From Ciceribacter sichuanensis (GTDB lineage Bacteria > Pseudomonadota > Alphaproteobacteria > Rhizobiales > Rhizobiaceae), in contig NZ_JAMXLX010000001.1 of NCBI RefSeq assembly GCF_024055605.1, positions 310,001 through 374,000 of the forward strand: DNA of 64,000 bases, read 5' to 3'. The notes below the pieces were generated by a model. That model was not told where the DNA came from and ran no database searches. It was given only the letters and a program-made list of their open reading frames with translations. Below are positions 1 through 64,000 of the stretch, one piece after another; the first letter of the stretch is position 1; every line of letters starts with the position of its first letter. The translations under genes were made by a program, and so were the position numbers.

Positions 1-825
1 CGCTTCGATGGCGCCCTTGCCCTGGCCCGTCGCGTTCTGGAGGATGGTGACGTCGAGATCGCCGGCCACCATGGCGGCAAGCGCGTCGTCAGTGGCATCG
101 ACCCCGGCCACGACGACTGTGTCCATCGATATCCCGGCGTTTTTCATGGCGCGGATAGCTCCGAGCGCCATCTCGTCGTTGTTGGTGATCACGGCATCGA
201 ACTTGACACCGGCTTTCAGCCATTCCTGCATAAGGCTGTCGGCCTGGTCGCGCGACCAGTTTGCCGATTGCCGTTCGACGATCTGGATGCCCTTGCATGT
301 GTCCGTCGACAACACATCGGACACGTCCTCGGTGCGCTTGCGGGCCGCTGCGTGGAAAAGCTCGCCCATCATCACCACGGCCTTGCCCTTGCCGTTCAGC
401 AGCCGGCAGACTTCCCTGGTCTCGAGCGTGCCGGAATCCTTCTCGTCGGAGGCGACGACGGCTTGTTTCTCCGGCAGTTCGGCAAGGTTCGACGGTTCGT
501 TGTTGACGTAGATCAGCGGAATGCCGGCATCGCTGGCGATCTTCGACATTTGCGGTCCCAGGTCACCATCCGACGGGGCGACGATGATCGCATCGACCTT
601 GTCCGCTACGAATTTCCGCATTTGTTCGAGCTGTTTGGCGGTGTCGCCTTCGGCATTTTCGGAAATGATCTTCAGCCCGGGGACCGTCTTCCCATGGGCG
701 AGAATGCCGTTCAGCAATACCGTCTTGAACTTGTCGAGGCTTGACATCGAGACGCCGATCGTCTGAGCGCTGGCGGTGCCAGCGGTCAGGAGGAGCGTCA
801 GGGCCAGCAAAGAGGTCTTGTGCAT
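1..825 (-). CDS. Sugar ABC transporter substrate-binding protein (partial, C-terminus outside window)
   Basis: This is the N-terminal 275 residues of a periplasmic binding protein of the ribose/inositol class; it runs off the left edge without a stop. The start at 825 gives a clean Sec signal peptide (MHKTSLLALTLLLTAGTASA) and the mature chain begins QTIGVSMSSLDKF, typical of this family. Further on are the segments ADKVDAIIVAPSDG and FDAVITNNDEMALGAI, which in relatives line the sugar site and hinge. It would hand a monosaccharide or cyclitol to an inner-membrane ABC importer whose genes should lie to the left. A GGAGA stretch sits about 13 bases before the start, rather far. The exact sugar cannot be told from sequence. 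Confidence 0.88.
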   Translation of the reverse strand, partial: MHKTSLLALTLLLTAGTASAQTIGVSMSSLDKFKTVLLNGILAHGKTVPGLKIISENAEGDTAKQLEQMRKFVADKVDAIIVAPSDGDLGPQMSKIASDAGIPLIYVNNEPSNLAELPEKQAVVASDEKDSGTLETREVCRLLNGKGKAVVMMGELFHAAARKRTEDVSDVLSTDTCKGIQIVERQSANWSRDQADSLMQEWLKAGVKFDAVITNNDEMALGAIRAMKNAGISMDTVVVAGVDATDDALAAMVAGDLDVTILQNATGQGKGAIEA

Positions 826-990
826 CGAAATCACCGAATCTCCGGTTGTGGATGCAGAAGAGCATGTTCGCTGCTGGTTAATTAGATGTGTATGAATGGA
901 ACATGGCGCGATTTTATTCCGCACTATGGAATTATTGTTCTGCTAATAGAATCGGGCCGCCCGCGGTCGTCCCGTTGGGGTGCCGCCGGC

Positions 991-1046
991 CAAGAATGCC
1001 AGAGCGCCGTGCGTCCATTTGGACGCACGGCGCTCTGGCATTCTTG
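991..1046. repeat. Perfect 26-bp inverted repeat with 4-base loop
   Basis: Arms 991-1016 and 1021-1046 are exact reverse complements around the loop ATTT. No T-run follows on either strand. It lies just past the end of the iron-transport operon, so it could end that transcript or protect its 3' end. The arm length is much greater than in a normal terminator. Confidence 0.85.
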
Positions 1047-1052
1047 ATTCTA

Positions 1053-1098
1053 CGCATCGAGCTTTCTGAAAATCGATTCCGATTTTCGGGCCGATGCG
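1053..1098. repeat. Nested palindromic intergenic element (rhizobial type)
   Basis: CGCATCG at 1053-1059 pairs with CGATGCG at 1092-1098. Inside it GAAAATCG (1068-1075) pairs with CGATTTTC (1080-1087) around ATTC. The element abuts the stop codon of the ATPase gene. Short palindromes of this kind are, from memory, common between genes in Rhizobium-group genomes; that attribution is not checked here. Confidence 0.7.
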
Positions 1099-1847
<749 letters not shown>

Positions 1848-1854
<7 letters not shown>

Positions 1855-2915
1855 GCGCGCCTCCGGTTGGTGAAGATCAGCGAGAAGAAGAAGGGAACGC
1901 CCACGAGCGCGGTGATGACCCCGATCGGCAGGATCGCGCCGGGGATCAGCGTCTTCGAGACGACGGAGGTGACAGAGAGCAGCAGCGCGCCGCAGATCAG
2001 CGATCCCGGCAGGAAGAAGCGCTGGTCTTCGCCGACCACCATGCGGGCGATATGCGGACCGACGAGCCCGATGAAGCCGATGGTGCCGACGAAGGAGACG
2101 GGAATGGCCGCCAGCAGGCTGACGAGCATCATGGTCTCCAGCCGGAGCCGCTTGACGTTGACGCCGAAGGATGCGGCCTTGTCGTCGCCGAGACGCAGCG
2201 CCGTCAGCGCCCAGGCATTGCGCGCGAAAAGCGGCACGCAGACAACCAGCACGACGCCGGTAACCGCAACCTTGGTCCATGTCGCCTTGGTGAGCGAACC
2301 CATGGTCCAGAACACGACCGCGGCAAGCGCCTGTTCTGAAGCGAGGTATTCGAGCAGCGAGAGCAGGGCGTTGAAGGTGAAGACCAGCGCGATGCCGAGC
2401 AGCACGATGGTCTCCACCGTGACTCCGCGCAGCGTCGAGACGCCGTAGATGAACAGCGACGCAGCCATCGCCATCACAAAGGCATTGATCGGGATCATAA
2501 ACTGCACTGCGGTCGGGAAGATTGCGACGCCCGCCACGAGCCCGAGGGCTGCGCCGAAGCCGGCGGCGGCGGAAATGCCGAGCGTGAACGGGCTCGCCAG
2601 CGGATTGGCGAGGATCGTCTGCATCTGCGCGCCCGCAAGCGAAAGACAGGCGCCGACGGTGACCGCCATCAGCGCCACCGGCATGCGGATGTCCCAGATC
2701 ACCACCCGCAGCTGGTCGCCCGCGGAGGATGGCCACAGGATGGTGGAAACGACCTCGTTCAGCGTATAGCGGGCCGGGCCAAGCGCCATATCGGCGGCGA
2801 CGCTGACGAGCAATGCGGCGACCATCATTCCGAGGATCGCCAGACGCCGGGCGGACATCGCCCGGTACTGAACGCGTCCCTCGGCTGAGGGCAATGTTTC
2901 GGTGGCAACGGCCAT
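1848..2915 (-). CDS. Iron-complex ABC transporter permease (FecCD family)
   Basis: Inner-membrane permease of 355 residues, the usual FecCD length, with about nine or ten hydrophobic spans. Family segments seen are ILANPLASPFTLGIS, GFIGLVGPHIARM and LIPGAILPIGVITALVG. Only one permease gene is present, so the channel is presumably a homodimer. The start at 2915 (MAVATETLPS) shares one base with the stop of the binding-protein gene (TGATG). The substrate is probably a ferric chelate or heme-like iron complex, inferred from the iron box upstream of the operon. Confidence 0.93.
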
Positions 2916-4048
2916 CAGTTGGTTCCCTTCTCGAGCGAGACGAAATAGCCGGGCTTGTAGGCGATCGGCAGGAACTTCTCGTGGAATTCGCGGAAAGTCG
3001 CTTCCGGGTCCAGATCGGCGAAGAGCTCCGGATGGAACCACTTGGCGAACTGCTGGATCGGCACGAACTCGTAAGGCGCGCCGTAGAACTGGTGCCAGAC
3101 GGCGTGAACGTCCTTGTTCTCCACGGCTTTCAGTCCGGAAAAGCCGGTGCGCTCCACCAGCGCCTGCAGCTTTTCGCGCGCCGCCTGAGGATCGGCGCCG
3201 CGGCCGACATGGACGAAGCGATTGGTCTTGGATTCGGCCGCCCAGTTGGAGCCGGTGGCGATGTAGTGGTCCGGGTTCTGGACGATCAGCTGTTCGATGC
3301 TGATATCGCCGAAGGTCGTCTTGATGACGTCCGCGGCGATGTTGTGGCCGCCGGCGCGTTCGACCATCTCGCCGAAATTGGCCGGGCCGAAACTGCGGCA
3401 GCAACCGTTCTCGGCGTCGTTGCCGGGAGCGCGCTCGATGAAGACCTTCGGACGCACGAGATCGGGCTGGCTGGCGATGCGGTCGGTCACGCGGGCGATC
3501 TGCGCCCTGCGGAATGCGATGAACTCCTGTGCCTTTTCCTCGCTGCCGAAGATCTTGCCGAGAAGCTCGATCGACTTTTCGCTGTTCTTTGCCGGGTTCG
3601 CGCGGAAATCGACATAGACGACCTTGATGCCGGCAGCCGCAGCCTTGTCTTCCAGCCCGCTCTCCTCCGCACCCTTCTGCGACTCGATGTTGAGCGTCAG
3701 CACGTCGGGCGAGAGGGCGATTGCAGATTCCAGGCTGAAGGTGCCGTTCGGCACGTAGCCGAAGCGCGGCAGGGTTTCGAGCGCGGGGAAGCGTTCCACA
3801 TAGGCCGCATAGCTGTCCGGGTCCTTGGTCAGGAAATCGTCACGCCAGCCGACGATGCGGTCGAGCATATGTTCGCCCGTGAGTGCGGCGATGACATGGA
3901 TCTGCCGCGCCTCTCCGACGAGAACGCGCTTCGCCGGCAGGTCGAGTTCGATCGTCCTGCCGGCGACGTCGGTGATGGTCTCTGCAAGGGCAGGGCTGCC
4001 CAGAAATGGAAGAAGGGCGATTATCGCCCGCGCGTATCTGGCAATCAT
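2915..4048 (-). CDS. Iron ABC transporter substrate-binding protein, copy B
   Basis: Secreted class III binding protein of 377 residues with an N-terminal signal peptide ending near SPALA. It is clearly a paralogue of the neighbouring copy (4108-5247): both share GWRDDF, a CC-x-SFG-x2-NFG-x-MVE block, ATGSNW or VTGSNW, and HAVWHQFY or HAIWHQFY. The vicinal cysteines (ENGCCRSFG) are unusual for this class and are kept in both copies. Two binding proteins feeding one permease suggest two related ligands, or division of labour under different iron supply. Its stop is coupled to the permease start. Confidence 0.9.
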   Translation of the reverse strand: MIARYARAIIALLPFLGSPALAETITDVAGRTIELDLPAKRVLVGEARQIHVIAALTGEHMLDRIVGWRDDFLTKDPDSYAAYVERFPALETLPRFGYVPNGTFSLESAIALSPDVLTLNIESQKGAEESGLEDKAAAAGIKVVYVDFRANPAKNSEKSIELLGKIFGSEEKAQEFIAFRRAQIARVTDRIASQPDLVRPKVFIERAPGNDAENGCCRSFGPANFGEMVERAGGHNIAADVIKTTFGDISIEQLIVQNPDHYIATGSNWAAESKTNRFVHVGRGADPQAAREKLQALVERTGFSGLKAVENKDVHAVWHQFYGAPYEFVPIQQFAKWFHPELFADLDPEATFREFHEKFLPIAYKPGYFVSLEKGTN

Positions 4049-4107
4049 TCGTATCGTCCTTGGCGAAGCAGCCGGCGGATGGTTCCCGCCGGCCTTTCCG
4101 TTCTGGT

Positions 4108-5247
4108 TTAGAGGCCGGCCTTCAGCGAGGCGAAGTAACCGGTGTGATAGGCAACCGGCAGGAAGCGCTCATGCAGTTCCTTGAAGGTGGCTTCCGGATC
4201 GAGATCGGTAAACAGGTCCGGATGCAGCCACTTCGCGATCTGCTGCACGGCGACGAACTGGTAGGGGCTGTTGTAGAACTGGTGCCAGATGGCGTGGACA
4301 TTGCCCTCGGTAACCGCCTTGATGCCGGTGAAGGCCGGGCGCTTCATCAGGGCCGCGAGTTTTTCCTCGGCCTTGGCCTTGTCTGCGCCGGGGCCGACGC
4401 CCACCCAGGCGCCGCCCGGAACGTAGAGTTCCCAGTTGGAGCCCGTGACGATCACCTGATCCGGGTTGGACGCGATGATCTGCTCCGGATTGACCGCACC
4501 GAAGGTGCCGGGGATGATGTCCTTGGCCATGTTGATGCCGCCGGCGAGTTCGACCATCTTGCCGAAGTTCTCGTTGCCGAAGGACATGCAGCAATCTTCG
4601 GAATAACCGCCGGCGCGTTCCATGAACACCACCGGCTTTTTCAGGTCGCCGGCCTTGGCGAGCGTATCGGTGACACGGGCGAGTTGCTCGTCGTGGAACT
4701 TCACGAATTCCTCGGCGCGCGCTTCCTTGCCGAACAGCTTGCCGATGATGCGCATGGATTCATCGGTGTGCTGCATCGGCTTTTCGCGGAAGTCGATATA
4801 GACCAGCGGAATGCCGACCTTGGCGAGTTTTTCGATATAGCCGCTTTCCTCGGTCGCGGACTTCGCCTCCGTGTTCATGATGATGACGTCCGGCTTCAGC
4901 GCGACTGCCTGCTCGATGTCGAACGTGCCGTCCTTCATGCCGCCGAAGGTCGGGATCTTCGCCATTTCCGGGAATTTCTGGAGATAGATGTTGTAGCCGT
5001 CGAGGTCGGCCTTCTGGAAGTCGTCGCGCCAGCCGACGACGCGCTTGAACGGTGCATCCGTGTCGAGAGCGCCGGTGAAATAGATCTGCCGTCCCTCGCC
5101 GAGGATCACCCGTTCCACCGGCACGCTGACCTCGACGTCACGACCGGTGATATCCTTGATCTTGATCGTTTCTCCGGCTTCGGCCATACCCGAAAAAAGC
5201 GCGAGCGAAATCGTGGCGGCGGTGGCCACCCTGTTCAAATGGAGCAC
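4108..5247 (-). CDS. Iron ABC transporter substrate-binding protein, copy A
   Basis: First gene of the iron operon; 379 residues with a signal peptide (cleavage likely after GMAEA). Same fold and motifs as copy B: RQIYFTGAL, GWRDDF, SEDCCMSFGNENFGKMVE, VTGSNWE, HAIWHQFY, and a shared C-terminal ending of the form LHERFLPVAYHTGYFASL. The two copies look roughly half identical by eye, so the duplication is not recent. A 59-base gap separates them, long enough for its own ribosome-binding site. Ligand unknown; the promoter carries iron-response boxes. Confidence 0.9.
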   Translation of the reverse strand: MLHLNRVATAATISLALFSGMAEAGETIKIKDITGRDVEVSVPVERVILGEGRQIYFTGALDTDAPFKRVVGWRDDFQKADLDGYNIYLQKFPEMAKIPTFGGMKDGTFDIEQAVALKPDVIIMNTEAKSATEESGYIEKLAKVGIPLVYIDFREKPMQHTDESMRIIGKLFGKEARAEEFVKFHDEQLARVTDTLAKAGDLKKPVVFMERAGGYSEDCCMSFGNENFGKMVELAGGINMAKDIIPGTFGAVNPEQIIASNPDQVIVTGSNWELYVPGGAWVGVGPGADKAKAEEKLAALMKRPAFTGIKAVTEGNVHAIWHQFYNSPYQFVAVQQIAKWLHPDLFTDLDPEATFKELHERFLPVAYHTGYFASLKAGL

Positions 5248-5293
5248 GTCGTCCTCTCCTGTGCAGTGGAATTCGAAGCGATCTATTATTTTA

Positions 5294-5308
5294 TGACTTT
5301 TATAGTCA
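5294..5308. promoter_or_regulatory. Candidate RirA iron-responsive (IRO) box
   Basis: TGACTTTTATAGTCA fits the TGA-N9-TCA palindrome reported for RirA targets in rhizobia and agrobacteria. It sits 46 bases before the start of binding protein copy A and 56 bases before the divergent methyltransferase, so it could control both. Confidence 0.72.
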
Positions 5309-5318
5309 ACTAATATCT

Positions 5319-5331
5319 TTTAGAAAGCTTC
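5319..5331. promoter_or_regulatory. Possible Irr-type iron control element (partial match)
   Basis: TTTAGAAAGCTTC matches the first ten fixed positions of the ICE motif TTTAGAA-N3-TTCTAAA, but the right arm then reads CAAT. It lies 10 bases from the IRO box. Irr binding is a weak inference. Confidence 0.4.
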
Positions 5332-5364
5332 CAATATCGCTCATATTTCACAAAGGCCTCCGCA

Positions 5365-6171
5365 ATGCAGACTGCCGCCGCCCTTTCGAACCACGATCTT
5401 CGCGACGAAATCAAAGCCTACTGGTCGCTGCGGGCAGAGACCTTCGACAGCCAGCCCGGCCATGAGATTTTCTCGGAAGAGGAACGTGCCGCCTGGCATT
5501 CGCTGCTGCGCAGACATCTGGGCGATGGCGAGGGCAGGCAGGCGCTCGATCTCGCCTGCGGCACGGCCGTCGTCTCCCATCTTCTCGATGACCTTGGCTT
5601 CAGGGTGACGGGCATGGACTGGGTGGAACCGATGCTCGAAAGGGCGCGCGCCAAGGCGAAAACCCGCGGACGGCAGATCCGTTTCCTGATGGGGGATGCG
5701 GAAAATACCATGGAAGCCGATGCGTCCTACGACGTCGTCACCAACCGGCATCTGGTCTGGACGCTGGTCGATCCGCTCGCCGCCTTCCGCGAATGGCATC
5801 GGGTGCTGAAGCCGGGTGGGAAGCTGCTGGTGGTTGACGGCGATTTCGTCAATCCGGGTCTGGTCGCGAAGCTTGCCAAGCGCCTGGCCGTCATGGTTTC
5901 CCGCTTCACAGGAGAAAGCGGCAAGCCGCAGAACGGGCCGGCGGCCGGGGCGATGACCGAGACCCACCAGAGCATCCTCTCCCGCGTCTATTTCTCGCAA
6001 GGCGCGCGCGCCAAAGCGGTGGCCGACCTGTTGCGGGAGGCCGGTTTCTCGACCGTCACAGTCGATACCGACATGAGGGCGATCCATCGCACACAGAAGA
6101 AGAATTTCAGTTTCCTGAAGGGCCTCGAACGCGCCACCCAGCACCGCTACGCCATTTGCGCGGTGAAATGA
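5365..6171 (+). CDS. Class I SAM-dependent methyltransferase, divergent from the iron operon
   Basis: Soluble 268-residue methyltransferase. The SAM loop LDLACGT lies at about 61-67, the acidic strand end MDWVEPML near 84-91, and the post-motif GDAENTM follows. RVLKPGGKLLVVDGDF marks the usual motif III strand. An AAAGG stretch about ten bases upstream supports the start. It reads away from the iron operon and shares its promoter region with the TGA-N9-TCA box, so iron-dependent expression is likely. The methyl acceptor is unknown; modification of an imported or made iron ligand would fit the context but is inference. Confidence 0.88.
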   Translation: MQTAAALSNHDLRDEIKAYWSLRAETFDSQPGHEIFSEEERAAWHSLLRRHLGDGEGRQALDLACGTAVVSHLLDDLGFRVTGMDWVEPMLERARAKAKTRGRQIRFLMGDAENTMEADASYDVVTNRHLVWTLVDPLAAFREWHRVLKPGGKLLVVDGDFVNPGLVAKLAKRLAVMVSRFTGESGKPQNGPAAGAMTETHQSILSRVYFSQGARAKAVADLLREAGFSTVTVDTDMRAIHRTQKKNFSFLKGLERATQHRYAICAVK

Positions 6172-6274
6172 GGACTGGGCCGATACCGGCAGGAGTGCGC
6201 GGCGGTTTGCTTGCCGCAAAATGCGTAATGCAAAGAACTGGCGGGCGCTTGGAAAAGAAGGCCCGCGTGCCGGT

Positions 6275-6520
6275 TCACTTCTTCATGGCTATCCCGGCTT
6301 CTACGGCTGCGGCGATGAAGGCCTGACGGGCGTCCTCGTCCGTCTTCTTGCCGGCCTGCACAGCGGCGCAGACCAGAAGCGCACGGTCGAGCGCCGGTCC
6401 GTCCTCGGTCGGCCAATCCTCGATCATCGCCCAGGAGGCTGCCTCCGTCGTGTCGATTGTCACGTCGCTGCCGTCTTCGCCGAGCGCGAGAATGACAGGG
6501 GTTTTCCAGGGCTTGTTCAT
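6275..6520 (-). CDS. DUF982 domain-containing protein
   Basis: Small 81-residue protein with the DUF982 pattern: an N-terminal strand region (PVILALGEDG), AASWAMIEDWP in the middle, and a C-terminal helix AR-x-AFIAAAVEAGIAM. DUF982 proteins occur in many paralogues in Rhizobiales, have no known enzyme activity, and usually stand alone as here. The gene lies downstream of tam on the same strand with a gap of about 70 bases. Confidence 0.8.
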   Translation of the reverse strand: MNKPWKTPVILALGEDGSDVTIDTTEAASWAMIEDWPTEDGPALDRALLVCAAVQAGKKTDEDARQAFIAAAVEAGIAMKK

Positions 6521-6589
6521 CGGGCGCGCTTTCGGAATGGGAGAGGCAGTCGTTGCCCCTCCGGAATGTCGAAGCGCTTCTTACACAAG

Positions 6590-7360
6590 TTACGCCTTCA
6601 CCGCCACGACGAAGAAGCGCGGGAATTTCAGGAGCACCCGGCCGTCGGCCATGGGCGGATAAGCCTGCCGGATGCGGTCGGTATAATCGGCAAGAAAGGC
6701 GGCCTCGTTTTCGGCCCCGGCAGCGGTGAGATAGGGGCGAAGCCCGGTGCCCTTCACCCATTCGACGATCGCCTCGGCATTGGCCATTGGGTGATAGTAG
6801 ATCGTGTGCCAGACATCCACACGGGAGGCCTTCGGCGACAGCCGTTCCATGTAGCTCGCGGGGGAGGGCAGGCGCGCGCGCCGCAGGCGTCCTCCGGCGA
6901 AGGTGTCCTTCCATGGCCCGGCGGCGCCCGTTTCCTCCATCAGGAGATGGGTCGGCTGGTCGAGATTGTCGGGCATCTGCACGGCGAGCACGCCACCGGG
7001 TGTCAGGTGATCCATGAGGCGAGCGAGCAGCGAAAGGTGATCGGGAAGCCACTGGAACACGGCGTTGGCATAAAGGACATCAACGGGCTGCGGCGGCGTC
7101 CAGCTGCCAAGGTCTGCCTGAAGGAAAGGCGTACCGGGCAGCCGCTTGCGCGCCTTGGCCAGCATGTCGTCGTCGCTGTCCAGCCCGGTGACGGCAGCCT
7201 TGCCGAACCGTTCGATCAGAAGCTCGGTCGAGTTTCCGGGGCCGCAGCCCAGATCGAATACATGGCCAGCCTCGCCAAGCGGCACTTGCGCGAGGAGATC
7301 GCGGGCGGGCCGCGTGCGTTCATCCTCGAATTTCAGATATTGTTCGGCTGACCATGCCAT
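6590..7360 (-). CDS. tam: Trans-aconitate 2-methyltransferase
   Basis: 256 residues, the normal length for Tam. The start [19 protein letters not shown] is the family hallmark, followed by the SAM loop [11 protein letters not shown] (about 35-45), [11 protein letters not shown] and [10 protein letters not shown]. Tam methylates trans-aconitate formed by spontaneous isomerisation of cis-aconitate, relieving aconitase inhibition. It is cytoplasmic. The haloacid dehalogenase gene 53 bases upstream on the same strand may be cotranscribed. Confidence 0.93.
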
Positions 7361-7413
7361 GACGTTCTCCCTGAATTGATGTCATCCATGTCTGGCTGGC
7401 ACTGGCGACAATA

Positions 7414-8067
7414 TTACGACGGCAGGCTCTCCAGTGAGGGCAGGATGAGGTCCGGTCCGTGATCGGCATATTCGTCCGGCAGTCCGGCGCGGTTGATCCA
7501 CACCGTGCGGAAGCCGAATTTCTTTGCGCCTGCGATGTCCCAGCGGTTCGACGACTGGAAGGAGACGGCATGGGGATAGAGCCGGTAACCGGTCGTCACC
7601 ATGTCATAGGTCTGGGGCGCCGTCTTGTAGGCGCGGATTGCATCGACAGAGAAGACGTCGTCGATCACCGTGTCCAGTGCGGCGTTCTTCACGGCCGCCG
7701 CCAGCATGTCGGGCGAGCCGTTGGAAAGGATCGCGACCTTCGCGCCCTGCGCCTTGAGGCTTTTCAGCACCGCCGGCACTTCCGGATAGCAGTCGAGCTT
7801 CCAGTAGGCCGAAAGCAGGTCGGCGCGCAGCGAGCGGTCGACCTCCGGCATGCGGGCGAAGGTATAGTCGAGCGCCTCTTCGGTGAGATTCCAGAAGTCG
7901 CGATAGCTGCCCATCAACGTGCGCACCCAGGAATATTCCAGCTGCTTGGCGCGCCACATCTCGGAGAAGCGCAGGTGATCGGGACCGGCCCGTTCGGCAT
8001 GACGGCGCACGGCCGCATGCACGTCGAACAGGGTGCCATAGGCATCGAAGACATAGGCTGCTGTCAT
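7414..8067 (-). CDS. Haloacid dehalogenase type II (HAD hydrolase)
   Basis: 217-residue HAD-superfamily enzyme. The nucleophile motif DAYGTLFD is at 8-15 (Asp8 attacks), motif II is ILSNGS, and the last motif SSNRWDIAGAKKFG contains the SxNxxD pattern of L-2-haloacid dehalogenases. It would hydrolyse short 2-haloalkanoic acids to 2-hydroxy acids; relatives with other substrates exist, so activity is inferred. The start at 8067 (MTAAYVFDAYG) matches family starts. Confidence 0.9.
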   Translation of the reverse strand: MTAAYVFDAYGTLFDVHAAVRRHAERAGPDHLRFSEMWRAKQLEYSWVRTLMGSYRDFWNLTEEALDYTFARMPEVDRSLRADLLSAYWKLDCYPEVPAVLKSLKAQGAKVAILSNGSPDMLAAAVKNAALDTVIDDVFSVDAIRAYKTAPQTYDMVTTGYRLYPHAVSFQSSNRWDIAGAKKFGFRTVWINRAGLPDEYADHGPDLILPSLESLPS

Positions 8068-8399
8068 CTGTTCCCCACCTGGGTCAAAAATATGTCGCGC
8101 AAAGTGTTAAGCGGTTTTGCGGCAGCGGCATGCGATGAAACAAAAACCTGCCGGTACGCCGGATCGAAGGCGAACCATCGCCCGACTATGCCACGTCGCG
8201 GCGGCGGCGCGAAGGCGTGCGATCGATCACTAATTTTGATCGATATATTTGACAAGCTGTTGATTCAACGAAAAGATCTTGCGCACCGAAAAGCCCGCGC
8301 CACGGATTGTTGCCAATTGGCTTTCCAGGGGGAGTTTGCCCTTGACCTCGAGGCTTCGCCTGCCCTTGATGGCTTCAACGACAAGAACAGGAGACCGCC
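8068..8399. other. Intergenic stretch between divergent genes
   Basis: No open gene is convincing here. It holds a partial RIME-like repeat (8085-8146), an inverted repeat ATCGATC/GATCGAT at 8222-8244 with a 9-base spacer, and TTGACA at 8249-8254 that could be the -35 of the aminotransferase promoter (the -10 is poor). Confidence 0.5.
8085..8146. repeat. RIME-like palindromic repeat, partial copy
   Basis: ATGTCGCGCAAAGTGTTAAG continues into GCGGTTTTGCGGCAGCGGCA. This matches the first palindrome of the full copies at 22500-22603 and 42745-42848. The second palindrome is not recognisable here. Confidence 0.75.
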
Positions 8400-9287
8400 A
8401 TGGCCGTCGATACATCCGCCCGCACCGTAACCTGGACCTATGTTGACGGAGACTGGATCTCCGGCAATCCTCCGCTCATCGGGCCGGTGTCGCATGCCAT
8501 GTGGCTGGGTTCGACGGTGTTCGACGGAGCCCGCTGGTTCGACGGCATCGCACCGGATCTCGACCTGCATTGCCAGCGCATCAATCGTTCGGCCTTGTCC
8601 ATGGGCATGAAGCCGACGGTGGCGGCGGAGGATATCGAGAAGCTCGCCTGGGAAGGCGTCAAGAAGTTCGACGGCAAGACGGCAATCTACATCAAGCCGA
8701 TGTACTGGGCCGAGCATGGCGCGCCGTTCTCGGTCGTCGCCGCCGATCCGGAATCGACCCGCTTCGCCCTTTGCCTGTTCGAGGCTCCGATGAACTCGGC
8801 GAAGCCCTCGTCGCTGACGCTCTCGCCTTTCCGTCGCCCGACGCCGGAAACGGCCATGACCGGCGCCAAGACCGGCAGCCTTTATCCGAATTCCGGCCGC
8901 ATGATCCATGAGGCTCACCAGCGAGGCTTCGACAACGCGCTGGTGCGCGACATGAACGGCAATGTCGTCGAGACGGCATCCTCCAATGTCTTCATGGTCA
9001 AGGACGGCGTGGTTCTGACGCCGGTTGCAAACAGCACCTTCCTCGCCGGCATTACCCGCGCCCGCATCATCGGTCTGCTGCGTCAGGCGGGTTTCGATGT
9101 GCGTGAGGTGACGCTTTCGGTCGAGGACTTCATGAACGCCGACGAAGTCTTCACCACCGGTAACTATTCCAAGGTGGTTCCGGTTGTCCGTCTCGACGAT
9201 CGCCAGTTCCAGGAAGGCCCGGTCGCCCGCAAGGCTCTCGACCTCTATATGGACTGGGCGCGTTCGACCCACGGCACCGACGGCTGA
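8400..9287 (+). CDS. Branched-chain amino acid aminotransferase-type (class IV) enzyme
   Basis: PLP-dependent fold-type IV transaminase of 295 residues. The Schiff-base lysine is in TGAKTGSLYPNS (Lys157), ETASSNVFMVKDG (191-203) is the phosphate- and cofactor-binding turn, and FTTGNYSKVVPV is near the end. It should exchange the amino group between branched-chain amino acids and 2-oxoglutarate, though class IV members also include D-amino acid and amine transaminases. AGGAG five bases ahead supports the start. It stands alone between a dehalogenase and the cyo cluster. Confidence 0.87.
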   Translation: MAVDTSARTVTWTYVDGDWISGNPPLIGPVSHAMWLGSTVFDGARWFDGIAPDLDLHCQRINRSALSMGMKPTVAAEDIEKLAWEGVKKFDGKTAIYIKPMYWAEHGAPFSVVAADPESTRFALCLFEAPMNSAKPSSLTLSPFRRPTPETAMTGAKTGSLYPNSGRMIHEAHQRGFDNALVRDMNGNVVETASSNVFMVKDGVVLTPVANSTFLAGITRARIIGLLRQAGFDVREVTLSVEDFMNADEVFTTGNYSKVVPVVRLDDRQFQEGPVARKALDLYMDWARSTHGTDG

Positions 9288-9323
9288 TAGACGCGCTGCC
9301 GGCGGCGCGTGGGGGAGGGGAAA

Positions 9324-10118
9324 TCACTCCCACTCGTCGTCGGCTTCCTCTTCCGTCGTCCTGGCGCGGCTCTTGCCGAAGAAGCCCTCGAAACGCAGGA
9401 ATATGCCGTACATGAACAGCGTCATGGCGGCCATGGCGAACCACGTGATCGCATAGGACAGATGCGAATTGCGGAAATTGAGCACGGTCATGCCGCCGCG
9501 CGGCCATGCCTTCGGATCCGATCCGGCCTCCTGATCGACGAAATAGGGTGCGGCGGGAGAAAGCCCGAGCGTCTCGGTGATCGAGCCGATATCGCGGCGG
9601 AACCACTTGCGTCCTTCGGCATCGTTGGGGCGTGAAAACAGCCAGCCGCGATCTTCCGAAATCCTCAGCAGCCCGTCTATGGTCACCAACCCCTGCGGCG
9701 GCGTGCGCTTCGCAGGGTCCTTCAGGTCCTCCGGCACGAAGCCCCTGTTGATCATGACCACGGTGCCGTCGTCGCGCTTCAGCGGCGTCAGGATCCAGTA
9801 GCCGGGACCGAGAACGGTCGGCGTGTAGATCTGCACCTCGTCCTCGTTGAGGAAGGTGCCGGTCAGCGTGACGTGGCGGTATTCGTCGTTGCTTTGGGTG
9901 ATCGAGCCCCAGTCTGCCTCACCGGGAGCGGGGACGGCGGGTGCAGCGACCCGCGCGTCGACGTTCTGGATCAGATCCAGCTTCCAGTACAGCCGGTGCA
10001 CCTGCCACATGCCGAGCGATATGAAGCCGGCGGTCAGAAGGGCTGCAAGCGCCATAACGATCCAGAAGCGCGGGCGGATGATGATCGCCTTGATGTCGGG
10101 TGTCTTGCGGTCGGCCAT
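9324..10118 (-). CDS. SURF1 family protein (cytochrome oxidase assembly)
   Basis: 264 residues with two membrane spans, near the N-terminus (IVMALAALLTAGFISLGMWQ) and the C-terminus (YAITWFAMAAMTLFMYGIFL), and a periplasmic domain between, the classical SURF1 layout. The GMWQVHRLYWK stretch after the first span and MINRGFVP are family marks. SURF1 proteins help insert heme into heme-copper oxidases. The start at 10118 (MADRKTPD) is chosen because AAGGA lies nine bases ahead; the frame extends further upstream. It follows cyoD on the same strand after a hairpin. Confidence 0.92.
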   Translation of the reverse strand: MADRKTPDIKAIIIRPRFWIVMALAALLTAGFISLGMWQVHRLYWKLDLIQNVDARVAAPAVPAPGEADWGSITQSNDEYRHVTLTGTFLNEDEVQIYTPTVLGPGYWILTPLKRDDGTVVMINRGFVPEDLKDPAKRTPPQGLVTIDGLLRISEDRGWLFSRPNDAEGRKWFRRDIGSITETLGLSPAAPYFVDQEAGSDPKAWPRGGMTVLNFRNSHLSYAITWFAMAAMTLFMYGIFLRFEGFFGKSRARTTEEEADDEWE

Positions 10119-10140
10119 GGCAAGCGGTCCTTGAAACGAA

Positions 10141-10163
10141 GCGGGCGCCATTTTGGCGCCCGC
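10141..10163. terminator. Stem-loop between cyoD and SURF1
   Basis: GCGGGCGCCA pairs perfectly with TGGCGCCCGC around TTT. On the minus strand it follows cyoD and lies before the SURF1 start. A short mixed T stretch follows, so it may end or thin out the cyo transcript. Confidence 0.6.
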
Positions 10164-10171
10164 AAGTGTCG

Positions 10172-10633
10172 TCAATGCGTCTGATGTTCGGTGCCCGGTT
10201 CCGGCGCAATGCCGGTCGTCTCGCCATCGCCCATCACCTGCTGCATCGCGTCGTTGCCCATGGGCATCATGTTCGCGTTCATATTGTGCATGACCCAGAG
10301 CGAACCCGCCAGCACGATCATCAGGATGATGACGGTGAGCATGGTGGACGCCATGGTCCAGCCTTCTTCCTGGCTGTTGTTCAGGTGCAGGAAGTAGATG
10401 AGATGCACGATGACCTGCACGGCGCCGAGGCCCATGATGATCGCGATCATCGCAGTCTTGCTGATCTCGACTTCGGCCATGACTAGGCCGAAGGGGATGA
10501 TGGTCAGGATCGCGGCGAGCGCGAAACCGATCATCAGGGTCGAGTGGCTGCCGTGGCCGCCGTGATCGCCATGGCTGTCATGGCCGCCATGGGCGTGGTC
10601 TGCGTGAGCGGTGGAGTGGCTGTTGGAGCTCAT
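10172..10633 (-). CDS. cyoD: Cytochrome bo quinol oxidase subunit IV
   Basis: Small membrane subunit with three spans; [12 protein letters not shown] between spans two and three is typical of CyoD. At 153 residues it is clearly longer than the roughly 110 of E. coli. The extra length is a histidine-rich N-terminus (about ten His in the first 30 residues) and a methionine-rich then acidic C-terminus ([18 protein letters not shown]). Such tails could bind copper or another metal; this is inference. The start overlaps the cyoC stop by four bases. Confidence 0.92.
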
Positions 10634-11253
10634 TGTACGATCCCCACGAGATAGACGAAGGAGAAGACACCGATCCAGATCAGGTCGAGGAAGTGCCAGA
10701 ACATGCTGAGCGTCGTCAGACGGCGGCGGTTGGCTTCGACCAGACCGCGCTGGCTGACCTGGATCATCAGCGTGACGAGCCAGATGAGGCCACCGGTGAC
10801 GTGAACGCCGTGGGTGCCGACCAGCGTGAAGTAGGCCGACAGGAAGCCCGAACGCTGCGGACCGGCGCCGATCTCGATCAGGTGATGGAACTCATAGATT
10901 TCCATGACGATGAAGCCGAGACCGAGCACGCCGGTGACGGCGAGCCAGCGAAGGACGCCGGCCTTGTTCGACTTGTCCATCTGCAGCATGGCGAGACCGA
11001 AGGTGATCGACGACAGGAGCAGCAGGACGGTTTCGGCCAGCACGAAGCCCGGCTCGAACAGGTCGGCCGGTGCCGGGCCGCCCGCAAAGGAGCGGCCGAG
11101 CACGGCATAGGTGGCGAACAGGCATCCGAAGATGATGCAGTCGCTCATCAGGTAGATCCAGAAGCCGATCGAGGTCGGGCTGCTGTGGTGGCCGTGATCG
11201 TCGTCTTCTTCGACGACGGTGACGGGAGAGTTGATCTTGACTGCTATGTTCAT
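10630..11253 (-). CDS. cyoC: Cytochrome bo quinol oxidase subunit III
   Basis: 207-residue membrane protein with five spans, like E. coli CyoC. Seen are [31 protein letters not shown], the THGVHV motif of subunit III, and [22 protein letters not shown] at the C-terminus. It belongs to the proton-pumping quinol oxidase. It overlaps cyoB upstream and cyoD downstream by four bases each, so translation is coupled along the operon. Confidence 0.95.
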
Positions 11254-13235
11254 GCCAGCGCCTCCTTGCTCAGCGCTTCCTGCTTGGCGATCTCTTCGAC
11301 CGGGATGTAGTAGTCGCGGTCATAGTTGAAGGTGTGGGCGATGCCGGTAACGAGCGCGGCGAGGAAGGCGAGAGCCGCCAGCCACCAGATGTACCAGATC
11401 AGCGCGAAGCCCAGGACCAGCGAGAAGAACGACAGGATAAGGCCCATCGAGGTTCCCTTCGGCATGTGGATCGGCCGGTATGTCGTCGACCAGCGGAAGC
11501 CTTCCTTCTTCATGCTCCACCAGGCGTCGATGCCATGGACACGAATCGTCTGCGGGAAGTTGTAGGGCGCCGGCGGAGAGGTCGTTGCCCATTCCAGCGT
11601 ACGGCCGTTCCACGGATCGGGACCGCAGCGCAGGGCTTCGCGGTTCTTGATCGAGACGGCGATGCCGATGAAGGTGGAGGCGATGCCGAGTGCGATCAGG
11701 ACTGCGCCGAAGGCGGCTACGATGAAGTAGATCTGCCAGGCGGTGTCCATGTACTGCGATACGCGGCGGGTAACGCCCATCAGGCCGAGCGCATAGAGCG
11801 GCATGAAGGCGAAGTAGAAGCCGACGAACCAGAACCAGAACGAACGCTTGCCCCAGGTGTCGTCAAGCTTGAAGCCGAACGCTTTCGGCCACCAGTAGGT
11901 GATCGCGGCGAAGACCCCGAAGACCACGCCGCCGATGATGACGTTGTGGAAGTGGGCGATGAGGAACAGCGTGTTGTGCAGCTGGAAGTCGACCGGAGGA
12001 ACCGCGAGCAGAACGCCCGTCATGCCGCCGATGGTGAATGTCACCAGGAAGCCGACCGTCCAGAGCATCGGAACTTCCATCCGTACCCGGCCCTTGTAGA
12101 TGGTGAAGAGCCAGTTGAAGATCTTGGCGCCCGTGGGGATCGAGATGATCATCGTGGTGATGCCGAAGAAGGTGTTGACGTTGGCGCCGGAGCCCATCGT
12201 GAAGAAGTGGTGGAGCCAGACGACGAACGACAGGACCATGATACAGGCGGTCGCATAGACCATCGAACGGTAGCCGAAGAGCGGCTTGCCCGAGAAGGTG
12301 GCGACGATTTCCGAGAAAACGCCGAACATCGGCAGGATCAGGATGTACACTTCCGGGTGGCCCCAGATCCAGATGAGGTTGACGTACATCATCGGGTTGC
12401 CACCAAGGTCGTTGGTGAAGAAGTGCGTGCCGATGTAACGGTCAAGCGTCAGCATGGCGAGCGTTGCGGTCAGGACCGGGAACGCGGCGACGATCAGGAC
12501 GTTGGCGCAGAGCGAGGTCCAGGTGAAGACCGGCATGCGCATCATGGTCATGCCCGGCGTGCGCATCTTGAAGATGGTCGCGATCAGGTTGATGCCCGAT
12601 AGCGTCGTACCCACGCCTGCGATCTGCAGCGCCCATAGGTAATAATCCATCCCCACCCCGGTTGAGTAGGCGGCACCCGACAGCGGCGGATAGGCAAGCC
12701 AGCCGACGCGTGCGAATTCACCGACGAACAGCGAGATGTTGATGAGGATCGCACCGGCAGCCGTCATCCAGAACGAGAAGTTGTTCAGGAACGGGAAGGC
12801 CACGTCACGGGCGCCGATCTGCAGCGGCATGACATAGTTCATCAGGCCGGTGATCATGGCCATGGCCATGAAGAAGATCATGATGACGCCGTGGGCGGTG
12901 AACACCTGGTCATAATGGTGCGCAGGCAGGAAGCCTTCGGCCCCGCCGGCCGCCATGGCCTGCTGGGCGCGCATCATCAGGGCGTCGGCGAAGCCGCGGA
13001 CGAACATGATGAACGCCATGATGATGTACATAATGCCGATCTTCTTGTGATCGACGGAGGTGAACCACTCGTTCCAGAGGTAACCCCACTTGCCGAAATA
13101 GGTGACCGCGCCGAGCAGCGCGATGCCACCCAGCACGACGGCACAGAAGGTGCCGACGAGGATCGGCTCGTGAAGCGGGAGGGCGTTAAGATCCAGCCGC
13201 CCGAAGATCAGGTGCTGAAGGTTTTCAGAGAGCAT
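11250..13235 (-). CDS. cyoB: Cytochrome bo quinol oxidase subunit I
   Basis: Catalytic heme-copper subunit, 661 residues (E. coli has 663). It carries the heme ligands in [14 protein letters not shown] and [12 protein letters not shown], the CuB/Tyr crosslink motif [12 protein letters not shown], and the CuB pair in [12 protein letters not shown]-channel residues around the WGHPEVY helix are present. It oxidises ubiquinol and reduces oxygen to water while pumping protons. The start overlaps the end of cyoA by 11 bases. Confidence 0.97.
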
Positions 13236-14355
13236 TTGCAGCTCCTTTCTCGGGGGCGAGCGACATGGCGGCAGCCGCGGCGCTGATCAGGGTCTCGGAG
13301 GTGCAGAGCTGGTTGATTGCTGCTGCCTTGGCGATCGTCTCGGCGCTCGGGGTCTCGCGCTGGGAGGTGATCAGTTCGCCATGGCCATCCTGTGCCCGGT
13401 GTTCGTCGTATTCGTAGAGGCCCTTGTCCTTCAGGCCGTCGAGGCCGCCGCCGCCCTGCTCGTCCTGCATCATCATCTGATGCATGCAGACCTTGCCGGG
13501 TTCGACACACAGACCAACGATACGCTGGAACAGATCCGGCATCACGCCGGCATAGTGAGCTACCGGAACGGAGAAGGACGGCTTGTCCAGCTCAAGATAG
13601 GCATCCTGGGTCAGCTCGACGCCGCTGCCGCGAACCTTGGAAACCCAGGTGTCGAAGTCGGCATCGGTCATGGCGAGCGTCTGGAATTCCATCTGCGAGT
13701 AGCCGGGACCCGAATAGTTGGCCGAGCGGCCGTAGAAGGTACCGGGCTTGTCGGCGATCATGTGCAGCTTCGTTTCCATGGCCGGCATGGCATAGATCAT
13801 GCCCGCGAGCGCCGGTACGGAGAAGGCGTTCATCATCGAGGAAGCGGAGAGCTTGAGGTTGACCGGACGACCGGCCGGAATGGCCAGCTCGTTGACGGTC
13901 GCCACACCCTGCTCGGGATAGATGAACAGCCACTTCCAGTCGAGCGCGACGGCTTCCACTTCGATCGGCTTGCCGAAGCTTGCCTCGAGCGGCCGGTAGG
14001 GGTCGAGCCTGTGGGTGTAGATGTAGGTCAGCGTACCGAGGGCGGCGATGATCAGAACCGGAACGCCCCAGATGAAGATTTCGAACTTCGTCGAATGATC
14101 GAACTCGGGTTCGTAGTCGGTGTTGTCGGGCCGGTTGGCGCGGTAGCGCCACGGAAAATAGACGCCCATGATCATCACGGGGATGATGATGATCAGCATC
14201 AGCAGGGTCGAGTAGATCAGCAGATCGCGCTGTTGTTCCGCGACCCAGCCGGCCGGATCGAGCAGCACGTAGTTGCAGCCCGAAAGCAGCGACGCCGCTG
14301 CAAGAACGGGCGCGATGCGCAAGGTCTTCTTGAGAATGGTCATATCGTTCTTCAT
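13225..14355 (-). CDS. cyoA: Cytochrome bo quinol oxidase subunit II
   Basis: 376-residue lipoprotein subunit: an N-terminal signal with lipobox LLSGC, two membrane spans, and a periplasmic cupredoxin-like domain without CuA ligands, as expected for a quinol oxidase. The motifs [20 protein letters not shown] and [13 protein letters not shown] are diagnostic. The protein is longer than E. coli CyoA (about 315) because of a C-terminal tail with two Cys, a QGGGG stretch and an Ala-rich end. The start [10 protein letters not shown] at 14355 was preferred; MTILKK at 14343 and a GTG at 14370 are alternatives. Confidence 0.95.
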
Positions 14356-14529
14356 GGCGAGCAAGAGCACTCCTGCTTCGCCCGAGGCGACGCAGGTTGG
14401 CGGTTGTTGCTTGACGGCCGGCGGCCGAAGTTCCGACCGCGCGACCGTCCGTTATGAAGAAAAAGCTTGGGAGGATCTTCTTCGGAGGCCTTCCTGCTCC
14501 CATTTTTGAAAAAGGTTAAGTGGCCACCC

Positions 14530-14546
14530 TGTGACAAATCGTCACA
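14530..14546. promoter_or_regulatory. Palindrome TGTGACAAATCGTCACA upstream of cyoA
   Basis: TGTGA and TCACA arms flank a 7-base centre. It resembles CRP/FNR-family half sites, but the spacing is one base more than the usual CRP N6. It lies 175 bases before the cyoA start, on the side facing the operon. Confidence 0.45.
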
Positions 14547-14667
14547 AATGAGACCGTTGCAGGCGGTACCGATCACTTTTGCTTGATGAATTTGCCACAA
14601 AAGTGAGGAAAAATAGACGTTTATCAAATCTGACAGCGGGAGAGGTCAAGGTGTCGCAGCGTGCGCA

Positions 14668-14681
14668 TTGATCCCGATCAA
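14668..14681. promoter_or_regulatory. FNR/FixK-type box TTGATCCCGATCAA
   Basis: Exact TTGAT-N4-ATCAA consensus of anaerobic FNR/FixK activators in rhizobia. It is 313 bases from cyoA and 145 from the oligopeptidase start, so its target is uncertain; oxygen control of the quinol oxidase is the natural guess. Confidence 0.65.
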
Positions 14682-14825
14682 ACCGTGGAAAACCACCCCG
14701 AGGCCGCTTGCCTGTCGCAGTCCGGAACATTCTCCACCCCGTCGGATTTCGCCTTGATCGCCGCGCTGCCCCTCTCTATCTCTCTTTGAAGTCAACATGT
14801 TTTCCTTGCGAAGGAAGGTTCTGCC

Positions 14826-16934
14826 TTGTCCGTCTTCAACAATCTGCCCGCTGCCCCGAGTGCTGCCAAAAAGCCCGTCACCGACACCCGGCACAGCATC
14901 ACCCGCACCGACGATTATGCCTGGATGCGAGCCGACAACTGGCAGGCGATGTTCAAGGACCCTAGCCTGCTCGATGCGGAACTGCGCAAGCATCTGGAAG
15001 CCGAAAACGCCTATATGGAAGCGGCGATGGCTGATACCAAGGACCTCCAGAAGGTGCTGTTTGCCGAAATGAAAGGCCGTATCAAGGAGGACGATTCGTC
15101 CATCCCGATGAAGGACGGCCCCTATGCCTACGGCACCGCCTTCGTCACCGGCGGCGAGCAGCCGCGCTATTTCCGTATTCCCCGCGACGCTGACCACAAG
15201 GACGAGTCGGGTCGGAAGCTTCTGCTCGACGGCGATAAGGAGGCCGCCGGCAAGGACTATTTCCGTCTCGCCGGCATCGATCATTCGAGCGACCATGCCT
15301 TCGGTATCTGGGGTTATGACGACAAGGGCTCGGAATATTTCACGCTGCGTGTGCGCAATCTCGAAACCGGCGAGGATCTGCCTGACGTGATCGAAAACAC
15401 CGGCGGTGGCGGTGCATGGGCGCCGGATGGCAAGAGCTTCTTCTATACGCTGCAGGACGGGAACCACCGTCCGTCCAAGGTCTTCCACCATATCATCGGC
15501 CAGCCGCAGTCCGCGGACCGGCTCGTCTATGAAGAAGAAGATCCCGGCTTCTTCATGGGTGTCGGCGGCTCGCTGCTCGATGACTACATCTACATCGATA
15601 TCCACGACCACGAGACCTCGGAATATTACCTGCTCTCGACCAAGGACCTGACGGCGGCGCCGAAGCTGGTGGCAAAGCGGGAGGAAGGCATCGAATATTC
15701 GATGACCGAAGGCGGCGATGTCTTCTATATCCTCACCAACGACGGCGGCGCCAAGGACTTCAAGATCATGGAGGCCCCGGTCGAAGCGCCGGGCAAGGCG
15801 AACTGGAAGGAGATCGTCCCGCACGAGCCGGGTCGCCTGATCCTTTCCCACATGGCGTTTGCCCGCCATCTCGTCTGGCTGGAGCGCCGCGACGGCCTGC
15901 CGGTCATTATGATCCGCGACCGCAAGTCCGGCGAGGAGCATGCCATCGCATTCGCCGAGGAGGCCTATTCGCTCGGCCTGCAGGGTGCTGCCGAATACGA
16001 CACCGACGTCATCCGCTTCTCCTATTCGTCGATGACGACGCCGTCGCAGCTCTTCGACTACAACATGGCGACCCGCGAGCGCGTGCTCCTGAAGACCCAG
16101 GAAGTCCCCTCGGGTCATAATCCGGATGACTACGTCACCCGCCGCGTCTTTGCCGAAGCCCATGACGGCGAGAAGGTGCCGGTCACGCTCCTCTATCGCA
16201 AGGATACGAAGCTCGACGGTTCCGCACCCTGCCTTCTCTATGGTTACGGCGCTTACGGTATTACCATCCCGGCCGGCTTCAACACCAATTGCCTGTCGCT
16301 CGCCGATCGCGGCTTCGTCTATGCCATCGCCCATATCCGCGGCGGCAAGGACAAGGGCTTCTCCTGGTATGAAGACGGCAAGATGGAAAAGAAGGTCAAC
16401 ACCTTCAAGGATTTCATCTCCGCTGCCGATCATCTGGTGAAGGAAGGCTTCACGTCTTATGAAAACATCATCGCCGAGGGCGGTTCCGCCGGCGGCATGC
16501 TGATGGGCGCGGTCGCCAACATGGCGCCGGAGAAATTCGCCGGCATCATCGCCGCCGTTCCCTTCGTCGATGTCCTGAACACCATGCTCGACGATACGCT
16601 GCCGCTCACCCCGCCGGAATGGCCGGAATGGGGCAACCCGATCGAGTCGGAAGAAGAATATCGCTGGATCGCCGCCTACTCACCCTATGACAATGTCGGT
16701 GAGAAGCCCTATCCGCCGATCCTCGCGCTCTCCGGCCTCACCGACCCGCGCGTCACCTATTGGGAACCGACCAAGTGGGTGGCGAAGCTGCGCGAGAAGA
16801 CGACGGGTGAAGCCCCGATCCTTCTGAAGACCAATATGGCCGCCGGCCACGGCGGCAAGTCGGGCCGCTTCCAGCGCCTCGAGGAAATCGCCTTCGAATA
16901 CGCGTTTGCTATCAAGGTGGCGGGGAAGATGTAA
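14826..16934 (+). CDS. ptrB: Oligopeptidase B (S9A prolyl oligopeptidase family)
   Basis: Cytoplasmic serine peptidase of 702 residues with an N-terminal beta-propeller and a C-terminal alpha/beta-hydrolase domain. The catalytic triad is visible: Ser554 in EGGSAGGMLMG, Asp640 in LTDPRVTYWEP, His675 in AAGHGGKSGR. DDYAWMR near residue 30 and the acidic EEEYRWIAAYSPYDN region fit oligopeptidase B, which cuts small peptides after Arg or Lys. The start is TTG at 14826, supported by AAGGAAGG seven bases before it; no in-frame ATG lies nearby. A strong hairpin follows the stop. Confidence 0.93.
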   Translation: MSVFNNLPAAPSAAKKPVTDTRHSITRTDDYAWMRADNWQAMFKDPSLLDAELRKHLEAENAYMEAAMADTKDLQKVLFAEMKGRIKEDDSSIPMKDGPYAYGTAFVTGGEQPRYFRIPRDADHKDESGRKLLLDGDKEAAGKDYFRLAGIDHSSDHAFGIWGYDDKGSEYFTLRVRNLETGEDLPDVIENTGGGGAWAPDGKSFFYTLQDGNHRPSKVFHHIIGQPQSADRLVYEEEDPGFFMGVGGSLLDDYIYIDIHDHETSEYYLLSTKDLTAAPKLVAKREEGIEYSMTEGGDVFYILTNDGGAKDFKIMEAPVEAPGKANWKEIVPHEPGRLILSHMAFARHLVWLERRDGLPVIMIRDRKSGEEHAIAFAEEAYSLGLQGAAEYDTDVIRFSYSSMTTPSQLFDYNMATRERVLLKTQEVPSGHNPDDYVTRRVFAEAHDGEKVPVTLLYRKDTKLDGSAPCLLYGYGAYGITIPAGFNTNCLSLADRGFVYAIAHIRGGKDKGFSWYEDGKMEKKVNTFKDFISAADHLVKEGFTSYENIIAEGGSAGGMLMGAVANMAPEKFAGIIAAVPFVDVLNTMLDDTLPLTPPEWPEWGNPIESEEEYRWIAAYSPYDNVGEKPYPPILALSGLTDPRVTYWEPTKWVAKLREKTTGEAPILLKTNMAAGHGGKSGRFQRLEEIAFEYAFAIKVAGKM

Positions 16935-16938
16935 CGGC

Positions 16939-16975
16939 TGACGCATCGCGGCCCTTTTCGGGGCGCGATGCGTCA
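16939..16975. terminator. Terminator hairpin after oligopeptidase B
   Basis: TGACGCATCGCG (16939-16950) pairs with CGCGATGCGTCA (16964-16975), with an inner CCC/GGG stem and a T-rich loop. It lies five bases past the stop codon. No long T-tail follows. Confidence 0.65.
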
Positions 16976-16997
16976 GGATTTAAAGGGAGCCCATGGC

Positions 16998-17519
16998 ATG
17001 ACCGTACACGTTGCCTTACTCCGGGCCGTCAATGTCGGCGGGACCGGAAAGCTCCCGATGAGTGAGTTGAAGGCGCTCGCGGAAGGTCTTGGGCTCCGCG
17101 ACGTCTCGACCTACATCCAGAGCGGCAACCTGATCTTCCGCGACGATGAAGACGCTGCGTCCGTGGCGGGACGGCTCGACGCCGCGTTGGGTGAGAAACT
17201 CGGAAAGCCGCCGGGCGTTTTCGTCCGCAGCGCGTCGGAACTCGACGCCATCCTTGCGTCCAATCCCTTTCCTGACGCAACTCCCAGCCAATTGCTGGTG
17301 ACCTTCTTCGCAGAACCTCTGCCGGACAACGCGCTGTCTGGTCTTGTGGCGCCTGATGGCGAGGAGGTCGTCGTGCTCGGTCGCGAGATCTATGTACACT
17401 ATCCGATCGGTGCCGGCCGGTCGCGGCTGAAACTGCCGGTTCTCAAGCTAGGCACGGCGCGCAACATCAATACGGTGGCAAAGCTGTCGCAAATCGCGCA
17501 CGCCCTCGGTGAGGTCTGA
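16998..17519 (+). CDS. DUF1697 domain-containing protein
   Basis: 173 residues. The start region HVALLRAVNVGGTGKLPMSELKALAE, then STYIQSGNLIF and the C-terminal TARNINTV are the fixed marks of DUF1697. These proteins occur widely in bacteria; their function is not established. The ATG at 16998 follows AAGGGAG by about nine bases; the frame extends 30 bases upstream but without a better start. Confidence 0.88.
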   Translation: MTVHVALLRAVNVGGTGKLPMSELKALAEGLGLRDVSTYIQSGNLIFRDDEDAASVAGRLDAALGEKLGKPPGVFVRSASELDAILASNPFPDATPSQLLVTFFAEPLPDNALSGLVAPDGEEVVVLGREIYVHYPIGAGRSRLKLPVLKLGTARNINTVAKLSQIAHALGEV

Positions 17520-17695
17520 TCCGGACCGCAGCATTCCTTCAGGCAGAAGACAGGTCTTGCGGCGCGGGGTTGTTACCCGGCGGCGGCCTCGTTGTGCTCG
17601 TGCCGATTCGTTACGTCGTTCGCGCTTTTGAATTTTAGGCAAGTCTTGTCTGCGTCTTCCGCTTGGGCGACGCAAGCTTCGCGCAAGCTTCAGTG

Positions 17696-17712
17696 GTTAA
17701 CGATTAGTTAAC
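17696..17712. promoter_or_regulatory. Perfect CtrA-type box GTTAACGATTAGTTAAC
   Basis: TTAA-N7-TTAAC is the full binding motif of the alphaproteobacterial cell-cycle regulator CtrA, and this copy has both arms intact as GTTAAC repeats. It ends 22 bases before the ATG of the next gene, so CtrA would sit on or near that promoter. Confidence 0.68.
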
Positions 17713-17734
17713 TTTTGAAACGAGAGCTTCCGAC

Positions 17735-18043
17735 ATGCGAATCGACAGCAGTCTGAACAGCTATTATTACCAGAACCGATACATCCCGACCTCCATCGAG
17801 GGTGAGGATGGCGCCAGTGAGCAGGCGCCCGTTTCCACTCCGCGCGGTGTTGGTTCGAGTGGTTTCAGCAACTCGCTGGTTTCCAATTCGCTCGCGAGCG
17901 CGCTTTGGGTCGTTGAAGGCGGGCGCAAGCCCGTGCCGTCGATAACGCAGCGCGTTATGGTGTCGGATGACCGTAGCGACGCCCAGAAGGTCGAGGACCT
18001 CTACCGGGAATACGAGCCGAGCCTCGATGAATACGACGCCTGA
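17735..18043 (+). CDS. Small hypothetical protein downstream of a CtrA-type box
   Basis: 102 residues, no signal peptide or membrane span, no recognised domain. The N-terminus is Tyr/Asn-rich (SYYYQNRYIPTS), the middle is Ser-rich (SSGFSNSLVSNSLASAL) and the C-terminal third is acidic and probably helical (RSDAQKVEDLYREYEPSLDEYDA). It has its own upstream region and a Rho-independent terminator 28 bases after the stop, so it looks like a true monocistronic gene. The CtrA site suggests cell-cycle timing. Confidence 0.75.
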   Translation: MRIDSSLNSYYYQNRYIPTSIEGEDGASEQAPVSTPRGVGSSGFSNSLVSNSLASALWVVEGGRKPVPSITQRVMVSDDRSDAQKVEDLYREYEPSLDEYDA

Positions 18044-18070
18044 GGGGGCGCTCATCCATGGATAGTCCAG

Positions 18071-18091
18071 AGGCGCCTTCGGCGCCTTTTT
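18071..18091 (+). terminator. Rho-independent terminator
   Basis: AGGCGCC-TTC-GGCGCCT followed by TTTT; ends the small CtrA-box gene. Confidence 0.85.
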
Positions 18092-18139
18092 CGTGTCGGC
18101 AAGCCTGCTTCTTGATTCCACGAGCGGTGCGTCCTAATT

Positions 18140-18156
18140 TCTCTAGAGACTAGAGA
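18140..18156. promoter_or_regulatory. MerR-type operator TCTCTAGAGACTAGAGA
   Basis: A perfect 7-base inverted repeat around AGA, of the CTCTAG...CTAGAG form seen at promoters of PbrR/CadR-like MerR regulators. It lies 26 bases before the MerR start codon and is probably autoregulatory. Confidence 0.6.
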
Positions 18157-18182
18157 TTTTGAGGGCGCAAGAGGACGCAGGA

Positions 18183-18596
18183 ATGTTTTCGATTGGAGAT
18201 TTGTCCCGGCGCACCGGGGTCAAGGTGCCAACGATCCGTTATTACGAGCAGATGGGCCTGATTGCGGCGGCCGACCGCACGGAAGGCAATCAGCGTCGAT
18301 ACGAGCAGGCCGATCTCGAGCGGCTCGCCTTCATCCGCCACGCCCGCGATCTCGGTTTCCCGATCGATGCAATCCGCGAGCTGTTGGCCTTAAGCCGCCA
18401 TCCCGACGAACCCTGCGAGCGCGCCGACGATATCGCCCGTGAACAACTGGTCGAGGTGCGCGAGAAGATCGCCCGCCTCAGGAAGCTGGAGGATGAACTG
18501 GAGCGCATCGCCTCCCATTGCGGGGGGCATAGCGTTGGCGATTGCTATGTCATTCGAGCGCTGTCCGACCACGGTCTCTGCAACCACGAGCATTGA
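18183..18596 (+). CDS. MerR family transcriptional regulator
   Basis: 137 residues. The N-terminal winged helix is textbook MerR (FSIGDLSRRTGVKVPTIRYYEQMGL), followed by the RRY and HARDLGF segments and a long dimerisation helix (VREKIARLRKLEDEL). The C-terminus has a cysteine- and histidine-containing tail (CGGHSVGDCYVI, then HGLCNHEH), which could sense a metal or redox signal. The cupin gene starts 11 bases later, so the two form an operon. ATG at 18183 is preferred over an upstream in-frame TTG. Confidence 0.88.
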   Translation: MFSIGDLSRRTGVKVPTIRYYEQMGLIAAADRTEGNQRRYEQADLERLAFIRHARDLGFPIDAIRELLALSRHPDEPCERADDIAREQLVEVREKIARLRKLEDELERIASHCGGHSVGDCYVIRALSDHGLCNHEH

Positions 18597-18606
18597 GGAG
18601 ATAGGC

Positions 18607-19065
18607 ATGCCGGTGATCAGGCAGGAGGATGCTCCGCTGGAGCAGGAAGACGGCAAGGGTCCGAACGGCGAACTTGGCCCCTACAGCGCGAGACTGCTCA
18701 GCGATGCCGGCGGGCTGACCCAGTTTGGCGCCTTCATCGAAACGCTTCCGCCCGGTTCCCGCTCGTCTCGCAAGCACTGGCACGAGCGCGAGGACGAATT
18801 CGTTTTCGTCCTTTCAGGAACGGTCACCCTGCACGAGGGTGACGTGATCGCCGAGATGAAAGCCGGTGACAGCGCAACCTTCAAGGCAGGCGTTGCAGCA
18901 GGTCATTGCCTGGAAAATCGCTCGGACGGCCCGGTCAGCTATCTCGTCGTCGGCACGCGCTCGCCCGACGAGGTGGTGCATTATTCGGATGAGAACCTGA
19001 AATTGACGAAGATCGGCTTCGTCAAGCATTGGACCGACCGGGAAGGCAATCCCATCGTCCGGTAG
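18607..19065 (+). CDS. Cupin domain-containing protein
   Basis: 152 residues with a single cupin barrel. Motif 1 is KHWHEREDEFVFVLSG (HxH...E pattern) and motif 2 is GVAAGHCLENRSDG. Both histidine pairs are arranged for one metal ion. It is cotranscribed with the MerR regulator and probably controlled by it. The reaction, if any, is unknown; single cupins of this form are often annotated as transcription-linked sensors. GAGGAG ahead of the ATG at 18607 supports this start. Confidence 0.85.
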   Translation: MPVIRQEDAPLEQEDGKGPNGELGPYSARLLSDAGGLTQFGAFIETLPPGSRSSRKHWHEREDEFVFVLSGTVTLHEGDVIAEMKAGDSATFKAGVAAGHCLENRSDGPVSYLVVGTRSPDEVVHYSDENLKLTKIGFVKHWTDREGNPIVR

Positions 19066-19073
19066 TCTTCGTA

Positions 19074-19997
19074 TCAGGTCGATACCGACCGGAAAAAGCT
19101 GATCGAGCGGGATATGGCTTTTGGCAGGGCGGTGGTGTGATCGCCCTCGATCCGGCTGGCCTCGATCGGAAGCCCGGCGGCCTTCGCCCGCTTTTCCATC
19201 AATCTGGCGCCCTGGTTGAGATGCGGCTCCTTGGTGCCGTGCATCAGATAGGTAGGGCATTTGAGGCTTTGTGCATAACAAAGAGCGGTGCGAACCTCGA
19301 ACTCGCGGACATCGCTGTCGTCGAAGCGGATATCCTCCGGATAGCGCCGGAAAAAGCGGAAGGCATTGGGATTGCCGGAAATCGGGACGGCGGCGCGGAA
19401 CCGGTTCGACGCCATGGCCGACAGCATGGTGAGCGTACCGCCGATGCTGTGGCCGGCGATGAACAGGCGGTTGCCATCGACGCCCGGCATGCCGGCGAGA
19501 TGATCGGCTGCGGCCAGGACGTCGCTCACCTCGTTGTAGAAGCCGGAAAAGGAGCCCGCCTGGCCGTTTTCGCCCCGCACCGTCGGCATCATGACCATGT
19601 AGCCGGAGTCGATATAGGGCTTCATCAGCGTCCAGTGGCCGGTCCCCATGGCATTGCCGCCATGCAGGAACAGGACGCCGGGGCGCAGCTTGTGCGACGG
19701 CTGGTGTTTCGAAACCCATGCCGCAAGATGCAGGTTGCCGTTGTGACCGGAGGTATAGAAGATGCGCTCCGCATTGGCGGGAGGATCGAGCGGCTCGTAT
19801 TTGTCCGGTGCCGGCCCCTTGGTCAAAAGATGGGTGCGGAAGGCCTGGCGATCGTGCGCATAGTCCCTGCCGATCAGCGGCGGGTTCACGGGTGTATCGA
19901 GCGCGCTGGCGATGTCGGGCAGCATCAGCGTGCCGAGAAGTCCACCGAGAACGGCTCGGCGCGAGATTGTTTTTTCGAAATTCCGATCAGACGTCAT
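19074..19997 (-). CDS. Tat-exported alpha/beta hydrolase
   Basis: 307 residues. The N-terminus KTISRRAVLGGLLG is a twin-arginine signal, so the enzyme is probably exported folded. The hydrolase core shows LFLHGGNAMGTG (oxyanion region), the nucleophile elbow AGHSIGG (Ser184) and a C-terminal EGDHTTA histidine. It resembles dienelactone hydrolase or S9-type esterases; the substrate is unknown. The start at 19997 (MTSDRNFEK) is chosen to give a normal Tat leader; the frame runs on upstream. Confidence 0.83.
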   Translation of the reverse strand: MTSDRNFEKTISRRAVLGGLLGTLMLPDIASALDTPVNPPLIGRDYAHDRQAFRTHLLTKGPAPDKYEPLDPPANAERIFYTSGHNGNLHLAAWVSKHQPSHKLRPGVLFLHGGNAMGTGHWTLMKPYIDSGYMVMMPTVRGENGQAGSFSGFYNEVSDVLAAADHLAGMPGVDGNRLFIAGHSIGGTLTMLSAMASNRFRAAVPISGNPNAFRFFRRYPEDIRFDDSDVREFEVRTALCYAQSLKCPTYLMHGTKEPHLNQGARLMEKRAKAAGLPIEASRIEGDHTTALPKAISRSISFFRSVST

Positions 19998-20116
19998 GAC
20001 AGCGATCCACAAGATCCAAGCCCCGCTATTTTTGCGCGCTTTTCGGCAAAGGCAAGGCACGATGACGTTACGATTCTGCAGAAAACGCCTGCTTCGGCAC
20101 GCTCATGTTTCGGCCG

Positions 20117-20265
20117 TTGACAATCGATTGAAATGGGTGCATTGCATGCAGCCATGATCGACGCACGCGCACTCATCTCCTGCACGTATTTTTGGGCCTA
20201 CCGGTAACCGGCGGCCCGACAGATCATCTTGTCAACAGGCCGCCGTCAGGCGGCCTTGTTGTTTT
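20117..20265 (+). ncRNA. Possible small RNA or leader ending at an orphan terminator
   Basis: AGGCCGCC-GTCA-GGCGGCCT followed by TGTTGTTTT (20237-20265) is a good Rho-independent terminator on the plus strand, yet no gene precedes it in that direction; the gene to the left is divergent. TTGACA at 20117-20122 could be a -35 element, giving a transcript of about 100 bases. A 5' attenuator of the acetyltransferase gene is the other reading. Confidence 0.35.
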
Positions 20266-20309
20266 CAGCAGCTTCCCCTGATGGCGGTAACCGAAAAAGG
20301 GAAGCGAAC

Positions 20310-20798
20310 ATGACTGAAGATACCGATATCACCCTCCCACGGCCCCCGGTCGTCATCATCCGCGCGGCGAAACGTCAGGACCTGCCGGCGCTCAACGAGA
20401 TGATTGCCTCGCTCGCCGCCCATCATGGCGACGCCTCTGCCATGACGCCGGAAAAGCTGGAGCGCGACCTCTTCGGTCCCATGCCATGGATCTCCGCCCT
20501 TGTCGCCGATAGTGGCGAAGGCCTGATCGGCTACGCCATTCTCGTGCCGCTCTACAAGGCGCAGGAAGCCAAGCGCGGCATGGACCTGCATCACCTCTAT
20601 GTCCGTGACGGCCAGCGCGGCAACGGCATCGGCCAGCATCTCGTCGCACGTGCGAAAGAGATGGCGCGCCAGTCCGGTTGCGACTACCTTTCCGTCAGCG
20701 CCGCCACCGGTAACTTCGCAGCCCATCGTTTCTACGAGCACATGGATTTCGTGCCGCGTCCGGTAACGGGCATGCGCTACATGCAGGCCCTGTCCTGA
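20310..20798 (+). CDS. GNAT family N-acetyltransferase
   Basis: 162 residues with the GNAT fold: IRAAKRQDLPALNEMIASLA at the start, the acetyl-CoA loop region GMDLHHLYVRDGQRGNGIGQHLVARAKE (about 95-122; Q/RxxGxG/A form RGNGIG), and the NFAAHRFYEHMDF terminal motif. Its acceptor is unknown. AAAAGG precedes the ATG by about eight bases. The leader contains an orphan terminator-like hairpin. Confidence 0.87.
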   Translation: MTEDTDITLPRPPVVIIRAAKRQDLPALNEMIASLAAHHGDASAMTPEKLERDLFGPMPWISALVADSGEGLIGYAILVPLYKAQEAKRGMDLHHLYVRDGQRGNGIGQHLVARAKEMARQSGCDYLSVSAATGNFAAHRFYEHMDFVPRPVTGMRYMQALS

Positions 20799-20871
20799 AT
20801 ATAAAAGCCCTGATTGTCGAGGCCCTGAGTCTCGACCGCATAAAAAACGCTGTTCGCCGAAGGAATATCGC

Positions 20872-21438
20872 ATGCCCCGCATTATCGTCGCCCTGCAGGA
20901 TGATTTCGCCGATTGGGAACCCGCACTCCTGATGGCCGCCGCGCGCTACTATCTGGATTGTGAGGTTCTCACAGCCTCGCCGGATGGCAAGCCGGTAACC
21001 TCGATGGGCGGTCTCAAGGTGACGCCCGACATCAGCTTTGCCGAAATCGATCCGGCCAGCTCCGATGCGCTGGTCATTCCCGGCGGCTATGCCTGGGAAA
21101 AGGGCAAGGCTTTCGATTTTTCCGAACTTGCGAACGGCTTCCATGCGAAGGGCAAGGTCGTCGGCGGCATCTGCGCGGCCGCAAGCGCGCTTGCGGCGAC
21201 CGGCGTTCTGGATGGTGTCGCCCATACCGGCAATTCGCTTGCCTCGCACCGCAAATATCCCGGCTATCACGGCGCCGGGCGATATGTCGACCGGCCGCAG
21301 GCTGTCTCCGATGGCGGCATCGTGACCGCGCCCGGCAATTCGCCGGTGACGTTTACCCAGGAAGTGCTGAAGGCGCTGGGCCTCTGGGTGCCGGCCGCCG
21401 AGAGCGAAATCGCGGCATTCTCCGCCGAGCATCGCTGA
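20872..21438 (+). CDS. DJ-1/PfpI family protein
   Basis: 188 residues with the glutamine-amidotransferase-like fold. The nucleophile elbow is GGICAAASALA with Cys101, an acidic residue sits at the family position (DWEPALL, Glu16), and VIPGGYAWEKGK precedes it. Members act as proteases, glyoxalases/deglycases or chaperones; which applies here cannot be told. It follows the acetyltransferase on the same strand with a 73-base gap. Confidence 0.87.
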   Translation: MPRIIVALQDDFADWEPALLMAAARYYLDCEVLTASPDGKPVTSMGGLKVTPDISFAEIDPASSDALVIPGGYAWEKGKAFDFSELANGFHAKGKVVGGICAAASALAATGVLDGVAHTGNSLASHRKYPGYHGAGRYVDRPQAVSDGGIVTAPGNSPVTFTQEVLKALGLWVPAAESEIAAFSAEHR

Positions 21439-21449
21439 TATGAAACGGC

Positions 21450-21731
21450 CTAAAACGCCTCCAGCGCACGGCGGATGTCGCGGCTGTTCAGGCTGAAGGC
21501 ATCGCCCGCGGGTCTTCCGCGTCTGAGCTTGCGATCGGCGGCGAGAAGGAAGGCCGGGTGGTGCTGGCCGAACCAGTCCATACAGTCCTGAGGTGTCGGG
21601 GACGTCTGTCCGGTCAGGCTGCGAAACGCCAGACGGTGGACGAAGCCGCGGCAGGCGGAAGCTTCATGCAGGAAGACCAGCGCATCGATATCGATGCGCC
21701 AGTCGAATTCGGGGCAGGGTGTGCCTGCCAT
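21450..21731 (-). CDS. Hypothetical protein at the end of the cobalt operon
   Basis: 93 residues, starting seven bases after the cbtA stop, so very likely cotranscribed under the cobalamin riboswitch. No membrane span or known domain is seen. It has three cysteines (two close to the N-terminal half, one in PQDCMDWFG) and a basic stretch RKLRRGRP. The position suggests a role in cobalt use or delivery, but that is inference only. Confidence 0.65.
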   Translation of the reverse strand: MAGTPCPEFDWRIDIDALVFLHEASACRGFVHRLAFRSLTGQTSPTPQDCMDWFGQHHPAFLLAADRKLRRGRPAGDAFSLNSRDIRRALEAF

Positions 21732-21737
21732 ATCGGA

Positions 21738-22487
21738 TCAGGCTTCGAAGCGGCGGCGGAAATAGCCGCTCAATGCGCCGAGCAGCGCCCAGAAGAAAAG
21801 GCTGGTCATCGTTGCGACCACCACGAAGCGATGGGACATCGCTTCCGGCGCGAGCGCATGCTCGCCTTCCGGCGGCACGGGTGCGCCAATGATATGCGGC
21901 AGGGCGATCAGCACGATTGCGAGAGCCGCAGCCCAGGGCTTGCGCTGGAAGAACAGCAGGCCGAGGCCGGCGGCCGTCGCTGCCGCGGTGCCGATCCACC
22001 AGACCTGACGCTCGAAGAGCGGGGCGGCCGGTGTGCCCGGAAGTTCCGGATGCAGGCCGAAGCCGGGCGCCAGCATGAATACGACGAAACCGCAAAGGCC
22101 CCATATGAGGCCGTGCCGCCAGTCGCTCTCCTTGCCGGAAATCTGCATCAGGCCGTTGATCACCAGCGCAAAGCCGATGGCCGTCAGCACATTGGCAGCG
22201 AAGGTGTAGGCGTTGCGCTCGAAGCCGTCTGCGGGCGCCCAGGCCTCCGGGTCGTGATGATGGTCATCTGCCTCGGTGGTCGTTGCGGCGGCGGTGCTGG
22301 CGTGGTCGTGGCCTTCCGTGGCCGCGCCGGCGTCATGGCTGTGGCCTTCGTCGGCGCCACCGGTCTCGAAGACCTCTGCGGCGAGGATAAGCGGCGTCGT
22401 GCCGAGAAACTGCGCGAGCGTCACAGCCGTCCCGGCGATCAGCCCGACCAGCACCGAAGTGAAGACGAGCGAACGTAAAACTGACAT
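21738..22487 (-). CDS. cbtA: Cobalt transporter subunit CbtA
   Basis: 249 residues, five to six membrane spans, and a long histidine-rich hydrophilic loop after the first span (EGHSHD, EGHDH, DDHHHD between about 47 and 82), suited to binding Co2+. LAPGFGLHPELPGTPAA is a CbtA hallmark. CbtA with CbtB is a predicted cobalt importer found beside cobalamin riboswitches in alphaproteobacteria. It lies downstream of cbtB, but a 104-bp repeat separates the two genes. Confidence 0.9.
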   Translation of the reverse strand: MSVLRSLVFTSVLVGLIAGTAVTLAQFLGTTPLILAAEVFETGGADEGHSHDAGAATEGHDHASTAAATTTEADDHHHDPEAWAPADGFERNAYTFAANVLTAIGFALVINGLMQISGKESDWRHGLIWGLCGFVVFMLAPGFGLHPELPGTPAAPLFERQVWWIGTAAATAAGLGLLFFQRKPWAAALAIVLIALPHIIGAPVPPEGEHALAPEAMSHRFVVVATMTSLFFWALLGALSGYFRRRFEA

Positions 22488-22499
22488 GGAATTCCCCTC

Positions 22500-22603
22500 A
22501 AGGCATGTCGCGCAAAAGCGCGTCGCGGCTTTGCGGCAGCGACATGCGAAAAAACTAAGACTGAAAGCGCGCTGAGCGAACCTGAAGGTGCGCGACGTGC
22601 CTT
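22500..22603. repeat. RIME-like 104-bp element inside the cbtB-cbtA operon
   Basis: Starts AAGGCA and ends TGCCTT (terminal inverted repeats). The first palindrome is CATGTCGCGCAAAAG...GCAGCGACATG; a second pairs AAGCGCGC with GTGCGCG. Same length and layout as 42745-42848. Its end overlaps two bases of the cbtB stop codon. Confidence 0.85.
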
Positions 22604-22778
22604 AGTGGCAGGGGAACGCGTTGGCGTGGCGCGCATCGTGCGCGGCATTGTGCGCTGCTTCCATCGGCGAGAAACCGGTAAAGCCAACGATGAGCAGGCC
22701 GAAGAAGACGCTGAGAAGTGCCGGCGCGAAGCGGCTGACGCTGGACGAAGCGGATGAAGTGATGGTGGTCGCGGACAT
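22602..22778 (-). CDS. cbtB: Cobalt transporter subunit CbtB
   Basis: 58 residues with one membrane span (APALLSVFFGLLIVGFTGFS) and a short histidine-ended tail (EAAHNAAHDARHANAFPCH), exactly the CbtB plan. It is the first gene after the cobalamin riboswitch on the minus strand. The frame is open upstream through the riboswitch, but the ATG at 22778 after GGAGGGAA is the true start. It works with CbtA in cobalt uptake. Confidence 0.9.
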   Translation of the reverse strand: MSATTITSSASSSVSRFAPALLSVFFGLLIVGFTGFSPMEAAHNAAHDARHANAFPCH

Positions 22779-22910
22779 GTTTCCCTCCGAACGATGACGA
22801 TGATGCCCGACGATCGAAGGGTGGAAAACGGGGCGAAGGTCGGTGGGGACAAGAAAATCCGGCGACCACGTCCTGTTTCCCGGACACCCCGTCCGGCAGG
22901 CGACAACAGG

Positions 22911-23097
22911 CGATGGCAGGTCTCCTGGCTTGCGGGTCATGACCCCTGAACTGCCTTCCCGGATCGCTCCAGTGGCGTTGTCGTTCAGGCGTTCGCCGCT
23001 CACAGTTGCGGGGGCAGCCACGAATCGAGCCCCGTCAGGGTCGTCCCTATCGTGTTCCCTATTAATCCCCGAAGCGCCGCTTCTGGGGAACCATCGG
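22911..23097 (-). promoter_or_regulatory. Cobalamin riboswitch
   Basis: Read on the minus strand it shows GGTTCCCC...GGGGATTAATAGGGAAC, then the conserved core GTGGCTGCCCCCGCAACTG, GAGCGGCGAACGCC, GCCACTGG and GGGAAGGC, and the closing AAGCCAGGAGACCTGCC. These are the fixed blocks of the B12 riboswitch in the right order. It should shut off cbtBA when adenosylcobalamin is plentiful. Confidence 0.95.
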
Positions 23098-23182
23098 GAG
23101 CCACTATCGGAGGCTGCACAGGCCGTGTCAATCGCCAGTCATGCAACAGGTGCGAAATTCCAGGGGGTGAGGCGGTTCTACG

Positions 23183-23407
23183 TCAGTGCCGGACCGGAGG
23201 ATTTTCCGACCATTTCTGCAGTGTCGTCTTGATCAGGATGAGCGCGGCCTGCTGCGCGTGATCTCGTTCGCGCGGATCGACGATGCCGGAAAGCCGCTTT
23301 TCGAAAGCGGTAACGGTCTCGTTCACCCAGCGATGCAGGGCAGGGTCGGGATAGCTGTCGAGCAACGAGCGCAATGCGCTTTCCATCCGACGTCGTTCGA
23401 TGCTCAT
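23183..23407 (-). CDS. Small hypothetical protein
   Basis: 74 residues from ATG 23407 (80 if the in-frame TTG at 23425 is used). Highly charged, mostly helical (RRRMESALRSLLDSYPDPALHRWVNETVTAFEKRL), no membrane span or known domain. It stands alone between the riboswitch and the cytochrome genes. Codon use looks normal for the region, so it is probably real. Confidence 0.55.
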   Translation of the reverse strand: MSIERRRMESALRSLLDSYPDPALHRWVNETVTAFEKRLSGIVDPRERDHAQQAALILIKTTLQKWSENPPVRH

Positions 23408-23544
23408 GCCGTTTTCGTTCTCCAAGTGACCGCGGACACTCTGTCGGGTGAGGCTTGCGCGGTGCTGTATTTTAGAATTGTCGCAGCGACGCTTCGGTTC
23501 GGGCGAGCTGATCCGGCGTCGCTTCCCGATCAGCCGGCAGGAGT

Positions 23545-23568
23545 GGGGCGCTTCTGACGAAGCGCCCC
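23545..23568. terminator. Hairpin after the cytochrome c gene
   Basis: GGGGCGCTTC pairs perfectly with GAAGCGCCCC around TGAC, 16 bases past the stop codon. No T-run follows, so Rho-independent ending is uncertain. Confidence 0.55.
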
Positions 23569-23583
23569 GCCTTCGGATCGAGT

Positions 23584-24501
23584 TTACTTCACCGCCGGTA
23601 TAGCTTTCAGATAGGCGGCGATCGCCTCGCGGTCATCGGCGGTGATCGCCGCCATGTTCTTCTGCACCTCGACCATGGAGCCGCCAACGCTGTCGAAGTC
23701 GGGCGTGAAGCCGGTTTCGAGATAGCCGACGATATCACCCTCTGACCATGAGCCAATGCTTTCCGAGCCGGGCGTGATGTTGGGGATCTTGCCTTCGCCT
23801 TCCGGGTTCGGGCCGCCGGCCAGCCATTTGCCGGCCTCGAAGCCGCCAAGCGCGTCGCGCGGCGTGTGGCACTCGCCGCAATGGCCCGGCCCTTCGACCA
23901 GATACTGGCCACGCTTCAGCTTGTCGTCCCGAGCGGTGAGCGTGACGCGCGGCGCGTCGTTGAAATAGAGGAATTTCCAGCCGCCGAGAACAAGGCGGAT
24001 GTTGAAGGGAAACGGAAGTTCATGCGCGGGCGCCACGGCGTCGCTGGCCGGCACGGTCCTGAGGAAGCCGTAGAGGTCGTTGATGTCTTTCGGCGACATC
24101 CGCGCATAGGAGCCGTAGGGGAACGACGGGTAAAGGTGTTCGCCGTTGCGACCGACGCCGCGGGTCATGGCGTCGCCGAATTCCGCAAGCGTCCAGCTGC
24201 CGATGCCGGCCGTCGGGCTGCTGGAAATATTGGGCGCGTGGAACGTGCCGAACGGGCTCTTCAGCGGCGCGCCGCCGGAAAGGATAAGCCGCGCATCGCC
24301 TTCCGCGCCGGGTGCCGCATGACAGCTTGCACAGCCACCGGCGAAAAACACGTCACGTCCGTTGACGAGATCCGGTTCGCCGAGATTCGCCCAATGCTCG
24401 GGATCCTGTCTCGTCGGTGCGGTGATGAACACGAAGGCAGCGGCTCCCGCCGCGCCAAGTGCGACCAGGGCGCCAAGTCCCTTCAGCAGTTTCGATGCCA
24501 T
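23584..24501 (-). CDS. Diheme cytochrome c
   Basis: 305 residues with an N-terminal membrane anchor or signal (LGALVALGAAGAAAFVFITA) and two class I heme sites, CASCH at 57-61 and CGECH at 208-212; methionines further along each domain (YARMSP, GSMVEV) could be axial ligands. It resembles the cytochrome subunit type seen with alcohol or gluconate dehydrogenases, but no dehydrogenase gene is next to it. It is cotranscribed behind a cytochrome c' gene. MASKLL at 24501, after GGAGGG, is the chosen start. Confidence 0.87.
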   Translation of the reverse strand: MASKLLKGLGALVALGAAGAAAFVFITAPTRQDPEHWANLGEPDLVNGRDVFFAGGCASCHAAPGAEGDARLILSGGAPLKSPFGTFHAPNISSSPTAGIGSWTLAEFGDAMTRGVGRNGEHLYPSFPYGSYARMSPKDINDLYGFLRTVPASDAVAPAHELPFPFNIRLVLGGWKFLYFNDAPRVTLTARDDKLKRGQYLVEGPGHCGECHTPRDALGGFEAGKWLAGGPNPEGEGKIPNITPGSESIGSWSEGDIVGYLETGFTPDFDSVGGSMVEVQKNMAAITADDREAIAAYLKAIPAVK

Positions 24502-24601
24502 GGCACCCTCCAGCATTTCTTGTCTTGTAAAACAACGCGGCGAAATGCCGGTGCCGTCCCTGCTTCACGCAAGGCGCGACGCCCGGCATTTCGCCTGACG
24601 C

Positions 24602-25045
24602 TTATTTCTTCAGGCGATAGGACTGGTGACAGTCGCCACAGGTGCTGCCGACGGCCTTCATGAGGGCGCCGACGCCTGCCTGATCGGCCGGCATGGCGGC
24701 GAGCTGCGCATCGGCGGCGGCGGAAAGGGCGTGTGCCTTCGCCTTGAAGTCATCCATGTTTTCCCAGATCTTCGGGCTGGCTTCGGTGTCGAGGCCGACT
24801 TCCGAGCCGGCCGGGAACTGGTCGGGGAATGCCTTGGCGACTTCCGACATCGTGGTCAGCGAAGCCTTCACGACCTCCGCATCGAAGGGCTTCTCGCCCT
24901 TGGCGATGGCGCCGATAGCGCCCATTGCACCACCGACCTTCTTCATCATCTCCTGCCGGACGACCTGCGGCTCGTTCGCAGCGATCGCGGCGCTCATCCC
25001 GAGACAGGCGATGGCGGCAGCGGTCAGGACAAGTTTTAGCTTCAT
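24602..25045 (-). CDS. Cytochrome c' (class II)
   Basis: 147 residues with a cleavable signal peptide (ending AAIAA), then a four-helix bundle. The heme motif CGDCH is at the C-terminus (136-140), followed by QSYRLKK, the class II pattern. Cytochromes c' bind NO and can protect against it, or serve as electron carriers in relatives. It comes first in an operon with the diheme cytochrome. MKLKLVL at 25045 is the start with a proper signal; the frame extends upstream. Confidence 0.9.
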   Translation of the reverse strand: MKLKLVLTAAAIACLGMSAAIAANEPQVVRQEMMKKVGGAMGAIGAIAKGEKPFDAEVVKASLTTMSEVAKAFPDQFPAGSEVGLDTEASPKIWENMDDFKAKAHALSAAADAQLAAMPADQAGVGALMKAVGSTCGDCHQSYRLKK

Positions 25046-25130
25046 CGATTTCTCCGTTTGTATCGGCCGGACGTGCCGGCGGTTCTGGGGGCGCCTGAGG
25101 GGCGTCTGGATGTTTGCAAAATTCACAAGG

Positions 25131-25150
25131 CGGAATGAAGTCACATTCCG
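25131..25150. promoter_or_regulatory. Inverted repeat CGGAATG-N6-CATTCCG before the cytochrome operon
   Basis: Perfect 7-base arms around AAGTCA, 85 bases before the cytochrome c' start. Its symmetry suggests a dimeric regulator; which one is unknown. Confidence 0.5.
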
Positions 25151-25208
25151 GTGATGCCTGAAAATGATGTCAAAGATCTGATTTTTATTCAGAAATCTCT
25201 CTCGGAAG

Positions 25209-25847
25209 CTACATGCCCGAGGTTATTCCGTGGATAAGAGTGAATACGGCAGCGGCGATCAACAGGCCGCCGGCCGCGCGCCCGATCCAGATCGTCATGG
25301 CAGGTCGCCCGGCCAGCAGGTGGCGTGCTCTGTCGCCGGCCAGCGCTACCGCGCCATAGACGCCGCCCTGCACGGCAATGGTCATCAGCCCCAGTACGAG
25401 TCCTTGCGCAAGGATCGGCCCATAAGCGGGTTTCAGGAATTGAGGATAGACCGCGATCACGAAGAGATAGGCCTTGGGATTGAGCAGGCAGGTCGTCACC
25501 GCCCGCCGAAATGTGGTGAAGAGCGTAGTTGGCCCCGCCCTATCGACGGTACCGACGGTAATTGTACTTCTTGCTAGCGAAAGGCCGATCCACATCATGT
25601 AGATTGCGCCTGCAATCACGAGGGGCAGGAAGAGACGCGGAGCGTAAGCGACAAGGATGCCGGTGCCGAGCGTACCGTAAAGCGAATGCACTGTTCCGCC
25701 CGCCATCATGCCTGCCGTCGCGGTGAAGCCGGCCTTGCGTCCTCCGGTAAGCGCGCTTGCCAGGACATAGATCATGTCCATGCCCGGCACGATGACGATG
25801 CCGAGAACCAGCAGAAAGAACAGCCAGAGCGTTTGCGTGTAGTCCAT
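25209..25847 (-). CDS. LysE/RhtB family amino acid exporter
   Basis: 212 residues, six hydrophobic spans, with the family start WLFFLLVLGIVIVPGMDMIYVLA and the GRKAGFTATAGMMAG motif after the first span; CLLNPKAYLFV matches the NPK motif of LysE proteins. It should export an amino acid or a derivative. GAGGA precedes the ATG at 25847. The divergent WYL regulator gene starts 127 bases away across a palindrome and is its likely controller. Confidence 0.88.
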   Translation of the reverse strand: MDYTQTLWLFFLLVLGIVIVPGMDMIYVLASALTGGRKAGFTATAGMMAGGTVHSLYGTLGTGILVAYAPRLFLPLVIAGAIYMMWIGLSLARSTITVGTVDRAGPTTLFTTFRRAVTTCLLNPKAYLFVIAVYPQFLKPAYGPILAQGLVLGLMTIAVQGGVYGAVALAGDRARHLLAGRPAMTIWIGRAAGGLLIAAAVFTLIHGITSGM

Positions 25848-25930
25848 GTCAGTATCCTCAGGTAAGAAAGTCCACCGGAGGTTAAAAATTTCCGGTTTCA
25901 CAGGGGTTTGTGGGCTTTCTTAAAAGTCCC

Positions 25931-25954
25931 CAACTGACATCATTGTGTCAGTTG
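25931..25954. promoter_or_regulatory. 24-base palindrome between the LysE and WYL regulator genes
   Basis: CAACTGACA pairs with TGTCAGTTG around TCATTG. It ends 20 bases before the regulator start. Position and perfect symmetry fit the operator of the WYL protein. Confidence 0.62.
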
Positions 25955-25974
25955 TCTCGCCGGGAGTTGAGGAA

Positions 25975-26676
25975 ATGAGAAAGGCTTCGCGTCTCTTCGA
26001 GATCATTCAGATCCTTCGGCTTTCCCGCCATGCGGTCACTGCGGCCGAAATCGCCGAGCGGCTGGAGGTCACTCCCCGCTCGATCTATCGCGACATCGTC
26101 GCATTGCAGGCGATGCGCGTGCCGATCGAGGGCGAGCGTGGCCTTGGCTACATTCTGCGACCCGGTTTCGACCTGCCGCCCCTGATGTTTTCCGTCGAGG
26201 AAACCGAGGCGATCGTGCTGGGACTGGCCCTTCTGGATCGAACCGGGGATCGTTCACTCAAGGCGGCGGCGCGTACCGTCAACGACAAGATTTCCGCCGC
26301 CGTGCCGGAGCCGTTGAGGCGCAGCCTGCAGACACCGGTGCTGAAGGCCTGGGGAAGCGTGGCGGCCACTCCCGCGACGCTCGATCTTGCTGCCGTTCGC
26401 GGAGCTATCCGGGACGAGCAGGCCCTCGATCTGACCTATCGGGATGCCGGAGACCGCCAGACCGAGCGTCGTGTGCGGCCGATAGCGCTGATTTATTATT
26501 CGGATACCGTGAATCTTGTCGGCTGGTGCGAACTGCGTTCGGCGATCCGCAATTTTCGCGCGGATCGTGTTATGGTCTGTTCGCTGGCGCCGACTTTCTT
26601 CCGGGGAGAGGGGGATACGTTAAGGAGACGCTGGATGGATGGGTGGGTGGATGGTGCCGGGATGAAGTATTCCTGA
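25975..26676 (+). CDS. HTH-WYL transcriptional regulator (YafY type)
   Basis: 233 residues. An N-terminal winged helix (ASRLFEIIQILRLSRHAVTAAEIAERLEVTPRSIYRD) is followed by a WYL domain (DLTYRDAGDRQTERRVRPIALIYYSDTVNLVGWCELR). WYL domains bind small ligands or nucleic acid and switch the HTH. ATG 25975 follows GAGG; GTG 25945 would lengthen it by ten residues but lies inside the palindrome. It likely regulates the divergent exporter gene. Confidence 0.9.
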   Translation: MRKASRLFEIIQILRLSRHAVTAAEIAERLEVTPRSIYRDIVALQAMRVPIEGERGLGYILRPGFDLPPLMFSVEETEAIVLGLALLDRTGDRSLKAAARTVNDKISAAVPEPLRRSLQTPVLKAWGSVAATPATLDLAAVRGAIRDEQALDLTYRDAGDRQTERRVRPIALIYYSDTVNLVGWCELRSAIRNFRADRVMVCSLAPTFFRGEGDTLRRRWMDGWVDGAGMKYS

Positions 26677-26748
26677 GTGTGATTTTCCGGTTTTTGTGTT
26701 TTCTTAACAGCGAATTCCTAAGGTGATGCATCCGAAGGAGAGTTTGAC

Positions 26749-27972
26749 ATGATCGCGTCGGAAACGCAGGAGACGTGGCGTGAGGGATGGCGACATTGGC
26801 CGCTTGCGGCGGTGATCTCGCTTGTCGGGATCGTCCTCCTTGCCGTGCTGTTTGGCGTGATGCTCGGTCTTGTGGATCCCGATGCGGATATGTTTGCCGG
26901 CCGCAACCATGTGAATGTTTGGCTGGGATCCTCGCTGCTGCTCTCGGGAAATGCGATGGAGCTTTTTCGCGGGGCGGAAGTCTACTCTACCCATGTGCTC
27001 TCGGTGTTTGGGGTCGGGGCAGGCTGGCAGTACTGGAGCTATCTTCCCCATGCGCTGCTGGTTTTCGCGCCGTTTTCGCTGATGCCTTATCTGCCTTCGG
27101 CGCTCGTCTTCCTGATGGCGACGCTGGCGCTTTACGGTCACGCCGTCAGCCTGCAGGATCGCGATTTCCCGCCGTTCTCTGCACTGCTCCTGCTGCCCTT
27201 TCTTCTGGCCAATATCCTCGCTGCCGATAGCGGCTACCTGACCGCGGCCCTGATGCTTTACGGTCTCGGCCTTCGCGACCGCCATCCCGTGCTCGCGGGC
27301 ATCGCCATCGGGGTGCTGACGATCAAGCCGCAGCTCGGCCTACTGCTGCCGGTCCTGTTGATCTTCGAGGGCAACTGGCGCACCTTCCTCGCCGCGGTGG
27401 CGACGGCTCTCGTGATGGTGGCGCTGTCGCTCGCGCTTGTCGGCGTGAATGGCTGGATCGGCTATGCCGCGTTCAACGCGCCCTACCAGATCTACCTGAT
27501 GAACAATCTGGGAGGCTTCTTTCCCAATCTGGTGCCCTCTGTCTTCGGCTCCATGCGCAGCCTCGGCTTCCCCGCCGAAGCCGCCCGGCTGTTCCATATG
27601 CCGGTGGCGCTGGCCGCCATTGCGGCCTTCATCTGGAGCCTGATGCGGCTCCAGTCGCCGCTTGCCCGTTCCCGCAGCCTGCTCTACGCCACCTTTCTGA
27701 TCTCGCCCTATACGCAGAGCCATGATCTCGGCGCGCTGGCGGCTCTCGCGGCCCTTGCCGCCCGGCCGGAGTCGGCGCTTCCCCGGAGCCTCGCCATGCT
27801 GCGCATCGCGCTCTCGGTGCTGGTCGCCCTCGTGCCGCTCATTACCCTTCTGCTCGGCCTGAAAGGGCTGCCGCTCGCACCGCTGGTGCTGCTGCTGGCC
27901 TATGGCGTGACGCTTGCGACCGACAGGATGATCGAGGCAAGCGCCGCGCCGGCACGCGTCCAGTTGGCCTAG
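26749..27972 (+). CDS. GT87-type (DUF2029) membrane glycosyltransferase
   Basis: 407 residues with about ten membrane spans. After the first span come an acidic pair (DPDAD) in the first outer loop, YWSYLPHALLVFAPFS, and TIKPQLGLLLPVLLIFEGNWR, the KPQ motif typical of polyprenol-phosphate mannosyltransferase relatives (GT87). It probably transfers a sugar from a lipid-linked donor on the periplasmic side; acceptor unknown. Its last four bases overlap the stop of the convergent phosphoesterase gene. Confidence 0.78.
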   Translation: MIASETQETWREGWRHWPLAAVISLVGIVLLAVLFGVMLGLVDPDADMFAGRNHVNVWLGSSLLLSGNAMELFRGAEVYSTHVLSVFGVGAGWQYWSYLPHALLVFAPFSLMPYLPSALVFLMATLALYGHAVSLQDRDFPPFSALLLLPFLLANILAADSGYLTAALMLYGLGLRDRHPVLAGIAIGVLTIKPQLGLLLPVLLIFEGNWRTFLAAVATALVMVALSLALVGVNGWIGYAAFNAPYQIYLMNNLGGFFPNLVPSVFGSMRSLGFPAEAARLFHMPVALAAIAAFIWSLMRLQSPLARSRSLLYATFLISPYTQSHDLGALAALAALAARPESALPRSLAMLRIALSVLVALVPLITLLLGLKGLPLAPLVLLLAYGVTLATDRMIEASAAPARVQLA

Positions 27973-28847
27973 CCGGCAACCGATGCGGTGTTCGCCGACG
28001 TGATGGAAAGCCGGCGGTCTTCCTCGCGGCCGAACCCATGGATTTCCAGCCTGTCATCAAACAGTTCGACCACGGAGAACGCATTCTCGTCCGGTGTGTC
28101 GACCATGCCCTTCATGTTGACGAAATGGGTGCCGCTCAGCGCGGCGTAATTGCCGGCGTGGTTATGACCGCAGAAATAGGCCAGAGCCGCAGGTGATCTT
28201 GAGATCACGCCCGCCACCTCTTCCGAGCCCCAGAGATTGTGATCGTTTGCCGGAGCGAGCGGGTAGTGACCCATCACAATGGCGGGTTCGCCCGCTGCTT
28301 CCGCAAGTTTCAGCCGTCCGTCCAGCCACTCGACCTGCGCAGCGCTCATGCCGGCATTCCACGTCTGGGCATTCGCTGCTCCTGCGGCGCGCAGCGCGGC
28401 AAGCCGGGTCTCGGCCTCCTGCCTGCGCGGATCGCCGGGCGGCGGCGCAAACAGCGAAACCTCGTTGCCATCGGTGAGGATCACGCGCACGCCCTTGCAG
28501 ACGAAATCGTGATAGGGCGAGGGCATGCCGAGCCTGTCGTGGATTTTCGCCAGATGTTCCGGTGCAACGGAAAAATCGTGATTGCCGGGCAGGAAGAGCG
28601 TTCGGTGGCGAAGGCCGCCATAGATGTCGAGCACGCGGTCGAAATTGTCGAAATCCCGGTCGATCACGTCGCCGAGCGTGACGACGAAATCGAGATCCTC
28701 GGCGTTCAGCCGGGCAATCGCGGCCTCAAGCTTGTCGAGGCTCTTTGCGTAGTAGCGATTGAGCGTCAGGTTGGGCTCGATCGGCGCATATTGCGGATCG
28801 GCGATCAGGCCGAAGCGGAGGCGGGGAAGAAGACTGTCTGAGGGCAT
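27969..28847 (-). CDS. Metallophosphoesterase (calcineurin type)
   Basis: 292 residues with all metal motifs in order: LIADPQY (D-x-Q/H), TLGDVID, LPGNHDF, GHYPLAP and CGHNHAGNY. The form DPQY at motif I and the length match Mn2+-dependent ADP-ribose/CDP-alcohol diphosphatases. It is cytoplasmic. The gene is monocistronic and convergent with the GT87 gene. Confidence 0.88.
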   Translation of the reverse strand: MPSDSLLPRLRFGLIADPQYAPIEPNLTLNRYYAKSLDKLEAAIARLNAEDLDFVVTLGDVIDRDFDNFDRVLDIYGGLRHRTLFLPGNHDFSVAPEHLAKIHDRLGMPSPYHDFVCKGVRVILTDGNEVSLFAPPPGDPRRQEAETRLAALRAAGAANAQTWNAGMSAAQVEWLDGRLKLAEAAGEPAIVMGHYPLAPANDHNLWGSEEVAGVISRSPAALAYFCGHNHAGNYAALSGTHFVNMKGMVDTPDENAFSVVELFDDRLEIHGFGREEDRRLSITSANTASVAG

Positions 28848-28988
28848 GTTCTACACATCATGAAAACCAGCCGCGGGAATAGGCCGCCGGTATGACAGTC
28901 GTGTGACGCGGACCGCCGGTGTTGACCGCCGGCGATCTTTTCCCGGGATGGAAAGGTTTGGCCCGCTCCGGTATTCGGGGGGACGACG

Positions 28989-29498
28989 TCAGAGAACCTT
29001 CGCCACGTAGATGTCGCCTGCCGGCAGCGGCAGAAGACGTTCGGCCATCTCGACCTTCAGCGCCTCGTGGCGAGCGGTTTCCTCGTCCGTCTTGTCCTTC
29101 TTCGCGCCGAGCGTGACGAACTCCTCGCGCACATGGCCAGGCTTGATCCTCACCTCGACAGTCGTGCCCCTGTAGGTGAAGCGCCAGACATAGGGGCCGG
29201 GTGGATCGGAAATCACATCCTTGCCGCCGAGGCTTCGGTCGATGGTCAGCCGCCCGTCGGTCAAGGCCCGCGTCGCCATCTCGATGGCGTCACGACCGCC
29301 GGGGCCGGGAAAGGCGGTGACCACGGTGATTTCGCGGCGTTCCGGCGGCGTATCGGAGAGGAGGGGGAAGGCCGCCTGCATCGCCTTCAGCCCATGCACC
29401 ACGCCGCCCGGAAATCCGCCGCCGTGATAGGTGTTGATATCGGTGAAGGTGAAGGTGAGGTCCTTGCCGCCTTCGCGGACGGTGATCGTGTCATGCAT
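28989..29498 (-). CDS. FmdE-like protein lacking the metal cysteines (last gene of iron operon 2)
   Basis: 169 residues, cytoplasmic. I see a faint but ordered likeness to the FmdE family: YHGGGFPGGVVHGLKAM in place of HGHLCPG-x-ALGYRM, and GGRDAIEMATRALTDGRL in place of C-x2-DAIQ-x-TG-x-T-GKGNL, followed by VWRFTYRGTTVEVRI. Both family cysteines are absent. The gene overlaps the 436-residue gene by eight bases and is the last of five genes behind an iron box, so it probably acts in handling the imported iron compound. Function unknown. Confidence 0.6.
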   Translation of the reverse strand: MHDTITVREGGKDLTFTFTDINTYHGGGFPGGVVHGLKAMQAAFPLLSDTPPERREITVVTAFPGPGGRDAIEMATRALTDGRLTIDRSLGGKDVISDPPGPYVWRFTYRGTTVEVRIKPGHVREEFVTLGAKKDKTDEETARHEALKVEMAERLLPLPAGDIYVAKVL

Positions 29499-30801
29499 GG
29501 GTGTAGGCCTTCAGATTGGGAATGAACCGGTCGAGGAAACGGGTCGTCGCCGGCATGAAATGCGAACCGTGATGGAACATCGGGTCGAGCGAGGAGAGGA
29601 TCATCCGTCCGGGCGTCGAGACGTCATCGACATAGAGAATGGCGCGGCCTTCTCCGTCGCGGGCGAGAACCTCAGCGCCTTCCGGCGGTACGAACCAGCC
29701 GTGCAGGTGCCATGTCACCTCCTTGTCGCCGATGTCCTTCATCAGCGGATGGGAAGAGGCCGCATCGGTTACCCTCACGCCGAGATCTGCCTCGGGGTCC
29801 AGCCACCACCACCAGTTCGTCGGCGTCTCGGTGAAATCGATGGCCGGGAGCCAGAGGTCGGAATGGCTTTCGCCGAGCGCGACGACCGTGCCGCCGGCGG
29901 CGAGATGCCGGGCGATGATGTCCTTCTGATCGATCATTCGTTGCGCCGGCGTGCGGCAGGGCACCCAGAGCACGTCGTCGGGTCTAAGCACCTCGGCGAG
30001 TTCCTCCGGCGTCGTCACCACGTCGAAATACCCGGCATAGCGAGGCCCTTCGAGGCTGCGGATATTGTAGTAGGTGCCGGAGGAGGGGGTGACGATGCGC
30101 CGGCCGATCTTGCCCGAGGATTTCGGGCCGGTATAGGCCTCCGCCTCTGCCAGTGGCAACTTGTCGGCAGGCCTTGCCGGGTTTGTCGGCCACGGATCGA
30201 GGCATGGGCCACCATTGACCCAGTCGAGGATGCGGGCGGAAAGTTCCGGGGCAAGTCCCCATTCCAGCCCCATGCTGGAAAGATCGTTGCCGGCATGGGA
30301 GAAGATGCGCCCGCCACGCGTCCGCGCCCAGACCCAGTCGACCGGCACCCGGGCCTGTCCCAGCCCGTTGATGGCGACGGCACCCTCCGGCAGGGGATTG
30401 CAGCCGCGGCCATAGAAGCCGGCAACGCCCTTGTTGGCTTCCAGCTTCTTCAGGTCGAGGCCGTCATAGAGCGGATGCGGGTTGATGGTCGAGAGGTCGA
30501 AATCCGCTCGCTTCGGAGCGTCGATCGGCTGGTACTGTGCCATCCCGTCCACCAGTGGACGCACGACATGGCCGTTGAAGAACCAGCGTCCGCCGGCGTC
30601 GAGAAAGGCTTCGAGCGCGGGCTTCAGCGCCAGAAGGGCGTTCTGGTCGAGCTGCTGTCCGGTGATGAGGCCCGTGTGGGCGGCAAGCACCTCCGCCGTC
30701 AGATCCTTCTGTTCCACGATGACGACATCGCCGCGCGCCGCCGCGTCCAGAATGCCCGGCGACGGTTTGCCATAGGCGGATTTCAGATAGATCGTGCTCA
30801 T
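29491..30801 (-). CDS. Two-domain protein of unknown function in iron operon 2
   Basis: 436 residues, no signal peptide or membrane span. It looks like two similar halves (about 20-200 and 260-430): FLDAGGRWFFNG matches HLAAGGTVVALG, NPHPLYDG matches SSHPLMKD, and GGRIFSHAGNDLSSMG matches PGRMILSSLDPMFHHG. The layout recalls glutamine-amidotransferase-like or ThuA-like folds, but no nucleophile elbow is clear. It overlaps the ATPase gene by four bases. A role in processing the imported iron chelate is inferred from context only. Confidence 0.72.
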   Translation of the reverse strand: MSTIYLKSAYGKPSPGILDAAARGDVVIVEQKDLTAEVLAAHTGLITGQQLDQNALLALKPALEAFLDAGGRWFFNGHVVRPLVDGMAQYQPIDAPKRADFDLSTINPHPLYDGLDLKKLEANKGVAGFYGRGCNPLPEGAVAINGLGQARVPVDWVWARTRGGRIFSHAGNDLSSMGLEWGLAPELSARILDWVNGGPCLDPWPTNPARPADKLPLAEAEAYTGPKSSGKIGRRIVTPSSGTYYNIRSLEGPRYAGYFDVVTTPEELAEVLRPDDVLWVPCRTPAQRMIDQKDIIARHLAAGGTVVALGESHSDLWLPAIDFTETPTNWWWWLDPEADLGVRVTDAASSHPLMKDIGDKEVTWHLHGWFVPPEGAEVLARDGEGRAILYVDDVSTPGRMILSSLDPMFHHGSHFMPATTRFLDRFIPNLKAYTHA

Positions 30802-31556
30802 GCTGCCTCAATTCCGGCGAATGCGGGCAGGATTGCCCGGCGTGTTTCGCCAACTGGTCCGGCGACATCGACCCAGCGCATCGGGACGCCGTAAAGCTCG
30901 GTCAGCCGCTCCGGCTCGATCATGTCGGCAACGGTGCCGTGGACCTCACGTCCGCCCGGCATCATCATCAACACGTCGTCGGCGGCGGCGAGTGCGTGGT
31001 TCGGGTCGTGGGTGGTGAAGATGATGGCGTAGTTGCGCCGAAGGCGCAGCGCATCCAGCAGTTCCAGGGTCTTTGCCTGATTGCCGAGGTCGAGCGCCGA
31101 GGTCGGCTCGTCGAATACCAGTGCCTGCGATCCTGTGGCGAGCGCCCGGGCAATCAGCACCAGCTGGCGCTGGCCTCCCGACATTCGGTCGTAGCGCAGG
31201 CCGGCAAGTGCCGAAGCGCCGACATCCGCCAGTGCTGCCTCTGCCGCGTCCCTGTCCTCGCGGCGCGGCTGGCCGAACAGGCCGAGATGGGCCGCGCGGC
31301 CCATCACCACGACATCGAGGCCGGAAAGCCTTGCCTGCGATGCCCCATGCTGGGGCACATAACCCGCGACCTTCGGCGCGTGACGGCTGCCGTCGGCAAG
31401 CCGCTGGAAACCGAGAAGCGCTCTCAGCAGCGTGGTCTTGCCACGACCGTTGGGGCCGAGGATGGCGAGCGAACGGCCGACGGGAACCGAGAAGCTGATA
31501 TTGCGGAAAAGCGTGCGCTGGCCGAAGGTGACCGAAGCGTTTTCGAGGCCGATCAT
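30798..31556 (-). CDS. Iron-complex ABC transporter ATP-binding protein, operon 2
   Basis: 252 residues. Walker A GPNGRGKT (34-41), signature MSGGQ (125-129), Walker B ALVFDEP (145-151) and the switch histidine in FTTHDPNHAL are intact. It pairs with the FecCD permease upstream, which it overlaps by four bases. Sequence differs well from the ATPase at 1099-1854, so the two systems are not a recent duplication. Confidence 0.92.
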   Translation of the reverse strand: MIGLENASVTFGQRTLFRNISFSVPVGRSLAILGPNGRGKTTLLRALLGFQRLADGSRHAPKVAGYVPQHGASQARLSGLDVVVMGRAAHLGLFGQPRREDRDAAEAALADVGASALAGLRYDRMSGGQRQLVLIARALATGSQALVFDEPTSALDLGNQAKTLELLDALRLRRNYAIIFTTHDPNHALAAADDVLMMMPGGREVHGTVADMIEPERLTELYGVPMRWVDVAGPVGETRRAILPAFAGIEAA

Positions 31557-32605
31557 GGACGGTTCGCCTCCCTGAAGTGACGACGCAGAAGCAGGCCGAA
31601 AACCGGAGCGCCGATCAGCGCGGTCAGCACGCCGAGCGGGATTTCGGCCGCTGTCAGCGTGCGGGCCAGCGTGTCGATGAAGGTGAGATAGGCGGCTCCG
31701 AGAAGGGCCGATGCCGGGATCAGCGCCCGGTGATCCTCGCCGACGAGGATGCGCGCGGCATGCGGCACCACGAGGCCGATCCAGCCGACGATGCCGGCGA
31801 CCGCGACCGATGTGCCGGTCATCAGCGATATGGCGGCGAAGACGATCCAGCGCTCGCGGTCGGGATTGACGCCGAGCGAACGTGCCTCGCTGTCTTCCAG
31901 CGCCAAAAGGTTCAGCCGGTAGCGCAGGAGCCACACGGCCAGAAGCCCGAGCGCCATGCCCGGAACGGCAAGGCCGAGCCTTGCCCATGTGGCGGTCGAG
32001 AACGAACCCATCAACCAGTAGACGATGGCCGGCAGCGACGTGTTCGGATCGGCGACGAACTGCACGATGGAAACCAGCGCGGCAAACATCGCGCCGACCA
32101 CCATGCCCGACAGGATGACGGTGATGATCTCGGTGCGTCCGTTGATCCGGGCGAGAGCACCGACGAGGATGAGCGCGGCAAGCCCGAGAATGAACGACAT
32201 GCCGAGCAGAACGATGCCGGAATAGCCGAAAAGGATCGCAAGCGCGCCACCGAAGGCCGCACCCTGGCTGATGCCGAGCACCTGCGGCGAAACGAGGGGA
32301 TTACGGAAGACGCCCTGAAGCGCCGCGCCGCCAACGGCGAGTGCCGCGCCGGACAGCGCCGCGAGCAAGACCCGTGGCAGGCGCACCAGCAGCACGATGC
32401 GCTCGTCCATCTCGTCCGGGATCGTGCCGGGGTCGAGTGCCCCGTTGACGAGGATTTCCGCGATCCGGGGCACGGAGACGGAAAACCGGCCGGCCCCGAT
32501 GGAAAACAGCATGGTCGCGACCAGTCCCGCGATCATCAGTCCGAAGACGCCGATCCTCAGGACGGAGACACCGCTCCGCACCGGTTCAGTCGCGACCGCG
32601 CTCAT
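31553..32605 (-). CDS. Iron-complex ABC transporter permease (FecCD family), operon 2
   Basis: 350 residues with nine to ten spans and the family segments LPRVLLAALSGAALAVGGAALQGVFRNPL (the usual start of the core), VGWIGLVVPHAARIL and AEIPLGVLTALIGAPVF. The start MSAVATEP at 32605 comes one base after the binding-protein stop. Single permease, so a homodimeric channel. Confidence 0.93.
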   Translation of the reverse strand: MSAVATEPVRSGVSVLRIGVFGLMIAGLVATMLFSIGAGRFSVSVPRIAEILVNGALDPGTIPDEMDERIVLLVRLPRVLLAALSGAALAVGGAALQGVFRNPLVSPQVLGISQGAAFGGALAILFGYSGIVLLGMSFILGLAALILVGALARINGRTEIITVILSGMVVGAMFAALVSIVQFVADPNTSLPAIVYWLMGSFSTATWARLGLAVPGMALGLLAVWLLRYRLNLLALEDSEARSLGVNPDRERWIVFAAISLMTGTSVAVAGIVGWIGLVVPHAARILVGEDHRALIPASALLGAAYLTFIDTLARTLTAAEIPLGVLTALIGAPVFGLLLRRHFREANRP

Positions 32606-32606
32606 T

Positions 32607-33695
32607 TCACTTGGCCTTGAACTGGGCGTAGGCGGTTTCCGCGCCCTGCATGTCCATCCACAGGATGCCGTCGATATCGGCATCGGTGAGGTCGTAGTTG
32701 TAGAGGGTCTTGTAGGCCTTCTTCATCTCACCGCGCAGGTCGTAGGCGAACACGTCGGGATGCAGCAGGTTGGCGAGCCACATCCAGGTCAACGGGCTTT
32801 CCTGGCTCGGTGGGTCCCAGCGATAGCCGCCGAGCGGCATCTTGTAGACCTTGCGCTCCTTGGCGGCCTTGGTGAGCGACAGGATCGGATTGTTATAGAT
32901 CCGGTCGATCCCGAGCTTGGCTTCGAAGCTGTTCAGCAGGATCACGTCGGGGTTCCATTCGGCGATCTGCTCCGGGCTGATCGTCGTGCCGTTGCCCTGC
33001 ACGTCGGCGGAGACGTTCACGCCACCGACAAGGTCGATGTACCAGGCGTTGTAATTGCCCTTGTTGCCCGATGCCGTCAGGTTTTCGAGCGCGCGACCGA
33101 GATAGAGCACCTTCGGCTTCTTGTCGGCGGGAATGTCCCTGGCCTTGGCAGCCATTTCGTTGGCCACCGTATCGCGCCAGCCATTGATCAGGGCGGCACG
33201 CTCCGGTTTGCCGAGCGCGGTCGCCACCATGTTGTGGTAGTAACGGGTCTTTTCCTCGGTGCCGTAGGAGATCATCGCGACGTTGAGGCCGGCATTGCTG
33301 ATCGGGTCGACCAGATCGGCGCCGTAATCCGCCCACTGAATCACGAGATCGGGATGGGTGGCAGCTAGTTCCTCGATATTGGGAATGAAGTTCGGCGCGG
33401 TGATGTCGGAGGGAATATCCTTCGCTTGCGGGAAGATCCTGCCGAGAACGCCTTCCACAATCGCCGATTTCGCCGTCGGGTTCATGCCGACGAGCTTGGA
33501 GGTGCCGCCATCCATGGCAATGATCGTCGATGCCATCGGGATCGGGATCGAGGCGATGCGGTCGGCCGGCCTTTGAAGCGTGACGGTGCGATCCGCCTGG
33601 TCGACGATGGTGATCGGATCGGCGGAAGCCGTTGCGGCAAAGCCGATTGCCGCGACCGAAACGGCAAGGCGGGTGAGCAGGCGGCGAGGAAGCAT
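32607..33695 (-). CDS. Iron ABC transporter substrate-binding protein, operon 2
   Basis: First gene of iron operon 2; 362 residues with a signal peptide (cleavage after ATASA). Class III binding-protein features: DQADRTVTLQRPADRI after cleavage, IQWADYGADLVD, and PDVILLNSF in the C-terminal lobe. It lacks the vicinal cysteines of the copies at 2915-5247. YRWDPPSQESPLTWMW near the C-terminus is seen in binding proteins for ferric chelates of this branch. The start MLPRRLLTRL at 33695 was chosen for the signal peptide; the frame is open upstream. Confidence 0.9.
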   Translation of the reverse strand: MLPRRLLTRLAVSVAAIGFAATASADPITIVDQADRTVTLQRPADRIASIPIPMASTIIAMDGGTSKLVGMNPTAKSAIVEGVLGRIFPQAKDIPSDITAPNFIPNIEELAATHPDLVIQWADYGADLVDPISNAGLNVAMISYGTEEKTRYYHNMVATALGKPERAALINGWRDTVANEMAAKARDIPADKKPKVLYLGRALENLTASGNKGNYNAWYIDLVGGVNVSADVQGNGTTISPEQIAEWNPDVILLNSFEAKLGIDRIYNNPILSLTKAAKERKVYKMPLGGYRWDPPSQESPLTWMWLANLLHPDVFAYDLRGEMKKAYKTLYNYDLTDADIDGILWMDMQGAETAYAQFKAK

Positions 33696-33760
33696 CGGGA
33701 GAACCTTTCGAAAAGTGGACAATGACTGTCTTGATTTTCCGATACCTCGGATTGCAAACA

Positions 33761-33775
33761 TGAATAAAAGTGTCA
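33761..33775. promoter_or_regulatory. Candidate RirA IRO box of iron operon 2
   Basis: TGAATAAAAGTGTCA fits TGA-N9-TCA, within a strongly AT-rich promoter region, 65 bases before the binding-protein start. Second such box in the window, again in front of an iron-type ABC operon. Confidence 0.66.
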
Positions 33776-33974
33776 AGATTTTTTATGCTAATATATTCCT
33801 TTAGTTTCTGGGGGATTTTGCGCCCTTGACGGAAAGCATGAATTGAACCGTTTGAAATGATTTCTCCGTTTTCCGGCGCCATCGATTTCCGGTGGACGCC
33901 CACGAAAAATCGCCTATGAAGGCGATAGACGAATGTCAGGCCCGGTCCAGTCGGGCAGCAGAGGTTCACGTTCC

Positions 33975-34901
33975 ATGATCGTCCGCGACCGGCCCGGTCT
34001 TCTCGCCCTGTTCTTCATTCTTCGCGGCTCGGTCCTGCCGATGATCTTTCCGCAGGTGCTGTTCGTCTTTGGCCTGTCGGCGCTGGTGATCTTGGCGCAT
34101 CGGTTCTGGCCGGCTCTGGTTCCGGGCTTCAACAGCGCGCCGCTTGCGCTGGTCGGCATCGCGCTCTCCATCTTTCTCGGCTTCCGCAATAATGCTTGTT
34201 ACGATCGCTGGTGGGAGGCGCGAAAGCACTGGGGGCAACTGGTCATCGCGGTTCGCAGCCTCGCCCGCCAATCGCTGATCCTCGAGGGACGGATGCTTGA
34301 TGGAGAACCGGTTGCACGGCGCCGCCTGCTGGAACTCGCCATCGCCTTTTCCTATACGTTGCTGATCCATCTGCGCCCCGGCGGCGATCATGGCCGCATC
34401 CTCCTGCGCTTGCCGAAGGAGCGCCACGTCGCCTTTCTCGAAAGCCGCAACCGGCCGGATTTCATCCTGCGGGAAATGGGCGGCCTGACAGCACGGCTGA
34501 AGGCGACGGGAGCCCTGAGCGACATCGAATATTCTGTACTGGAATCAAGCCTTCACGAGATGTCGTCGGTTCTGTCCGCCTGCGAGCGCATCCGCTTCAC
34601 GCCGGTTCCCTTCGGTTACACGCTGCTCCTGCATCGCACCGCCTATATCTTCTGCTTCCTTTTGCCCTTCGGCTTTGCCGATGTGCTGGGGTGGCTGACA
34701 CCCTTTGCGACGGCTCTTGTTGCCTACACCTTTTTCGGCCTCGACGCCCTCGGCGATGAACTGGAGGAGCCCTTCGGCGACCTGCCGAACGATCTGCCGA
34801 TAGGGGCTATTGCGGAGACGATCGAGATCAACCTGCGTGAGGCGCTGGGTGAAAAGGATCTTCCGCCGCTGCCGGAACCGAAGGGTTTCATCCTCATGTG
34901 A
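33975..34901 (+). CDS. Bestrophin family ion channel protein
   Basis: 308 residues. MIVRDRPG at the start, FLGFRNNACYDRWWEARKHWG and PFGYTLLLHRTAYIFCFLLPFG are classical bestrophin (UPF0187/YneE) blocks, and LEEPFGDLPNDLPI is the acidic C-terminal motif. Bacterial relatives form pentameric ion channels in the inner membrane. A better-known start at 33975 (AGAGG ten bases ahead) is used instead of the ATG 42 bases upstream. Divergent from iron operon 2. Confidence 0.9.
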   Translation: MIVRDRPGLLALFFILRGSVLPMIFPQVLFVFGLSALVILAHRFWPALVPGFNSAPLALVGIALSIFLGFRNNACYDRWWEARKHWGQLVIAVRSLARQSLILEGRMLDGEPVARRRLLELAIAFSYTLLIHLRPGGDHGRILLRLPKERHVAFLESRNRPDFILREMGGLTARLKATGALSDIEYSVLESSLHEMSSVLSACERIRFTPVPFGYTLLLHRTAYIFCFLLPFGFADVLGWLTPFATALVAYTFFGLDALGDELEEPFGDLPNDLPIGAIAETIEINLREALGEKDLPPLPEPKGFILM

Positions 34902-35089
34902 GGATGTTTCCACAGGCTTCGAATATCGAGACAACTTATAACACGAAATTCTGACGTTTATTTTTCTTCAACGGGTTGCTGGTATACCGGATACTGTCTG
35001 GATGGATCCGATGCGATCAACGCTGGCATGAAGGCTGGGCCGGACGTCACACGCCTTCGTATATGTATTCCAGCATTGGTCAGCAGAAA

Positions 35090-37036
35090 ATGACATCATC
35101 GGACACCCTCCGGCCCTCACGCGTCCTGGACGACAGCGACGAGGCCGTGGTCGATCTTTCTTCCGAGACCCTGCGTGAAGAGATGGCACGGGCCTTCCGG
35201 CCCGTCATCCGCGGTTTTCTCATGCCGGCAGCCGGTTACTATGGACTGCTGACCATATTTCATCTGTTTCTTCAGGACAGCGAGCATTTCTACAAGCTCG
35301 GCACGCTCTCCCTCGTGACCTGCGTCGTCGGCCTTTATCTTCACCAGAAGTGGCTGGTTCGCGATGGCGGCTATCGCCGGCTCGAAATCACCAATCTGGT
35401 GATGAACCTGCTGATGTACCTGAACATCACCGCAGCGCTGCTGATCGATTTCGTCCCGGAAAAGCTCGTATATTTCGTGCTGGCGATCCCTCTCTTCGCA
35501 ACGTCGGGCATCAGTGTCAGGGTCATCGTCGCTTCCTGCATGCTCTCCTTTGCAACCTTGTTCTGGTTCGCCAATCGCGCCGGTCCCGAAATCTTCTTCC
35601 AATATACCGTGATCGGCCTTGGAGGCACTTTTGCCGCGCTCTGCATGGGGCTGCTGATGCGCGGCGCTATCCTCAAGGCGGTGCGCGCCCGGCTTGTAGC
35701 CGATCTGCTGCGCGCGCGGGCGGAATTCCAAGCCGACATCGATAGCCTGACCGGCCTTCCCAACCGGCGTCATTTCTTCTCGACCCTCGAAGCCATGGTA
35801 TCGGCTGCACCGGAATCCGGAACCCCTGTATTCGTCGGCATCATCGATCTCGACGGTTTCAAGCCGGTCAACGATCTGCATGGACACGCCATCGGTGACG
35901 CCCTTCTGACCGAGGTCGGACAACGCATCAGGACCGTTTGCCCGCCGGCCTATGTCGTCGCCCGTCTCGGCGGTGACGAGTTTGCGCTGGCCATTCCGAA
36001 GACGCTGACCCGGGATACGCTGAATTCGATTGGCCGTGACATCTGTGACAGGCTGCGCCAGCCCTTCGTGATATCCGGCATCGGCATTTCGATTTCCGCA
36101 TCGGTCGGCTTCGCCCATTATCCGACCAATGGTGAAACGGTTCGTCAGATCTACGAACGTGCCGACCATGCCCTGTCCTGCGCCAAGCGCGCGGGCCGTG
36201 GTGGCGTCGTGATCTTCTCCCGGCGCCATGAGGCGGAGATGAACGACTTCGGGCGGATCGACCAGACGCTTCGCAGCAGCGATCTGTGCAAGGAACTCAC
36301 GGTGCTCTTCCAACCGCAATACGACCTGATGCGGCAGAAGATCGTGGGTTTCGAGGCGCTTGCCCGCTGGAACAGCGAAACACTCGGCACTGTCAGCCCC
36401 GCGCTCTTCATCGCGGCTGCCGAGCGTTCGGGCCTGATCGAGCACATGACGGGCATTCTTCTGAAAAAGGCGCTGGCGGCGGCGGTCACATGGCCTGATG
36501 ACATCAGGCTTTCCTTCAATCTTTCTGCTGTCGATCTCGTCTCTCCCCGCTCCATCGCCAACATCGTTCGTATCATTCATGAGAGCGGCTTTGCTCCGGA
36601 GAGGCTGATTTTCGAGATTACCGAGACGTCGATGATGACCGATTTCGAGCGCGCGCGCGGCTCACTCGGCATTCTCGATGCGATGGGCTGCCAGATCGCG
36701 CTCGACGACTTCGGCTCCGGCTATTCCAGCTTCGCCTATATCCATCGCTTCCCGCTGCACCGGATCAAGATGGACCGTTGCTTCGTCACCGGGCTCAAGG
36801 AAGACGAAGCCGTCGGTCGCAACATCATCCGGGCGATTGCCGATCTCTCCGCCAATCTCGGCGTTGCATGCCTGGCCGAAGGCGTCGAGACGGAAGCCGA
36901 ACTGAGGGCGGTGCAGGCGGCAGGTATTCGTTATGTGCAGGGGTATTATTATGGCCGCCCGATGGCTGCTGACGACGTGACCGACCGTCTTGCTGCGCAG
37001 GATGATACCCCGCCTCAGGAAGAGGCGGCCTCGTAG
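35090..37036 (+). CDS. GGDEF-EAL cyclic di-GMP protein with N-terminal membrane domain
   Basis: 648 residues: five or so membrane spans (about 45-200), a GGDEF domain with intact RLGGDEF (294-298) and an EAL domain with FEALARW (422-424), IFEITETSMM, ALDDFGSGYSS, IKMDRCFV and AEGVETEAEL. Both domains keep their catalytic residues, so it could make and break c-di-GMP. No RxxD inhibitory site is seen before GGDEF. Start MTSSDTLR is preferred; MYSSIG at 35063 is possible. The membrane part may sense an unknown signal. Confidence 0.9.
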   Translation: MTSSDTLRPSRVLDDSDEAVVDLSSETLREEMARAFRPVIRGFLMPAAGYYGLLTIFHLFLQDSEHFYKLGTLSLVTCVVGLYLHQKWLVRDGGYRRLEITNLVMNLLMYLNITAALLIDFVPEKLVYFVLAIPLFATSGISVRVIVASCMLSFATLFWFANRAGPEIFFQYTVIGLGGTFAALCMGLLMRGAILKAVRARLVADLLRARAEFQADIDSLTGLPNRRHFFSTLEAMVSAAPESGTPVFVGIIDLDGFKPVNDLHGHAIGDALLTEVGQRIRTVCPPAYVVARLGGDEFALAIPKTLTRDTLNSIGRDICDRLRQPFVISGIGISISASVGFAHYPTNGETVRQIYERADHALSCAKRAGRGGVVIFSRRHEAEMNDFGRIDQTLRSSDLCKELTVLFQPQYDLMRQKIVGFEALARWNSETLGTVSPALFIAAAERSGLIEHMTGILLKKALAAAVTWPDDIRLSFNLSAVDLVSPRSIANIVRIIHESGFAPERLIFEITETSMMTDFERARGSLGILDAMGCQIALDDFGSGYSSFAYIHRFPLHRIKMDRCFVTGLKEDEAVGRNIIRAIADLSANLGVACLAEGVETEAELRAVQAAGIRYVQGYYYGRPMAADDVTDRLAAQDDTPPQEEAAS

Positions 37037-37063
37037 CTTGAAGCCGCCCGACAGTTTCGTCGG

Positions 37064-38353
37064 TCATTCCTGATCGAACGTAACAGCTTTCACCTTGTCT
37101 ATGCCGAGCACTTGCAAGGCGAGCTTTTCGTAGAAGGGTTCCGCTTGTCCGCTTTTGATCTTGTGCAGGAAGTATTTCTCGAAACCGATCTTCGCGGCAT
37201 GGACCCATTTCCCCTGGGATGACCAGTTGACGTTGCGCGGCGGGATCTGCGGCTGCGCCACGAAGGCGATGCCGCTATCGCCGAAATCGGCAAGGCACAC
37301 TGCGTTCCATGTACTCTGGGCCTTCGGTTTTTCGCCGCGCACCAGCGCGGAAATGTTCTGTGCCGTTGCCGTCACCATGCTCTCGATCATGAACCCTGTC
37401 TTCGGAACGCCGACGGGAACGGGTGTCTTTCCGGTGGGGGCGATTGCAACACAGACGCCGACAGCGAAGATATTCGGATACCGGCCATTCTGCTGATGCC
37501 GGTCGACCAGAATGAACCCGCGCGGATTGGTGAGTCCCTCGATATCGCGCACGGCCTCCACCCCGCGAAAGGCAGGCAACATCATGGTGTAGGCGGACGG
37601 CACGTCATGCGTGACCTTGACGGATCCGTCGTCGTTCACCTCCTCGACCGTGACCTTGTCGGGGCCGACCTCCTTGACCCTGGCGTTGGTGATCCATTTG
37701 ATGTGTTTGGAGCGCAATGCGCTTTCCAGCAGGCTCTTGGTATCCCCGACACCATCGAGGCCGAGATGGCCGATATACGGCTCCGATGTCACGAATGTCA
37801 TCGGCACGCGATCACGGACTTTCGCGTCCCGCAATGCCTTTTCCAGGATGAAGGCGAATTCGTAGGCCGGACCGAAGCACGAAGCGCCTTGTACCGCACC
37901 TATCACCACCGGACCGGGTTTGGCTCGCAACTTTTCGAACGCCGCGCGGGCGTCAAGCGCATGATCGATATGGCAGACCGAGTGGCTGTTGGCCTCAGGC
38001 CCGAAGCCGGGGATTTCATCGAAAGCGAGTTCCGGGCCCGTAGCAATCACAAGATAGTCGTAGTCGATGAAACCGCCATCCGCGAGTTCGATACGGCTTT
38101 CTGCGGCGTGCAACCGTTTGGCACCTTGCGGATGGAGTGCGATGTCGCGTTTTCGGCAGGCGGGTTCCAGGTCGACCTCGATACTCTCCCTGTCCCTCCA
38201 GCCGACGGCAACCCACGGATTGGACGGCACGAAGGAATATCTTGTTCCCTTGTTGACGATCGAGACCCTGTCGTCGCGCGACAGCGCCTCTCTCAGTTCA
38301 TAGGCCATGATGGTGCCGCCGAGACCGGCACCGAGTACGACGACATGCGCCAT
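37064..38353 (-). CDS. Sulfide:quinone reductase-like FAD-dependent oxidoreductase
   Basis: 429 residues with an N-terminal FAD loop VVVLGAGLGGT (5-14), a second dinucleotide-type segment near 147-156, and IFAVGVCVAIAP. Cysteines 127, 159 and 353 are placed as in sulfide:quinone reductases, where a Cys pair carries the sulfur. KTGFMIESM before the C-terminus is also seen in that family. It would oxidise sulfide and pass electrons to quinone at the membrane. The gene is alone and convergent with the GGDEF-EAL gene. Confidence 0.85.
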   Translation of the reverse strand: MAHVVVLGAGLGGTIMAYELREALSRDDRVSIVNKGTRYSFVPSNPWVAVGWRDRESIEVDLEPACRKRDIALHPQGAKRLHAAESRIELADGGFIDYDYLVIATGPELAFDEIPGFGPEANSHSVCHIDHALDARAAFEKLRAKPGPVVIGAVQGASCFGPAYEFAFILEKALRDAKVRDRVPMTFVTSEPYIGHLGLDGVGDTKSLLESALRSKHIKWITNARVKEVGPDKVTVEEVNDDGSVKVTHDVPSAYTMMLPAFRGVEAVRDIEGLTNPRGFILVDRHQQNGRYPNIFAVGVCVAIAPTGKTPVPVGVPKTGFMIESMVTATAQNISALVRGEKPKAQSTWNAVCLADFGDSGIAFVAQPQIPPRNVNWSSQGKWVHAAKIGFEKYFLHKIKSGQAEPFYEKLALQVLGIDKVKAVTFDQE

Positions 38354-38375
38354 GAAGCAACCTCCCGTTTGCTCG

Positions 38376-38395
38376 ATATATAATAAATCATATAT
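38376..38395. promoter_or_regulatory. AT-rich imperfect palindrome before the SQR-like gene
   Basis: ATATATAAT-AA-ATCATATAT, one mismatch between arms, 22 bases before the start codon. AT-rich palindromes of this sort are bound by BigR/SqrR (ArsR-family) sulfide sensors; no such regulator gene is adjacent. Confidence 0.45.
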
Positions 38396-38476
38396 ACGAA
38401 TATTTGAAGATATTGCTTGCGTTTTATCAAGTCAGTCGAAAAATTTGGACGCGCAGGCAAATGCCGGGCGGATCGC

Positions 38477-39619
38477 TCAGTCCGGCAGGTTCGGCTGTAT
38501 CCGGTTCTGCGGCAGCAATTCGCTGGTGATGGTGATGGCGATCAGCGAAAGCGGCACCGCCAGCATCGCCCCGATGGCGCCCCACAGCCATGTCCAGAAG
38601 ATGATGGCGACGAAGACGGCGAAGGGATTGATCTCGAGCCGGCGACCCATGACTGCCGGCGTCACCAGATTTTCCATCACCATATGCACAGCGAAGAAGG
38701 CTGCTGCCGGCAACAGGCCGAAGAGCAGGCTGTCGTGGGTGAGAAGCCCCGCAATCGCCAGCGCCGTCGTCATGGCGGCGACGCCGAGGAAGGGTACGAA
38801 GCTCGACAGGAAGGCGAAGAAACCCCAGAGCACCGGCATGTCGAGCCCGCCCGCCCAGGCGATGATCGTCATGGAGATGCCGATCACGGCATAGAGCAAC
38901 GACGCCGTGGCGAAGTAGAAGCCGAGCGCCTGTTCGATGGCGTTGAAGGTGCGGATGGCGGAAAGCCTGCGTGCCCGGTCACGAAAAGCGACGATCATCG
39001 TCTTGCGGATGGCGTGGCGGCTGCCGAGGAAGAGCACGAGAGCGGCAAAGAAGATCAGCGTCTGCACCACGGCGGGCGTTACCCGCGCGGCGACCGTCGA
39101 AAGCACGGTGCTGCTGTTTTCGATCAGCGCTTCCATCGACATCGGGCCGGAGCGGAAGCTGGCGCTGGTGATGTGCAGCCATTTGATGCGCTGGAGATAA
39201 GGCAGGACCCGGTCGATCGCCTTCTCGGCCATGGTCGGGGCGCTGGCCGCAAGGTCGGTCAGCGGGCCGACCAGCGTGTTGGCAATGAAGAAGATCAGCG
39301 CCGCAAACAGCGTCGTCAGAATGAGCGCGGAAAGCATGGAGGGAATGCCGAGCGCTCCGAGCCGGTCTGCAGCAAGCCCAAGGATCAGGCCGACCACCAC
39401 GGCAAGGGTGATCGGGATCAGCACGCTCGAAGCGAGCTGGATTGCCGTTATCGCAAGGATCACGAAGATGCCGATCACGGACCAGATCATGGCGAGATCG
39501 AGCGCCGTCTTGCGTGCCTTCACGCGATGGGTGGTCTTGCGGCGTACCTCCGTCACGCGGGTCGGTCGCACTTCCGCGGTTTCGTGGCTTTTGCCCGATA
39601 CCTTCGACCCGTCGTTCAT
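38477..39619 (-). CDS. AI-2E family transporter
   Basis: 380 residues. A basic N-terminal tail of about 40 residues, then two spans, a long amphipathic middle region, and five or six C-terminal spans with SSFVPFLGVAAMTTALAIAGLL and PAVMGRRLEINPFAVFVAIIFWTWLWG, typical of AI-2E (TqsA/PerM-like) permeases. Members export signals or act as Na+/H+ antiporters; the substrate here is unknown. Start at 39619 (MNDGSKV) with GAGGGG ahead. Confidence 0.87.
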   Translation of the reverse strand: MNDGSKVSGKSHETAEVRPTRVTEVRRKTTHRVKARKTALDLAMIWSVIGIFVILAITAIQLASSVLIPITLAVVVGLILGLAADRLGALGIPSMLSALILTTLFAALIFFIANTLVGPLTDLAASAPTMAEKAIDRVLPYLQRIKWLHITSASFRSGPMSMEALIENSSTVLSTVAARVTPAVVQTLIFFAALVLFLGSRHAIRKTMIVAFRDRARRLSAIRTFNAIEQALGFYFATASLLYAVIGISMTIIAWAGGLDMPVLWGFFAFLSSFVPFLGVAAMTTALAIAGLLTHDSLLFGLLPAAAFFAVHMVMENLVTPAVMGRRLEINPFAVFVAIIFWTWLWGAIGAMLAVPLSLIAITITSELLPQNRIQPNLPD

Positions 39620-39861
39620 GATGGAATGCCCCTCTATGATGCTGCGTGACAACGCGAAAATGGCCGGAGTGTTCCGTCCGCAAGGTCTCAGTCCGGCAAA
39701 GCGTTTTTATTGATTATAACCTCCCGATGGCAGTCGTGACAGAGGCCCGGTCGGCATGCTCCCATGTCCTATCATTCACGGCTTTTTAAGCAATATTTTG
39801 TTTAGTGATGCCGCCTGCATGGCGAGAATTTGCACGTTATTCCAACGTGATGGGGGGAAGT

Positions 39862-41328
39862 ATGGCGTTTTTTAACGGTCGTCAGTCGAAAGAGCTCAAT
39901 GAGCTGAGGAACCGTCTGGCTGTTATCACCGAGCGTTCGAACCTGATGGACGAGGCGTCTGGAGTCGGTCTTTGGGAAGCCGTGTTGCTGAACGGCGACG
40001 CGATGCACCCGCAAAGCCGCTGGACCTGGTCGGCAGAGTTTCGCCGGATGATCGGTTTCGAGACCGAAAAAGAATTCCCGAACATCGTGCAGTCCTGGGC
40101 CGACAGGCTGCATCCGGAGGATGTGGAGCCGACCTTCGCCGCTTTCGGCGAGCATCTCAAGGACAAGACCGGCAAGGTTCGTTATCGGGTCAATTATCGT
40201 CTGAAGATGCGAGACGGCACCTATCGCTGGTTCCGGGCGACAGGCGGCTGTATTCATCAGCCGGATGGCCGGACCATCCGCGCCTGCGGTTCGCTGACCG
40301 ACGTTCACGAACAGATGTTGATGCAGCAGAAGGCGGCCGCTGAGGCCGAGCACGATCGTATCGCTATCGAGGCAATCAACGAAGGGCTTGCCGCGCTTGC
40401 CTCCGGCGACCTTACACATCGCATCACCGCCGAAGTGCAGCCCAAGGCGATGTCGCTGAAGTCCAATTTCAACGTCGCCGCGGACAAGTTGTTTGAAATG
40501 ATGAGGTCGGTCGTGACCGTGATCGGATCGGTCAGGGGCGGCGCCGTCGAGATCGGCCGGGCTTCCGACGATCTTTCTCGACGCACCGAACAGCAGGCCG
40601 CCTCTCTGGAGGAAACGGCCGCTGCGCTTGAGCAGATTACCGCAACTGTCAAACGCTCCGCCGAGGGCGCGCGCAAGGTGGCGGATGTGACCGTGGATGC
40701 TCGTGCGTCCGCCGAGCAGTCCGGTGGGATCGTGGAAAACGCCGTTGTTGCGATGTCGCAGATCGAAGCATCGTCGAAGGAAATTGGTCAGATTATCGGC
40801 GTCATCGACGAAATCGCCTTCCAGACCAATCTTCTGGCGCTCAACGCAGGCGTCGAGGCCGCTCGTGCGGGCGAAGCCGGCAAGGGCTTTGCAGTCGTTG
40901 CCCAGGAAGTCCGTGAGCTTGCGCAGCGTTCCGCAAACGCGGCGAAGGATATCAAGACGCTGGTCACCACCTCGTCGCAGCAGGTCGGTCAGGGGGTCTC
41001 TCTGGTTGGCAAGACTGGCGAGGCCCTGCATCAGATCGTCCGTCAGATCATCGAGATTTCTGCGCTCGTGAACGAGATTGCGGCTTCGACCCAGGAGCAG
41101 TCCGTCGGACTGAGCCAGGTCAATACCGCTGTCAACCAGATGGATCAGATGACCCAGCAGAATGCTGCCATGGTGGAAGAAACCAATGCGGCCAGCCAGT
41201 CGCTGGCACAGGAGGCGGAGAACCTCGCCGGACTGGCCCAGCACTTCCGACTCGATGGCGCAAGCTACGGGCAACACGATACGCGCTCCTCGTTCGCTCA
41301 ACCGGTCCAATCGGCCCGCGCGGCATAG
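39862..41328 (+). CDS. Cytoplasmic methyl-accepting chemotaxis protein with PAS domain
   Basis: 488 residues without a membrane span. A PAS domain (about 40-145; VGLWEAVL..., then [21 protein letters not shown], the PAS_3 ending), a HAMP-like linker ([14 protein letters not shown]), and a complete signalling domain with the hairpin tip [27 protein letters not shown]. It should feed a CheA kinase in response to an internal cue; a flavin- or heme-binding PAS is possible. GGGGGAAG before ATG 39862 fixes the start. No CheR-binding C-terminal pentapeptide is seen. Confidence 0.93.
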
Positions 41329-41364
41329 TTTTCGAGCCGGGCGCTATTGCTGGTTTCAAATGGA

Positions 41365-41395
41365 AAAGGGCGGTCTTGCAACCGCCCTTTCTTTT
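41365..41395 (+). terminator. Rho-independent terminator after the chemoreceptor gene
   Basis: AAAGGGCGGT-CTTGCA-ACCGCCCTTT followed by CTTTT. Confidence 0.88.
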
Positions 41396-41412
41396 GCCGC
41401 TTCAGCGTCGCC

Positions 41413-42708
41413 TCAGGCTCCCGCAACCCGCCAGATCACATCGCCCACATCGTCGGCCACCAGCAGCGAGCCATCCGGCCCGATGGTGACACCGACCGGG
41501 CGGCCGTAGGAATGCTTCTCGTCGGGAGCGAGGAAGTCGGTCAGGATATCCCGCGGCGGGCCGGAAGGCCGGCCGTTTTCGAAGGGCACGAAGATCACCT
41601 TGTAGCCGGCAAGCGTCGAGCGGTTCCACGAACCGTGCTGGCCGATCACCATGCCGTCGGGGAAGCCGGGCAGGGTGCCCGCCGGCAGCCAGCAGAGGCC
41701 GAGCGAGGCGGTGTGTCCGCCGAGCGCATAGTCCGGCCGGATGGCGCTGGCGACCAGTCCCGGATTCTGCAATACGCGGTCGTCGACCGTCTGGCCCCAG
41801 TAGCAATAGGGCCAGCCATAAAAGCCGCCATCCTTCACCGATGTCAGATAATCGGGCGGCGTCTCGTCGCCGAGGCCGTCGCGCTCGTTGACCACGGTCC
41901 ACAGGTCGCCGGTGGTCGGCTCGAAGGCGAGGCCCACGGGATTGCGCAAGCCCCCGGCGAAAATCCGGTTACGCCCCGTCTCCAGATCCAGTTCGTAGAT
42001 GCAGGCCCGGCCTTCTTCCGCCTCGAAGCCGTTCTCCGCGATATTGCTGAGCGACCCGACGCCGACATAGAGCTTCCTGCCGTCCTGGCTTGCAAGAATG
42101 CTGCGTGTCCAGTGTCCGGCTGGCTTGAAATCGGCGATCCTGCGTCCCTGCGCGGCAATATGGGTCGCGCCTTCGCTATAGGGATAGGCGACCACGCCAT
42201 CGGTATTGCCGACATAGAAGGTGCCGTGCAGCATCGCCATGCCGAAGGGATGGTTGAGACCCTCCATGAAGGTGTGCCGTTCCTCGGCCACGCCGTCTCC
42301 ATCGGCGTCGCGCAGCAGCGTGATGCGGTTCGGGCTTTCGCCGACGGCTGCGGCGCGCTTCATCGTCGAATACATGGCGTAGTCGAAGGGCGTCCTGATC
42401 CGGCCACCATCGACGCCGAGCGCCTCGGCCGTCAGCACGTCGCCGTTCGGGAGCACATGGATCCAGCGCGGATGCTTCAGTCCCTTGGCGAAGGCATTGA
42501 CCTTCAGGCCGGGAGCCGCCGTCGGCGTGTGGCCGTCGATCCAGCCGCGCGCCGTCGGCATCTTCAGCGTCGGAATGCGCTGCGCCTTCGCCTCGGGAAT
42601 GATCGGTGCGCCGCCGATGGCCGGCTTTTCCGGGCTCTGGCCGAAGCGCCGCATCAGGATCATCGCCGCGCCGATCATGGCGACGATGCGCGCAAAAATT
42701 GCCGACAT
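41413..42708 (-). CDS. PQQ-dependent sugar dehydrogenase (sorbosone dehydrogenase family)
   Basis: 431 residues with an N-terminal membrane anchor (MSAIFARIVAMIGAAMILM), then a six-bladed propeller of the soluble glucose/sorbosone dehydrogenase kind: KGLKHPRWIHVLPNGDVLTAE, GLNHPFGMAM, GLRNPVGLAFEPTTGDLWTVVNERD and PVGVTIGPDGSLLVADD. It lies 218 bases downstream of pqqE on the same strand, so cofactor synthesis and a user of the cofactor are neighbours. It would oxidise an aldose or sugar aldehyde in the periplasm. The exact substrate is unknown. Confidence 0.87.
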   Translation of the reverse strand: MSAIFARIVAMIGAAMILMRRFGQSPEKPAIGGAPIIPEAKAQRIPTLKMPTARGWIDGHTPTAAPGLKVNAFAKGLKHPRWIHVLPNGDVLTAEALGVDGGRIRTPFDYAMYSTMKRAAAVGESPNRITLLRDADGDGVAEERHTFMEGLNHPFGMAMLHGTFYVGNTDGVVAYPYSEGATHIAAQGRRIADFKPAGHWTRSILASQDGRKLYVGVGSLSNIAENGFEAEEGRACIYELDLETGRNRIFAGGLRNPVGLAFEPTTGDLWTVVNERDGLGDETPPDYLTSVKDGGFYGWPYCYWGQTVDDRVLQNPGLVASAIRPDYALGGHTASLGLCWLPAGTLPGFPDGMVIGQHGSWNRSTLAGYKVIFVPFENGRPSGPPRDILTDFLAPDEKHSYGRPVGVTIGPDGSLLVADDVGDVIWRVAGA

Positions 42709-42744
42709 GTCTTGTCCCCCCGTCTGATTTTCTCGACGCACCTT

Positions 42745-42848
42745 AAAGCATGTTGCGCAAAAGTGTGCAGCGGTTTTGCGATAACAACATGCGACATGAC
42801 AATGGGCTGAAGCGCGGGAAGCGAATCTGAAAGATCGCCCCGTGCTTC
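42745..42848. repeat. RIME-like 104-bp palindromic element between pqqE and the dehydrogenase gene
   Basis: Begins AAAGCATGTTGCGCAAAAG, with the second arm TTTTGCGATAACAACATGC; the second part is AAGCGCGGGAAGCGAATC to CCCCGTGCTTC. Same length and plan as 22500-22603. Confidence 0.85.
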
Positions 42849-42925
42849 AGACAAAGGACTGCCGTCTTGGAACTGACGATCGCCCATTTCAACGCAGTTC
42901 GTCGGCAAGCTCCGGATGGCGCCGT

Positions 42926-44062
42926 TTATACAGGCTGGCTGGATGGCTGCCGCCCCCGATAGACGAATGCGGGATGCTCGGCGAGGCCGTCCTCCTCGGC
43001 TGCTGCCGCAAGGGCTGCGTGGAGCGGTGAATGCATGCAGACGGGGTCGGTGGCGCGCGCATCGCCGGCAAGCGCCATCGCCTGGCAGCGACAGCCGCCG
43101 TGGTCGATGTGCTTGCGGGCGCAGCTTCGGCAGGGCTCCCGCATCCAGTCGTCGCCACGAAAGGCGTTGAAGGCGCTCCCTTCGTACCAGATATCGGCAA
43201 GCCCGCGGTCTCGCACATTGTCGAAGGCGAGCCCATTGATGGTCTCCGCCGCATGGCAAGGGAGAACCCGCCCCGATGGCGTGACGTTCAGCCCGCTCGA
43301 TCCCCAGCCGCCCATGCAGGCCTTCGGGTAGCTGGAATGATGGTCGGCCGGTACGTAATCGATCACCAGCACCCCTTCATGCCGGCGGCGGGCTTCCGCC
43401 ACGAAGGCGTCTGCGGTTTCCACCTGTGCACGGGTCGGCATCAGTGCCTGCCGGTTGCGTTCGGCCCAGCCGTGGAATTGTACGGTGGCGATTTCGATGC
43501 GGCGCGCGCCGAGTTCGATGGCAAGCGCCACCATGGCTTCGAGTTCGTGCATGTTCTGCTTGTGGCAGACGGCATTGACGGTGAGCGGAATGCCCACGTT
43601 TCGCGTCCAGCCGGCGACCGCAATCTTGCGCGCATAGCCGCCCGCGTAGCCGCCGACGATATCGGCCTTCTCCGGCGTCGCGCCCTGCAGTGAAAGCTGC
43701 AGGTGGTCGAGACCGGCATCGGCAAGTTCTGTAATGCGCGCTTCGGTCAGCCCGATGCCTGAGGTGATGAGATTGGTGTAAAGGCCGAAACCGGCTGCCG
43801 CCCGCGTGAGATCGACGAGATCGCGGCGCGAGGCAGGCTCGCCGCCGGAAAGATGCAGGTGCAGCACGCCGAGCCCGGCGGCCTGCCGGAAGACATCGAT
43901 CCACTCGGCGGTCGAAAGCTCCTCCGACGCGCGAGTGAGTTCGAGCGGATTGGAGCAGTAGGGACAGGCGAGCGGACAGCGATGGGTCAGTTCCGCCAGC
44001 ATGGCGATTGGCGGCGCGGGACGTTGCGTGACGAAGCGGGCGGGACTTGAGTGCTCGTTCAT
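42926..44062 (-). CDS. pqqE: PQQ biosynthesis radical SAM protein
   Basis: 378 residues. The radical SAM site is RCPLACPYCS (Cys29, 33, 36; CxxxCxxC), followed by HLSGGEP and LITSGIGL; the C-terminal SPASM part has CMGGWG, PSGRVLPCHAAE and CRSCARKHIDHGGCRCQ for auxiliary clusters. PqqE joins Glu and Tyr of the PqqA peptide, the first chemical step of PQQ synthesis, with PqqD as chaperone. It overlaps pqqD by four bases. Confidence 0.96.
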   Translation of the reverse strand: MNEHSSPARFVTQRPAPPIAMLAELTHRCPLACPYCSNPLELTRASEELSTAEWIDVFRQAAGLGVLHLHLSGGEPASRRDLVDLTRAAAGFGLYTNLITSGIGLTEARITELADAGLDHLQLSLQGATPEKADIVGGYAGGYARKIAVAGWTRNVGIPLTVNAVCHKQNMHELEAMVALAIELGARRIEIATVQFHGWAERNRQALMPTRAQVETADAFVAEARRRHEGVLVIDYVPADHHSSYPKACMGGWGSSGLNVTPSGRVLPCHAAETINGLAFDNVRDRGLADIWYEGSAFNAFRGDDWMREPCRSCARKHIDHGGCRCQAMALAGDARATDPVCMHSPLHAALAAAAEEDGLAEHPAFVYRGRQPSSQPV

Positions 44063-44373
44063 AAGGCAAGCTCCAGCAGCCGCCGGTTGGAAAACTCCCG
44101 GATAAAGGCGATGACATCGGCGAGCACGGCCTCTTTCGGCGCATCGAACTGTCGGGAAAAATCCTCCGCGATCTCGTCGAGGCTGCGCTTGCCGTCGAGC
44201 GCCCTGACGATGGAAACCGCAATCTCGTCCAACGCCAGCGCCCGTTCGGGGGCAAGCAGCACCGTCTGCCCGCGAACCGGATCTTCCCGCAGCTTCACGC
44301 CGCGGGCGAGCCTGGCGACGGTGTTGCCATCGACGGTGGCTGCCGGGGCATCAGGGGCGTCGCTTCCGCTCAT
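44059..44373 (-). CDS. pqqD: PQQ biosynthesis peptide chaperone
   Basis: 104 residues: a loose N-terminal tail, then the PqqD fold (LARGVKLREDPVRGQTVLLAPERALALDEIAVSIVRALDG...SLDEIAEDFS). PqqD binds PqqA and presents it to PqqE. Start and stop overlap pqqC and pqqE by four bases each. Confidence 0.94.
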   Translation of the reverse strand: MSGSDAPDAPAATVDGNTVARLARGVKLREDPVRGQTVLLAPERALALDEIAVSIVRALDGKRSLDEIAEDFSRQFDAPKEAVLADVIAFIREFSNRRLLELAL

Positions 44374-45173
44374 TCAGCCGCTCCCTGCAAGGGTTGATCG
44401 TCGATCTCGCCGGTCACGCCCTCGCGTCCGTCCCAGCCGCCGGGCGGAATGCGCGCCGGTGCCACGTAAGCCGAATGCAGCGTGTCCAGTTGCGACCAGA
44501 GCACATCGGTCTTGAAGGTCAGCGCCGCCGCCGCCGCATCCTGCTTTTCGAGTGTGTCGGCATGGTCGAGTACATGGGCAAGCCCGAAGGCGACGTCCTG
44601 CGGCGCTTCGTTCAGCCGCTGGCGGAAGTAGGAGAGGGCGGCATCATCGGCAAAGGCATAGTGTTTCAGCAGCCCGGCGATACGGTTCTCGTGGATAGCC
44701 GGCGCAAAGAGTTCGGTCAGCGACGAGGCCACCGCCTCCAGCAGGGTCTTTTCCCGCACGAAATGCACATAGGCGTCGACGGCAAAACGGGTGCCCGGCA
44801 GAACGCCGCGGGTCGAGGCGACATAATCGGGATCGAGCCCCACGGCTTCCGCCAGCCTCAGCCACCGCCGGATGCCGCCGCCCTCCGCCAAGCCTCCGTC
44901 ATGATCCTCGATGCGGCTGCGCCAGATACGCCGGAGCCGGGGATTTTCGCAGCGCGAAAGGAGTGCCGCGTCCTTCATCGGGATGCGGCTCTGGTAGTAA
45001 TAGCGGTTGATGACCCAGGCGCGCACCTGCGTCATCGAACACGCGCCGCCATGCAGCATCCGGTGAAAGGGGTGCTTGTCGTGATAACGTGCCGCGCCGA
45101 TGGACCTGAGACGCGCCTCGAAGGCGGCTTTTTCAGGCGACGTCGATATCTGCGGGGATGCTGATGTCTGCAA
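44370..45173 (-). CDS. pqqC: Pyrroloquinoline-quinone synthase
   Basis: 267 residues. The core DKHPFHRMLHGG...QVRAWVINRYYYQSRIPMKDAALLSRC is diagnostic of PqqC, which performs the last ring closure and oxidation of PQQ without a metal. There is no early ATG; TTG at 45173 with a strong GGAGGTGAG six bases before it is the likely start. That makes a 41-base overlap with the end of pqqB. Confidence 0.94.
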   Translation of the reverse strand: MQTSASPQISTSPEKAAFEARLRSIGAARYHDKHPFHRMLHGGACSMTQVRAWVINRYYYQSRIPMKDAALLSRCENPRLRRIWRSRIEDHDGGLAEGGGIRRWLRLAEAVGLDPDYVASTRGVLPGTRFAVDAYVHFVREKTLLEAVASSLTELFAPAIHENRIAGLLKHYAFADDAALSYFRQRLNEAPQDVAFGLAHVLDHADTLEKQDAAAAALTFKTDVLWSQLDTLHSAYVAPARIPPGGWDGREGVTGEIDDQPLQGAAE

Positions 45174-46071
45174 GGCTCACCTCCATGCCGTCATGGCCGA
45201 TCTCGAAGCCCGCGGTTTCCACCTGCCGGCGCTCCGGTCCGGCCTGCCAGATCGGGTTGGTATTGTTGATGTGCACGTAGATTTTCCGTGCGATCGAAAG
45301 TGTGGAAAGGGTTGCAAGGCTGCCGCCGGGACCGCTGATCGGCATGTGTCCCATGCGCCGCCCGGTCTTGTGGCCGACGCCGGCTGAAATCATCTCGTCG
45401 TCGCTAAAGACGGTGCCGTCGAAGAAGACGAGGTCGGCTCCCTTGAGGCGAGCACCAAGCGCTGGCGTCATCGCCCCGCAGCCGGGAATGTAAAAGGCCC
45501 GCCGTTCGCCGATCAGGAACTCCACCCCAACCGTGTCCTCGCTCTCCTGCCCGAGCCTGAGGCCTTCTGCTTCGAGATAGAGCGGAGCCTTGCCGGGGAC
45601 CGGAAACAGCCGTATCCGCATCCCCGGAAGGGGAGAAAAGACGGTGTCGAGCCCGATGGTCTTCCGCTCCACGAGGGCAGGGTCCAGAACCTCGAAAACC
45701 GGGTTTTGCCGCAGCGTTTCCATCAGCGTCGCTGTGGCAAACAGCGTGAACGGCTGCTTTTCCCGAAGCGTCAGGAGGCCGGTGACATGGTCGATATCGC
45801 CATTGGTGACGATGACGCTACGAATCGGGCTGCCGCGCAGGCCGCGCGGATGCAGGCAGGCGTTTTTCTCGATCTGTGCCCGGATGTCCGGCGAGGCGTT
45901 GAAAATCGCCCAGTTTTCACCGTCGGCGCTGACCGCCAGCGACGATTGGCTCTGCGGCGTCATGCCCGAGACCGGATCGCGCGCCGCCATGCAGTTGCGA
46001 CAGCCGCAATTCCATTGCGGCAACCCGCCGCCGGCGGCCGCGCCGAGCACGAGGAAACGAAGCTTGCTCAT
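45133..46071 (-). CDS. pqqB: PQQ biosynthesis protein B (metallo-beta-lactamase fold)
   Basis: 312 residues, starting LRFLVLGAAAGGGLPQWNCGC, the family opening with its Cys-x-Cys-x2-Cys zinc knuckle (NCGCRNC). TNGDIDHVTGLL is the modified metal-binding motif and HINNTNPIW lies near the end. PqqB hydroxylates the tyrosine moiety of the PqqE product after proteolysis. 21 bases separate it from pqqA. Confidence 0.95.
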   Translation of the reverse strand: MSKLRFLVLGAAAGGGLPQWNCGCRNCMAARDPVSGMTPQSQSSLAVSADGENWAIFNASPDIRAQIEKNACLHPRGLRGSPIRSVIVTNGDIDHVTGLLTLREKQPFTLFATATLMETLRQNPVFEVLDPALVERKTIGLDTVFSPLPGMRIRLFPVPGKAPLYLEAEGLRLGQESEDTVGVEFLIGERRAFYIPGCGAMTPALGARLKGADLVFFDGTVFSDDEMISAGVGHKTGRRMGHMPISGPGGSLATLSTLSIARKIYVHINNTNPIWQAGPERRQVETAGFEIGHDGMEVSLADISIPADIDVA

Positions 46072-46092
46072 CGCCCCGTGCCCGTCGCGCGA

Positions 46093-46188
46093 TCAGAACA
46101 GGACGGGTTCGTCACCGTCCGCCGGGGCGTAGCGGTTGATTTCCATGCCGCAGCTGACTTCGATGAATTTCGGCGCAGTCCATTTCAT
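46093..46188 (-). CDS. pqqA: PQQ precursor peptide
   Basis: 31 residues, MKWTAPKFIEVSCGMEINRY followed by an acidic tail. The crosslinked residues are Glu16 and Tyr20 (E-x3-Y), set in the usual context GMEINRYAPA. GGAGGAA is six bases upstream. It is a little longer than the usual 22-29 residues because of the tail DGDEPVLF. First gene of pqqABCDE. Confidence 0.95.
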   Translation of the reverse strand: MKWTAPKFIEVSCGMEINRYAPADGDEPVLF

Positions 46189-46411
46189 GGCAGTTCCTCC
46201 CGAAGTTGGTGGGTCTCTGCTTGCTGTCCTCCACCTTGTGTGGATGCCGCCTCCCATGGGCGGGAACACGGTCTGGACACTCCTCCAAGCAGGGATGATC
46301 CTAGGAAGCGAAGGTGGTAGGCGGCAATACGGAGAAACGTATCGGTTTTGGTGAAGAACCGGTGCACGCTGCAAACCTGCTCGGAACTGCTTTGGGGGAG
46401 GGAGGTTCTCG

Positions 46412-46849
46412 ATGGGGATGAGACTTTTGAAAACGCTGCTTGTCATGCTCGCCGGTCTGGTCGGCGGCTATCTGGCAGCACTCGGCGTGGGACTTGCGGC
46501 CTTCGATGTCTTCGAGGTGTCGCAGTTCGAAGGCGCCAATGCCATGGGGCTGGCATTCTTCATCTGCCCCATGGTGGCGGTGGTCAGCGCTCTGGTGGCG
46601 GGCATCTGGTACTGGATCGTCTCCGGGAGACGCAATCCCGAGACGAGAGCCGCACCGGGAGCGAAGATCCGTATCGCATGGGTGGTCGTTGCCGCAGTCG
46701 GCGGATGGCTCGCAGGCCTGCTGCTGCAATGGCTGCTTGCCGGCCGCTCCTACGAAACCTATGTCGTGGCGCTCGCCGTCTCGCTCGCGTCGTGGCTCGG
46801 GGCGATAGGGCTTGCCGCCGCCGCATGGTGGATGCAGCGGCGGGATTGA
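46412..46849 (+). CDS. Hypothetical membrane protein
   Basis: 145 residues with four hydrophobic spans (about 6-30, 44-70, 85-108, 118-140) and a short basic loop after the second. GGGAGGGAGG lies before the ATG, so it is well expressed. No known family was recognised. It is divergent from pqqA with a 223-base gap, and its stop faces the RidA gene. Confidence 0.7.
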   Translation: MGMRLLKTLLVMLAGLVGGYLAALGVGLAAFDVFEVSQFEGANAMGLAFFICPMVAVVSALVAGIWYWIVSGRRNPETRAAPGAKIRIAWVVVAAVGGWLAGLLLQWLLAGRSYETYVVALAVSLASWLGAIGLAAAAWWMQRRD

Positions 46850-46869
46850 GTCAGCGGAAGCAGGGGAAA

Positions 46870-47292
46870 TCACGGCGAGGACGGAACCGTAACCAGCGCC
46901 TCGATCTCCACCAGCCATTCGGGCATGGCGAGGGTTTCCACCCCGACCCATGTGCTGGCGGTAACAGGCCAGCGCTCGGCGAACACCTCCCGCCCCGCCT
47001 CGAATATGGGGCCGATCAGTTCCGGCCGATGGCCCACGACATGGATGCGCATCTGCAGGATCTGCTCCGGTTCGGCACCGATTGCCGCAAGCGCGTGCCG
47101 GATATTGGCGAAGCACTGGCGAGCCTGCCCGGCATGATCGCCGGGCGCGACGAGGTTTCCATCCGCATCGAGCGCCACCTGTCCGGAGATCGCCGCAAGC
47201 CTTGACGCAGGCGGTGCAATGGCGATCTGGGCGATGTGATCGACGAAGGATTGCGTGAGGCTCGGCGGGTCGAACCTTTCGATCGACATCAT
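46870..47292 (-). CDS. RidA family protein (YjgF/YER057c/UK114)
   Basis: 140 residues; SGQVALDADGNLVAPGDHAGQARQCFANIRHALAAIGAEPEQIL and RPVTAS-like WPVTASTWVGVETLAMPEWLVEIEAL fit the RidA fold with its C-terminal strand. The arginine that canonical RidA uses to deaminate enamines is replaced in the usual GPYSQA/RxxxxV positions as far as I can see, so activity is uncertain. It starts one or two bases after the monooxygenase stop and is cotranscribed with it. Confidence 0.82.
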   Translation of the reverse strand: MMSIERFDPPSLTQSFVDHIAQIAIAPPASRLAAISGQVALDADGNLVAPGDHAGQARQCFANIRHALAAIGAEPEQILQMRIHVVGHRPELIGPIFEAGREVFAERWPVTASTWVGVETLAMPEWLVEIEALVTVPSSP

Positions 47293-47293
47293 C

Positions 47294-48739
47294 TCACGCT
47301 GCCGCATAGAGGTACCCGTCGGGCCGGATCGTCATTGCCACCGGCTGGCCCATGGGGAGATCGGCGGGCTGGACGCTCTTCATCTTTGCGGAGATGGTCG
47401 TGACATTCTCCTCACGCAGCCAACCCGGACGTGCTGCGCGAATGCCTGGCTGAAGGGAAAGATCGAGCCACCGGCCATCCTGCATCAGTTGGTAAAGCGT
47501 GGTCTCCGAGCCGTCGTCGAGCACGAGTTCGACATCGCCAACCGATGTGCCAGCCTTCGGATGGTCGGTGCCGACGACGTCGGTATCCGTCCGGCCGTAG
47601 CGGACGCCGAAGCCGGAAAGCTCCGCCGCCAGCCGGTGGTTGACCGCCGGGATTTGCAACAGCCCGTTCAGGGTTTCCCTGAGCGCCAGTGTTGCCGGGT
47701 TGAATTCGGTCATCAGCGCGACCTGGGCAAGCGTGTTCTTGTACAGGCCTTCACCCACCGGGCGGCGTTCTTCGCCATAGCTATCCAGCAGCGTTGCAGG
47801 AGCATGGCCGCGCACCACCATGGCCAGCTTCCAGCCGAGGTTCATGGCGTCCTGAAGTCCGACATTCATGCCCTGGCCACCGGCCGGCGCATGGATATGC
47901 GCGGCATCGCCGGCAAGCAGGATACGTCCGCGCCGGTAGCTGTCGGCAAGGCGCGTCTCGTCCGCGAAACGTGACATCCAGATCGGGTCGCGCGCGCCGA
48001 AATCGCTGCCCAGAATGCGCCGGGCGGATTGCGTCACTTCCTCAAGCGTCACTGGTTCCGTGCGGGCCACATGGCTGCGCAGGGGATCGACCAGAACGAT
48101 GCGGTGATGCTGTCCGTCTCCAAGCGGCGCCACCATGGCGCATCCGTTTTCGTTGACCGTCGACAGGACCGACCGTGCCGGCGGAGTTCCAAGCACGACG
48201 TCGGCAAGCATCATCGTGTGGCGGGCCGGCGCGCCGGAAAACGGGATGCCAGCGCTTTCCCGCACGATGCTTCTCGCGCCATCCGCGCCGACCAGATAGG
48301 CGCAGGCATGGACCGCCCGATCCGTCGAAACGAGTACCTGCCCATCCTGCTCTTCGATCTCCGTAACGCTCTCGCCGCGCAGCACTCTGGCGCCGAGTTC
48401 GATGGCGCGTTCTTCAAGCCGCGCCTCCGTATCCGACTGCGGCAGGTAGAGCGTGAAGGGGAAGCGGCTGTCGAAGGTGGAAAAGTCGAGGCGGGTGTCG
48501 AGCACACCGAAATGCCCGCTCGGGATCGGCCGGCCGGCGTCGAGGAAATGCTTTTCCAGGCCCCGAAGAGCGAAAAGCTCGATGCTGCGCCCGTGAATGG
48601 TCAGGGCGCGGGATTGCGGGCTGCGCTCCGTGCGGCGCTCGAGGACCAGGACATCGACGCCTGCAAGCCTGAGCTCGCAGGCAAGCCAAAGCCCGACTGG
48701 CCCGGCGCCGACAATGATGACTTCGTGAAAGTTTTGCAT
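47294..48739 (-). CDS. FAD-dependent aromatic monooxygenase (PheA/TfdB/Rox family)
   Basis: 481 residues. FAD loop VIIVGAGPVGLWLACEL (8-24), the DG motif LVGADGARSIVRE, and GRILLAGDAAHIHAPAGGQGMNVGLQDAMNLGWKLA for ribose binding. The C-terminal thioredoxin-like part is present. Relatives hydroxylate phenolic compounds or inactivate rifampicin or tetracycline. Regulation by the divergent TetR protein across tandem operators suggests induction by an aromatic compound. Confidence 0.88.
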   Translation of the reverse strand: MQNFHEVIIVGAGPVGLWLACELRLAGVDVLVLERRTERSPQSRALTIHGRSIELFALRGLEKHFLDAGRPIPSGHFGVLDTRLDFSTFDSRFPFTLYLPQSDTEARLEERAIELGARVLRGESVTEIEEQDGQVLVSTDRAVHACAYLVGADGARSIVRESAGIPFSGAPARHTMMLADVVLGTPPARSVLSTVNENGCAMVAPLGDGQHHRIVLVDPLRSHVARTEPVTLEEVTQSARRILGSDFGARDPIWMSRFADETRLADSYRRGRILLAGDAAHIHAPAGGQGMNVGLQDAMNLGWKLAMVVRGHAPATLLDSYGEERRPVGEGLYKNTLAQVALMTEFNPATLALRETLNGLLQIPAVNHRLAAELSGFGVRYGRTDTDVVGTDHPKAGTSVGDVELVLDDGSETTLYQLMQDGRWLDLSLQPGIRAARPGWLREENVTTISAKMKSVQPADLPMGQPVAMTIRPDGYLYAAA

Positions 48740-48753
48740 GGCATATCTCCAAT

Positions 48754-48785
48754 CTAACGTTGTTAGGTTGATCTAACGATGTTAG
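48754..48785. promoter_or_regulatory. Two tandem TetR-type operators
   Basis: CTAACGTTGTTAG (48754-48766) and CTAACGATGTTAG (48773-48785), both perfect CTAAC-N3-GTTAG palindromes, 19 bases apart, in the short gap between the monooxygenase and its regulator. Confidence 0.8.
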
Positions 48786-48815
48786 GGAGTCAAGCGAGAT
48801 CGATGGAGAAAAATC

Positions 48816-49493
48816 ATGGCTGTCGTGAAAGAAGAGGTGATCGCCACTGCGCTGGGCCTGCTCGATGAGAGCGGTCTGGAAGGCCTGACGATGCGCAAGC
48901 TCGCGGAAACGCTGAAGATCCAGGCGCCGTCGCTCTATTGGCATTTTGCCAACAAGGATGCCCTTCTCGACGGAATGGCCGAAGCGCTGCTGGTGCCCGT
49001 GGCGGTGGAAATGCGGATGGGCGAACCGTGGGACGCGCGTCTCGCGGCAATCGCAAACGAGTTGCGTAGCGCCCTGCTGTCACGTCGCGATGCCGCCCGC
49101 GTCTTCGCCGGCACGTTTCCCGTCTCCGGCAATGTGCTTCGGGTCGGGTCTCAGGTGATGGAATGCCTGAAGGAGGCGAGCGGCGATGAACGTCTGGCGG
49201 CGTGGGGCACGTTCACGCTGCTCTATTACGTGCTCGGCTTTGCGATAGAAGAGCAGGCCTTCACGGAGAAGCAGGGGAAGCAGCAAGCGGCGGCCCATCC
49301 GCCGGAATTGCTGGAAGCCTATCCTCTCGCCGTCTCCGCGATGGCGGAAATCACCGGCGAGAGCAGCGACGAACGCTTCGATTTCGGCCTGCGGATGCAG
49401 ATCGAGGGTTTCAGGCATGTCGCCGCCCGACATAGGGCGGCAAAAGAAAATGGTGCCACCGACAAGGGCGGCACCGCTCTCAGGAAGGGCTGA
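48816..49493 (+). CDS. TetR family regulator of the divergent monooxygenase
   Basis: 225 residues. The HTH is TMRKLAETLKIQAPSLYWHFANKDALLDGMAEALL, and the C-terminal ligand domain resembles the TetR_C (tetracycline repressor) class, with LLYYVLGFAIEEQAF. It should repress its own gene and the flavin monooxygenase/RidA operon until a ligand binds. Confidence 0.9.
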   Translation: MAVVKEEVIATALGLLDESGLEGLTMRKLAETLKIQAPSLYWHFANKDALLDGMAEALLVPVAVEMRMGEPWDARLAAIANELRSALLSRRDAARVFAGTFPVSGNVLRVGSQVMECLKEASGDERLAAWGTFTLLYYVLGFAIEEQAFTEKQGKQQAAAHPPELLEAYPLAVSAMAEITGESSDERFDFGLRMQIEGFRHVAARHRAAKENGATDKGGTALRKG

Positions 49494-49498
49494 CGGGC

Positions 49499-50062
49499 TC
49501 AGGCCCGCTGCGGCAAAAGCGGATAGCCGACCATCACGGCGCGGCCGGCGAGGCCGGCGACGGCTGCCTTCAGCAGGTCGCCCGGAATGAAGGCCATCGA
49601 GCCGAGGAAGGCCTTCTGAAATCCGAGGCCCGCGCCGAAGGCGAGATAGCCGATGCCGAAGAGATTGAGCACCACGACACCGCCGATCGCGGCCGCCGCG
49701 AAGAAGCCGAGCGTCTGCGGCAGGGCCGCCATATCAGGCCGTGCAAACCGTTCGGCGATCAAGCCGGTGACATAGGCGGCGGGAACCCAGCCGATCAGGA
49801 AGCCGACCGTCGGGCCGGCGAAGACGGCAAGGCCGCCGCGACCACCCGAGAGCACCGGCAGGCCGATGGCGACCAAGAGGATGACGAGCAGCGGCGCCAG
49901 CGCCCCGCGCTTCGCCCCGAGGATGACGCCCGCCAGCATGACGCCGAGCGATTGCAGCGTGATTGGCACGGGAATGAAGCCGAGCGTGATCGGCGGGATG
50001 AGGCCGAGCGCCACGATGATCGCGGCAAACAGCGAAACGAGGACGAGGTCACGGGTGTTCAT
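49499..50062 (-). CDS. bioY: Biotin transporter substrate-capture subunit
   Basis: 187 residues, six spans; PPITLGFIPVPITLQSLGVMLAG and AFIPGDLLKAAVAGLAG are the BioY blocks that form the biotin pocket. It is the S component of an ECF transporter with BioM and BioN. The start MNTRDLV at 50062 follows GGGAG; it lies 66 bases after bioN. Confidence 0.93.
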   Translation of the reverse strand: MNTRDLVLVSLFAAIIVALGLIPPITLGFIPVPITLQSLGVMLAGVILGAKRGALAPLLVILLVAIGLPVLSGGRGGLAVFAGPTVGFLIGWVPAAYVTGLIAERFARPDMAALPQTLGFFAAAAIGGVVVLNLFGIGYLAFGAGLGFQKAFLGSMAFIPGDLLKAAVAGLAGRAVMVGYPLLPQRA

Positions 50063-50128
50063 GGTGTCTCCCTTGCTCAGGCCCGCCCGCAATCGCGGCG
50101 GCGCCTGCGAATTTCCCCCAGCCCTTGC

Positions 50129-50731
50129 TCATTGGCCGCGAATGCCGCGCGCGTCAATGGCGGCCGCGATGTTGTCGGCATCCTTCAGCGTCGAAATGAT
50201 GAGCGGCCCGAGGATCGTGGTGACTTTCGGCCGGATGCCGCGCGCCCGGTGCGCCTCGCGGATCGCCTCGTAGCGCGTCAGGATCTCCGGCACGAAACGG
50301 ACCACCAGCCCGACCGAAAGCCCTATATCGGCGGCCTTGACCAGCCCCAGCCGTTCCAGCGGCGAGGCGGCGCGGGTAATCGTCTCGATGAAGGCGGAGA
50401 CCGTGGTGGACGCCGTGACAGCGGCCCCCAGCATCATCAGCGTGGAAAGCCGAAGCGTTGTCACCATGGCCTCTTCGGCATTGGTGAGCAGGAGATGGAA
50501 CAGGCCGACCAGCAGGATCGTCGCCAGCACGGGCCGGAGCGGCCTGATCGCCGCATTGATCGATTGGCCGAGGCTGAAATAAAGCCCGCTCGCCAGAAGG
50601 AACGCAGGCACCAGAAAGCGCGGATCGCGCGTGAGGAAGATGAGAACGGCGGCAAGCGCCAGCCCGGCGATCTTGGATGCTGCGGGCAGGCGGTGCAGCG
50701 GGCTCTTGCCGGCAACATGAAGGCTTCTCAT
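50129..50731 (-). CDS. bioN: Biotin ECF transporter transmembrane subunit
   Basis: 200 residues with four or five spans and, near the C-terminus, RYEAIREAHRARGIRP and ADNIAAAIDARGIRG, the two A-R-G coupling motifs of EcfT proteins that contact the ATPase. It overlaps bioM by four bases. Confidence 0.92.
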   Translation of the reverse strand: MRSLHVAGKSPLHRLPAASKIAGLALAAVLIFLTRDPRFLVPAFLLASGLYFSLGQSINAAIRPLRPVLATILLVGLFHLLLTNAEEAMVTTLRLSTLMMLGAAVTASTTVSAFIETITRAASPLERLGLVKAADIGLSVGLVVRFVPEILTRYEAIREAHRARGIRPKVTTILGPLIISTLKDADNIAAAIDARGIRGQ

Positions 50732-51408
50732 GACAGGGCAAGCTCCCGGTAGCGGGCAATCGCATCCTGTGGCCCGCCGTCGAAGGCGAGCCGCCCCTGA
50801 TGAAATACCAGGACACGGCCATAGCCGGAAACAAGGTCGAGATCGTGGCTGATGACGATTGCCTGTTGCGGCAGCGCGTCGATTGCCGCCTGCACCATGG
50901 CGCGGTTCTTGAGGTCGAGCTGGTTGGTCGGCTCGTCGAAGATCACCATGTCAGGCCCGGTCACGATCACGGCGGCAAGGGCCGCGAGCTGCAGTTCGCC
51001 GCCGGAAAGCTCATGCGGCCGCCGGTCCGCCAGATGGGTAATGCCGAGCTGCGTCAAAACACCGTCGACCGCTTGCGTCAGAGCTTCGCCCTTGGTGCCC
51101 CGGCTCTTCGGCCCGAAGGCGATGTCGTCGCGGATGATCGGCAGGATGATCTGGTTGGCCGGGTTCTGGAAGATGAAGCCGGTCTTGGAAAGCACCGCCT
51201 TCTCGTCCTTCACCGTGTCGAGCCCGTCAAGCGTCACGCATCCGGCGGAAGGTTTCACCAGCCCGTTGATCAGCCGCGCGAAGGTTGTCTTGCCCGAACC
51301 GTTGAGACCGATCACGCCGATGCGGTGTTCCTCAAGCGCAAGATCGAGCGGCTGAAGCGCCACATGCGCGCCGAAACGCACCTCGGCCCGGTCGAACGTG
51401 ATCTGCAA
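50728..51408 (-). CDS. bioM: Biotin ECF transporter ATP-binding subunit
   Basis: 226 residues from TTG 51408 (preceded by GGGGGAAG); a TTG at 51429 would add seven residues but has no good ribosome site. Walker A GLNGSGKT (34-41), signature LSGGELQ, Walker B MVIFDEP, switch SHDLDL. First gene of bioMNY, which takes up biotin in rhizobia. Confidence 0.92.
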   Translation of the reverse strand: MQITFDRAEVRFGAHVALQPLDLALEEHRIGVIGLNGSGKTTFARLINGLVKPSAGCVTLDGLDTVKDEKAVLSKTGFIFQNPANQIILPIIRDDIAFGPKSRGTKGEALTQAVDGVLTQLGITHLADRRPHELSGGELQLAALAAVIVTGPDMVIFDEPTNQLDLKNRAMVQAAIDALPQQAIVISHDLDLVSGYGRVLVFHQGRLAFDGGPQDAIARYRELALS

Positions 51409-51521
51409 GCGGCTTCCCCCGACTTTCAAGTGGAGGTCTCTATAGCTTCTGTCGCAGGGGAGGGGAATGGGCCGTACGACTTAGTCGGTGCCCGAGAGTA
51501 AGTAAACACGGGGGCAAAATG

Positions 51522-52220
51522 CTATTCATAAGGTCTTGAAGCCGCACGGTCACTTGAGGTGGCCACCTCAATCGTAGGAGGCGTTTGTGCCAATATTCCG
51601 CTTGATGGCTTGAGGACATGTCTTTGTTCCGGGGGGAACGTATTAAGGAATCTTTCATAATTTTGTTCGGGGATTATGGGGGTAATATGGAAAAAGGTGC
51701 ATCCCTCAAAGTGGCAACCTTGGAATCCAATACACCCCGTGACGGACTCTCCATCTCCAAGTACCAACGGAGTTCCCATTCGATCCCAGGTGTTTCCGGG
51801 GCCTATGCTCGTATCGTCCATAAATAAAACCATTCCAGGGCCGTGAAATGAGCAATTGTAAAATTGTTTGCTGCGTATAAATTCGTATTTTCCATCCTTC
51901 TTTATGTAGTTTCTGAATAGTGTCTGAATAGATATTGCCTCATGGTCGAACCTTGCTAGGCGTATGTCAAAATTTTTGTACCAGTCTGGAGAGTTTCCAC
52001 GAAGAAGGTATAAGGAAAGGACCATTCCCAGCGAAGCTCCGATCAGGATGCCATGTGGTAAGAAACCGAAGGACGCCAAAAAGGTTTTCAGTGTTTTTAT
52101 TGGACCTTCCAAATATGCATCGTAAAATTCGGTACCCAATGGGGCAAGGAAGAATTCTACAAAGGCGATACCGATGGCCCATTTAACAATTGGGTGTAGG
52201 TTTCGATAACTAGGTATCAT
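51522..52220 (-). CDS. Hypothetical membrane protein in an AT-richer patch
   Basis: 232 residues. Two membrane spans near the N-terminus (about 15-35 and 55-75), then a soluble domain with short repeated turns of the form FYNCSFHGPGMVLF and IGFQGCHFEGCTFF, which recalls a small beta-solenoid. Base composition is clearly lower in GC than the genes on either side, a sign of transfer. No family recognised. ATG 52220 follows GGAAG. Confidence 0.7.
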   Translation of the reverse strand: MIPSYRNLHPIVKWAIGIAFVEFFLAPLGTEFYDAYLEGPIKTLKTFLASFGFLPHGILIGASLGMVLSLYLLRGNSPDWYKNFDIRLARFDHEAISIQTLFRNYIKKDGKYEFIRSKQFYNCSFHGPGMVLFMDDTSIGPGNTWDRMGTPLVLGDGESVTGCIGFQGCHFEGCTFFHITPIIPEQNYERFLNTFPPEQRHVLKPSSGILAQTPPTIEVATSSDRAASRPYE

Positions 52221-52345
52221 CGTGCTTCCAAGGGCGGGTGAAATAGGAACCAAGCAGTCATCATGATTGATAGTCCTCTATTTGAAAGCAAACACAAGCC
52301 TCAAATGCATTGAACATATCATGAACATCCGCTAGCCTCCTGCTC

Positions 52346-53536
52346 ATGGCGATTCCAGTTTCCAATGCGCAGGCGCGAAAGATCTTCATGGAGCGGCAGG
52401 GGCTTTCCCGGCCGCCGCATCTGGCACTGGGCAAGGCGGGGCTCTTCGATCTCGTGCACGATCTCGGCTTCGTGCAGATCGACAGCATCGCGACGGTGGA
52501 GCGCGCCCATCACCAGATCCTCTTTTCGCGCAACCAGACCTACAGGCCGGAGCATCTGTCCGCCCTGATCGAGAAGGACCGGGCGCTGTTCGAGCACTGG
52601 ACCCACGACGCCTCGATCATTCCTTCGGCCTTCTTTCCCTATTGGAAGCACCGGTTCAGGCGGCGCGAGGCGAAGATCCTCGAAAACTGGCGCAAATGGC
52701 AAGGCGAAGGCTTCGACCGGGCCTTCGAGGAAACCTATGAGCGCATCCGGGAAAACGGTCCGGTCATGGCGCGCGAGGTGAAGGCGGAGGAACACAAGTC
52801 CGGCGGCTGGTGGAACTGGCACCCTTCAAAGACGGCGCTCGAATATCTCTGGCACACCGGCAAGCTGGCGATCTCCGGCCGGGAGAATTTCCAGAAGATC
52901 TACGATCTTGCCGAACGGGTGATCCCTAGGGAGCATTTCGAGGCGGAGGTCGATAACGATGCCTTCATCGACTGGGCCTGCCGAAGCGCCCTGACGCGGC
53001 TGGGCTTTGCCACATCTGGCGAAATCGCCGCCTTCTTCGATCTCGTCACCCCGCAGGAAGCCAGGCTCTGGGTGGAAAGCCATCGCGACGAACTGGAGGA
53101 AGTGGCGATCGAGACTGTCGATGGCGGCAAGCCGCGCTCGTCCTTCGCCTTCGCCGAGGGGCTGGAAACGCTGCTCGATGCGCCGGAACCGCCGGCCCGC
53201 ATCCGCGTACTCAGCCCCTTCGACCCCCTGATCCGCGACCGTAACCGCACCGAACGCCTGTTCGGCTTCTTCTACCGCATCGAGATCTTCGTGCCGGAGC
53301 CGAAGCGGGAATATGGCTACTACGTTTTCCCGCTTCTGGAAGGCGACCGCCTGATCGGCCGCATCGACATGAAGGCCGACCGCAAGACGGGCGTGCTCGA
53401 TGTGAAACGGCTCTGGCTGGAAAAGGGCGTCAAACCCTCCGCCGGCCGGTTGGAAAAGCTGCAGGCCGAGCTTGCCCGCATCGCCCGCTTTGCGGGGGTG
53501 GAGACCGTGGTGCTGCGCCAGGGCTGGCTGGGATAA
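52346..53536 (+). CDS. Winged-helix protein of the YcaQ/AlkX DNA glycosylase family
   Basis: 396 residues. DLVHDLGFVQIDSIATVERAHHQILFSR is the HTH_42 hallmark with the catalytic-type QxD (QID) motif of YcaQ glycosylases; LFEHWTHDASIIP and VLSPFDPLIRDRNRTERLFGFFYRIE follow in order. Bacterial relatives unhook DNA interstrand crosslinks or remove bulky alkyl lesions. The following GNAT gene is close on the same strand. A decayed copy of this gene's 3' end lies at 54018-54113. Confidence 0.9.
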   Translation: MAIPVSNAQARKIFMERQGLSRPPHLALGKAGLFDLVHDLGFVQIDSIATVERAHHQILFSRNQTYRPEHLSALIEKDRALFEHWTHDASIIPSAFFPYWKHRFRRREAKILENWRKWQGEGFDRAFEETYERIRENGPVMAREVKAEEHKSGGWWNWHPSKTALEYLWHTGKLAISGRENFQKIYDLAERVIPREHFEAEVDNDAFIDWACRSALTRLGFATSGEIAAFFDLVTPQEARLWVESHRDELEEVAIETVDGGKPRSSFAFAEGLETLLDAPEPPARIRVLSPFDPLIRDRNRTERLFGFFYRIEIFVPEPKREYGYYVFPLLEGDRLIGRIDMKADRKTGVLDVKRLWLEKGVKPSAGRLEKLQAELARIARFAGVETVVLRQGWLG

Positions 53537-53558
53537 AATCTCAAAAGGGAGGGGACTT

Positions 53559-53975
53559 GTGTCCGACAATAGCGACTACCGCATCGAAGCCCGCGTGCCC
53601 GGCATCGAGGATTATCTGCGCCTGCGCCAAGTCTCGGGCCTCAGCCCCTTTTCCCGCGAGGCGGCGGAGAAGGGCCTGCCGAATTCGATCTTCGGTGTCA
53701 GTCTGATGCGGGGCGAGGAGGTGGTCGGCATGGGCCGCATCATCGGCGACGGCGGTTGCTTCTTTCAGGTGACCGACATCGCCATCGACCCGGTGCATCA
53801 GGGCAGGGGGCTGGCAAAGTGGATCATGCAGGCGCTTTCCGATTTCATCGCGACGCTGCCGAAGTCCGCCTATGTCAGCCTGATCGCCGACGTCCCGGCC
53901 AACCGCCTCTACGCCCAGTTTGGCTTCGAGGAGACCGCACCCCGCTCCGTCGGCATGGCGCGCAAGGTCGTCTGA
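53559..53975 (+). CDS. GNAT family N-acetyltransferase
   Basis: 138 residues from GTG 53559 (AAGGGAGGGG ahead). Acetyl-CoA loop DPVHQGRGLAKWIMQAL; ANRLYAQFGFEETAP is the C-terminal GNAT motif. Acceptor unknown. Cotranscribed with the YcaQ-type gene 22 bases upstream. Confidence 0.88.
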   Translation: MSDNSDYRIEARVPGIEDYLRLRQVSGLSPFSREAAEKGLPNSIFGVSLMRGEEVVGMGRIIGDGGCFFQVTDIAIDPVHQGRGLAKWIMQALSDFIATLPKSAYVSLIADVPANRLYAQFGFEETAPRSVGMARKVV

Positions 53976-54017
53976 ACCGGTGGCCGCCTTTGTTGGAAGG
54001 TTACAGGTGTCGGAGCG

Positions 54018-54113
54018 CCAAACCGTCTGCCTGGCTGCTCGAAAAACTCCAAGCTGAACCCGCTCGCTTCGTGGTCGTTGAAACGGTGGTGCTGAGGGAG
54101 GACTGGCTGGGGT
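54018..54113 (+). pseudogene. Remnant of the 3' end of a YcaQ-family gene
   Basis: One frame reads KPSAWLLEKLQAEPARF then VVVETVVLREDWLG. The intact gene ends KPSAGRLEKLQAELARIARF then AGVETVVLRQGWLG. The match covers about 30 residues with a small deletion; nothing upstream of it matches, so only the tail is left. It marks a duplication or recombination join next to the DUF4209-like gene. Confidence 0.8.
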
Positions 54114-54151
54114 GCTGGCCGCAACTCTTCATTCGCGGATATCTAAATGTC

Positions 54152-54167
54152 CGTGGATATATCCACG
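54152..54167. promoter_or_regulatory. 16-base perfect palindrome CGTGGATATATCCACG
   Basis: Fully self-complementary, 64 bases before the DUF4209-like gene; could bind a dimeric regulator. Confidence 0.45.
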
Positions 54168-54231
54168 AAAATAGGAGCGAAACGCTAGCATCTGATAACA
54201 TGGGGCGTCTTCGAAAGGTTAAACTGGGGCG

Positions 54232-55788
54232 ATGCCTTACGGATTGAAGAACATAAACGAATACCTGAAGTCGAACCTCCTGACATGGCCGTTTGACTGG
54301 CAGGATGTGGAGGATCGACGCGTGATCGAAGTGCCCACGGAGATTGAGTCCATTATCCAAGGCTTCGAGCAGTCTGGAGAAAAGCTGGGGGCCAACGTGA
54401 TATCGGCTGCCCTAAGCCCTGCAAGGATGAGACTTGCGGACAACGCAGATGCATTCCGTAACGCATGGCCCGATGCTATGGCCTTCGCTCTCCAGCGGGA
54501 AGCCGAGAACATGGGACCGTGGAACACCTATTTCGGAGCATGGAGTTCAGGCACCAAGACCGATGGCTCTGATTGGTATGGACCTGATGTCCGGGAACTG
54601 ACACCAGAGGTAATTCAGCATTGGGAGGCGCGAGCGAAATCCCTTGGCCATCCGGTTCTGAGAGGCCGCTACGCCGATCTCGTATGGGAGTTCAGCAGGC
54701 CCGTTTCGAAGAAGCGGGCCGATCCTGAATTCGCTCGCATCGCCATCGACAGCTATCTGGACTCGGTTGAGAATGATATCCGGCCGGATCAATATGATAA
54801 CATCGTTGTGCTCAAGCGCGCAGCGCGCCTTGCGGCCCTGATCAACGACGCGGAACGCATTATTCGGGCAAAGGACCAGCTTCTCGTTGCCTTCGACAAG
54901 GCGGTAGCCGAAAAGATATGGTGGTGGGCGGTCTCCGACGAACTGTTGGAGAACCGAAAGCTCGCGTTGAGCGAAGACGACCGGGAGCGGTTACGAGCTG
55001 GTTGGGAAACCCTGTTCGCTGGATACACTGCAGCGGGCGTTGACGGCTTCGATCCCCATCACGCGGAGAGCGTTGGCGATCGTCTCATCGGTTTCTACCG
55101 CAAGGCGGGAGCGACGTCCGAGGTTGAGCGTGTCGCCAAGGGGATAGCCGACGCGTTCATCTATATTTCGCGTGCTGGGAGCGCCATGCAGGCGATGGCG
55201 TGGCTCGAGACCGGCGTCGAATATACGTCAACTGCCGGAGACAAGGACCAGGTGAAAGCCCTCAGGCTCGAACGCGAGGAAGCTATCCGCAATAGTCACA
55301 AGGAAATGCAGTCTTTCACAACAACGATGACGATCACCAAGGAGGAAGTGGACGAATTCCTCGCTCTTGTCATCGACAAAGATAGTTGGCAGCAGGCTCT
55401 ATTTAACATTGCCGTAGAATTCACCGAGCCTAAGGAGCGGCTCGGGATTTCGCTACAACGCGAAGCGCGGGCCGCGCCGCTCATGGCGATGTTCTCGTCG
55501 TCTATCCTCGCCGACGATCATCAGGCCGCGACCGTTGGGTCGACTGAAGACGACAAAGAAGGAAACCTCATTCGACGTTCCAATACCGGCCAACAACTCA
55601 ACCGACATTTTCTGACGAGGGCGCTTGACGAGGCGGTGGATTTTCATCGTCTGTCTCCGGAGGAGATAGCAAGTTTCATTTTCCAGTCCGACTTGTTCGA
55701 TGATTTCCCCCTTATGCGCGAAGGCATCAAGGCTTGGATGAACGCGGACTACATCAAAAGCGCTGTTCACGCTCGTGCCTCTGGTTGA
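54232..55788 (+). CDS. DUF4209-type protein, N-terminal part (frameshifted gene)
   Basis: 518 residues, soluble and largely helical, no catalytic motif seen. It ends NADYIKSAVHARASG at 55788, while the next frame continues CTC GTG CCT as LVPLVESGFRTLARNLG, the natural continuation. So one base has been gained near 55770, cutting off a C-terminal DUF4209-like domain. The whole protein would have about 655 residues. If the domain assignment holds, it is a large orphan protein of the kind seen in defence or accessory islands. Start ATG 54232 follows GGGG. Confidence 0.65.
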   Translation: MPYGLKNINEYLKSNLLTWPFDWQDVEDRRVIEVPTEIESIIQGFEQSGEKLGANVISAALSPARMRLADNADAFRNAWPDAMAFALQREAENMGPWNTYFGAWSSGTKTDGSDWYGPDVRELTPEVIQHWEARAKSLGHPVLRGRYADLVWEFSRPVSKKRADPEFARIAIDSYLDSVENDIRPDQYDNIVVLKRAARLAALINDAERIIRAKDQLLVAFDKAVAEKIWWWAVSDELLENRKLALSEDDRERLRAGWETLFAGYTAAGVDGFDPHHAESVGDRLIGFYRKAGATSEVERVAKGIADAFIYISRAGSAMQAMAWLETGVEYTSTAGDKDQVKALRLEREEAIRNSHKEMQSFTTTMTITKEEVDEFLALVIDKDSWQQALFNIAVEFTEPKERLGISLQREARAAPLMAMFSSSILADDHQAATVGSTEDDKEGNLIRRSNTGQQLNRHFLTRALDEAVDFHRLSPEEIASFIFQSDLFDDFPLMREGIKAWMNADYIKSAVHARASG

Positions 55789-56197
55789 GTCAGGGTTCCG
55801 GACGTTGGCAAGAAATCTGGGGGAGGTGACGACCAAGGCCAAACGCGGCACACCGGGCTGGGAGGTGTCCTCCAACCTCGGTGATTTCCTCGCCATGGAA
55901 TCGGTTCAGAAGGCCATGGGTCCGGACATCATCCTGCAAATCAAATCGATCTTCGCTGACGCCCGCGGAACCAATCTTAGGAACCTCGTGGCACACGGAC
56001 TGGCCTCCTCGTCATATGCGAACTGGCAGGTCTGCGACCTGATCGTTCACTCCCTACTGGTCATAGGGGTCTACGAGGATGTTCGCGATGTCGCCGCGCA
56101 ACGCGGGGCGAAAGCCGCCGAAAAGGCAGAACTCGGCGAAGACGATGACGAAGATGAAATGCCCGCCGGCGATCCGGTGGAGAATGGCTATACTTGA
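55775..56197 (+). CDS. C-terminal DUF4209/HEPN-like part of the frameshifted gene
   Basis: About 140 residues in the +1 frame relative to the preceding gene. It contains TNLRNLVAHGLA, an R-N-x3-H match to the HEPN RNase motif (R-x4-H), preceded by an acidic helix and followed by VCDLIVHSLL. GTG 55775 could serve as a start but has no ribosome site, so it may not be made unless the frame is shifted. The very C-terminus is acidic (EDDDEDEMPAGD). Confidence 0.6.
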   Translation: MPLVESGFRTLARNLGEVTTKAKRGTPGWEVSSNLGDFLAMESVQKAMGPDIILQIKSIFADARGTNLRNLVAHGLASSSYANWQVCDLIVHSLLVIGVYEDVRDVAAQRGAKAAEKAELGEDDDEDEMPAGDPVENGYT

Positions 56198-56431
56198 GAT
56201 TAACTATCGGCGCCATCAGGCAAACGGCGGTAGCTTTAGTGTCGGCCTCGGAGCGGTGTGTCGGCTTTCAGAAGCCGAGTAGAGGAGGAGAATGACCGAA
56301 CTGGAGGCGCAAAGCCGCCGCCCTCGTCCGCCAGAACGGCCTGCAAGGGCTCCGGCGAAGGTCTGAGTTGCCGCACTGCTAGAGGCCGCTTCCGCATCAT
56401 CTCGGGCTGCCTCTTGCCGACACGCTGATGC

Positions 56432-57445
56432 TCATCGCGTAAGAACGATATCAACCTGCCTTACCAGATGGCGATTGATCTGCGGAACCTGATGGCGCTT
56501 CAAAAAGTATGGCCCCGCTGTGTGTGTCCCGACGGGGAAAAACTCTCGCTGCGCCGCACCGGAAACCTTGAAACGGGCCAATGCCACGGATGCGTCATCT
56601 TCCGACAGAAAAGCCGCCATGCTCTCCTTGCCATCTCGCTCCCAGACTCGAACCCGAAACTCTTCAGGCCCGATCGGTGGTAATGCCCGATATCCTGCGG
56701 ATTTCATCCACTCCAGGCCGGCAGCATCGATTGTGCAGCAAAAAGGAATTCCACCAATCCCTCCGGTCTCCCTGTTAGCCGTTTCGATCCACCAGTCGTT
56801 CTGCCAGCGTTCATAGCCAAAGAGCATGCCTTCAAGCCGCTCGTGATGTTCGTTCCAGCCACCGCTACCTGCGGTCGTAGCTGCCTCCCAAAGAATTTCC
56901 ATTGCCCGGATGCGCCATTCCTCACCTCTCAAGGTGTAATAGACATCTCGAAAATCACCTTGATTGGGATCGATGGCATAGGGCTTCAACGCCTCCGGAG
57001 CAGGTCTGACGATGATTTCCTTATGCAGAACGCCTTGCTGGACCCACTTGTCAAATGCCTCCTCGGCTCCCGGCCAGACGTCAGTAAACCGGGCCAGCTT
57101 CTTTCTTCCGTCCAACATCAACGGGAGTTCGAAATTCGTGTGAATAAAATACGGAACGTCCTGAAAGAATTGGGTTCGCTGGTCGACCTGCTCACGCTGC
57201 AAGTGGATCTCAAGCTTTGGATTCGGTCGCTGCCCAAGCTCAAAGCCAGCGCCAAAGCGCTCATTCAACGAAGCGATCTCATGCCGCTCAAGGATATAAG
57301 AGCTTTCCAGCTCAGGATCATCATCTGCATCGGGGCCAATAATCGCCCGCAGAGCTTCGATGTCATCCACCAAGAAGCGGCATTCGAGGATTGTGCACCA
57401 AAGCTCCTGATCGAATGCGCTGACAATGAATGAACTATGAGCCAT
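56432..57445 (-). CDS. Hypothetical protein
   Basis: 337 residues, soluble, rich in aromatic residues (YFIHTNFELPLML, WQNDWWIETANRETGGIGGIPF, EEFRVRVWERDG). No domain recognised, no signal peptide or span. The opposite strand has a 196-residue open frame that looks like a shadow. The gene is convergent with the DUF4209-like gene and separated from it by about 230 bases with nothing visible. Confidence 0.65.
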   Translation of the reverse strand: MAHSSFIVSAFDQELWCTILECRFLVDDIEALRAIIGPDADDDPELESSYILERHEIASLNERFGAGFELGQRPNPKLEIHLQREQVDQRTQFFQDVPYFIHTNFELPLMLDGRKKLARFTDVWPGAEEAFDKWVQQGVLHKEIIVRPAPEALKPYAIDPNQGDFRDVYYTLRGEEWRIRAMEILWEAATTAGSGGWNEHHERLEGMLFGYERWQNDWWIETANRETGGIGGIPFCCTIDAAGLEWMKSAGYRALPPIGPEEFRVRVWERDGKESMAAFLSEDDASVALARFKVSGAAQREFFPVGTHTAGPYFLKRHQVPQINRHLVRQVDIVLTR

Positions 57446-57647
57446 CGAAATACTCCAGGTGCGCGATGAATCCTACAAGCCCACGCCTCCGCAACCCTGC
57501 AGAGAGAAGCGTGACCTTAGTAACCTGTAGATGAACGCGATGAGAAGCCCGTTAAGAAAGCCCGTCAAAGTTTCGCGACAGGCCATCCGCAATTGATGCG
57601 AAGCCGCCGCCGCCATTTGCGGCCACCTTGAAACACGCTCCCCCGTC

Positions 57648-58280
57648 TCAAGCCATCCGAAGCGCTGGCAGATCGCCATCGGTCAAGGCGGTCAGATTGG
57701 CTTCGATCTTGCCGATCGGCCAGTCCCACCAGGCGATGTCGAGAAGTTGGGCGATAACGTCTTCGGGATATCGCATCCGGATGACGGTTGCCGGGTTTCC
57801 TCCGACGACGGCATAAGGCGGAACGTTTCGGGCAACGACGGAAGCCGCGCCAATAATTGCGCCCGCGCCGATCTGCACGCCCGGCATGATCGCCGCGTCA
57901 TGGCCGATCCACACATCGTGGCCGACAATCGTATCCTTTACCGGCAGGTCCTTGTAGCCGAAGGTCTCCGGCTTGAAGATACGGAATGGATAGGTGCTGA
58001 AACCGGTCATCGGATGATTGGCCGAGCTGGTGATGAAGTAACTTCCACGCGCAATCTGCACGAACTTGCCGATAACCAGCCGTTCCCGAACGCCATGGCC
58101 GAGATAGGGAGCCAGTATCAGGGCCGTGTCTTCAGGCTTTCCGGAATGTGTGAAATAGCTGTAATCGCCCACCTCGATACGCGGGTGGTCGATGACGTTC
58201 TTCAGATAGACCGTATCGCGATAGACAGTGCCATCGGGCAAGGTAATGGGATGAACGGCCCCGGCATCAAGAAGCGGCAT
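57648..58280 (-). CDS. Xenobiotic/CatB-type hexapeptide O-acetyltransferase
   Basis: 210 residues with left-handed beta-helix repeats (IVGHDVWIGHDAAIMPGVQIGAGAIIGAASVVARNVPPYAVVGGNPA), the catalytic histidine region SSANHPMTGFSTYPF, and a loop DVWIGHDA. This is the Vat/CatB family, which acetylates streptogramin, chloramphenicol or sugars. Which acceptor applies cannot be said. It stands alone. Confidence 0.88.
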   Translation of the reverse strand: MPLLDAGAVHPITLPDGTVYRDTVYLKNVIDHPRIEVGDYSYFTHSGKPEDTALILAPYLGHGVRERLVIGKFVQIARGSYFITSSANHPMTGFSTYPFRIFKPETFGYKDLPVKDTIVGHDVWIGHDAAIMPGVQIGAGAIIGAASVVARNVPPYAVVGGNPATVIRMRYPEDVIAQLLDIAWWDWPIGKIEANLTALTDGDLPALRMA

Positions 58281-58461
58281 GGAAATCCCTTACATGAAAT
58301 GCGGCTGCGTGGAATTATGCCGAGAAGGCTAGTGTCATATCGCGATGTAATCCATGGCGTTACCTGAATGCTTTCATGAAATATCCGAATGGACGCGACC
58401 GGCATCGGCCAGCGGACGCGATGGCGGGGAGCCGGCCCGTGGCGGTCATCCCCGAGGACAT

Positions 58462-59679
58462 TTAAGGGGCCGACCTGTTTGCACCTGCGCTCATTGAAAG
58501 GAGGCTGGCAATCCACACTGCGAGCGCGAGCCCGCTGAATGTTGCTCCAAGGATTGAAATCCCCGCCCAGCCGGATTGTGCGTAGGTTGCCGTGGCGGAA
58601 ATTGCCCCGATGGCGCTGTCGGCCGAATAAAACACCATGTAACCGCCAATCAGGCGGCCGCTTTTTTGCGGATGCAGGGCCACGACGACGCTGAGGTTGC
58701 TGACGTGGACGGCCTGGACCGCCAGATCGAGCAGGAACACTCCCGCCAGCAACACTGCGATGGATGAGGGAAGGAGAGCGATCGGTCCCCAGGATACCAG
58801 CAGGATCGCCAGAGAAGCTCCGGTCGTCCATTGGCCGTAGCCCCTGTCAGCCAGCCTTCCTGCACATGTCGCTCCAATTGCTCCCGCCAGTCCAACCAGA
58901 CCGAACAGACCTATCCAGGTGTGGGAATAGGAAAATGGCGGCGCACTGAGCGGAAGGACCAGCGCGGTCCAGAACGTGCTGAAAGATGCGAAAATCAGGA
59001 GCGCGAGGATGCCTCGAAAGAGCAAGGCCCGCTCACGAACAAACATGCGTGGAATGGAGAGGAGAGCGTGGACATATGTTTCCGAAGCTCGTTCCGCCGA
59101 TGGCCGCGGCAGCATCGAGACAAGGACGCCGACCATCGCCGCGGTGAGGAGCGCCGACGTCAGGTAGACCGCCCGCCATCCGCCGAGATCGGCGATCGTC
59201 CCGGCGATGGATCGGGCTGCAAGAATGCCGGTGACCACGCCGCTGGTCACCGTGCCGACCACTCGACCGCGTTGGGCCGCAGTTGCCAGGGCCGCAGCCT
59301 GGGCAACCAGTATCTGAACGAGAACAGCCAGCAATCCGACCGCACCCATGCCAGCCAGCAGCATCGCTTTCGCTCCCGCTGTCGCGACGATGACAAGAGC
59401 GATCGCCAACAACAGCCCTTGGACGATGATCAGCTTCCGGCGGTCGATGAGATCGCCTATCGGCACGATGAAGATCAATCCCAGCCCGTACCCCACCTGG
59501 GTCAGCGTGACGATGAGACCGATGGCGGCCGAAGACATTCCAAGGTCATGCGCCATCAGGTCGAGCAGGGGCTGTGCGTAATAGATATTCGCCACGCTCG
59601 AACCTGCGGCCGCCGCGATAATCAGCGTCTGCACTCCCGACAATCCATGGGCGCGCACTCGCGGGTTGCCATCTGTCAT
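58462..59679 (-). CDS. MFS transporter
   Basis: 405 residues with 12 hydrophobic spans. VANIYYAQPLLDLMA at the first span and GYGLGLIFIVPIGDLIDRRKLI (motif A) are typical of drug/metabolite exporters of the DHA1 type (YgaY-like). It is divergent from an HxlR regulator across a short palindrome, so it is likely induced by a small molecule. Confidence 0.88.
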   Translation of the reverse strand: MTDGNPRVRAHGLSGVQTLIIAAAAGSSVANIYYAQPLLDLMAHDLGMSSAAIGLIVTLTQVGYGLGLIFIVPIGDLIDRRKLIIVQGLLLAIALVIVATAGAKAMLLAGMGAVGLLAVLVQILVAQAAALATAAQRGRVVGTVTSGVVTGILAARSIAGTIADLGGWRAVYLTSALLTAAMVGVLVSMLPRPSAERASETYVHALLSIPRMFVRERALLFRGILALLIFASFSTFWTALVLPLSAPPFSYSHTWIGLFGLVGLAGAIGATCAGRLADRGYGQWTTGASLAILLVSWGPIALLPSSIAVLLAGVFLLDLAVQAVHVSNLSVVVALHPQKSGRLIGGYMVFYSADSAIGAISATATYAQSGWAGISILGATFSGLALAVWIASLLSMSAGANRSAP

Positions 59680-59755
59680 TTTCTTGTCCACCGCGCAGTC
59701 CCTTGCGATCTCGTTTCAGCTTCGTTTTGAGACCACTTGGCGCATCACATTTCCA

Positions 59756-59770
59756 GTTCTAAGATAGAAC
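59756..59770. promoter_or_regulatory. Palindrome GTTCTAAGATAGAAC between the MFS and HxlR genes
   Basis: Perfect 6-base arms around AGA, 28 bases before the HxlR start. Likely operator of the HxlR protein. Confidence 0.62.
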
Positions 59771-59798
59771 CAGATTTGAGGAACAGAGATCGGTCGCG

Positions 59799-60239
59799 AT
59801 GGTCAAACGTGTCAGCTTGTGGAATGCCGGTTGCCCGGTGGCGCGTTCTCTCGATGCAATCGGCGACTGGTGGTCGCTTCTGATCATTCGCGATGCTTTC
59901 GACGGCATGCGCCGCTTTGGCGAGTTCCAGAACGGGCTGGGCATCAGCAAGGGTGTCCTGGCCACCCGATTGCGTGACCTTGTAAGGCGGGGAATTTTCG
60001 AAACCGCGCCAGCCTCGGATGGAACCGCTTACCGGGAATACGTTCTCACCGCGAAAGGACGCGGCCTTTTCCCCGTTATCGTCGCTCTGCGGCAATGGGG
60101 AGAAGACCACCTGTTCGCTGATGGTGAGGATCGCTCCTCGCTGGTGGATCGGGAAAATGGCGAGCCGATAGCACGGCTTGTGATCCGGTCCGCCGACGGC
60201 CGTTCCCTTGCCTGGAGTGACACCCGGGTAACGGGCTGA
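59799..60239 (+). CDS. HxlR family transcriptional regulator (MFS-linked)
   Basis: 146 residues. The N-terminal CPVARSLDAIGDWWSLLIIRDAFDGMRRFGEFQNGLGISKGVLATRLRDLVRRGIF is a full HxlR winged helix, with the conserved Cys12 that in some members senses quinones or aldehydes. A C-terminal extension of about 40 residues is present. It probably represses the divergent MFS gene. Confidence 0.9.
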   Translation: MVKRVSLWNAGCPVARSLDAIGDWWSLLIIRDAFDGMRRFGEFQNGLGISKGVLATRLRDLVRRGIFETAPASDGTAYREYVLTAKGRGLFPVIVALRQWGEDHLFADGEDRSSLVDRENGEPIARLVIRSADGRSLAWSDTRVTG

Positions 60240-60322
60240 ACGCGCCCTGAAACCTGCTGGTTTCCCGCATGTAAATGACTGCTTTTGGCGCAATGCCTCC
60301 ACCTTCATCCGCGCAACCGACT

Positions 60323-61210
60323 TCAGCCTTCCCCCAGTCCGATGGCATCCCTGAACGCTTTCAGCCCGACCGTGGCGAGCCATGTCCGGAAGGTCAGGAG
60401 TTCAGGGTTGATTGCGCGCATGGCGTCGAGATCGACGCGGACTGACAAGGGGCCATCCTCAAGGCTCCTCGCCATGTGCGACAGGTCCGGGCTGGCTTCC
60501 AGAACCTCGTCCGGCAAGCGGGCGTAGGAAATCTGCCGCCCCGCCACCTCCGTCATGGCGGCCTCCAGGTCGTGGCCGGAAAGCCGGTCGCTGGCAATTC
60601 TCATGGTGACCCCGCCGAACCGTTCGCGATCGGCGAAAATGGACGCCACGAACTTTCCGATGTCATCGACGGCGGTGAGCTGGATGAAGTCCTCCGGCCT
60701 GATCAGTGACAGCAATTGCCCCCGGTCCAGTCCGAATCCGGGTCTCACCAGCATTTCCATGAAGATTGTCGGCCTAATGATCGTGGCGGTGATGGGCAAT
60801 TCGCGGATATGGGCCTCGATATGCGGCTTGGCATCGAACCTCGCTACGCCTGTCGGCCTGTCGCCGACGCTTGCGCCCGATGAATAGACGAAGTGAGCGA
60901 TATCGCTTTCGACGGCCAGATCCGCGATGGAGGTTCCGTAACGCTCTTCCTGTTCCGCCGCCAGATTGCCCGGCAGCACGCTGAAAACGCCATGGGCACC
61001 CTTCATTGCCGCGCGAACTGTCTCCATGTCCTCGAAGGATCCGCGCATCAGTTCGACGCCCGCCTCCTGCAAGGCGAGCGCGGCGGGCTTGCCCGGGTCC
61101 GACACCAGCGCCCGGACATTCCAGCCTGCTTTCAGCAAGGCCTTCGCCACCGATCCGCCTTGACGGCCGGTCGCTCCAAGAACAAGTATCGAATGTTTCT
61201 GATCGGTCAT
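60323..61210 (-). CDS. NmrA-type NAD(P)-binding protein
   Basis: 295 residues; LVLGATGRQGGSVAKALLKAGWNVRALV is the NmrA Rossmann opening, then FSVLPGNLAAEQEERYGTSIADLAVES, HFVYSSGASVGD and RPTIFMEML. Members are atypical short-chain dehydrogenases acting as redox sensors or quinone reductases. The start at 61210 (MTDQKHSILV) is set by the fold. It is divergent from a second HxlR gene. Confidence 0.88.
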   Translation of the reverse strand: MTDQKHSILVLGATGRQGGSVAKALLKAGWNVRALVSDPGKPAALALQEAGVELMRGSFEDMETVRAAMKGAHGVFSVLPGNLAAEQEERYGTSIADLAVESDIAHFVYSSGASVGDRPTGVARFDAKPHIEAHIRELPITATIIRPTIFMEMLVRPGFGLDRGQLLSLIRPEDFIQLTAVDDIGKFVASIFADRERFGGVTMRIASDRLSGHDLEAAMTEVAGRQISYARLPDEVLEASPDLSHMARSLEDGPLSVRVDLDAMRAINPELLTFRTWLATVGLKAFRDAIGLGEG

Positions 61211-61299
61211 GACAGGCCCTCGTGTTGATCGCGAGGTATCCATATATATGTTTGGGAAGCCGCCGGAAGACGGCACATCTTTCAGCGTCAGGCACAAGG

Positions 61300-61719
61300 A
61301 TGATACGCTTGGACGACACCCGCCGGCCCGGTTCGCAACAGGATTTGGATGCAGCACGGCAGTTCATGCCGATACCGTCAAACGGGGTTTGCAGCAGGCT
61401 GGGCGATAAATGGACCGTGCATGTTCTGTGGCGGCTCTCGCTGGCGGCCGGGCGTCGACTGCGGTTTTCGGCGCTCAAGAAGGAAACAGTCGGCATAACC
61501 CAGAGAATGCTGACGCTGACCTTGCGGAACCTGGAACGCGATGGCCTGATCGTCAGGCACTATTTTCCCGAGGTGCCGCCGCGCGTCGAATATGAGCTGA
61601 CGGATATGGGCGTCGAAGCGCTGGCGGCCCTCCAGAGCTTCAACCTCTGGCTCAGGAACAACCTTCCCCAGATCGAAGAACATCGTCGCGCCTATGACGA
61701 AGCGGGCGACAACCCATAG
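61300..61719 (+). CDS. HxlR family transcriptional regulator (NmrA-linked)
   Basis: 139 residues with the HxlR winged helix (SNGVCSRLGDKWTVHVLWRLSLAAGRRLRFSALKKETVGITQRMLTLTLRNLERDGLIVRHYF). One conserved Cys lies before the first helix. It is divergent from the NmrA gene; CATATATATG at 61241-61250 lies in the gap and could be part of the operator. ATG 61300 was chosen; the frame extends upstream without a ribosome site. Confidence 0.85.
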   Translation: MIRLDDTRRPGSQQDLDAARQFMPIPSNGVCSRLGDKWTVHVLWRLSLAAGRRLRFSALKKETVGITQRMLTLTLRNLERDGLIVRHYFPEVPPRVEYELTDMGVEALAALQSFNLWLRNNLPQIEEHRRAYDEAGDNP

Positions 61720-61964
61720 CGGTATGGCCTGCCGCGCAGGAAGCAGGCCTCACGGGCGATCGCGCAGACGACGCCGGATATCTTCGGCCAAGAGTTCGGC
61801 CTCCCTGGCGATTGGCAAACGATGGCCCAGATGCCCGTTCTCTCCAGAATGCGCCTCCGTGGCAGCCTGTCAACGGAACGTCCGCCAGTGACGTAATATT
61901 GGCGCGCGTTCCTGCGGCATGGCGGGGTCCGGGCCGAAGCAGACGTTGCGGAAAGTCTGACGCG

Positions 61965-62450
61965 ATGCAAGATAAGCGCATGAGCGTGACACCGTTATAC
62001 ATCCGAAAGGCCGATCAACGCGATCTGCCGGCCCTTGTGGAACTATACCAGCATCTGTCCGAAGGGGACGAGAAACCCGGTCTCCCTTTGGCCGAAGACA
62101 TCTTCGAGCGGTTCGGCGTCTATGAGGGCAGCGCAATCATCGTCGGCAAGGTCGATGACACCCTTGCGGCCTCCTGTACCCTGGTCGTCATCCCCAATCT
62201 GACGCATGGCGGCAGGTCCTATGGCCTCATCGAAAATGTCGTCACGCACCGGGATTTTCGTAACCGGGGCTTCGGCAGGCAGCTTCTCCTTAAGGCCGCC
62301 GATCTCGCTTGGGCGGCAGACTGCTATAAGGTCATGCTCATGACCGGTTCGAAGAAGCCCGAGACATTGAATTTCTATCTCGGGGCAGGTTTCGAACAAT
62401 CCAAGACCGGATTCCAGATGCGCCGTGTTCCGGTCAGGGGCGACGCCTGA
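61965..62450 (+). CDS. GNAT family N-acetyltransferase
   Basis: 161 residues. IRKADQRDLPALVELYQHL at the start, ENVVTHRDFRNRGFGRQLLLKAADLAW holds the acetyl-CoA loop, and NFYLGAGFEQSKTGFQMR ends it. Acceptor unknown. Starts at 61965 (GGAAAG ahead) or at the in-frame ATG 61980. Preceded by 245 bases with nothing recognised. Confidence 0.88.
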   Translation: MQDKRMSVTPLYIRKADQRDLPALVELYQHLSEGDEKPGLPLAEDIFERFGVYEGSAIIVGKVDDTLAASCTLVVIPNLTHGGRSYGLIENVVTHRDFRNRGFGRQLLLKAADLAWAADCYKVMLMTGSKKPETLNFYLGAGFEQSKTGFQMRRVPVRGDA

Positions 62451-62560
62451 TCTGACAGTTATGGGGTCGAAGCGGACTTCTACCTGGACCGGTAGCGTCG
62501 TTGGAACCTGCATGATACGCATACCTTGCCCCGTTCGCGAAGCGGAAAGAGACAGCAGTT

Positions 62561-62950
62561 ATGAAGTGCCTGCGCATCTATGCCACCCCGGATGGTAAAT
62601 CGCACTTCGATGAAATTGAACTGCCTACCATATCGCTTTCGGTGCATCCCGACGCGGTGCCGTTCGATGTTACGGCCAGCTATCCGGCATTCCGTTTCCG
62701 TCTCACCCACATTTCTGCGGGCATGCGCGAAGTTGCTTGGCATACTGTGCCAGAGCCAGTGCTGACAGTCAGGCTGGACGGCTCGGTGGAATACGAAACG
62801 AGCAATGGGGAGGTTCGCCACGTTCAGGCGGGTAGCTTCGTGTTGGTCGAGGACACGCATGGCAAGGGTCATTTGTCGCGCCATTCCCCTGAGGCTCAAG
62901 CCGTCATCTGGATTTCACTGCCAAACGGGCTTGATTTGCCACAGTCATAG
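62561..62950 (+). CDS. Cupin-like small protein
   Basis: 129 residues predicted as an all-beta barrel: EIELPTISLSVHPDAVPF at the start, SAGMREVAWHTVPEPVLTVRLDGSVEYET, GSFVLVEDTHGKGHLSRH. The histidine pairs (WHTVPEP, DTHGKGHLSRH) suit one metal. The family is known mainly as hypothetical in Proteobacteria. It is alone on the plus strand, 110 bases after the GNAT gene. Confidence 0.75.
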   Translation: MKCLRIYATPDGKSHFDEIELPTISLSVHPDAVPFDVTASYPAFRFRLTHISAGMREVAWHTVPEPVLTVRLDGSVEYETSNGEVRHVQAGSFVLVEDTHGKGHLSRHSPEAQAVIWISLPNGLDLPQS

Positions 62951-62990
62951 CGGTCGCTTCCGTATCGTGGCAAGATTTGGCCTGAAGCGG

Positions 62991-63515
62991 TCATACCGTG
63001 CCTTTCTTTGCCGCACAGACTATCTCAGAAATGAATGCGCTCTTCTCCGAGGTATAACGATCACCGTCATACGGGAACTGCTCCGCCAGGCGGCGTTTCA
63101 AGGCGGAATATGCCAGGGCCACATCGTCGTGTCGGCGGAGGTAGTTTAGGAAAAGCATCCGCCTTTCGTGGGTCTCGTTTGAGGGCGGGCAAAGGTAGAC
63201 CCTCAACTGGGGTGACTGGCGTTTCGAAAGGAAGGCCCAAACATCGTCATCGTAGCGATTACCACGAGGTTCGAAGCCAGCACCAACCAGAACCGCGCTT
63301 GCATCGGGAATGCCTCGGAGCCCCGATACAACGACATCCACGTCAAGTATCGGCTTTGCAGACAATCCTGGCACTGCTGTGCTACCGATATGCTCGATTG
63401 CCATCACGCATCCGCCGAGTAGTCTTCTCAAAAGGGCTTCGGTCTCTGCAAAAGCATCTGCCCATTTCGCGTCGTAGGGAACAATTTCAACCAAGGTCGG
63501 CATAAGAGCATCCAT
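62991..63515 (-). CDS. GrpB family protein (UPF0157)
   Basis: 174 residues. VEIVPYDAKWADAFAETEALLRRLLG, IEHIGSTAVPGLSAKPILDVDVVV and HERRMLFLNYLRRHDDVALAYSALKRRLAEQF are the fixed GrpB blocks, a nucleotidyltransferase-like fold with the G-S-T and D-x-D residues. Function is not established in the family. Convergent with the cupin gene. Confidence 0.9.
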   Translation of the reverse strand: MDALMPTLVEIVPYDAKWADAFAETEALLRRLLGGCVMAIEHIGSTAVPGLSAKPILDVDVVVSGLRGIPDASAVLVGAGFEPRGNRYDDDVWAFLSKRQSPQLRVYLCPPSNETHERRMLFLNYLRRHDDVALAYSALKRRLAEQFPYDGDRYTSEKSAFISEIVCAAKKGTV

Positions 63516-63701
63516 GATCGAGGAAGGCCGATCATGTTTAGCCTATCCAGCCTGCGAATGTCTCCTCTGGGGGCGTATTGGAGACGGAAGTCTCTTCTCT
63601 TGCTGGCCCGAAACGAGCATCGCTGGCTCGGCGGGATGCCGGCCAGCGATGTCAGTGCTTCTGTCCTGCCGGCAAGCCCGGACCCTTCACTGTCAAACGG
63701 T

Positions 63702-64000
63702 TCAAGCCGTAGTGGTCCGCTTCGCGAGGAGGGTCAGGCCGAAGATTATCAGGCCGGTCAGCGTTAGGGCGAAACCGGCCCAGACAGCCGAGAGCAGACC
63801 GTAACCCGCAGCGATCGAGGCACCACCAGCAGCAGCGCCGACGGCATTCGCGACATTGAGCGAGGCTAGGTTCATGGCGCCCATCAGGCTCGGGGCTTCG
63901 GGAGCGAAATTGGTCAGGCGAACCTGGATGGTCGGGATGGCGGCCATCATGGCGGCGCCGACACCGAACATGGCGGGGAAGAAGATGAAGGGATTGGAAC
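63702..64000 (-). CDS. MFS transporter (partial, N-terminus outside window)
   Basis: The last 99 residues of a major facilitator: a helix with MFGVGAAMMAAIPTIQVRL, ASLNVANAVGAAAGGASIAAGYGLL (last motif of DHA1 exporters such as AraJ/YdhP) and a final span ending LLAKRTTTA. The gene enters from the right edge on the minus strand. Confidence 0.85.
   Translation of the reverse strand, partial: SNPFIFFPAMFGVGAAMMAAIPTIQVRLTNFAPEAPSLMGAMNLASLNVANAVGAAAGGASIAAGYGLLSAVWAGFALTLTGLIIFGLTLLAKRTTTA

Follow-up and report, generated by a model that had tools for sequence, protein, structure and literature searches.

The closest described systems are the FecCD/BtuCD-type ferric-siderophore importers under RirA/IRO control, and to our knowledge only a few types of enzyme are known to free iron from its chelate inside the cell. 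The IRO-type box has the consensus TGA-N9-TCA, as given in passages of PMC6386902 and PMC8822346. In Ciceribacter sichuanensis, a window of 64,000 nucleotides (the whole stretch of DNA analysed here) contains an operon that shares with those systems the three importer genes, the box and a RirA gene in the genome; unlike them, it has two built-in cytoplasmic genes whose products lack a known reductase or esterase domain. The gene set is a conserved bacterial unit joining an iron-chelate importer to two poorly understood cytoplasmic proteins. In a literature search, no paper was found that joins FmdE, ABC transporter and siderophore, that treats an FmdE family, domain, protein or FmdE-like protein, or that joins C-P lyase and FecCD, and the matches listed for phnGHIJKL and C-P lyase contained no iron ABC transporter or FecCD term. 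Since the search was made without bioRxiv and with few subscription papers, it gives weak support to the view that the operon has not been described before.

Layout and iron control of the operon

The minus strand from 33695 to 28989 holds five open ORFs that overlap or abut, with, in the 5' to 3' direction, a 1-base gap followed by overlaps of 4, 4 and 8 bases (ATGs at 33695 and 32605). The sequence-only reading had taken the five genes as one closely spaced operon, and its gap and overlaps were reproduced. The features are:

33761-33775, no strand assigned: IRO-type box TGA-N9-TCA, probable RirA operator (sequence; shared by 35 of 60 related upstream regions; genome encodes RirA)
32607-33695, minus strand: periplasmic binding protein, 362 aa (PF01497, E 9.5e-19)
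31553-32605, minus strand: FecCD-type permease, 350 aa (PF01032, E 2.5e-87)
30798-31556, minus strand: ABC ATPase, 252 aa (PF00005, E 1.6e-21)
29491-30801, minus strand: 436-aa protein with two predicted homologous GATase1/ThuA-like domains (approximate residues 1-211 and 230-436)
28989-29498, minus strand: 169-aa protein with a predicted FmdE fold (PF02663 E 0.0017, 18.8 bits; structure model)

By its domain matches the importer is of the ordinary FecCD type, in line with the iron-type importer recognised earlier: the adjacent genes score 68.2 bits for Peripla_BP_2, 293.3 for FecCD and 77.8 for ABC_tran, all above the Pfam cut-offs (27.5, 26.5 and 25). Import by the operon is well supported; iron as the cargo, and the class of the chelate, we infer. 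Among the five genes scanned on each side of the operon there is no TonB receptor. The two cytoplasmic proteins are rare but scattered: within the order, 9 of 199 genomes encode the 436-aa type, and within the phylum the 169-aa profile finds matches in 8 of 398 genomes, four of them strong.

The box lies 65 bases upstream of the binding-protein ATG. Within the window the bare pattern occurs at chance level and is not significant by itself (13.1 occurrences expected vs 20 observed, a count that 7 of 100 shuffles attain), and its significance comes from conservation across relatives. Among 60 related binding-protein genes, 35 are preceded by it, where shuffled means sum to about 5, in a set whose regions are not independent because paralogues, related species and near-copies are among them; this conservation rules out a chance box as the full explanation. 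By binding-protein identity, the box is found at 14 of 18 genes at or above 75% (shuffled mean 1.7), 9 of 25 between 60 and 75% (1.9) and 12 of 17 below 60% (1.4). The 60 are the binding-protein ORFs labelled by a crude caller in loci L023-L093, without the window and L085 (the latter has too little upstream sequence), and loci lacking a labelled binding-protein ORF are uncounted; some boxes, for example those of L094 and the window operon, overlap the 5' end of the called ORF. The box is missing from all 14 operons of the Neorhizobium / R. leguminosarum type (L064, L065, L068, L069, L072, L074-L077, L079-L082 and L087).

The genome encodes RirA (L122; NF008886, 270.7 bits vs a cut-off of 193). 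Scanning the genome for the box with an AT core gives 26 sites, whereas the backwards pattern gives none on the forward and one on the reverse strand. Seven of the other 25 AT-core sites, chosen as intergenic by the caller, were traced to their neighbours: four adjoin iron-uptake genes (three TonB receptors and another Peripla_BP_2, FecB-type protein), so that five of the eight examined sites do so when the window operon is counted, and three adjoin genes with no plain tie to iron uptake (fumarase C, Peripla_BP_6 and an M24 peptidase). Taken together, iron control of the operon is likely, and the operon is probably switched on under iron scarcity. The iron box of the sequence-only reading is thus upheld by its conservation in relatives and by the presence of RirA, but does not extend to the 14 boxless operons.

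Folds of the two cytoplasmic proteins

The same reading described the two soluble proteins as of no known function and as matching no reductase or esterase of the kind usual at such loci. That they match nothing known was not supported: structure prediction gave an FmdE fold and a tandem GATase1/ThuA-like architecture. The 169-aa protein matches PF02663 at E 0.0017 with 18.8 bits, below the gathering score of 22.9, and of the 28 members of its group, 8 hit that family with E no higher than 0.5, the best value being 0.00079. Its structure model (pLDDT 96.0) resembles 2glz (Z 13.0), 3d00 (11.8) and 2gvi (11.1), with remaining rows at or below 4.1, and the protein is accordingly predicted to share the fold of the FmdE family. 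It differs from that family in falling below the Pfam cut-off, in lacking the GHxCP motif (HGGGFP in the window vs GHACP in L138-L140 in the alignment) and in being of a type linked to importers rather than to formylmethanofuran dehydrogenase. A search of the organism's own genome with the Pfam FmdE profile gave no match, and therefore the profile misses this branch; the solved-structure sequence search with the FmdE-like profile returned nothing. L138-L140, weak profile matches that carry the GHACP of ordinary FmdE proteins, were not counted as members; L138, the only one of the three scanned, passes the PF02663 cut-off with 25.3 bits. The neighbour of L138 is a response-regulator/kinase protein.

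The 436-aa protein matches no Pfam family at E up to 1, and among the 48 members of its group DUF4159 is hit by 9, at best with 1.8e-4, and ThuA by 2. In its structure model (pLDDT 89.9) the C domain resembles the GATase1/ThuA-like proteins 3soz (Z 14.7), 2gk3 (14.4), 3rht (14.2) and 1t0b (13.5). The N domain matched IFT52 rows only (5fmr, Z 13.9; 5fms, 12.2), in a VIA-align comparison where it was barely tested, and is counted as GATase1/ThuA-like because it is homologous to the C domain (hhalign 97%, E 8.4e-11). The protein is thus modelled as two homologous GATase1/ThuA-like domains in tandem; in many relatives the two are separate genes. Unlike the matched proteins, it is a tandem duplicate in an importer operon, has a conserved His/Asp set and apparently lacks a Cys at the elbow, which was placed from predicted strands and reads FFNGH and ALGES; the conserved Cys282 is located elsewhere. 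The near-invariant His and Asp residues of the C domain (H351, H365, H367, D392, D406 and H410) form a pattern of conservation that suggests a putative metal site. Two matches at E about 1 in the solved-structure sequence search with the 436-aa profile were taken as chance.

The structure matches also include the acylase 8i5a (Z 12.1 over 202 residues), presumably a relative of dimethylformamidase, with which the 436-aa protein has a ThuA-like domain in common. In dimethylformamidase this domain holds a mononuclear iron, with two Tyr and one Glu as ligands, and cuts an amide, according to passages of PMC7686228. The likeness may not extend to the Tyr/Tyr/Glu iron ligands. No known siderophore-releasing reductase or esterase domain (Pfam, NCBIfam, E up to 1) was found in either cytoplasmic protein.

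Proposed handling of the imported chelate

The reading we favour, tentatively and with somewhat less than even confidence, is RirA-controlled import of a ferric chelate linked to processing of that chelate, or of its ligand, in the cytoplasm. It starts from what computation provides, namely gene order, families, folds, the box in many relatives, RirA and the frequent linkage to importers. When iron is scarce, RirA would leave the box and the five genes would be expressed as one set; the three importer proteins would then move the ferric chelate, which might be a carboxylate-type siderophore, from the periplasm to the cytoplasm, where the FmdE-fold and two-domain GATase-like proteins would take over the complex. 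The GATase-like protein may bind the metal-ligand complex via its conserved His/Asp cluster and weaken or cut the ligand, and the FmdE-like protein may serve as partner or metal carrier. Release or modification of an iron chelate by the pair is plausible, and work on other metals or ligand catabolism is possible. Should the pair release iron, it would add a further route to this step, with a clear genetic test.

Relatives of the operon and other readings

Near 94 sampled loci, importers of the FecCD type were found at 69, of the Opp/Nik type at 9 and of the Ssu type at 4, with none found at 13; one locus has two types and is counted in both. The iron-transporter linkage expected from the sequence-only reading therefore held at the 69 loci but not at the others, in counts biased towards the window's operon type because the loci were collected by similarity to the window proteins. 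Locus ORFs come from the crude caller, with starts often too early and some genes hidden by overlapping frames. Siderophore neighbourhoods recur: in Methylocystis and Methylosinus the same operon, in split form, shares its neighbourhood with TonB siderophore receptors and membrane proteins of the PepSY type, with IucA/IucC genes and HemP in the former and flavodoxin and FecR in the latter, and in Cupriavidus a TonB receptor ORF lies directly upstream of the binding protein.

One branch joins the same importer type and an FmdE-like gene to C-P lyase genes, in the order LysR, binding protein, FecCD permease, ATPase, FmdE-like, phnG, H, I, J and two ATPases that we read as phnK and phnL. The operon from LysR to phn was seen in Rhizobium ZX09, Klebsiella and E. 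coli, and L035, L037, L040, L041 and L056 show this order at the level of clusters; in Labrenzia it is visible to phnH, with PhnJ elsewhere on the record, and in Proteus from the ATPase onward. Of the 10 loci where PhnJ was matched, 6 have it with the motif CX2CX21C; three enterobacterial proteins have a 19-residue spacing (read in L150, to which the other two are 100% matches), and the match in L034 (43%) is cut by a contig end. The FmdE-like proteins of six phn-linked operons form one tree group (support 100/98), no GATase-like gene occurs in the stretches from Klebsiella and E. coli, and the branch is often plasmid-borne; it would connect import of the iron type to the use of phosphonates on mobile plasmids.

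Homologues of the pair are also found alongside other importers and phosphonate-cutting enzymes, and so may form a transferable toolkit that processes chelates after import. A bolder version, which we regard as unlikely though worth stating, is a portable cytoplasmic module that combines with ABC importers of three unrelated types and takes imported metal-ligand complexes apart by attacking the ligand; in the mobile branch C-P lyase would replace or join the GATase-like part, and metal phosphonates would enter by a siderophore-type importer instead of PhnCDE. In a rival reading, which we also regard as unlikely, the pair may start the breakdown of an imported ligand as a source of P, N or C, the metal being incidental. 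The phn-linked order, the tree group and the absence of the GATase-like gene in Klebsiella and E. coli agree with such a nutritional role, but the window operon, unlike its phn-linked paralogues, has no catabolic gene: none of its five products matches PhnJ, the genome's own PhnJ (52% identical) is on another contig, and the box and siderophore neighbourhoods point to iron.

Chelate handling under iron control, our preferred reading, does not make iron the cargo of every relative. Homologues occur with Opp/Nik- and Ssu-type importers and adjoin HupE/UreJ (HupE_UreJ_2, L083) and NicO (L086) genes, which are usually tied to nickel or cobalt, and iron may therefore not be the general cargo. The pair might then be a general metal-chelate module, serving nickel, cobalt, zinc or iron according to the importer and here controlled by iron with a cargo that is perhaps not iron; we consider this improbable, as none of 16 related loci searched has a cobalamin riboswitch at the gathering score and the box and TonB receptors point to iron. 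Least probable is regulation of the importer, for instance by binding to the ATPase, with no action on the cargo: the frequent linkage to three unrelated importer types and the overlap between the ATPase gene and the gene that follows it would fit, but the enzyme- and binding-type folds, the conserved His/Asp clusters and the FmdE-like proteins of L135, L136 and L156, which have no recognised importer nearby, speak against it.

A cobalt/B12 system was rejected on the riboswitch result for the 16 loci. The one cobalamin riboswitch of the window, at 22898-23110, lies upstream of CbtA.

The operon and its box

The sequence-only reading took five overlapping or abutting genes as one unit, and this held: all five frames are open on the minus strand, and they are separated by a 1-base gap followed by overlaps of 4, 4, and 8 bases.

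33695-32607, minus strand: binding protein (Peripla_BP_2 by Pfam)
32605-31553, minus strand: permease (FecCD by Pfam)
31556-30798, minus strand: ATPase (ABC_tran by Pfam)
30801-29491, minus strand: 436-residue protein, open frame without a Pfam family
29498-28989, minus strand: 169-residue protein, open frame with a Pfam FmdE match below cut-off
33761-33775: TGA-N9-TCA box, by sequence match

Since none of the NCBIfam matches listed for the operon proteins (for the ATPase, the best 25 of 192 families) reaches its curated cut-off, homology does not name the importer's cargo. The importer and its control are of known kinds.

The proposed iron box stood in part. Within the window its frequency is ordinary (20 observed versus 13.1 expected), but it is unusual in relatives, being kept in 35 of 60 regions upstream of related binding-protein genes; these regions are mutually related, with near-copies and paralogues among them, and the count leaves out the window, locus L085, and loci without a caller-labelled binding protein. 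By binding-protein identity, the box occurs in 14 of 18 regions at ≥75%, 9 of 25 at 60-75%, and 12 of 17 at <60%, where shuffled sequences give means of 1.7, 1.9, and 1.4. The 39 boxes in these regions have AT-rich cores (0.71, compared with 0.44 across every such box in those loci). On the other side, the box is absent from all 14 upstream rows of the Neorhizobium/R. leguminosarum type (L064-L087). The genome encodes RirA (L122), and the IRO box is given as TGA-N9-TCA in the parts available of two sources (PMC6386902; PMC8822346). The latter, as far as its available part goes, has the motif in 5 of 10 RirA-bound peaks, which makes it neither necessary nor sufficient (PMC8822346).

The AT-core form of the box occurs at 26 places genome-wide, and 7 of the other 25, picked for their intergenic appearance, were traced to genes. 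Four lie beside iron-type genes, namely TonB receptors (L094, L106, and L119) and a Peripla_BP_2 protein (L095). The remaining three adjoin genes whose link to iron is not plain: fumarase C at L103, a Peripla_BP_6 protein at L112, and an M24 peptidase at L098. On their far sides, L094 and L095 have an AraC-type regulator and a methyltransferase, and one of the ten proteins scanned at these sites had no match. At L103 (G000:C12:204743) the box lies just upstream of the fumarase C gene, whose product we take to be of the iron-independent type. A second iron-type uptake region (window 1102-5308) encodes an ABC ATPase and two Peripla_BP_2 proteins; its TGA-N9-TCA box is at 5294-5308.

Folds of the two cytoplasmic proteins

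The sequence-only reading left both cytoplasmic proteins without a known function; their predicted structures allow both to be classed by fold. For the 169-residue protein, the Pfam FmdE score is below cut-off (18.8 versus 22.9 bits); its model (pLDDT 96.0) has an FmdE fold, matching 2glz in Foldseek (7.2e-7) and 2glz, 3d00, and 2gvi in VIA-align (Z 13.0, 11.8, and 11.1; next row 4.1). It reads HGGGFP where three weakly related FmdE proteins, one of them (L138) above the Pfam cut-off, read GHACP, which makes conservation of a canonical metal site improbable. This branch is rare, with matches in 8 of 398 genomes of the phylum (four strong, the window's own counted in).

Among 48 relatives of the 436-residue protein, nine touch DUF4159 and two ThuA. 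In its model (pLDDT 89.9), the C domain has a GATase1/ThuA-like fold (3soz, Z 14.7, among others); the N domain returns IFT52 rows only (Z 13.9 and 12.2), and hhalign shows it to be a homologue of the C domain (97%, E 8.4e-11). The two domains are separate genes in Devosia, Neorhizobium, Methylocystis, Methylosinus, and others. Near-invariant residues include D52, H109, D155, and H169 in the N domain and H351, H365, H367, D392, D406, and H410 in the C domain. With the elbow placed from predicted strands, no amidotransferase cysteine was seen there, and the conserved Cys282 sits elsewhere. A same-fold domain of dimethylformamidase holds iron and cuts an amide, according to the available part of one report (PMC7686228). 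Proteins of this type occur in 9 of 199 genomes of the order, including the window's own.

Neighborhoods and the proposed role of the pair

In a tblastn survey of 94 loci (≤5.5 kb), an uneven sample gathered by similarity to the window proteins, the expected link to iron transport was frequent but not general: FecCD-type importers lie near 69 loci, Opp/Nik types near 9, Ssu types near 4, and none near 13, with both FecCD and Ssu types at L142. Among the 13, L138-L140 have neither cytoplasmic protein at the thresholds used, L086 has an Opp-type cluster just past the limit, and L029 is cut by a contig end. Ssu-type examples come from an E. coli plasmid, Azospirillum, and Chelatococcus; on the plasmid (L092:9953-13430) two FmdE-like genes flank an Ssu/Nrt-type ABC importer. 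In Methylocystis and Methylosinus, TonB siderophore receptors surround the operon. Family, box, regulator, and neighborhood together make RirA-controlled ferric-chelate import a well-supported prediction. From their frequent linkage, folds, and conserved residues, we infer that the imported complex is what the cytoplasmic pair acts on. The full model combining both parts is our tentative choice, at somewhat short of even chances; the pair is undescribed as far as a literature search of incomplete coverage shows.

PhnJ lies nearby in 9 of the 94 loci. The order LysR, binding protein, FecCD permease, ATPase, FmdE-like, phnG, H, I, J, and two ATPases, which we read as phnK and phnL, occurs in Rhizobium ZX09 and on Klebsiella and E. 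coli plasmids, and by ORF clusters at L035, L037, L040, L041, and L056. It is seen as far as phnH in Labrenzia (PhnJ being elsewhere on the plasmid) and from the ATPase onward in Proteus, where the record begins; in E. coli, the stretch from this ATPase to the last is found in 3 of 5426 genomes, always plasmid-borne. LysR is present wherever the stretch extends far enough, and none of the five stretches that carry annotation (L088, L089, L093, L150, and L153) lists a PhnCDE-type importer. Labrenzia carries a GATase-like gene between LysR and the importer; in the Klebsiella and E. coli stretches there is none. Six phn-linked operons have FmdE-like proteins that group together (100/98) in a tree whose long branches outside that group are uncertain. 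Of the 10 loci with a PhnJ match, 6 retain CX2CX21C; the enterobacterial-plasmid form (L150:14520-15332) has a cysteine spacing of 19 residues versus 21 in the rhizobial form, and at L034 a contig end truncates the match. The window's genome has PhnJ on another contig (52% identical). Operons joining importer, FmdE-like, and C-P lyase genes were noted at L035, L037, L040, L041, L056, L088, L089, L093, L150, and L153, several on plasmids.

This C-P lyase swap suggests that the pair acts on the ligand, and ligand catabolism by the pair, at about one chance in four, is the strongest rival to the chelate-handling model. The Opp/Nik links point to handling of other metals elsewhere; that the pair is an other-metal module is improbable. 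Regulation of the importer by the pair would also fit their linkage, and we consider it the least probable reading beside the folds and conserved residues.

A HupE/UreJ gene occurs at L083 and a NicO gene at L086. Ten of the Neorhizobium/R. leguminosarum-type loci (L064-L087) adjoin a further ORF cluster (c6, c7, c10, and c11), which by eye resembles a transporter plus a 689-residue enzyme. A distant FmdE-like gene adjoins HypD, AIRS-type, and SIS-domain genes at L136:3319-6878. In the window, a cobalamin riboswitch (22898-23110, minus strand) lies upstream of the gene for a CbtA-type cobalt transporter (21741-22487).
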